Below are positions 1 through 24,552 of a stretch of 24,552 nt of DNA, one piece after another. The stretch lies in the IMG/VR virus record IMGVR_UViG_3300044736_000010, positions 1-24,552 of that record, one strand, 5' to 3'. Origin of the DNA: a virus. The translations under genes and the position numbers were made by a program. The number at the start of each line of letters is the position of its first letter. The first letter of the stretch is position 1. The notes beneath the pieces are model-generated. The model searched no databases. It was not told where the DNA came from and saw only the letters and a program-made list of their open reading frames with translations.

Positions 1-27
1 GCGGCCGGCCGGCTGTTCAGCGGGCTG

Positions 28-75
28 GCTCGTGAGTGAGTAACAGTGTTATGGCACTCAATGCCACTCACGAGC
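28..75. repeat. Palindrome cluster beside integrase 3' end (possible att region)
   Basis: An 11-base perfect inverted repeat (28-38, GCTCGTGAGTG, against 65-75) encloses two smaller ones: TAACA/TGTTA around position 46 and TGGCA/TGCCA at 52-56/62-66. CACTCA occurs twice and its complement is part of the left arm. The cluster lies downstream of the integrase stop codon, a common place for attP or attL in actinobacterial integrative elements. No T tract follows on either strand, so a simple intrinsic terminator is less likely. No tRNA 3' end is visible here. The att role is inference. Confidence 0.35.
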
Positions 76-139
76 GGGGTTAGCAGTGATCGATGAAGTG
101 TGCCCCGGCCCCGCTGTGGGCCTCTGACCTGCGGGAACG

Positions 140-1297
140 TCACGACGAGCCTCCGTCGGTCCGCACGGCGTCCGCAGGATCTGGTGATAGTGCCCGGCCG
201 ACGGCCTCCCGGGTCCGGTCGTCCGCGTCCGGCCAGATGTGCGCGTAAGTGTCCAGCGTGATCGCCCCGGAGGAGTGCCCCAGCCGCTTCTGCACCGTCT
301 TGACCGACTCCCCGTGACGGATCAGCAGGGACGCGTACAGGTGCCGCAGCGCGTGAAGCCCGGTCCGTGGTGGTAAGCCAGCTGCTCGCGCTGCGGGGCG
401 CCACAGGTGGGACCAGTAGTCCCGGCTTACCGGGCGCCCGCTGTCGAGGGTGAACACCAACCGGGCCTCGCGCTGCAGCGGCTTGTGCTCCTCAGTCCGG
501 TCCATGATCGTCACGGTGCGCGCGGGAAACGCGGCCAGGTGAGCCGCGAGTGCATCCAAGGTCACCTGAGCTAGAGGTACCACCCGTGCCGACTCCGCTG
601 TTTTCACCGGACCCAGATAGGGCGCCACATTCGCCAGCGTGATCAGTTGCTGATGCACGTCGACAGCCCTAACCCGGAGGAAATCCAGCCCGTCTACTTC
701 CAGACCGAAGATTTCACTCTGCCGCAACCCGGACCCGACGGCGAGATCCACTACAGCGCGGAGCCGCTCGGGCAGGACCTCCCGTAGCGCGTCGAGGGCC
801 GACAGTGCCGGGATCTCGACCTGCTTGCGTCGGGGCGGTGGGAGCCGGACCCCGTCGCACGGTGAAGAGGCGAGCACCTTGTCCCGGATGGCCGCAGCGA
901 ACACTGAGCTGACGTATCCGTAGGCGACCCGCACCGTCGAAGGCGCCAACTCGGTACCCCAGGTGGTGACCATCGCTTGCACCTGCGTCGTGCGGATAAC
1001 CCCGATCGGCAGAGCACCGATAACCGGGTAGACGTGCTTGGCGAGTGCCCGCTCGACCATGTAGGCGGTGGTCGGCCCGTGCGGGGCGGTGGCACGCCAC
1101 AGCTCGGCGCACTGGTAGAAGGTCGCCCTGCCGGCGCGAGGGTCAACGTATTGGCCCGTGACTACCGCTGCGGTTTGCTCGTCGAGCCACCGTTGAGCGT
1201 CGACCTTGCGGGCGAAGTGCCGGGCGTGCTCACGGCCTGCGGGGTCGCGGTAGCGGGCGCGCCACTTACCGTCCGGTCTCCGCTGGATGCTCGCCAA
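140..1297 (-). CDS. int: Tyrosine-family site-specific integrase
   Basis: This 385-residue protein has the size and layout of phage integrases: an N-terminal arm-binding region (about 1-55, starting with the typical MASIQRRPDGKWRARYRD), a SAM-like core-binding region (about 58-150), and a C-terminal catalytic domain. The catalytic set is visible: R192 in GSGLRQSEIFGL, K232 in GPVKTAESARVVPL, H315 and R318 in LHALRHLYASLL, H341 in LGHSSGAITLDTYAH, and nucleophile Y351. It should catalyse integration of the phage into the host chromosome and, with an excisionase, excision. It is read leftward, and its ATG lies 32 bases inside the end of the upstream repressor gene, so the two are probably co-transcribed and translationally coupled. 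No key residue is missing. The attachment target cannot be read from the sequence. Confidence 0.97.
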   Translation of the reverse strand: MASIQRRPDGKWRARYRDPAGREHARHFARKVDAQRWLDEQTAAVVTGQYVDPRAGRATFYQCAELWRATAPHGPTTAYMVERALAKHVYPVIGALPIGVIRTTQVQAMVTTWGTELAPSTVRVAYGYVSSVFAAAIRDKVLASSPCDGVRLPPPRRKQVEIPALSALDALREVLPERLRAVVDLAVGSGLRQSEIFGLEVDGLDFLRVRAVDVHQQLITLANVAPYLGPVKTAESARVVPLAQVTLDALAAHLAAFPARTVTIMDRTEEHKPLQREARLVFTLDSGRPVSRDYWSHLWRPAARAAGLPPRTGLHALRHLYASLLIRHGESVKTVQKRLGHSSGAITLDTYAHIWPDADDRTREAVGRALSPDPADAVRTDGGSS

Positions 1298-2006
1298 GGG
1301 TCTCCGTAGCAGCGTTCACCTGGCCCTGGAGGTCCCGTAGTTCGGTGAGCAGCTCGCGGGTCACGCGGCCGCGTCGCGCTGCGAGGCTTGCGGGGCTGGC
1401 GTCGGTATGGGTGCGCAGTCTCGCATCCCGCTCGGCGGCGATGCTCCTGCCCCACAGCCCGTGGCACATCAGCACGTAGACGCCGAGGTCCTCCCCGAGT
1501 GCCCGCTGCGCCCGCTCGTCGGCCTCCCCGAGTGACTGTCGGATCGCCAGGATGTCGCCTGCCTGCGGGTTGACCTGAAGCAGCTTGAGGAGCGCGGTGG
1601 CGCGGCGGTCGGCGTCCGGTTGCGGCTGGGGGTCGGGGTCATCGGGTGGTAGATCGGTGATGGTGATGCCGTCTCCGTCCCAGTTCCCGTGGAGGACCTC
1701 AGCGACCTCCCGCGCTGGCAGGACCGCGATGTTCGACAGGGCCACGTACGCGTCGAGGTCGAACAGCTCCGCGACGTCGACAGGTGTCCCGATCACGTCA
1801 CCGAGGATTCTGGTGAGAAGGAGCAGGTTCTCGACAGTGACGGGCATACCGCCGCGCTCGATCGAGGCGACCCGGGTCCGGGTCCAGGCCAGTCCGAAGT
1901 GCCGGGCGCGCGTGGCGATGTCCTCCTGACGGACTCCGGCCTGCTCGCGGATCTCCCTGACCCGCTGGCCTACGACTTCACGCACCTGCATGAGAGGACT
2001 GGGCAT
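1266..2006 (-). CDS. XRE-family HTH transcriptional regulator, probable immunity repressor
   Basis: This 246-residue protein has an N-terminal XRE/Cro-CI-type helix-turn-helix at about residues 10-70 (VGQRVREIREQAGVRQEDIA, then RVASIERGG and VTVENLLLLTRIL). The remaining 175 residues match no family I recognise and contain an acidic, proline-rich linker near 117-130. It lies upstream of, and overlaps, the integrase gene, and diverges from the excisionase-like gene across a region with two copies of one operator. That is the usual arrangement for a phage repressor. No purine-rich ribosome site precedes the ATG (the preceding bases are CCCTCCGTC), so the mRNA may be leaderless. An internal ATG at residue 6 lacks one as well. 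Being the repressor is inferred from position; it could instead be another regulator of the lysogeny decision. Confidence 0.85.
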   Translation of the reverse strand: MPSPLMQVREVVGQRVREIREQAGVRQEDIATRARHFGLAWTRTRVASIERGGMPVTVENLLLLTRILGDVIGTPVDVAELFDLDAYVALSNIAVLPAREVAEVLHGNWDGDGITITDLPPDDPDPQPQPDADRRATALLKLLQVNPQAGDILAIRQSLGEADERAQRALGEDLGVYVLMCHGLWGRSIAAERDARLRTHTDASPASLAARRGRVTRELLTELRDLQGQVNAATETLGEHPAETGR

Positions 2007-2051
2007 GGACGGAGGGTAGCGCCTCGCGCGGTCCCGGGAACACCCTCACAA

Positions 2052-2073
2052 GGTTACGTTTGTAACCGCTTGA
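2052..2073 (+). promoter_or_regulatory. Operator copy 1 (overlaps the -35 box)
   Basis: The core is an inverted repeat, GGTTAC-N4-GTAACC, followed by GCTTGA. It matches 21 of 22 bases with the reverse complement of 2104-2125. Its right end covers the first bases of the TTGACA at 2070-2075, so a bound protein would block RNA polymerase. The adjacent repressor is the likely ligand, by inference. Confidence 0.8.
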
Positions 2074-2098
2074 CATTATGTGCTGCCGGGGTTAGAGT
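2070..2098 (+). promoter_or_regulatory. Rightward early promoter (sigma70-like)
   Basis: TTGACA (2070-2075), a 17-base spacer and TAGAGT (2093-2098) give a near-consensus housekeeping promoter reading toward the excisionase-like gene. Operator copies lie at its -35 box and just downstream of its -10 box. For the leftward repressor promoter only a weak CATAAT is visible on the minus strand (complement of 2075-2080), without a good -35 box. Confidence 0.8.
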
Positions 2099-2104
2099 AG
2101 TTAT

Positions 2105-2130
2105 CAAGCGGGTACAAACGTAACCGCTTG
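2105..2130 (+). promoter_or_regulatory. Operator copy 2 (initially transcribed region)
   Basis: This 26-base palindrome has CAAGCGGGTAC, AAAC and GTAACCGCTTG as left arm, centre and right arm, with a single mismatch between the arms. Together with T2104 it is the inverted copy of the operator at 2052. It lies 6 bases after the -10 box and just before the ribosome site of the excisionase-like gene, so a bound repressor would block initiation or clearance. Confidence 0.8.
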
Positions 2131-2142
2131 GAAGGGGTTGAA

Positions 2143-2349
2143 ATGCTCGACCAGCCCGAGTACCTGACCACGAAGGAACTCGCGAAGCTCACACGAGCCA
2201 CCGAGGCCACCGTCAGATATTGGCGTCATATGCAGACAGGGCCGACCGGATTCTCCTGCGGCCGTCGCGTCCTCTACGCCCGCACCGTCGTGGAGCAGTG
2301 GCTCCGCGACCTGCAGACCGCCCCAGATGCAGTGAAGCGATCAGCCTGA
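2143..2349 (+). CDS. xis: Excisionase-like MerR-type HTH protein
   Basis: This 68-residue protein has one winged-helix/MerR-like DNA-binding domain: YLTTKELAKLTRATEATVRYW for the helix-turn-helix, then FSCGRRVLYARTVVEQWLRDL for the wing and final helix. Proteins of this size and pattern (HTH_17/excisionase families) act as recombination directionality factors or small regulators. It is the first gene after the rightward promoter, divergent from the repressor-integrase pair, which suits Xis or Cro-like function. ATG 2143 is preferred over a TTG at 2128 because GGAAGGGG (2130-2137) is correctly spaced from the ATG and because 2128 lies inside the operator palindrome. The xis symbol rests on position and fold; no direct evidence separates Xis from a regulator. 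Confidence 0.75.
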   Translation: MLDQPEYLTTKELAKLTRATEATVRYWRHMQTGPTGFSCGRRVLYARTVVEQWLRDLQTAPDAVKRSA

Positions 2350-2390
2350 CCGAAAACAGGTGGTCCCGCTCCCCAGCGTGCCAAACAAAA

Positions 2391-2420
2391 GACGCCTCAG
2401 CGTCCTACCGCCGAGGCGTC
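2391..2420 (-). terminator. Intrinsic terminator facing leftward
   Basis: GACGCCTC (2391-2398) pairs with GAGGCGTC (2413-2420), and an inner GCG/CGC stem closes a 6-base loop. Read on the minus strand the hairpin is followed by TTTTGTTT (complement of 2383-2390); on the plus strand there is no T tract. It would stop leftward transcripts entering the immunity region from the right. Confidence 0.65.
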
Positions 2421-2441
2421 CGACCAGGGAGCAGACCCTCC

Positions 2442-2852
2442 ATGACCAGTACTAATGGTACTGCAGATCCCCTAGAGGGGGACGTTGCACACGCCCCCTT
2501 CGAGCAGCTCGAACTCGACTTCGACCGCGAGCTGACCCGCACCGAACGGTTCGAGAAGTTCCACGCTGAGAACTCTCGGGTCTACGAGGCCCTAGTGGCT
2601 CTCGCCCGGGAATGGGTGACCCGCACCGGCCGCGACCGGCTCGGCATCGCCACCCTCTACGAGCGGGCCCGGTGGGATATCGCCGTCGCCACCAACGACC
2701 CCGAGTTCAAACTCAACAACAACTGGAAGACCTACTACGCGCGGCTCATCATGCTGCAGGAGCCTGACCTGGCCGGCTTGTTCGCCCGCCGCAGCTCCGA
2801 AGCTGACGTTTGGGCCGCGCTGGTCAAGCACGGTCACCGGGACGCAGCGTGA
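2442..2852 (+). CDS. Conserved phage protein of unknown function
   Basis: This is a 136-residue protein with an acidic start, then a compact helical region rich in aromatic and charged residues, including ERFEKFHAENSRVYEALVAL, REWVTRTGRDRLGIATLYER and NDPEFKLNNNWKTYYARLIM. I recognise this pattern (FHxxNxxVYxxL, then FKLNNNxxxYYARLI) from small hypothetical genes near the regulatory genes of temperate phages, but its role is not known to me. ATG 2442 is chosen because AGGGAG (2426-2431) precedes it; the open frame extends further upstream across the terminator hairpin without a ribosome site. It overlaps the next gene by 4 bases (GTGA), so the two are probably translated together. Confidence 0.85.
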   Translation: MTSTNGTADPLEGDVAHAPFEQLELDFDRELTRTERFEKFHAENSRVYEALVALAREWVTRTGRDRLGIATLYERARWDIAVATNDPEFKLNNNWKTYYARLIMLQEPDLAGLFARRSSEADVWAALVKHGHRDAA

Positions 2853-3277
2853 AAGCGGACGACGCCGGCACCTGGATCCGGCTACACGACCAGATGCCCG
2901 ACCACCCGAAGATCGGCGGCCTCAGCGACAGAGGCTTCCGACTACTCATCACCACCTGGTGCTGGTGCTCCCAACACCTAACCGACGGTCACGTCCCCGC
3001 AAAAATTTGGAGCAAACGGAGCACCCCCGCTGCGCGCCGAGAACTCGCGGAAGCGGGCCTCGTTGAAGACGCCCCCGACGGGGGTGTGTGGATGCACGAC
3101 TACCTCCACTGGCAGCGCAGCAAAGCGGAGGCCGCAGACGGCACCGAGAAGAAGAGAGCCGCAGGTCAGCGGGGCGCTCACGCCCGCTGGCACGGCCCCG
3201 CCGGGGGCTTCGACCCGGCCTGCCCACTGTGCCAGCGGGGAGCGAATGTGACCGACCTGCGACCCCGGAGCGGATAG
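2849..3277 (+). CDS. Replication-protein-like / winged-helix phage protein
   Basis: This 142-residue protein begins with a pattern I associate with phage replication initiators and related winged-helix proteins: WIRLHDQMPDHPKIGGLSD, then GFRLLITTWCWCSQHLTDGH, then ELAEAGLVEDAPDGGVWMHD and YLHWQRSKAE. The middle is basic (EKKRAAGQRGAHARWH), typical of DNA contact, and a CPLC motif lies near the end. The GTG start overlaps the preceding TGA. It is short for a full initiator: it lacks a DnaA-, helicase- or Rep-type domain, and family members I recall often carry a long variable C-terminal tail. After its stop the -1 frame stays open to 3459, so the tail may have been lost by frameshift. Function is inferred from the N-terminal pattern only. 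Confidence 0.7.
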   Translation: MKADDAGTWIRLHDQMPDHPKIGGLSDRGFRLLITTWCWCSQHLTDGHVPAKIWSKRSTPAARRELAEAGLVEDAPDGGVWMHDYLHWQRSKAEAADGTEKKRAAGQRGAHARWHGPAGGFDPACPLCQRGANVTDLRPRSG

Positions 3278-3544
3278 CAGGTGCCATAGCAAGTGCCATA
3301 GCAAACGGATGGCAGGGCGGTAGCAGAGTTAGAGATAGAGGTTCTTCGCTTCGCTCGAACCTAAGTCAAAACCTAGAACCCAACCCGAAACTCACTGCCG
3401 CCCAAACTTTTCGCTCCGCTCAAAGTTCGGTTGCCCACGCAGAATGCCAGTCACTCTGAGTAGGGGGTTATTACGCAACTCAAGTCCAAAGTAACCACAA
3501 GAGACAAGATCATCACCGATGAACGCGCAGAAAGAAGACCAGCA
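3278..3544 (+). other. Low-GC noncoding gap with two similar stem-loops
   Basis: No convincing gene occupies this 267-base gap, which is poorer in GC than its neighbours. It holds the 12-base tandem repeat and two hairpins with related loops: AGGTTC/GAACCT (3339-3344/3357-3362) around TTCGCTTCGCTC, and AACTTT/AAAGTT (3405-3410/3422-3427) around TCGCTCCGCTC. Neither is followed by a T tract. A 9-codon open frame starting ATG at 3519 ends in an ATGA overlap with the next gene (stop 3546-3548, start 3545) and could couple translation. Confidence 0.5.
3281..3304 (+). repeat. Tandem 12-base repeat
   Basis: GTGCCATAGCAA occurs twice in direct succession (3281-3292, 3293-3304), just after the stop of the replication-like gene. 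In the -1 frame it reads as the repetitive peptide AGAIASAIAN. It may be slippage-generated coding remnant or a small iteron; two copies are too few to call an origin. Confidence 0.7.
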
Positions 3545-3769
3545 ATGACAGGCTCTGCCACCAGCTTCGACACCCTCTCGGGCACCATCCGGGCAGTATT
3601 CGACCTCTCCGTATCCAAGGCCGAACTAGAAGCCTCCGTCCAGTGCGCCGAGCTGGACCTGCACAGGCTCCAAGCCGGTATCGCTGATGCGAAGCGGGAC
3701 CTCGCCGCCGCGGACCGTCAGATCCGCCGACTCAACGAAGGGAGCGCCCCTCATGGCCAGGTCGCGTAA
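3545..3769 (+). CDS. Small coiled-coil protein, unknown function
   Basis: This 74-residue soluble protein has a strongly helical middle (about 22-66) with heptad-like leucines and alternating charges: SKAELEASVQCAELDLHRLQ then AGIADAKRDLAAADRQIRRL. That predicts a coiled coil, likely an oligomerisation or partner-binding element. I do not recognise the family. It opens a run of six genes that overlap one another down to 6601, so it may be transcribed with the glycosylation cassette. AAGAAG upstream can serve as ribosome site. Confidence 0.7.
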   Translation: MTGSATSFDTLSGTIRAVFDLSVSKAELEASVQCAELDLHRLQAGIADAKRDLAAADRQIRRLNEGSAPHGQVA

Positions 3770-3968
3770 CGGCGCTAGCCGCAGCCGCCACGGGGTGAGC
3801 TACGGCGGCCGAGATATCGGCCCCTGCACCGTCGAAGGTTGCGGCGGGCAGCGGCGCGTCGCCTTCACCGACGACGGCCCCGTGGTTGCGTGCTCTCGGT
3901 GCGCTTACCGAGGCGCAGTCGACTGGCTGAAAATTCACGCCGAAATGACCAGGATGGAAGCAGCGTGA
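3753..3968 (+). CDS. Small zinc-ribbon protein
   Basis: This 71-residue protein has a basic N-terminus (MARSRNGASRSRHG) followed by a four-cysteine zinc-ribbon pattern: C-x4-C in PCTVEGCGG and C-x2-C in ACSRCAYRG, about 18 residues apart. Such modules bind nucleic acid or protein; no specific function can be assigned. ATG 3753 is chosen because GAAGGGAG (3738-3745) sits at proper distance and because upstream in-frame sequence overlaps the previous gene more deeply. It overlaps the preceding gene by 17 bases and the following glycosyltransferase by 4 bases. Confidence 0.75.
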   Translation: MARSRNGASRSRHGVSYGGRDIGPCTVEGCGGQRRVAFTDDGPVVACSRCAYRGAVDWLKIHAEMTRMEAA

Positions 3969-4942
3969 CCCGGATCTTCTTCTGGGCCGCCGACGAGGGA
4001 GGGTGCTGCTACTACCGGTGCACCCTCCCCGCCGGGGCCCTCGCCGACCGTGGCCACGGCACCCTCGTCGCCACGGTGATGCCTGACGAGTGGATGGACG
4101 CGGACGTCATCGTCGGCCAGCGGGTCTGCCAGCCCGGGTCAACCACCCGCTGGCAGCAGCTCGCCCGGGAAGGGAACTCCGCCCTGGTCTACGAAGTCGA
4201 CGACGACCTTCTCGACGTCGACCCCTCCAACGGCCCCGCCTGGAGCTTCTTCGGCCGCCCTGAGATCCGAGCCAACGTCATCCGCAACATCGAGGTAGCG
4301 GACCTCGTCACCGTCACCACCGAGCCCCTCGCGGAACGGATGCGACACTGGAACTCGAACGTCGCAATCCTCCCGAATTGCATCCCAGCGTCCCTACTCG
4401 ACGCCCCCCACTGCGCCGGCCCCAAGGGCGTCACCATCGGCTGGTCCGGGGGCGTCTCGCACCAACTGGACCTCGCGGAGGCCCACCCGGCGGTCCGTCA
4501 GTTCTTGCGCCGATACCCCGACGTCGGCCTGCACGTTATGGGCGCGGCCGGGCCCGACTTCCACCGAGGACTCCCGGCGGAGCGGGTTCGCATCACCGGC
4601 TGGATCGAATCCGTCACCGCGTTCCACCAGGCCGTGGACTTCGACATTGCCCTCGCTCCACTGCGCCCGTCCCGATTCAACCGGTCGAAGAGTGCGATCC
4701 GGTGTCTCGAAGCGGCCGCCCTCGGAATCCCAGTCGTCGCCTCGGACTTCGGCCCCTACGCCGAGTTCGTGGAGCACGGGGACACCGGGTTGCTGGTCCG
4801 CCAACCCCACGAGTGGGGCCGTCACCTGCGTGCGCTCCTCGACCCCTGGGTACGGCGAGAGATGGGCGCGAGGGCTCGCACGTTAGCCGCGCGACACACG
4901 ATCGAAGGCAACGTCGAGCTGTGGGAGAAGGCGCTGACCTGA
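3965..4942 (+). CDS. Glycosyltransferase, GT-B fold (GT4-like)
   Basis: This 325-residue protein has two Rossmann-like halves as in GT-B enzymes. The N-terminal half holds VYEVDDDLLDVDPSN (about 75-89) and VADLVTVTTEPLAERM (111-126). The C-terminal nucleotide-sugar domain begins near GVTIGWSGGVSHQLDL (155-170) and contains FNRSKSAIRCLEAAALG (238-254), followed by IPVVASDFGPYAEFV and GDTGLLV, the GT4-type donor-binding motif. It should transfer a sugar from an activated donor to an unknown acceptor. The GTG start overlaps the upstream TGA, and its own stop overlaps the next ATG by one base, so it is translated as part of the cassette. No membrane segment is visible, so it is cytoplasmic. Donor and acceptor cannot be read from sequence. 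Confidence 0.9.
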   Translation: MTRIFFWAADEGGCCYYRCTLPAGALADRGHGTLVATVMPDEWMDADVIVGQRVCQPGSTTRWQQLAREGNSALVYEVDDDLLDVDPSNGPAWSFFGRPEIRANVIRNIEVADLVTVTTEPLAERMRHWNSNVAILPNCIPASLLDAPHCAGPKGVTIGWSGGVSHQLDLAEAHPAVRQFLRRYPDVGLHVMGAAGPDFHRGLPAERVRITGWIESVTAFHQAVDFDIALAPLRPSRFNRSKSAIRCLEAAALGIPVVASDFGPYAEFVEHGDTGLLVRQPHEWGRHLRALLDPWVRREMGARARTLAARHTIEGNVELWEKALT

Positions 4943-5373
4943 TGATCGTCTACACCGGGGGGACTTTCGACCTATTCCACGCTGGGCATGCTTACCTGCT
5001 CGGCCAGTGCCGCAAGCTCGCCGGGCCGGATGGCAAGGTCGTCGTGGCGCTGAACACCTGCGCGTTTGTGGCCGCTTACAAAGGCAAGTCGCCGGTCAAC
5101 CTCTATAGCGAGCGGGAGGACGTGCTGCGGGCCTGCCGGTACGTCGACGAAGTGATCCGCAACGCCTACGGCGCCGACAGCAAACCAACCATCGAAGCCG
5201 TCCGACCCGACGTCATCGCCATCGGCATCGACTGGGCGGGCAAGGACTACTACGCGCAAATGCAGTTCACACAGCAGTGGCTCGACGACCGAGGTATCTC
5301 GCTGGTCTACCTGCCGCACCCCCGGCCGCTGTCCACATCCGAGATCAAAAACCGGATCCTGGAGACCACGTGA
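4942..5373 (+). CDS. Cytidylyltransferase-like nucleotidyltransferase (TagD type)
   Basis: This 143-residue single-domain enzyme has the nucleotidyltransferase signature GTFDLFHAGH (residues 7-16, with the HxGH catalytic motif), RYVDEV (66-71), IGIDWAGK (94-101, matching the GDDWEGK region of glycerol-3-phosphate cytidylyltransferases) and STSEIKNRI (131-139, the ISTT-type motif). Length matches TagD (about 130 residues). The family makes CDP-glycerol or a similar NDP-activated group from CTP or ATP and a phosphorylated small molecule. TagD-like, RfaE-like and FAD-synthetase-like enzymes share these motifs; the motif set favours TagD. It sits between glycosyltransferases with 1- and 4-base overlaps, which suggests that it supplies an activated precursor to them. 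Substrate is inference. Confidence 0.88.
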   Translation: MIVYTGGTFDLFHAGHAYLLGQCRKLAGPDGKVVVALNTCAFVAAYKGKSPVNLYSEREDVLRACRYVDEVIRNAYGADSKPTIEAVRPDVIAIGIDWAGKDYYAQMQFTQQWLDDRGISLVYLPHPRPLSTSEIKNRILETT

Positions 5374-6023
5374 ACACCTGGGTACTGATCCCCTGCCACC
5401 GACCCCGACTGGACGACCTCCGGGCGTCACTGTCGCACCTGAACCACCCAGCGGACCGAACCGTCATCGTCACCACCCAGCCCGACCCGATCCGCCACAC
5501 CGACACCGCAGCCACAGTGCTGCAGTACCAGCACACCGACATCAACATCAGCCGCTGGTGGAACATCGGCCTGAACTGGATCGAGCAGCACCACGAGCTC
5601 GGCCCCTACGAAGTCCTGTGCATGGAATCCGACGTCCGCATCGAATGGTCCACCCTGTCGCGGCTCCGGTCCGTGCTCCGCAGCTACAACCTCGGGATGG
5701 TCGGCGCCGACTGGTACGGCGTCGCCACCAGCGCGGTCGAGACCCGCTACAACCTCGACCCCGAAACCATCGAGCACCGCATCCCCGGTGTCTGCATGCT
5801 CGTCGCCGGCGAACTCGGAATCCGCTTCGACGAGCAGTTCCGCTGGTGGTACGCCGACGACGACTTCGAGTGGCAGCACCGCAAAGCGATGGGCACCGGC
5901 CTGGTGCGCGGCACGACGATCGAGCACGGCCCCGGACGGCCCCTCACCGGGGAGCGCGCCGACTACGCCGGAGTGGACCGGCAACGGTTCGTCGCCAAGT
6001 GGGGGAGCCCGAACATCCGATGA
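5370..6023 (+). CDS. Glycosyltransferase-like protein, GT-A type
   Basis: This 217-residue cytoplasmic protein starts like a GT-A domain (TWVLIPCHRPRLDDLRASLS, then TVIVTTQPDP). An ISRWWNIGLNW segment (60-70) is followed by VLCMESDVRI (82-91), with ESD in the place of the metal-binding DxD, and by IPGVCMLVAGELGIRFDE and FRWWYADDDFEWQHRKAMG (157-175). Those parts resemble the acceptor region of phage and bacterial family 2-like transferases. It is shorter than standard GT2 enzymes and the DxD is not canonical, so activity is less certain than for its neighbours. The GTG start overlaps the nucleotidyltransferase TGA, and the stop overlaps the next ATG (ATGA). Confidence 0.8.
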   Translation: MNTWVLIPCHRPRLDDLRASLSHLNHPADRTVIVTTQPDPIRHTDTAATVLQYQHTDINISRWWNIGLNWIEQHHELGPYEVLCMESDVRIEWSTLSRLRSVLRSYNLGMVGADWYGVATSAVETRYNLDPETIEHRIPGVCMLVAGELGIRFDEQFRWWYADDDFEWQHRKAMGTGLVRGTTIEHGPGRPLTGERADYAGVDRQRFVAKWGSPNIR

Positions 6024-6601
6024 GCAGTGACATCACGGTGGTCATCGCCACCATCCCGATCCGAGCCAAGATGCTGCGGAAGGCCCTCGCCTCAGTGGTC
6101 CTTCAGACCCACCAGCCAGCGGCCATCGTGGTGGAGTACGACCACGAGCACACCGGGGCCGCAGCGACCAAGAACCGGGGTCTAGCCCGGGTCACCTCGG
6201 ATTGGGTGGCGTTCCTCGACGACGACGACCAGTTCATGCCCGAGCACCTGGAGAAGCTCCACGAAGCGCAGCTCGACTCCGGCGCCGACGTGGTCTACAG
6301 CATGCCGTTCATCCCGCAAATCCCCGGCGGCATCGATCCGTCCGGGATGCGGGGCGCCCCGTTCGACCCCGACGAGCTACGGCGACGGTCCTTCATTCAG
6401 ACAACGTCCCTGGTGCGCTCGAAGCTGATCCAGTCCACGGGCGGCTTCCAGCTGCCACAGCACGTCCAGTCCGACTATGACGATTGGGGTGCGTGGCTTG
6501 CGCTGCTAGACGCGGGCGCGACGTTCCACCACCTACCGGAGCAGACGTTCATCTGGGAGCACCACGGCCGGAACACGTCGGGACGGCCGGACCGCTGGTA
6601 A
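6020..6601 (+). CDS. Family 2 glycosyltransferase
   Basis: This 193-residue protein has a clear GT2 opening, ITVVIATIPIRAKMLRKALA, then SVVLQTHQPAAIVVEYD, then AAATKNRGLARVTSDWVAFL leading to DDDD at 67-70 (the DxD metal and donor site). Further on, SDYDDWGAWLALLDAG (151-166) fits the catalytic-base region, and FIWEHHGRNTS follows. It should use a metal-bound nucleotide-sugar. It closes the overlapped cassette. It is shorter than many GT2 enzymes but retains the core domain. No membrane segment is seen. Acceptor is unknown; virion protein, DNA modification or cell-wall polymer are all possible. Confidence 0.9.
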   Translation: MSSDITVVIATIPIRAKMLRKALASVVLQTHQPAAIVVEYDHEHTGAAATKNRGLARVTSDWVAFLDDDDQFMPEHLEKLHEAQLDSGADVVYSMPFIPQIPGGIDPSGMRGAPFDPDELRRRSFIQTTSLVRSKLIQSTGGFQLPQHVQSDYDDWGAWLALLDAGATFHHLPEQTFIWEHHGRNTSGRPDRW

Positions 6602-6637
6602 CCCCCCGTCGGACACGGTTTTCCAGGCAAATAGAAA

Positions 6638-6669
6638 CGGGGCCGAGCGGTCTAGCTGCTCGAACCCCG
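6638..6669 (-). terminator. Leftward intrinsic terminator of the mini membrane gene
   Basis: CGGGG (6638-6642) pairs with CCCCG (6665-6669), and GAGC (6645-6648) with GCTC (6658-6661). On the minus strand the stem is followed by TTTCTATTT (complement of 6629-6637); the plus strand has no such tract. It lies 18 bases beyond the stop of the minus-strand gene 6688-6789 and before the convergent glycosyltransferase end. Confidence 0.6.
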
Positions 6670-6687
6670 GGTAAGCGGTGCGTTACG

Positions 6688-6789
6688 TCAATTCCTGGGA
6701 CGGCTAACGATTTGCAAAACGATCAGCAGGAGGAGGATCAGGATCAAGAAGACCCCCAAGCCGCCCAACGCCCAAAGCACAGTGACCAT
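6688..6789 (-). CDS. Predicted 33-residue single-pass membrane protein
   Basis: A short open frame on the minus strand encodes MVTVLWALGGLGVFLILILL followed by LLIVLQIVSRPRN. Nearly the whole chain is one hydrophobic helix (about residues 2-28) with a short basic tail, so the N-terminus would face out and the C-terminus in. GAGGG (complement of 6800-6804) lies 10 bases before the ATG, and a leftward terminator follows the stop. That combination is unlikely for a chance frame. It is the only minus-strand gene between the repressor and the window end. Tiny one-helix phage proteins include superinfection-exclusion, toxin-like and lysis-related factors; nothing here picks among them. No convincing promoter was found upstream. 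Confidence 0.6.
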   Translation of the reverse strand: MVTVLWALGGLGVFLILILLLLIVLQIVSRPRN

Positions 6790-7063
6790 CTTGGGTCATC
6801 CCTCACGCTATGCAACCACCTACCCCAGCGACGGCGAGGAGTCTCGCGCTCATCAGTGATAGGGGACGCATGTGGTCTGGCGCGCATAGGCAGCTCCGAT
6901 CCGATTGGGGATGTCACGTCACTCAACGTACCCCATCAGACGCTACAGCGGTACCGGTAATGGGTGGTCCGACGCGTCCCCGGCAAAACGGGCGCTCCGC
7001 CAGCTACAGTCAGCGACAGGTATTTCATCACACGGTGGAATCTGAACACCTGGACGGTGAACG
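6790..7063. other. Gap upstream of the late operon
   Basis: No gene is supported in this stretch. It contains the ribosome site of the minus-strand mini gene and must hold the control region for the late genes, since terS starts at 7064. I see no convincing -35/-10 pair on the plus strand. A small CCCG/CGGG hairpin with loop GCAAAA lies near 6978-6991. A packaging site (cos or pac) could lie here or in the terS-terL gap, but no known consensus is visible. Confidence 0.4.
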
Positions 7064-7519
7064 GTGGGTCGTCAGCAGGCCACCCGCGCTAACCGCGCCG
7101 CCGTCGCCGAACAACGGGTCCGCTGCTACCAACTGCGCCTCAGTGGCCTATCCGTCCGGCAAATAGCGACAGCCACCGGCCTATCGGTTGGCACGGTCAG
7201 TAACCGCATCCAAGCGGAGATCGACTCCCGGGTGCTCCCGCTCGCGGATGAGGTCCGCAAGGTCGAGTTGGACCGGCTCGACGGGTGGCTAGCGCGCCTC
7301 AACGCGCAGATCGTCGCCGGGGTAGCCGTGGCCCGCAACGTCGAAGTCGCAGTGCGAGTGTCGGAGCGGCGAGCGAAGCTCCTCGGGATCGACGCCCCGC
7401 AACAGCTCGAAGCCACCGTCCATGAGGTCACGCAAACCGACGTCGCATTGGCTGAGCTGGTGCGTGAAGCCCAAGCCGCCGCAGCGGTAGCGGAGGCTCA
7501 ACTCCGGGACCAGCAGTGA
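7064..7519 (+). CDS. terS: Terminase small subunit
   Basis: This 151-residue protein has an N-terminal homeodomain-like helix-turn-helix (about 24-52, LSGLSVRQIATATGLSVGTV) that would recognise the packaging site. A long helical region follows (VRKVELDRLDGWLARLNAQ, then VAVARNVEVAVRVSERRAKL) ending in LLGIDAP, a motif common in actinophage small terminases. It lies directly upstream of the large subunit. It should bind viral DNA as an oligomer and load the packaging motor. The GTG at 7064 is the first possible start after an in-frame TGA, and its ribosome site is weak. The assignment rests on fold, C-terminal motif and position. Confidence 0.85.
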   Translation: MGRQQATRANRAAVAEQRVRCYQLRLSGLSVRQIATATGLSVGTVSNRIQAEIDSRVLPLADEVRKVELDRLDGWLARLNAQIVAGVAVARNVEVAVRVSERRAKLLGIDAPQQLEATVHEVTQTDVALAELVREAQAAAAVAEAQLRDQQ

Positions 7520-7522
7520 CTT

Positions 7523-7619
7523 GGGGGGCCCGCGTCAACGCCATGTTTGCTCCTTTCACAGCGAAGGTCGGCACCTGTAGGGCGGCTCACACCGCCTGGC
7601 CGTCCTGCGCGGGCCCCCC
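7523..7619 (+). ncRNA. Candidate folded RNA element in the terS-terL gap
   Basis: A perfect 12-base inverted repeat (7523-7534, GGGGGGCCCGCG, against 7608-7619) encloses two further helices: AGGTCGGC (7565-7572) with GCCGTCCT (7599-7606), one mismatch, and GGCGG (7581-7585) with CCGCC (7592-7596) around loop CTCACA. A single-stranded 30-base stretch (7535-7564) lies on the left. The helices nest without conflict, so nearly the whole 106-base gap is structured. There is no T tract. The terL ATG begins 6 bases after the outer stem. A cis-regulatory RNA, an attenuator or a packaging signal are possible. The fold was worked out by eye. Confidence 0.5.
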
Positions 7620-7625
7620 TGCCTC

Positions 7626-9152
7626 ATGACGGCTTCGGTGCTCACCGCGCCAGCCTTCGACTTGGAGTCGTATCTAGGTCGGTTCGACGCGGACGCCCTG
7701 GTCCGGTCCCCGGACTACCGGCGGGCCGTCTCCCGGGTGGACCCTCTCGCATTCGCGCTCACCTACCTGCCCCATCACCTACGGGGTGACGAGACCGGCG
7801 GGGAGATCACCCTGTCGGAGTTCCACCTCGACCTCATTGAGCAAGCCAAACGGTGGATCGTCCCCGATGAACGCCCAGCGCAGCACCGTGATGCCTACGT
7901 CGCCCCCCGAGGCTGCGGTAAAAGCACCTGGCTGTTCCTGATCCTGCCGCTGTGGGCGGCCGCGCACGGCTGGCGGAAATTCGTTGCCGCTTTCGCCGAC
8001 TCCGCCGCCCAAGCGGAGATGCACCTGGCCAGCTTCAAGCACGAGCTGGACACCAACCTGCTGCTTCGCGTGGACTTCCCGGACCTGTGCCGGCCGATGC
8101 GCCGCCCCACCGGGATGGTCGCAGCGGACCGCGCCGGGATGCTCGTGACGAAAGCCGGGTTCACCTTCGCGGCCCGTGGCATCGACTCGGCCAGCCTCGG
8201 GATGAAGGTGGGGGAGAAGCGCCCCGACCTCCTCATCCTCGACGACATCGAACCCGACGAATCCAGCTACAGCGCCTACCAGAAGGAGAAGCGCGAGGGC
8301 ACCCTCCTCGACGCGATCCTCCCCCTGAACGTGTACGCCCGCGTGGCCCTCGTCGGCACCGTCACCATGCCCGGCTCGCTCGTCCACGACCTCGTCAAGA
8401 CACGCACCCTCCCCGGTGAGCAGCCCGCGGACTGGGTCACCTCAGAGAACTTCACCTGCCACTACTACCCCGCGATCCTCGACAACGGGGACGGCACCGA
8501 ACGGTCCATTTGGCCAGCGAAGTGGCCCCTCGATTACCTCGAGGAAATCCGGCACACCCGGGCGTTCCGCAAGAACTACCAGAACGACCCCATGGCCGCC
8601 GACGGCGACTACTGGACGATGGAGGACTTCACCTACGCCCTACCGGTGCCACTCACGCACCAGCTCCTGTCGATCGACCCCGCCGTCACGAGCAAGAAGA
8701 AGTCCGACTACACCGCGCTGGCAGTCATCGGATTCTCGAGACCAGCCGGGAAGTGCGTCGTCCGTTGGGCTCGGGCTGTCCGCGTCCCCCCAGGCGACGA
8801 GCTGCGGGCCCTCGTGATCCGCACCCTCGAAGCGTTCCCCGACGTCGCCGGTGTGCTCGTAGAGAGCAACCAGGGCGCCGACGCGTGGCGCACGATCCTC
8901 AAAGAACTCCCGTGCAAGCTGACCTTGGTGCACCAGTCGGAGCCGAAAGAGGTCCGGGCCGCCCGGCTACTCAACCACTACCAGCGGCACCGCGTCGTCC
9001 ACGAGCACCGGCTCCCCGCTGTCGAAGAGCAGATGATCGGCTTCCCGAAAGCCCCCAACGATGACCTCGTAGACGCCGTCGGCGCGGGTGTCGCCGTGTT
9101 CCTCGGGAAGAAGCGCACCGCATCCGTCACAACCGCGTCCTACGTGGGATAG
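7626..9152 (+). CDS. terL: Terminase large subunit
   Basis: This 508-residue packaging motor has the two expected domains. The ATPase holds a Walker A-type VAPRGCGKST (92-101) and Walker B LLILDDIEPDE (202-212, acidic pair D206 D207 followed by E209). The nuclease is RNase H-like, with LSIDPAVTSKKKSDYTALAV (348-367, D351), GVLVESNQGADAW (409-421, E413) and NDDLVDAVGAG (478-488, D479/D480). It should pump DNA into the procapsid with ATP and cut concatemers. The length is typical. The start is odd: no Shine-Dalgarno precedes ATG 7626 (CCCCCCTGCCTC), and the 12-base stem ends just upstream. No alternative in-frame start exists before the TAG at 7578. Confidence 0.96.
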   Translation: MTASVLTAPAFDLESYLGRFDADALVRSPDYRRAVSRVDPLAFALTYLPHHLRGDETGGEITLSEFHLDLIEQAKRWIVPDERPAQHRDAYVAPRGCGKSTWLFLILPLWAAAHGWRKFVAAFADSAAQAEMHLASFKHELDTNLLLRVDFPDLCRPMRRPTGMVAADRAGMLVTKAGFTFAARGIDSASLGMKVGEKRPDLLILDDIEPDESSYSAYQKEKREGTLLDAILPLNVYARVALVGTVTMPGSLVHDLVKTRTLPGEQPADWVTSENFTCHYYPAILDNGDGTERSIWPAKWPLDYLEEIRHTRAFRKNYQNDPMAADGDYWTMEDFTYALPVPLTHQLLSIDPAVTSKKKSDYTALAVIGFSRPAGKCVVRWARAVRVPPGDELRALVIRTLEAFPDVAGVLVESNQGADAWRTILKELPCKLTLVHQSEPKEVRAARLLNHYQRHRVVHEHRLPAVEEQMIGFPKAPNDDLVDAVGAGVAVFLGKKRTASVTTASYVG

Positions 9153-9161
9153 GAGACACCC

Positions 9162-9347
9162 GTGTTACTCACCCCCGAGGTGCTGGCCGCGCTGCTGTCC
9201 ATTCAGCGCAGGCTGGCGCACGAGATCGACCAGCCCCAACCATCCCGACCCGCGCTAGCGGAGATCGAGGCGGAGCTGCGGCTCATGCTGACCAAACTGG
9301 GCGCGCCCGTATTCGTGCCCGCTATCGGCGAGGAGATCACCCAGTGA
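9162..9347 (+). CDS. Small protein between terminase and portal
   Basis: This 61-residue mostly helical protein (VLAALLSIQRRLAHEIDQ, then PALAEIEAELRLMLTKLG) has no recognisable domain. The GTG start is supported by AGGAGA at 9151-9156, which overlaps the terL stop. It ends in a GTGA overlap with the portal gene, so the two are probably translated together. I do not recognise the family; its place suggests a packaging or portal accessory role, which is inference. Confidence 0.75.
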   Translation: MLLTPEVLAALLSIQRRLAHEIDQPQPSRPALAEIEAELRLMLTKLGAPVFVPAIGEEITQ

Positions 9348-10891
9348 CCATCGTCCTAGACGGTCCTCTCGCGCTCACGGAACTGGACGCGGCACCAGAT
9401 GGTGGCATTGACGACCTCATGGCCGGAGTAGCTGCCCTGGACCAGGCGGCGCCCGCCTACGCCCGAGCGGAGGCTTACTACTCCGGGGACGTCCCCGAGT
9501 TCTTCGCCTCCATCCGGCTCCGGCGCGCCATCATGCGAACCGGTGCCGCGTTCCGCTTCAACTTCGCCGCCATCCCCGTCGATGCCGTCGTTGAACGGTT
9601 GAAGCTCGCGGCAGTCACCTCCACCGACACAGCTGCCGACGCAGCCCTCACCAACATCTGGATCCGAAACAAGCTCGCGCTCCAATCCCGGCAGATCATC
9701 CGCCGGGCCTGCGAGTTCGGTGACGCCTACGTCGTCGTCTGGCCATCACCCGCCGACGACGGCACCGTGGACGTCTTCTACAACAGCCCCCAGTGCATCC
9801 GCGTGTTCTACGACGACGAGAACCCGCTCCGCAAGTCCCACGCGGTGAAGCGGTGGCAGGCGGGCAAGCGCCGCCGAGCGGACGTCTTCTACCCCGACCG
9901 CATCGAGAAGTGGGTCACGCTACCCAACGTGAAGGGCGACAAGCCCGGCGATTGGGAGCAGTACACCGACAACCCCGGCGACTCGTGGCCTTACGACAAC
10001 CCGTTCGGTGAAGTGCCTGTCTTCCACTTCCGTAACGACCAGCCCTACGGGATCCCCGAGCACAAGGGCTTCTACGGCCCCCAGGACGCCATCCACAAGC
10101 TCGTCCTCTCCCACATGGCCGGTGTGGACTACCAGGCTTTCCCGCAGCGGTACGCCCTCGTGCACCCCGACTCCGACAGCTCCGAAGCCGCCATGGAAGA
10201 CGAGGACGTTTTCGCGTTCGCCGACGCCACCACCGGCACCACCGTCCCACCCATGGGGGAGGCCCGATCGCAGTACACCGCGGACCCCGGCTCCCTATGG
10301 TTCATGAAGGGCGTCAACGGGGTCGGCCAGTTCCAGACTGCGGACCACGCGAACTTCACCGAACCGATGCTCACCTACCTGCGCATGGGAGCGGAGGTCA
10401 CGAACACCCCACTGCACCGCGTCGACCCGACCGGTGACCAACCCTCCGGACAGTCACTGCGGGCAGCGGACGCCCCGTTCGTTCACAAGATCGAAGACCG
10501 GCAGCTGTCCTACGGCGACACATGGCGGGAACTGTCCACCTTCGCTCTCCGTGTCGCCGGCTACCCCAACGCGGACGTCACCGTCCGGTGGACCCCCGCC
10601 CAAACCGTCGATGACCTCGAAGGCTGGCAGACCGTCGCGGTGAAGCTCGCCGCAGGTGTCCCTGCCGAGCAGGCGTTCCTCGAAGCGGGCTATTCCGATG
10701 TCCAGGTGGAGGCGTGGTTCGGGCCGAAGGACGACGACATGCCCTTCAACGTGGACCTCTTGGTGAAGATCGGTCAGGCCCTGGCCTCCCTCGGTACCGC
10801 GCAGTCCCTCGGTGTCCTGTCGGGGGAGCAGTTGCAGGCCCTGGTGGAGTCCGTCGTCCCGGTAGCGAGCGCCGAGAGCGATGCCAGCTAG
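9344..10891 (+). CDS. Portal protein
   Basis: This 515-residue protein has the length and pattern of SPP1 gp6-type portals of actinophages: an early AYARAEAYYSGDVPEFF, then FNFAAIPVDAVVERLKL, IIRRACEFGDAYVVVW, and a late VTVRWTPAQTVDDLEGW. It forms the dodecameric ring at one capsid vertex through which DNA is packaged. It follows terL and precedes the MuF-like gene, as in many siphophages. The GTG is supported by AGGAGA (9331-9336) and overlaps the preceding TGA. The next gene starts 11 bases inside this one. Confidence 0.93.
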   Translation: MTIVLDGPLALTELDAAPDGGIDDLMAGVAALDQAAPAYARAEAYYSGDVPEFFASIRLRRAIMRTGAAFRFNFAAIPVDAVVERLKLAAVTSTDTAADAALTNIWIRNKLALQSRQIIRRACEFGDAYVVVWPSPADDGTVDVFYNSPQCIRVFYDDENPLRKSHAVKRWQAGKRRRADVFYPDRIEKWVTLPNVKGDKPGDWEQYTDNPGDSWPYDNPFGEVPVFHFRNDQPYGIPEHKGFYGPQDAIHKLVLSHMAGVDYQAFPQRYALVHPDSDSSEAAMEDEDVFAFADATTGTTVPPMGEARSQYTADPGSLWFMKGVNGVGQFQTADHANFTEPMLTYLRMGAEVTNTPLHRVDPTGDQPSGQSLRAADAPFVHKIEDRQLSYGDTWRELSTFALRVAGYPNADVTVRWTPAQTVDDLEGWQTVAVKLAAGVPAEQAFLEAGYSDVQVEAWFGPKDDDMPFNVDLLVKIGQALASLGTAQSLGVLSGEQLQALVESVVPVASAESDAS

Positions 10892-11882
10892 GGCAGTAAG
10901 GGGGCAGCTCCAGCTCCTCTACGACAACGCTGACGAAGCGGAGGCCCTGGAGCACGAGGCCGCGACCTCCGCCTCCCGGGACCTCCGCGAGCGGTTGCAG
11001 GCCGTGTCCCGGTGGTTCGCCGGTATCTGGGTGATGGAGTTCGGGGCGCTCACGGCTCAAGCTGACCCCGCGCGCCTCCAGCCGATCCTGGCCGACCTGC
11101 GGGATCGGATGTCGACCGTCCACTTCGACTCCACCCCGCAACTGGCCTACTGGGCGGAAAGGGCCCGAGCCCTCGGCGTCGCACAGGCCGCCAAGGAGAT
11201 GGCCTTACCGTTCCCACCCGACCTCCGGAACGCCACCGTAGGCACGGATACGGTCCGGGCGATAAACCGGGTAGCGACAGCGGCAGCCGCCAGCGTCGCT
11301 CGTGCTCAGCGGCTAACACGCGCCATCAGGGAAGGAACCCACGCTGACGTAATGCCAGCGGTCGCCGCAGCCAACGGCGTCGTAACCGACGTGGAACGAG
11401 CGGCGCGATGGCTAACCAACAGGGAAGTGAACAACGGCGTCGCCCAAGTAGCCACCGCGCTCGACGCCGGCACCATGTGGATCGCCGAAAGGAACGCCTG
11501 CCTAGTCTGCATCGCCCTCTCCGGGGTCACGGCCGACCCAGGGTCCTCATTCCCAGCCGACGCCACGTTCGGGGCCAAGCCGATGGCCGTCTGGCCCGAC
11601 GGGGTCCTCGAACGCCCACCGAGGCACCCCAACTGCCGCTGCAGAATCACACCCTGGCTGGGGAGCGGCACCGACTACTCCCTAGCCACCGCGCTACAGC
11701 GGGAAGCCCGCAGGAGCGTCCTCAAAGGCTGGTCTTTGCCCACAGAGTCGGAGAACGCACGGTTACAGGCAGCCGACCGGCTCCTACAAGTCGGTGCGAA
11801 TCTCCCAACGTCAGTCGAGGACCAAGCGCGACGCGCCGTCCGCATCGGTCACTTTAAGGCACGGACCGTACCCACCGGGTAG
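10881..11882 (+). CDS. MuF-like head morphogenesis protein
   Basis: This 333-residue protein matches the phage Mu F / SPP1 gp7 group in place and signature. The middle is a long helical region (VRAINRVATAAAASVARAQR). The conserved C-terminal part carries RNACLVCIALSGV (C207, C210) and RPPRHPNCRCRITPW (H249, C252, C254), a probable metal-binding pair. Such minor head proteins are packaged in few copies near the portal and assist capsid assembly or DNA exit. It overlaps the portal gene by 11 bases. No toxin domain is fused to its C-terminus, as seen in some MuF proteins. Confidence 0.85.
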   Translation: MPARAVRGQLQLLYDNADEAEALEHEAATSASRDLRERLQAVSRWFAGIWVMEFGALTAQADPARLQPILADLRDRMSTVHFDSTPQLAYWAERARALGVAQAAKEMALPFPPDLRNATVGTDTVRAINRVATAAAASVARAQRLTRAIREGTHADVMPAVAAANGVVTDVERAARWLTNREVNNGVAQVATALDAGTMWIAERNACLVCIALSGVTADPGSSFPADATFGAKPMAVWPDGVLERPPRHPNCRCRITPWLGSGTDYSLATALQREARRSVLKGWSLPTESENARLQAADRLLQVGANLPTSVEDQARRAVRIGHFKARTVPTG

Positions 11883-11906
11883 CCTTTTCAACAACTGACG
11901 AAAAGG
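11883..11906 (+). promoter_or_regulatory. Hairpin over the scaffold-gene ribosome site
   Basis: CCTTTTC (11883-11889) is perfectly complementary to GAAAAGG (11900-11906), with a 10-base loop. The right arm is part of GAAAAGGGG, the only ribosome site for the scaffold gene at 11914. When folded it would partly hide that site. Confidence 0.5.
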
Positions 11907-11913
11907 GGCTGGC

Positions 11914-12450
11914 ATGGCAGAAGACCCACCCGAGGGGACACCCCCACCGGACCCACCGCTCACCGACCCACCCCCCGGGGCGGCCGCCACCGAGGCTGAG
12001 TGGAAACGACTCCAAGCGGGCCTCGCGAAGGCCAACACAGAAGCCAAGACCCGCCGCGAGGAGTTAGCGGCCGCCCGCAAAGCCACAGAAGACGACGCCG
12101 GTAAAGCAGCGCGGGAAGCAGCCGAGGCCGCCGAGAAGCGATTCAAGCCGGTAGCGGTCCGCTCATCAGCCCGCGCGGCGTTCATCGAGGCCGGGCTGCA
12201 GGGTGTCACCCCCGAGCGGGTAGCGAAACTCGTTCGCATGCTCGACCTCGACGCCCTAGACGTAGACGACACCGGGGAAGTCACAGGTTTGGCGGAGCAG
12301 GTAGCGGCCGTGAAAGGGGACTACCCCGAGCTATTCAAGCCCGTAGACAAGCGAACAACCCGCATCACCCCCGGCGACCGGCCAGCAGTAGAAGGACGAA
12401 CGCAACGCGTCAGCGACATCCAAGCAGCCCAAATCCTCGGCCTGGCGTGA
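11914..12450 (+). CDS. Capsid scaffolding protein
   Basis: This 178-residue protein shows scaffold traits: a proline-rich acidic start (EDPPEGTPPPDPPLTDPPPG), a long charged coiled-coil stretch (about 28-72, AEWKRLQAGLAKANTEAKTR onward), and a more folded C-terminal half with RAAFIEAGLQGV and VAKLVRMLDLDAL. Its place upstream of the capsid gene fits. It should guide assembly of the capsid shell and then leave. A protease is not fused to it. The ribosome site is AAAAGGGG, also part of a hairpin. Assignment is from composition and order. Confidence 0.85.
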   Translation: MAEDPPEGTPPPDPPLTDPPPGAAATEAEWKRLQAGLAKANTEAKTRREELAAARKATEDDAGKAAREAAEAAEKRFKPVAVRSSARAAFIEAGLQGVTPERVAKLVRMLDLDALDVDDTGEVTGLAEQVAAVKGDYPELFKPVDKRTTRITPGDRPAVEGRTQRVSDIQAAQILGLA

Positions 12451-12929
12451 TGACGCTCGCGACCGTTGCCGCCCTAGCTGGTCTACTCGTGGCTCTGGGC
12501 GGCATCGGCGCGGGCATCCCGAAAGTGGTGAACGCAGTGCGGAGAGCAAGCAGAGTGTCGGATGGAATCCTTGGGGACGGCACTCCCGAGCACCCCGGCG
12601 TTGTGGCCGGGCAGGCGAGCCTAGCCGCAGCGATTGAGAAACTCAGGGTGCAAGCGTCAGCGGACCTCGCTGACATGAAATCGGACCTCGCTGCGGTGAA
12701 AGTAGACGTTGCGGCGGTCAAACACCAGACAGCCTCCATCGAGGACAAAGTGGATAGGCAGGGCGTCAAACTCGACGAGCACGTCGATAAGGAAGCCCCC
12801 GACTTACTCGCAGCGGGCCAAGCTTGGGGCACGCGGCTCGATGAAGAAGTCGCCGACCACGAAGGCAGAATCGCGCGACTCGAACGCCACACCGGCACAG
12901 AAGATCCAGCGACAGGTACCGGGCAGTAG
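12447..12929 (+). CDS. Membrane-anchored coiled-coil protein, unknown function
   Basis: This protein of about 160 residues starts with a hydrophobic helix (LATVAALAGLLVALGGIGAG, about 4-23) followed by a basic stretch (KVVNAVRRASR), so it is probably N-terminally membrane-anchored with the rest in the cytoplasm. Residues about 60-110 form a heptad-type coiled coil with near-repeats DLADMKS, DLAAVKV, DVAAVKH, and a second charged helix ends the chain. It recalls small phage membrane proteins of the DUF2746 kind, but I cannot confirm this. Either GTG 12447 or ATG 12450 can be the start; both overlap the scaffold stop. A membrane protein between scaffold and capsid is unusual. Confidence 0.75.
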   Translation: MMTLATVAALAGLLVALGGIGAGIPKVVNAVRRASRVSDGILGDGTPEHPGVVAGQASLAAAIEKLRVQASADLADMKSDLAAVKVDVAAVKHQTASIEDKVDRQGVKLDEHVDKEAPDLLAAGQAWGTRLDEEVADHEGRIARLERHTGTEDPATGTGQ

Positions 12930-12957
12930 CATCACCGCCAGTAGCACCACGGTTAGT

Positions 12958-13018
12958 CGGCCAGGTGGCCGTATAGCCCAGCGGACCCGGATGGGACGCG
13001 GACGGCAGTCCCCCATCC
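12958..13018 (+). promoter_or_regulatory. Two hairpins in the capsid mRNA leader
   Basis: CGGCC/GGCCG (12958-12962/12967-12971) closes an AGGT loop. Then GGAT-GGGAC (12989-12997) pairs with GTCCC (13008-13012) and ATCC (13015-13018) across a 2-base bulge, with a 10-base loop. Both lie in the 116-base gap before the capsid gene. No T tract follows. They may stabilise or regulate the abundant capsid message. Confidence 0.4.
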
Positions 13019-13045
13019 CGTTGAGTCCCCTGAAGGGCAAACACC

Positions 13046-13990
13046 GTGGCACGCAACACAATGGAAGCGTGGATTCCCGAAGAGTTCGGCAAGACCGTCC
13101 TCCAGCGAGTCCACCAGGTATCCGCGCTAGAGGCGTACGCCCAGCGGATCCCGATGCAGAGCCAAACCCGCTCCACTCCCCGCTCCGGCGGCGTAAACGT
13201 CGGAATGGTCGCCAAAGGCGGCACCTACTCAGAGGACACCAGCACCAACGACGAGGCCGTCCTCCGGGAGCAGAAGTTCGGTCAGGCCATCCGTATCGCC
13301 GAAGAGGACATCAACGACTCTCTCGCCGACATTCTGGAGGCGAAGAAGACCGACTGGGCCACCTCGTACGCGAAGACCCTCGATAACGCCTGCCTCGCGG
13401 TCACCGCCGCGAAGGGTACGAGTGGTTGCGCGTTCGACTCCCTGTACTACCTGCTCACGCAGACCGACGCAGCGACCGGCTACACCGCCAACACGAACAT
13501 CACGCAGACCGCGACTGGCGCCCCGGCGATCACCTACGCCAACCTGAGCACTGTCGCGGGCCTCTATGAAGGCGGCGACTACTTCGACGAGTCCAACAGC
13601 CTCGTCATGGCCCACCCGAAGTACAAGCAGCTCCTACGGGGCGTCCTGGACACCCAGAACCGGCCGATCTTCCAGGAGGGCTCCACAGGAGTCCCCGGCG
13701 GCGGCCAAGGCGGAGTGGTCGACACCATCTTCGGCTACCCCGTGAAGTGGACCCTCGGGGCGAAGACCTCAGGCGTGCCGACGCAAACCCCGGCCGGTAA
13801 CCCCCTGCTCATCTTCGGCAACCCCATGTACCTGCTCTTGGGTACCCGCTCCGGCCCCGAGTCAGTGTTCATCGACGGCCGCAACGGGCTTGGCGCGCTC
13901 ACCGACGAGTCGATCCTGAAGATGCGGGCCCGACGCGGGTTCGTCCCCGGTGTCGAGCAGGCGTTCGCGATTCTGGAGCAGAGGGCCTGA
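13046..13990 (+). CDS. Major capsid protein (HK97 fold)
   Basis: This 314-residue protein has the size and pattern of actinophage major capsid proteins: an N-terminal arm (MARNTMEAWIPEEFGKTVLQ, then VHQVSALEAYAQRIP), an E-loop-like stretch (GGTYSEDTSTNDEAVLREQK), spine-helix-like FGQAIRIAEEDINDSLADIL, and a domain with SNSLVMAHPKYKQLLRGVL. It forms the icosahedral shell. It follows the scaffold gene in normal order. No N-terminal protease-cleavable delta domain is evident, in keeping with a separate scaffold. The GTG is supported by GAAGGG (13032-13037). HK97 fold is inferred from context and pattern, not structure. Confidence 0.9.
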   Translation: MARNTMEAWIPEEFGKTVLQRVHQVSALEAYAQRIPMQSQTRSTPRSGGVNVGMVAKGGTYSEDTSTNDEAVLREQKFGQAIRIAEEDINDSLADILEAKKTDWATSYAKTLDNACLAVTAAKGTSGCAFDSLYYLLTQTDAATGYTANTNITQTATGAPAITYANLSTVAGLYEGGDYFDESNSLVMAHPKYKQLLRGVLDTQNRPIFQEGSTGVPGGGQGGVVDTIFGYPVKWTLGAKTSGVPTQTPAGNPLLIFGNPMYLLLGTRSGPESVFIDGRNGLGALTDESILKMRARRGFVPGVEQAFAILEQRA

Positions 13991-13991
13991 C

Positions 13992-14402
13992 ATGGCTGAC
14001 GAGACCCAAACCGGGCGGCACGAGCGCCCCGAGGTGACGGAACCGGCCGCTGCGCCGGCACCCCGCCGCGACCGGGTGGAAGAGGTAGCTGCCCGGTCGG
14101 CGGACGGCTCGAAGGGCCTCACCTTCCGCAAGGTCTTCGTGATGGGCGGGGAGATTCCACCCGAGCACTTCCAGCACGAGGCGAACTGGGCGGGGACGCT
14201 CCAAGAAGCCCTCCACCGGGGTCTCCACCCCAAGGGGAAGGTCCAGCTCGTTGACCACGAGGTCACCGACCCTGACCGGCGCGGCCGGGTGTCGACCGTT
14301 GCGACCTACGAGGTGCTCGTCGAACCGGCCAGCACCGACCTGGAAGCGCACACCACCGTCGCACCGTCCTCCGGCGTTGCGTACGAGCCGGTCCGCTCCT
14401 GA
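13992..14402 (+). CDS. Hypothetical head protein downstream of capsid
   Basis: This 136-residue protein has a disordered, charged N-terminus (about 1-40, rich in E, R, P and A) and a small folded C-terminal part (LTFRKVFVMGGEIPPEHFQH, then VQLVDHEVTDPDRRGRVSTV, then ATYEVLVEPAS). It lies one base after the capsid stop. A gene here in siphophages is often a head decoration, capsid accessory or neck protein. I do not recognise the family. ATG 13992 is supported by AGAGGG upstream; the longer open frame to 13950 overlaps the capsid gene and lacks a site. Confidence 0.75.
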   Translation: MADETQTGRHERPEVTEPAAAPAPRRDRVEEVAARSADGSKGLTFRKVFVMGGEIPPEHFQHEANWAGTLQEALHRGLHPKGKVQLVDHEVTDPDRRGRVSTVATYEVLVEPASTDLEAHTTVAPSSGVAYEPVRS

Positions 14403-14406
14403 TGCC

Positions 14407-14452
14407 GTTGGTGGCGCGCCCGCCAGCCCCCGCTACCGAGCGCGCCACCAAC
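14407..14452 (+). other. Perfect 13-base stem-loop between head genes
   Basis: GTTGGTGGCGCGC (14407-14419) is perfectly complementary to 14440-14452, with a 20-base loop. No T tract follows on either strand. It begins 4 bases after the stop of the preceding gene. It may be a 3' stability element or a partial attenuator that lowers expression of connector genes relative to capsid. Confidence 0.65.
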
Positions 14453-14481
14453 ACCCCAGCTAGCAGAGGGAGGGACACCGG

Positions 14482-14925
14482 ATGACACAGACCACTTGGG
14501 CTGTCCCCGCTGACGTAGTCTCCCTCACCGGCCAGACCGTGATCCAAACGCAAGTCGACCCGGCCAACGGTCTCATCGAGATCCACGGCGGGAAGGTTTA
14601 CACCCTGGCCGTCGCCCAAACGGGCAGCCGGGACCTGGAGTGGATGAAACGGGCCGTCGCCTACCAGACGGTATGGATGATCTCCCAGCCCGACGTGTTC
14701 AGCCGCCTCGACCTCGAAGCCATCGCAGCCAGCGGCAGGCCGGTGCCGATCTCGGGTACCGCGCTCACCCTCAGCCCACTGTCGAAGCGGGCCCTGCAGC
14801 GGGTGTCGTGGTTGAAGTCCCGCAGCCTCCACGTCCGCTCGCCCTTCCAAGACGGCCTCGGCCCGCTGTCCAGCGACCCCCTCGCCGACGCCAACGACTA
14901 CTACCTGCCCTGGCAGGCGATGTAG
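14482..14925 (+). CDS. Head-tail connector (adaptor) protein
   Basis: This 147-residue protein has features of adaptor proteins that bind below the portal. A short N-terminal segment leads to helical LEWMKRAVAYQTVWMISQPD, as in gp6-like connectors. A beta-like segment (VPISGTALTLSPLSKRALQR) and a tail ending YYLPWQAM follow. It sits at the first neck position, after the capsid genes. GGGAGG supplies a good ribosome site. Function is inferred from order and size. Confidence 0.75.
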   Translation: MTQTTWAVPADVVSLTGQTVIQTQVDPANGLIEIHGGKVYTLAVAQTGSRDLEWMKRAVAYQTVWMISQPDVFSRLDLEAIAASGRPVPISGTALTLSPLSKRALQRVSWLKSRSLHVRSPFQDGLGPLSSDPLADANDYYLPWQAM

Positions 14926-14927
14926 CC

Positions 14928-15257
14928 GTGTACGTCATCGCCACCTGCACTGCCTCGATCCTGCGGGGCACCGCCACCGACACCTACGGAGACGCGGTCG
15001 ACTCCGCGGTGGCCATCGCCACGGGGGTCATCGCCTCCATCAGGGAGCAATCCCGGGTGGCCTTCGATCCGAGCACTCAAGAGCCACGCGTCGTCCGCTT
15101 CACACAAGGTGTCATGCCTGCAGGGACGGACGTCACCGAAACCGACCAAGTCCGAGACGACACCTACGGCGTGACCTACATCGTCACCAGCGTCACCCAA
15201 GGCCGCCAACCCGGCTTCACCCCGGACCTGGAGCTCCAACTCAAGCAGATCACCTGA
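14928..15257 (+). CDS. Head closure (stopper) protein
   Basis: This 109-residue beta-rich protein (VIATCTASILRGTATDTYGD, then VTYIVTSVTQGRQPGFTPDL, ending LELQLKQIT) matches the size and place of head closure proteins, which plug the connector after packaging. The GTG start at 14928 is 2 bases after the preceding stop; no clear ribosome site is seen, so translation probably depends on the upstream gene. Function is inferred from position and size. Confidence 0.7.
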   Translation: MYVIATCTASILRGTATDTYGDAVDSAVAIATGVIASIREQSRVAFDPSTQEPRVVRFTQGVMPAGTDVTETDQVRDDTYGVTYIVTSVTQGRQPGFTPDLELQLKQIT

Positions 15258-15322
15258 CCCCGTAAACGGGCCAGATTCGCACCGCGCCGACCACGCCGTA
15301 GAGGCGAGGAGGGAGTACCGAA

Positions 15323-15598
15323 ATGGACGTCGTCATGAACGGCGGCTGGCAACTGTTCCTCGAGAACGCCACCACCGACGTACTCCACAGGATCGCCAAC
15401 GAAGTGAAGGACGACGCCAAAGCGGCCTGCCCCGTCCTCACCGGGAAACTCCAGGCCAGCATCGACAACGAAGTCATCGGCGACACGGCCCGAGTTGGCT
15501 CCAACGTCGAATACGCCGGGTACGTCGAAGAAGGCACCAGGCGCATGGCCGCCCAGCCCTACCTGCGGCCCGCCCTGTACCGGGTGAGGTCGGGATGA
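15323..15598 (+). CDS. Neck / tail-completion protein, HK97 gp10-like
   Basis: This 91-residue protein ends with a pattern typical of HK97 gp10-like proteins: EVKDDAKAACPVLTGKLQAS, then ARVGSNVEYAGYVEEGTRRM, then AAQPYLRPALYRVRS. The LTGxLxxS and YAGYVEEGT motifs are characteristic. These proteins act at the head-tail junction. GGAGG lies at a good distance. It overlaps the next gene by 4 bases (ATGA). Confidence 0.88.
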   Translation: MDVVMNGGWQLFLENATTDVLHRIANEVKDDAKAACPVLTGKLQASIDNEVIGDTARVGSNVEYAGYVEEGTRRMAAQPYLRPALYRVRSG

Positions 15599-16038
15599 CC
15601 CTCCGCGCCAACACTGAACTCGTCGCCATCGCCTGGCTAGGCGGCGTCACGGGCCTCAGCACGAGCATGGTCGCCGCCACCCTGCCGAGGGACAACACGG
15701 CCTGGGCCACTACCGGATTCGTCACCGTGCGGACCAGCGGCGGCGCCCCCGGTATCCACGTGCCTCTGCGGCAACCCGTCGTCACGGTCGACTTCTGGGC
15801 TGTTAAGCCCAGCTCGGCGAAGCCGCCCTGGTATCAGGCCAACTACCTCGCTGAACTCGTCGATCTCGGGTGCCGCGCAACGAACGCCGCCCGAGCCGTC
15901 ACCCTGCCAGCCAACTACCCGGCCGCCCGCGTTCTCAGCGCCTACCTCGTGCAAGAGCCCCGCCGCGCCTACGGCGACCAAGGCGACTACGCGCACTACA
16001 TCGCGGACCTCGCACTGAACTGGGTGGACCTCTCGTGA
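15595..16038 (+). CDS. Tail terminator protein
   Basis: This 147-residue protein follows the gp10-like gene and precedes the major tail gene, the usual place of the tail terminator, which caps the tail tube at the head-proximal end. It has an early helix (RANTELVAIAWLGGV), beta-like segments (VTVRTSGGAPGIHVPLRQPV, then VTVDFWAVKP) and a C-terminal AHYIADLALNWVDLS. The domain resembles actinophage terminators, but the family assignment is by pattern and order. Confidence 0.78.
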   Translation: MTLRANTELVAIAWLGGVTGLSTSMVAATLPRDNTAWATTGFVTVRTSGGAPGIHVPLRQPVVTVDFWAVKPSSAKPPWYQANYLAELVDLGCRATNAARAVTLPANYPAARVLSAYLVQEPRRAYGDQGDYAHYIADLALNWVDLS

Positions 16039-16256
16039 CCCGCCTCGCGCTCGTCGGCGCCGTCTCGGGGGAGCTCCTCAGCTACGGCGGCCGGGTCCTC
16101 ACCCACGGTAATGCGGCCGAGCTGGCGTTCCTGTTCCCAGGCGCCCAGATCGTGACCCTGCCGGCCCATGTACCGCCGGAGCAGACGCTGCCGGTCCCCG
16201 CGCACCCCGAACTGACCGCCGTGCGCTTCCCGATCGACCGGAAGGACTTCAAGTGA
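16035..16256 (+). CDS. Small tail-region protein, unknown function
   Basis: This 73-residue protein starts at a GTG that overlaps the terminator TGA and ends in another GTGA overlap. It has a hydrophobic beta-like start (RLALVGAVSGELLSYGG) and a proline-rich end (ALPAHVPPEQ-like stretch, then HPELTAVRFPIDRKDFK). I do not recognise it. The tight coupling between terminator and major tail genes suggests a role in tail assembly or expression. Confidence 0.7.
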   Translation: MTRLALVGAVSGELLSYGGRVLTHGNAAELAFLFPGAQIVTLPAHVPPEQTLPVPAHPELTAVRFPIDRKDFK

Positions 16257-16423
16257 AGGTCCGCACCACGCAACGGCCCTGGATGGACATCGACGCCGAC
16301 CTAGCCGAGTACACCGACCTATCCCGCCAGGGCCTCCTGGTGGACACCAGCCCGCCGAGGCGTCTCCCGGAGGGCATTGCGCTCCCGGCCGACGTCACAG
16401 GCGAGACCACGAAGGGGAACTGA
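16253..16423 (+). CDS. Very small protein (56 residues) before the major tail gene
   Basis: GTG 16253 opens a 56-codon frame coupled by GTGA to the upstream stop and ending 3 bases before the next ATG. The protein begins KVRTTQRPWMDIDADLAEYT and holds GLLVDTSPPRRLPEG. It is acidic to neutral with no membrane segment. It fills the gap exactly, with a codon pattern like its neighbours, which supports it as real. Function unknown; a short gene of this kind at this place is common in actinophages. Confidence 0.75.
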   Translation: MKVRTTQRPWMDIDADLAEYTDLSRQGLLVDTSPPRRLPEGIALPADVTGETTKGN

Positions 16424-16426
16424 GCC

Positions 16427-16987
16427 ATGTCTGTTACCGCCACCAACCTGATCCTCGGCCCCGGCACCCTCTACAGCGGCGCATTTGGCGCCGTGGAGCC
16501 AGCTGATGCGTCCGTCAACACCACCCCCGCCGCTAGCGCCTGGACCGACATGGGCGCCACCGACGGCGGCGTGAAGCTCACCATCGACCAGAAGTTCACG
16601 GAGCTAACTGTCGACCAGGTCGTGGACTCGTTGGGTCGCCGGCTGACTCAGCGCGAGATCATGGTTGACACCAACCTGGCAGAGCCCACGCTCGCGAATC
16701 TCAGCGTCGCCATGAACGGCGGCACCCAGGCGACCGGATCGGGGTACGCAACTCTCGACCCGCTGAACGTCACCAGCGCCACGCAGCCGACCTACGTTGC
16801 GGTGCTGCTCGACGGTTACGCCCCCGCAGGTTTCCGCCGCAGGGTCATCATCCGCAAGGCCCTGAACACCTCAAGTGTTCAGACCTCTTACGCCAAGGAC
16901 AAGGAAACGTACTTCCCGGTCACATTCGCAGGGCACTACGTCTCCAGTTCCATCACCCCATTCCACGTGGTCGACCAGACCTCGTAA
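16427..16987 (+). CDS. Major tail protein
   Basis: This 186-residue, beta-rich protein forms the tail tube. Visible parts include NLILGPGTLYSGAFGAVEPA, then VKLTIDQKFTELTVDQVVDS, then REIMVDTNLAEPTLANLSVA, and C-terminal YFPVTFAGHYVSSSITPFH. The pattern with a DQ-rich repeat of tube strands and its place before the chaperone and tape measure fit actinophage major tail proteins. Its length is typical. A GAAGGGG ribosome site is present. The fold is inferred. Confidence 0.85.
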   Translation: MSVTATNLILGPGTLYSGAFGAVEPADASVNTTPAASAWTDMGATDGGVKLTIDQKFTELTVDQVVDSLGRRLTQREIMVDTNLAEPTLANLSVAMNGGTQATGSGYATLDPLNVTSATQPTYVAVLLDGYAPAGFRRRVIIRKALNTSSVQTSYAKDKETYFPVTFAGHYVSSSITPFHVVDQTS

Positions 16988-17019
16988 CCCCGCCAGCCAC
17001 AGCCAGATAGGTGAGGTAG

Positions 17020-17394
17020 ATGACCGTCGCTATAGAAGCGCCAACGCCAGCTCAAGGCGATGCGCCAGAACTGGTACCGGCAATCCAAATCACTACCGTC
17101 GCGGGCCCAGACCGGAAGATGGAGGACCTCTTCTCCATCGACGACATCACCTATCAGATTCCCGCTCGCGTCGGCGCCAACATCACCCTCGGCTACCTGC
17201 GGCTCGCCCGCACCCACGGTGACGCAGCGGCGATCGGTTGGGCAACGGAGAGAGTCCTCGGAGAGAAAGCCTACGTCGCCCTCATGGAATGCGACGACCT
17301 CACCCCCGACGACCTCGAAGCTGTGTTCGCTGTCGTCCACAAGAAAATCATGGGGGCGGTGGAAGCGGGAAAAGGGAAAGGGCCGAGAGGCTAA
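17020..17394 (+). CDS. Tail assembly chaperone, upstream (G-type) product
   Basis: This 124-residue product is translated without frameshift and ends KGKGPRG. The folded part is about residues 25-110 (FSIDDITYQIPARVGANITL, then GYLRLARTHGDAAAIGWATE, then LTPDDLEAVFAVVHKKIMG). It lies between major tail and tape measure genes, the universal place for the G/GT chaperone pair that coats the tape measure during tail growth. A slippery heptamer at 17367-17373 moves some ribosomes to the -1 frame to make the longer protein. Confidence 0.88.
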   Translation: MTVAIEAPTPAQGDAPELVPAIQITTVAGPDRKMEDLFSIDDITYQIPARVGANITLGYLRLARTHGDAAAIGWATERVLGEKAYVALMECDDLTPDDLEAVFAVVHKKIMGAVEAGKGKGPRG

Positions 17395-17675
17395 ACCAAA
17401 CCCTCTGGGTGCTCGACCACCTCGATGACCTCGACGCGGACTTCCGAGTCTTCTACCGGGTAGATGACATTGAGGCTTTACCGGGCCCACGGTTCCTGGC
17501 TTTGGCTCTACGGGTCTTCGCCTACCAGGGGGTCATGGCGGCCCGCGCGGGCGAGCAGCAGGAAACGACAGGCACGCAACGACAAGGGACGGAGGTACGG
17601 CAAGTGGAAGCGACCAGAGCGGCCATCACCGCCGACCCCGCCCTGTCCGGGCTCATGTCGTGGGGTGAAGGCTGA
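17020..17675 (+). CDS. Tail assembly chaperone, frameshifted (GT-type) fusion
   Basis: The fusion comprises 118 residues from the zero frame (to 17373) plus about 100 from the -1 frame (17373-17675), about 218 residues in total. The added part holds RERAERLNQTLWVLDHLDDL, then DADFRVFYRVDDIEALPGPR, then FLALALRVFAYQGVMAARAG. In this protein family the zero-frame product is the more abundant and the fusion binds the tape measure. The stop overlaps the tape-measure ATG by one base. Confidence 0.85.
17367..17373 (+). promoter_or_regulatory. -1 programmed frameshift site GGGAAAA
   Basis: The heptamer has the exact frame needed, G GGA AAA, with AAA (17371-17373) as the 118th codon. After a -1 slip the reading resumes AGG GAA AGG GCC. 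It is 21 bases before the zero-frame stop, and the -1 frame is open to 17675. A canonical X XXY YYZ site in a tail chaperone gene is well established as functional. Confidence 0.85.
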
Positions 17676-20600
17676 TGTCCGCCACGGGCGGCTTCAAGAT
17701 CGCCGAAGCGTACGTTGATATCACCGCCCGCAACCTCATGGCCGACGCCCTGGCCTCCGCGGTCAAGCAAATCCGTGGCGTCGGCACGGAAGCCGATGCG
17801 GTAGGCGCGAAGTCGTCAGCGACTGGCCTCCTCGGGTCGAAGGCGTTCCTCGCCATCGGGGCGGCCGCCGCTGGCGGCGCCGTCGAAGTCGTGAAGATGG
17901 CGGGCGACTTCCAGTCCAGCACCAACCGGCTTATCACCTCAGCCGGGGAATCCCGCGCCAACATCGGTCTAGTACGCGACGGCATCCTCGCGATGGCGGG
18001 GGCGGTCGGCTACTCCGCTGAGGAACTGTCCACCGCCATGTACAAGATCCAATCGGGGGGGCAGCACGGCGCCGACGGCCTCAAAGTCCTCCAAGCGGCA
18101 GCAGAGGGCGCGAAAGCAGAGAACGCGGACCTCACCGTTGTAGCGGACGCGGTCACCTCGGCCCTGCAGGACTACCACCTGCAAGCCAGTGCCTCCGCCG
18201 ACGTCACGAGCAAACTAGTCGCAGCCACATCCGCAGGGAAGATGACTTTCCAGGAGCTCGCGGGCTCCATGTCGGCCATCCTCCCCATCGCCAGCGCCAA
18301 CCACATCTCCCTCAACGACATCCTCGGCGACCTGGCCAGCATGACCGTCCACGGCATCTCCGCGCAGCAAGCCAGCCAGGACCTCGCGAACGCCGTACAG
18401 GCCCTCGCAGCGCCCAACGCCCAGGCGGCTAAGGAGATGGCGGCGCTCGGTCTTAACGCCACCGACGTCTCCCTCAAGCTCGGCCAGCGCGGCCTCTCCG
18501 GCACCGTCCAGCTCATCGCCCAAGCCATCCAGAAGGACATGGGCCCGGACAGCACCGCAGTAGTCATCAACCTGCAGAACGCCCTCAAAGGGCTGCCGCC
18601 AGCAGTCCAGGACCTCGGCATGAAGGTAATGGCGGGCACCCTGACGATGGGCCAGTTCCACAAGGCCCTGAGCGGCATGGACCCGATCACAGCGTCGCAA
18701 GCGCAGTCGTTCGAGACCCTCGCAGCCAGCACCCACAAGATCGGTACCGAGTCGCTATCGGGCTCCCAGATCATCCAGTCGTACACGCAAGCCCTCGGGA
18801 AGGCCATGGGTGGCGCTACTGGCCTCAACGTCGCCCTGATGCTCACCGGGGAGAACACTGCGACGACCACGACCGCGATCAAGGCCGTAACCGACGCGAC
18901 GGCCCAAGCCGACGGTCATACTCGCGGCTGGACGGACATCCAGGGCACATTCAACCAGCGGGTAGCCGAGGCGAAAGACGGCCTCGGGGCTTTCGCCATC
19001 GAGATCGGCACCATCGCGCTACCCGTCCTCACGAAAGTAGCGGGAGCCCTAGCCGACGGGGCACTCTGGCTGTCTAAGCACAAAGACGCCGCGATCATCG
19101 CCGCATCCATAGTCGGTGGTGTTCTCGTGGTCGCCTTCGTGGCACTCGGGGTCGCCATTTGGACGGCCATCGCCCCATTCGTCCCACTCGGTCTAGCCAT
19201 TAGTGCCGTCATCGCCGTTGGTGTGTTGCTCGTCGCGCACTGGGGGGATGTTAAGCGCGCGGCCGGGGACGTGTTCGGCTACATCCGGGATTTCGTGACC
19301 GGCGTGTGGAATAAGGTGTCCAGCGTCACAACGACCGTGTGGGACGCCATAACCAGGTACTTCCAACGGTTATTCGCCGCCCACCGTGAGCTAGTGATGA
19401 GCGTCTACGGGCCGCTGAGGGACTACATTATCACCGCCTGGAACACCGTTCACGATGTCTCGGTGTCAGTGTGGAACGCGATCAGCAGTTTCTTCTCCGG
19501 CAGTTGGAACGCTATCCGGAGCACCGCTACCAGTGTGTGGAATGCGATAGTGAACTTCCTGACCCCCGGGATGAATGCCTTTCGGGGGTCCTTCGGGGGC
19601 GTTTGGAATGGCATTGTGGGCGACTTCCAGAACATCTGGGGCAGGGTTACCGGCATTGCTCAGGTCATCTGGAACAACGTTGTCGGAGCCTTCCGGTGGG
19701 GTGTTAATCAGGTCCTCGGGGTCATCAACGGGCTCGTAGACGGCACGGACACCGTCCTCCGGTTCCTGCTCATCCCCCTCATCCCGCACATCCCCCTGCT
19801 CGCCGCTGGCGGCGTCATGGGACTAGCCGGGGGCGGCACCGTCGGTGCTGGGTTCACCACCAACGGGCCCATGGCCATCGTCGGCGAGGGGAACCCCAAC
19901 CACCCCGAGTACGTGATCCCGACCGACCCTGCGCACCGGGGCAACGCCCTGAGCCTCTACCAGTCCCTCGGGGCCAAGCTCATGGCAGGCGGCGGCATCA
20001 TCGACTGGATCGGCTCCACCGTCTCCAAGGTCGAGAAGTGGACCGGCGATGGCGCCCTCGGGCTTATGAACCAAGCTGTCAGCGGTCTAGCTGGGGGCAT
20101 CCCCGAGCCCTATCGGGACGTGGCCTCCGGGGTCGGACACAAAGTGGTCGCCGCAGTTAAGGCAATGATCGACCACGCCCAGGCCGCCGCTGCCTCGTTC
20201 AGCGCGGCCTTCACCGGCTCCCCGAACCTCTCCGCGTGGATCCAGCAGGCCCTCGGCCTCACGGGCACCCCGGGCACGTGGGCGGGGCCTCTGTCCGTGC
20301 TCATCGGGCGGGAGTCCGGCGGTAACCCGAACGCCATCAACCGCTGGGACTCCAACGCCGCAGCCGGCCACCCCTCCCAGGGCCTCATGCAGACCATCCC
20401 CGGCACCTTCAACGCCTACCACCAGGCCGGGACGAGCTGGAACATCCTCGACCCGGTAGCGAACATCGCCGCTGGTATCAACTACATCAAGGCCCGCTAC
20501 GGCTCGATCTTCAACGTCCAGCAGGCGAACCCGAACCTGCCGCCGAAGGGCTACGACGCGGGCGGCCTACTCCCCACCGGCCTGTCGCTGGTGCGTAACT

Positions 20601-20770
20601 CCACCGGGGCGCCGGAGCGCGTCCTGAACGCCACCCAGACAGCGAAGCTGGACCGGCTGCTGGCGGGACGCGGAGGCGCGGGCTCGGTGACGGTGAACGT
20701 GACGCAGGTAGCCGGGTCACCCGCTGAGACCGGCCGGTTCGTGGCCCTAGCACTGAGGACGGTGGGCTGA
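17675..20770 (+). CDS. Tape measure protein with lytic transglycosylase domain
   Basis: This 1031-residue protein sets tail length (about 1.5 angstrom per residue would give roughly 150 nm). Order: an N-terminal region (GGFKIAEAYVDITARNLMAD), a long helical part, two hydrophobic helices (about 473-496 and 499-521), tryptophan-rich repeats (about 544-670, several copies of VWN and WNAI), PMAIVGEGNPNHPEYVIP near 732-749, and an SLT-like lytic transglycosylase domain at about 870-945, with LIGRESGGNPNAINRW (probable catalytic E880), SQGLMQT (901-907) and AGINYIKARYG (933-943). It should span the tail and open the cell wall during DNA entry. ATG overlaps the upstream stop by one base. Confidence 0.94.
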   Translation: MSATGGFKIAEAYVDITARNLMADALASAVKQIRGVGTEADAVGAKSSATGLLGSKAFLAIGAAAAGGAVEVVKMAGDFQSSTNRLITSAGESRANIGLVRDGILAMAGAVGYSAEELSTAMYKIQSGGQHGADGLKVLQAAAEGAKAENADLTVVADAVTSALQDYHLQASASADVTSKLVAATSAGKMTFQELAGSMSAILPIASANHISLNDILGDLASMTVHGISAQQASQDLANAVQALAAPNAQAAKEMAALGLNATDVSLKLGQRGLSGTVQLIAQAIQKDMGPDSTAVVINLQNALKGLPPAVQDLGMKVMAGTLTMGQFHKALSGMDPITASQAQSFETLAASTHKIGTESLSGSQIIQSYTQALGKAMGGATGLNVALMLTGENTATTTTAIKAVTDATAQADGHTRGWTDIQGTFNQRVAEAKDGLGAFAIEIGTIALPVLTKVAGALADGALWLSKHKDAAIIAASIVGGVLVVAFVALGVAIWTAIAPFVPLGLAISAVIAVGVLLVAHWGDVKRAAGDVFGYIRDFVTGVWNKVSSVTTTVWDAITRYFQRLFAAHRELVMSVYGPLRDYIITAWNTVHDVSVSVWNAISSFFSGSWNAIRSTATSVWNAIVNFLTPGMNAFRGSFGGVWNGIVGDFQNIWGRVTGIAQVIWNNVVGAFRWGVNQVLGVINGLVDGTDTVLRFLLIPLIPHIPLLAAGGVMGLAGGGTVGAGFTTNGPMAIVGEGNPNHPEYVIPTDPAHRGNALSLYQSLGAKLMAGGGIIDWIGSTVSKVEKWTGDGALGLMNQAVSGLAGGIPEPYRDVASGVGHKVVAAVKAMIDHAQAAAASFSAAFTGSPNLSAWIQQALGLTGTPGTWAGPLSVLIGRESGGNPNAINRWDSNAAAGHPSQGLMQTIPGTFNAYHQAGTSWNILDPVANIAAGINYIKARYGSIFNVQQANPNLPPKGYDAGGLLPTGLSLVRNSTGAPERVLNATQTAKLDRLLAGRGGAGSVTVNVTQVAGSPAETGRFVALALRTVG

Positions 20771-21663
20771 TGGCCGCGCTCGGACTAGCCGACTACACCT
20801 TCAACTACAACGGCCTCACCTTCGGGGACGGCACCGGCTACTACGTCGACCACCACGAGGGCCTCGAAGGGTTCGACACCCGGGTCTCCGACTCGGACCA
20901 GCCCCGCAACGACGGCGCCATCCGCGGCCTCGACTACGTCGCACCCCGCACCGTCGCGTTCACCCTGGCCCTGGGCGAGACGTCAGACACCAGCTACGAG
21001 ACCCGCTGGGCGGCGCTCCGGGCCGCGTTCCTGCCTTCCCGGAGCACTGACATGGCCTTGACTTTCAAGCGGCCGGGTCAGGCTGAGCGGTTCGTGAGCT
21101 GCCGCCCGATCACGCTGACGCGGGTGCAGGAGTACCTCCAGTTCGATCAGGTTGGGCACCCGCCTCTCGTGCTGCGCGCGGTTGACCCCCGGATCTACTC
21201 CTCGGTGCAGTACACCGCGAACGCCACGCCCTACGCGGCTGTCGGGGGCGGCATGGACTGGCCGGTCACTAACTGGGGTGTCGACTACACAGGGGGCACC
21301 CAGAACCTGCTGGTGGTCCAGAACAACGGCACCGCCGACGCCTACCCACTCATCCGGTTCTACGGCCCGGTGGTCGGCACCTGCACTGGCGTCACCCTCA
21401 CGAACACCACCAACGGGACCGTGCTGCAGATCAGCACCACCGTCACCACGGGGCAGATCCTCACAGCCGATATGACCGCCGCTGTGACCGGCGCGAACAC
21501 CTCGGTCATCGACCTCGGCGGGTCCTCCCGCTACGGCTCCTGGGTGGTGCCCCGGACCGCATTCAACCTGTCACCGGGCAGCAACACGATCAAGTTCCAG
21601 GTGACCGGCACCTCAACCGACTGCGTGTGCAACCTCGCGTGGCGCGATACCTGGCTGGACTGA
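20770..21663 (+). CDS. Distal tail protein (Dit-like)
   Basis: This 297-residue protein directly follows the tape measure, where Dit or a minor tail protein of that role lies. The N-terminal half has a Dit-like pattern (YTFNYNGLTFGDGTGYYVDH, then GLDYVAPRTVAFTLALGE, then YETRWAALRAAFLPSRSTDM, then LTFKRPGQAERFVSCRP). The C-terminal half is beta-rich (NLLVVQNNGTADAYPLIRFY onward) and may be a galectin- or carbohydrate-binding-type domain, as in actinophage minor tail proteins. It forms the baseplate hub ring below the tube. ATG overlaps the tape-measure stop by one base. Confidence 0.82.
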   Translation: MAALGLADYTFNYNGLTFGDGTGYYVDHHEGLEGFDTRVSDSDQPRNDGAIRGLDYVAPRTVAFTLALGETSDTSYETRWAALRAAFLPSRSTDMALTFKRPGQAERFVSCRPITLTRVQEYLQFDQVGHPPLVLRAVDPRIYSSVQYTANATPYAAVGGGMDWPVTNWGVDYTGGTQNLLVVQNNGTADAYPLIRFYGPVVGTCTGVTLTNTTNGTVLQISTTVTTGQILTADMTAAVTGANTSVIDLGGSSRYGSWVVPRTAFNLSPGSNTIKFQVTGTSTDCVCNLAWRDTWLD

Positions 21664-21672
21664 GAGGGAAAC

Positions 21673-22557
21673 ATGGCAAGCACGAGCTACACCGACTCGA
21701 CGTTCAGCGCGAGCATCATCGGCGCTCGCACAGACAACGCCGGAGGCGCAGTTACCGACACCACGGCTGAAGAGGCCCGGCTGCTGGCGCAGATACTCAC
21801 CGCTGGTTATCTGACACCGACTAGCGCATTCCTGGTGCAGCAGCAGACGGTCCCGAATATGACGGTCAAGATCGGCTCCGGCACGGCTAAGACCGACTAT
21901 TACGTTCTCTCGGGGACCGTGGGCGGTCAGGGCAACTACATCGCTCGACTTGACGTCACCTCGCAGAACGTGACCGTGCCGGCGGCTGACGCCTCGCAAA
22001 CCCGAACTGACGAGGTGTACCTGGTCATTCAGGACAACCTCTACGACACCTCAGCTCGGGCGCTGCCCCGAATCGGGTACCGCACGGGCACCCTCGGCGG
22101 GGCGAATCCCGGACCGGATGGAACGTGGACGGCGTACGCGCTGCTGGCCCGGATCGCGGTGGCGGCGGCCGCAACGTCGGTCGTTACGGCCAATATCAGC
22201 GACCAACGTATCAAGGCGACGGTGCTGTCCAACCTGTCTAGTACGCCGGTAACGCTAGCTGACGCCGCAACGATCAGCACCAATGCCGCGCTCGGTACGT
22301 ATTTCCGGGTAACGTTGGGTGGCAATAGGACTCTAGCCAACCCAACAGGCGCCACGGACGGTCAAAAGATCCTGTGGGAAGTGATACAGGATGGCACGGG
22401 TGGTCGTACCATCACGCTGGGTGCAAATTTCGCCCTAGGTTCTACTATTAGCTCCGCAACCCTATCGGGCACGGCCGGTAAGCGGGATTTCTTGGGTGCT
22501 ATCTACAATTCAGCTACTGGTCTGTTCTACGTGACGGCGCTAGTGGAGGGCTACTAA
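21673..22557 (+). CDS. Receptor-binding / baseplate tail protein
   Basis: This 294-residue, Ala/Thr/Ser-rich, beta-structured protein has an N-terminal portion similar to baseplate-type tail proteins (TAEEARLLAQILTAGYLTPT, then YYVLSGTVGGQGNYIARLDV, then DEVYLVIQDNLYDTSARALP). The C-terminal third reads ALGTYFRVTLGGNRTLANPT, then EVIQDGTGGRTITLGANFAL, then AIYNSATGLFYVTAL, a repeated domain often found at tail-fibre tips. It may form the receptor-binding part. It has a good AGAGGGAAAC ribosome region. GC content falls in its C-terminal third. Its stop overlaps the next ATG by one base. Confidence 0.78.
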   Translation: MASTSYTDSTFSASIIGARTDNAGGAVTDTTAEEARLLAQILTAGYLTPTSAFLVQQQTVPNMTVKIGSGTAKTDYYVLSGTVGGQGNYIARLDVTSQNVTVPAADASQTRTDEVYLVIQDNLYDTSARALPRIGYRTGTLGGANPGPDGTWTAYALLARIAVAAAATSVVTANISDQRIKATVLSNLSSTPVTLADAATISTNAALGTYFRVTLGGNRTLANPTGATDGQKILWEVIQDGTGGRTITLGANFALGSTISSATLSGTAGKRDFLGAIYNSATGLFYVTALVEGY

Positions 22558-23255
22558 TGGGCATTCTGTTTAGATCGGCGGCGGCCAGCGGGGGCAGTAC
22601 CCCGCAGGCTTTGTCCGTTCCCGTCGGAGTAGTAAACGGGGACCTCCTGTTTATGTGCGCGGCATTAGGGGGCGGCAGCTCAAATGGTACCGGATTCAAC
22701 GCTTTGTCGGGATGGGTTCAATTGGAGCAGGTCGTTAGTGCCGTTGGGTTTACGGCGGATATGACAACGTGGTGGAAGGTAGCTAACTCTGAGCCTGCAT
22801 CGTACACGCCAGTACCCAGGGTTGGTTCTGGCTCGAGCGTCTTGCTGGCCGGTGCTGTTCTTGCGTATCGTAATGTGGTACCAGCTTCGCCCATAAGGTC
22901 TATTTCGTCGAGCGTCCTGAATAGTGCAGCTGGGCCGGGGTCCGCTACATCGCCAGCTCCGGGTTCACTTGTCGGCGTTACAGTGGGCGATGTATCGATT
23001 ATTTGTTACGGCTGGATGGACGATCTAGGGGGGAGTAACCTGCCACCGTTCACTACGCCTAGCGGATGGACTAGCCGGGTGGATGTGTCCGCTCCGACGT
23101 CTGGGTTTAGCCCAGGTCTGAAGGTGGTAGAAAAGGCCGCTGGCACGGATATCCCGACGATATCGTCTGGCAGTAACCCGGGTGTTTGGAGTACGGCGTC
23201 GACGGCGCTAACCGGATCGCTTCCCTCCACAGGGATGCTGACGTTCTTCAACTGA
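22557..23255 (+). CDS. Hypothetical tail protein with lower GC (possible adhesin)
   Basis: This 232-residue protein is rich in Gly, Ser, Thr and Val with beta character (PQALSVPVGVVNGDLLFMCA, then GWVQLEQVVSAVGFTADMTT, then VLLAGAVLAYRNVVPASPIR, then GVTVGDVSIICYGWMDDLGG). The pattern resembles IgG-like or tail-spike adhesion domains found in phage tails, but no family is certain. GGAGGG is the ribosome site. Codon use differs from neighbours: two 60-base stretches counted by hand (22681-22740 and 22741-22800) have 50% and 53% GC, against 73% for 20881-20940. It is probably an acquired host-range gene. Confidence 0.72.
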   Translation: MGILFRSAAASGGSTPQALSVPVGVVNGDLLFMCAALGGGSSNGTGFNALSGWVQLEQVVSAVGFTADMTTWWKVANSEPASYTPVPRVGSGSSVLLAGAVLAYRNVVPASPIRSISSSVLNSAAGPGSATSPAPGSLVGVTVGDVSIICYGWMDDLGGSNLPPFTTPSGWTSRVDVSAPTSGFSPGLKVVEKAAGTDIPTISSGSNPGVWSTASTALTGSLPSTGMLTFFN

Positions 23256-23271
23256 TTAGGAGGGGCGGCAG

Positions 23272-24339
23272 ATGACCACGTTTGAGACGGTGCTCGTTAG
23301 CCGCACCCCGGCAGTGACCGGCTCGCCTACACTCACGGTCGCCAACCGGCTGGTGGTCGAGACCATCTCCTACACCGAGGAGCTGAACCGGCCGGGCACC
23401 GCGATCCTCGGGTGCCCTATCCGGTCGATGACTAGCGACGTCACGGCCCGGCTGGTCGACCTCGCAGCGAACCCCTCCGAAGTATGGGTCTACGCGGACT
23501 CCACGCTGTCGTGGGCTGGCGAGGTACAGACGCTCAACATCCAAGGCCAGACGGCCAGCCTCAACTGCGTGGGCCTGCTCGGCTACACCTTCCGCATGGG
23601 CGTCACCGCGGACCTCACCTACACCGCGACCGACCAGTTCACCATCGCTAAGGGCATGGTCGACCAGTGGCAGGCCCTGAACTACGGCAACTACGGCATC
23701 GACACGTCCACCGTGGGAACCTCGGGGGTTGTCCGGGACCGCACCTACCTGCGCAATGAGCTGCACAACATTGGGCAGCGGCTCTCCGAGCTGGGCGCGG
23801 TCCTGAACGGGTTCGACATCAAGGTTGACCCGCTCACCCGCAAGCTGGTGCTCACGAATCCCGTATCGGGTACCGACCTTTCCGCGTCGGTGTTCCTCGA
23901 CGAACGCAACATCGACTCGGCGAGCATCGCTGTCTCGGTAGCACCGAGTGACCTGGTGTCGGACGTCTCCGCTACCGGCACGTCGACCACCTCAGGTGGT
24001 GTCAACTCGACCCTGTACTCGGCGCGGTCCACGTCCTCGGTGCAGACCAGCTACGGGCGATCCTGGGACAGCGCGACGTTCGACGGGGTAACCGATCAGA
24101 CCACGCTGGACGGGCACTCAGACGCCTACCTGCAGGCCCGCAGTAAGCAGCTCCTCCAGCCCGGCCTGACCGTGGTGGCGCGGGTCGGGTCGAATGTGGG
24201 GGATTTCCACGCCGGGGACACCGTCAACTACTCCTACGACGCCGGACTTGGCCGGCAGACCGCGAACCTGCGAGTCGCGAAGCTGACCGTGAGCGTCGAC
24301 AGCGCCGGCAAGCAGCGACTGATGGTGGAGTTCGCCTGA
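23272..24339 (+). CDS. Tail hub / tail-associated protein
   Basis: This 355-residue protein has patterns of hub (Tal, gp27-like) proteins of actinophages: VVETISYTEELNRPGTAIL early, then STLSWAGEVQTLNIQGQTAS, then a mid-region ELHNIGQRLSELGAVLNGFD with IKVDPLTRKLVLTNP, and late VVARVGSNVGDFHAGDTVNY. It should form the ring below Dit to which receptor-binding proteins attach. AGGAGGGG is a strong ribosome site. GC returns to the usual level (63% for 23521-23580). Its stop overlaps the next ATG by one base. Confidence 0.82.
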   Translation: MTTFETVLVSRTPAVTGSPTLTVANRLVVETISYTEELNRPGTAILGCPIRSMTSDVTARLVDLAANPSEVWVYADSTLSWAGEVQTLNIQGQTASLNCVGLLGYTFRMGVTADLTYTATDQFTIAKGMVDQWQALNYGNYGIDTSTVGTSGVVRDRTYLRNELHNIGQRLSELGAVLNGFDIKVDPLTRKLVLTNPVSGTDLSASVFLDERNIDSASIAVSVAPSDLVSDVSATGTSTTSGGVNSTLYSARSTSSVQTSYGRSWDSATFDGVTDQTTLDGHSDAYLQARSKQLLQPGLTVVARVGSNVGDFHAGDTVNYSYDAGLGRQTANLRVAKLTVSVDSAGKQRLMVEFA

Positions 24340-24552
24340 TGGCCACCGACCCCCGCAGGTTCGACCAGATCGAGAAAGTGGTCCGCGACAACGGCCGACA
24401 GCTCAACGATGCGCAGTCCACGATCTTGGCCCGTCTGGCGGCGCACACGCACACCGAGTCGCAAGTGGCGAGTCTGGTCGCCGATCTCGCCGCTAAAGCG
24501 GGCAGCGTCCACACGCACGCTGAGTCTGATGTGACGAGCCTGGTCACCGACC
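24339..24552 (+). CDS. Tail fibre protein, 5' part (cut by window end)
   Basis: The visible 71 residues start with a helical, coiled-coil-like segment (RRFDQIEKVVRDNGRQLNDA, then QSTILARLAA) followed by HTHTESQVASLVADLAAKAG and a second, related HTHAESDVTSLVTD, spaced 22 residues apart. This short period of HTH-x-ES-x-V-x-SLV is typical of trimeric tail fibres, where H-x-H pairs can bind metal. The gene starts with ATG overlapping the hub stop and runs off the window. Full length and tip domain are unknown. Confidence 0.8.
   Translation, partial: MATDPRRFDQIEKVVRDNGRQLNDAQSTILARLAAHTHTESQVASLVADLAAKAGSVHTHAESDVTSLVTD

Follow-up and report, generated by a model that had tools for sequence, protein, structure and literature searches.

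Virion glycosylation has been reported for a few mycobacteriophages, in which capsid and tail-tube proteins are described as glycosylated in two articles (PMC12363180 and PMC12619734, citing Freeman 2023). For mycobacteriophage Che8, PMC12363180, reporting Freeman 2023, lists glycosylated virion proteins and names gp110 as an essential capsid glycosyltransferase. The Che8 genes 108, 109 and 110 are three glycosyltransferase genes with 4-nt overlaps, and gp108 carries a putative C-terminal methyltransferase-like domain. Glycans on the particle can influence immune recognition, stability and attachment.

The locus analyzed here lies in a 24,552-base IMG/VR virus record of a soil phage, the whole stretch of which is referred to as the window. 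Similar to Che8, the window represents an actinophage with a multi-gene, overlapping glycosyltransferase cassette, and thus has the phage-encoded gene arrangement that marks Che8-type virion glycosylation; unlike the Che8 108–110 run, which is without a nucleotidyltransferase, the window cassette includes one. At the protein level, the GT2 domain of Che8 gp108 was weakly similar to the window GT2 protein (23% identity; E 4e-7 when four proteins were compared), while the window GT4 and TagD-like proteins had no detectable homology to the products of Che8 108–110, and none of the window proteins had a significant match to gp110.

Further, three more groups of actinophages carry comparable genes. 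In the Arthrobacter phages Mimi, Racecar, Talia1610 and Atuin, with genomes of about 190 kb, a GT4, a GT2, another glycosyltransferase and a nucleotidyl transferase (51–53% identical to the window enzyme) are found within about 5 kb, not all contiguous and near RNA ligase and PNK genes, and no homologue of the window GT-A protein was found in these four phages. The Streptomyces phages of the Samisti12 group (about 130 kb) have two glycosyltransferase genes followed by a nucleotidyltransferase gene with overlapping ends; their nucleotidyltransferase is 55% identical to that of the window, while their glycosyltransferases are not close homologues. Zukovirus (Streptomyces phages Zuko and KimJongPhill) encodes homologues of the window GT4 (37–39%), GT-A (31%) and GT2 (34%) proteins, with methyltransferases and a UDP-glucose dehydrogenase in place of the TagD-like enzyme. 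The GT4 gene of KimJongPhill is directly upstream of TerS–TerL–portal, and in Zukovirus, unlike in the window, GT4 and the GT-A/GT2 pair are at opposite genome ends.

The first-pass annotation had stated that known actinophages carry single glycosyltransferases. This is contradicted by the three overlapping genes of Che8, as well as by the Mimi/Atuin and Samisti12 phages, which pair several glycosyltransferases with a nucleotidyltransferase of the same family as that of the window. The kind of system is therefore already known, and its nucleotidyltransferase and a conserved capsid-side slot make the window cassette a variant of it, for which no description was found in the literature searched.

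Cassette layout and enzyme families

The cassette consists of four plus-strand genes, encoding a GT4-type glycosyltransferase (P0001; 3965–4942, GTG start, 325 aa), a TagD-like nucleotidyltransferase of the cytidylyltransferase superfamily (P0002; 4942–5373, ATG start, 143 aa), a GT-A fold glycosyltransferase without Pfam match (P0003; 5370–6023, GTG start, 217 aa) and a GT2-family glycosyltransferase (P0004; 6020–6601, ATG start, 193 aa). Successive genes overlap by 1, 4 and 4 nt, in agreement with the four open reading frames and 1–4 nt overlaps originally annotated. The four-gene run itself stands, while its start does not, as the overlap chain already begins at 3545, upstream of GT4, through two small plus-strand ORFs found in the sequence. 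In detail, the ORF at 3545–3769 overlaps a Cys-rich (zinc-ribbon-like) ORF at 3753–3968, which in turn overlaps the GT4 gene by 4 nt and is probably its operon partner.

P0001 was assigned as GT4-type by its match to PF13692 (57 bits, cut-off 27), and also matched PF00534 (36.5 bits, cut-off 26.4) and the glycosyltransferase PHROG 7162 (2.3e-59). P0004 matched PF00535 (GT2) with 51.4 bits (cut-off 23.3) and carries DDDD and YDDW motifs, and its AlphaFold2 model (pLDDT 88.5) adopts a GT-A fold with Foldseek matches to TarP, RmlT and AvpGT; the family match above cut-off, together with a GT-A fold with DxD, places it in GT2. P0003 had no match in the Pfam, PHROG or NCBIfam libraries, and its profile had none among the PDB sequences. 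Its AlphaFold2 model (pLDDT 92.5, pTM 0.91) has a GT-A fold, for which Foldseek returned 376 PDB matches at E ≤ 0.001, with GT-A enzymes at the top and TarS, RmlT, AvpGT and GnT-I among them. The ESD and WWYADDD motifs of P0003 are conserved, and D88 and D165 are invariant among 19 sequences (alignment A4), so that the modeled fold, the acidic motif and the catalytic acidic residue predict a GT-A glycosyltransferase. The Foldseek check proposed in the first-pass annotation, run on the P0003 and P0004 models, thus indicated a GT-A fold for both.

P0002 matched PF01467 CTP_transf_like (58.1 bits, cut-off 21) and has its HxGH motif as HAGH, of which H13, G15 and H16 are invariant (alignment A2), indicating a member of the cytidylyltransferase-like superfamily. 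Compared with structures, it matched TagD (1coz, E 6e-13) and PCYT2 (E 3.6e-16), and RTEGIST of the TagD structure 1coz aligns with HPRPLST in P0002. Two specific assignments were rejected at the equivalog cut-offs, namely TagD glycerol-3-phosphate cytidylyltransferase (TIGR01518, 68.6 vs. 165.4 bits) and the HldE/RfaE domain II heptose-1-phosphate adenylyltransferase (TIGR02199, 62.2 vs. 181.5 bits). Accordingly, of the complete decoration pathway proposed at first, the glycosylation cassette was borne out by family matches, folds and conserved order, while "complete" was overstated because P0002 fell below both cut-offs. No gene for donor-sugar synthesis, priming or export was recognized beside the cassette.

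The four-gene order is shared by no fewer than five further viral contigs (L007, L008, L009, L011 and L012), and the NG86 dN/dS values relative to the window were 0.06–0.51 for every cassette gene. The cassette is under purifying selection and, given this constraint on each gene and the same order in other contigs, is not a chance assembly. Among the three closest relatives (L007, L008 and L012), the tightest constraint was on the GT2 and TagD-like genes (omega 0.06–0.19), and a weaker one on GT4 and GT-A (omega 0.19–0.36).

The best fold matches of both P0003 and P0004 are wall-teichoic-acid transferases (TarS, TarP and RmlT), with moderate TM-scores, and TagD makes CDP-glycerol for teichoic acid. 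By its integrase and repressor-like genes, the window phage is also classed as temperate. These features fit a modification of the host surface, by which a wall polymer, teichoic acid or another wall glycan, would be decorated and superinfection blocked or receptors changed. We consider this explanation unlikely. A PF01943 flippase was absent from the window and from 19 related records, no match to a TagF-type glycerophosphotransferase was obtained, and hydropathy analysis indicated that P0001–P0004 are all soluble, without membrane segments; of the traits of gtr-type lysogenic conversion, neither a flippase of the PF01943 family nor, among the four proteins, a membrane-bound transferase was thus seen. 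AvpGT, one of the solved structures closest to P0003 and P0004, was determined with the nucleoside Ara-A, and the Arthrobacter phages have their module near RNA-repair genes, as might be expected if a small molecule (such as a product used in defence or counter-defence), a lipid or another target were glycosylated, or if the cassette were cargo without a virion role. The repeated head-operon placement described below makes such a target very improbable.

Regulatory surroundings in the window

A tyrosine integrase gene and an HTH repressor-like gene occupy 140–2006 on the minus strand. Between the repressor-like gene and the rightward HTH_17 gene, an operator/promoter-like region at 2052–2125 contains 22-nt inverted arms, 95% complementary, that flank a sigma70-like TTGACA-17-TAGAGT match. 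The 20-mer arm of this repeat had 0 matches in 100 shuffles, and from its sequence the region looks like a phage operator. The rightward operon begins with the excisionase-like HTH_17 gene (2143–2349, plus strand; PF12728, 31.3 bits, cut-off 27). The early region also contains, on the minus strand (2390–2421), a 13-pair hairpin that resembles a terminator and has a T-rich tail behind it.

A replication-initiation-like gene ends at 3277 and is followed by the cassette, 3′ of which lie TerS (7064), TerL (7626), portal, scaffold, major head, tape-measure and tail genes. The placement between early and late genes noted at first pass was therefore confirmed, with integrase/repressor and replication-initiation-like genes on the left and TerS/TerL on the right. 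The window cassette seems to close the early (replication-side) operon, which the repressor would keep off during lysogeny. As the repressor-facing operator region precedes it, the cassette is probably not expressed in the lysogen, which further argues against host-surface modification. A possible but weak terminator hairpin follows the cassette on the plus strand (6638–6669, 13 pairs, no T-run); as a terminator it was rejected, being no better than shuffles (z −1.3 for a 61-nt stretch and 0.12 for a 119-nt stretch).

A position at the end of the early operon would be compatible with DNA hypermodification, in which modified phage bases are glycosylated to block restriction, and Shewanella phage Thanatos is described as glycosylating its DNA with a phage sugar-activating enzyme (PMC12838424). 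This target appears very unlikely for the window cassette: among records of which several, the window included, are incomplete, neither the window nor any of 19 related records had a thymidylate synthase/hydroxymethylase (PF00303), and a Tet/JBP dioxygenase was found in 1 of 25 records and in none of the window and G001–G004. Moreover, the capsid-side placement of related modules would not be expected for DNA-modification genes.

Glycosyltransferase genes beside capsid genes

In G004 (L009), homologues of all four window cassette genes are located within the head operon, in the order portal, MuF, GT4, TagD, GT-A, GT2, scaffold-like and major head protein. With P0002 as the seed, for which at least 584 matches exist, 80 IMG/VR viral loci were among the matches listed. 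Of these 80 listed loci, 71 had a glycosyltransferase within 3 kb, and in 63 of the 71 a gene for a head protein, a connector or a tail terminator also lay no more than 5 kb away. The usual order in the listed loci was protease, major capsid protein (MCP), GT4, GT-A, TagD-like, head-tail adaptor, tail terminator and major tail protein.

As selection on TagD was to be avoided, a second set of loci was gathered through the capsid protein of the second phage lineage, which has this gene order, regardless of glycosylation; the lineage sampled by the two seeds is largely one related group. The MCP-seeded set contained 41 complete capsid-to-connector slots, which, the loci being related, are not 41 independent events; at least one glycosyltransferase was present in 37 of them and a TagD-like gene in 20, while 4 of the 41 were empty, with a capsid-to-connector gap of 42–91 bp. 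The slots in L221, L254, L276, L290, L239 and others held differing glycosyltransferase combinations, such as GT4 alone, GT-A alone, or a GT4 with a GT2 resembling that of the window. At the level of gene content, this variation between capsid and connector suggests an exchange of glycan types. The capsid protein showed no clear difference between filled and empty slots, no C-terminal extension of the capsid or tail-tube tied to the cassette was seen, and no acceptor site for a glycan was identified.

Pontimonas phage phiPsal1 has the order MCP, GT, MTase, GT2 and connector. In this phage and related metagenomic phages, a glycosyltransferase set lies between the major capsid and gp6-type connector genes, often with a TagD-like enzyme, while the phiPsal1 slot itself lacks a TagD-like gene and includes a methyltransferase; the glycosyltransferase sequence families differ from those of the window. 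In S-CBS4, the order is portal, GT, GT and MTase. That homologous modules lie within the late head operons of other phages, and that the module also occurs in phiPsal1, described as lytic without integration, again argues against host-surface modification.

Because related sets in many phages adjoin shell-protein genes, the sugars are most likely put on the virus particle, and we regard as the best and a probable reading of the cassette that a virion protein is glycosylated and that the phage itself supplies the donor precursor. The first-pass annotation had left virion, host polymer and DNA open as targets; the placement favors the virion and disfavors DNA, with the host polymer as the main rival. 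How the enzymes act and in which order, with which donor, on which target and to what advantage, is proposed as follows. The cassette would be a mobile accessory module, acting in the cytoplasm to glycosylate a phage structural protein (capsid or tail). The TagD-like enzyme would join a nucleotide to a phosphorylated compound (a sugar, polyol or alcohol), and so produce a donor that is absent or scarce in the host, from which GT2, GT-A and GT4 would assemble a short glycan on the virion protein step by step, with shielding, stability or attachment as examples of a possible benefit.

More tentatively, there may be a widespread and exchangeable capsid-glycan locus with a fixed head-operon slot, in which the activated donor is made by a dedicated family of nucleotidyltransferases separate from TagD and HldE, the particle glycan thus not being limited to host-activated sugars; we hold this wider proposal to be possible, yet somewhat doubtful. 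If the modules do glycosylate virions, the trait would be common in environmental phages and have a recognizable slot beside the capsid gene. The donor-activation step would then be part of the module, a simple marker in the genome would point to glycosylated virions, and cultivable phages would be at hand for testing virion glycosylation.

Mobility of the cassette and its possible host

The structural module of the window is shared with G001, G002 and G003, with capsid proteins 79–86% identical. In these three, the cassette faces the end of the tail module in convergent orientation instead of lying upstream of TerS, and no cassette was found upstream of TerS in other capsid-protein relatives, such as L141. 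On account of these differences in location, the cassette is accessory and has moved. The early-operon position in the window and the convergent one in G001–G003 also mean that co-expression with the capsid is not general, so that timing and target are what we infer. G001 and G003 (L133–L136) have, from the N-terminal sequence, an apparent serine-recombinase-type integrase, and the window has a tyrosine integrase. In G003, an FtsK/SpoIIIE-like gene adjoins the cassette.

No host prophage with the full cassette was found in the genome contigs searched, which contained a lone GT-A copy only. These lone P0003 orthologues, 70–77% identical, adjoin a gltX-like gene at the same chromosomal place in four Pseudonocardiales MAGs (L094:10001–10654, L095:1899–2552, L096:2077–2730 and L097:5211–5864), and their occurrence there hints at a Pseudonocardiales host for the window phage. 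The MAG orthologues are under purifying selection (omega 0.20–0.31) and have a changed WWYADDD motif, and are possibly a domesticated phage-type enzyme.
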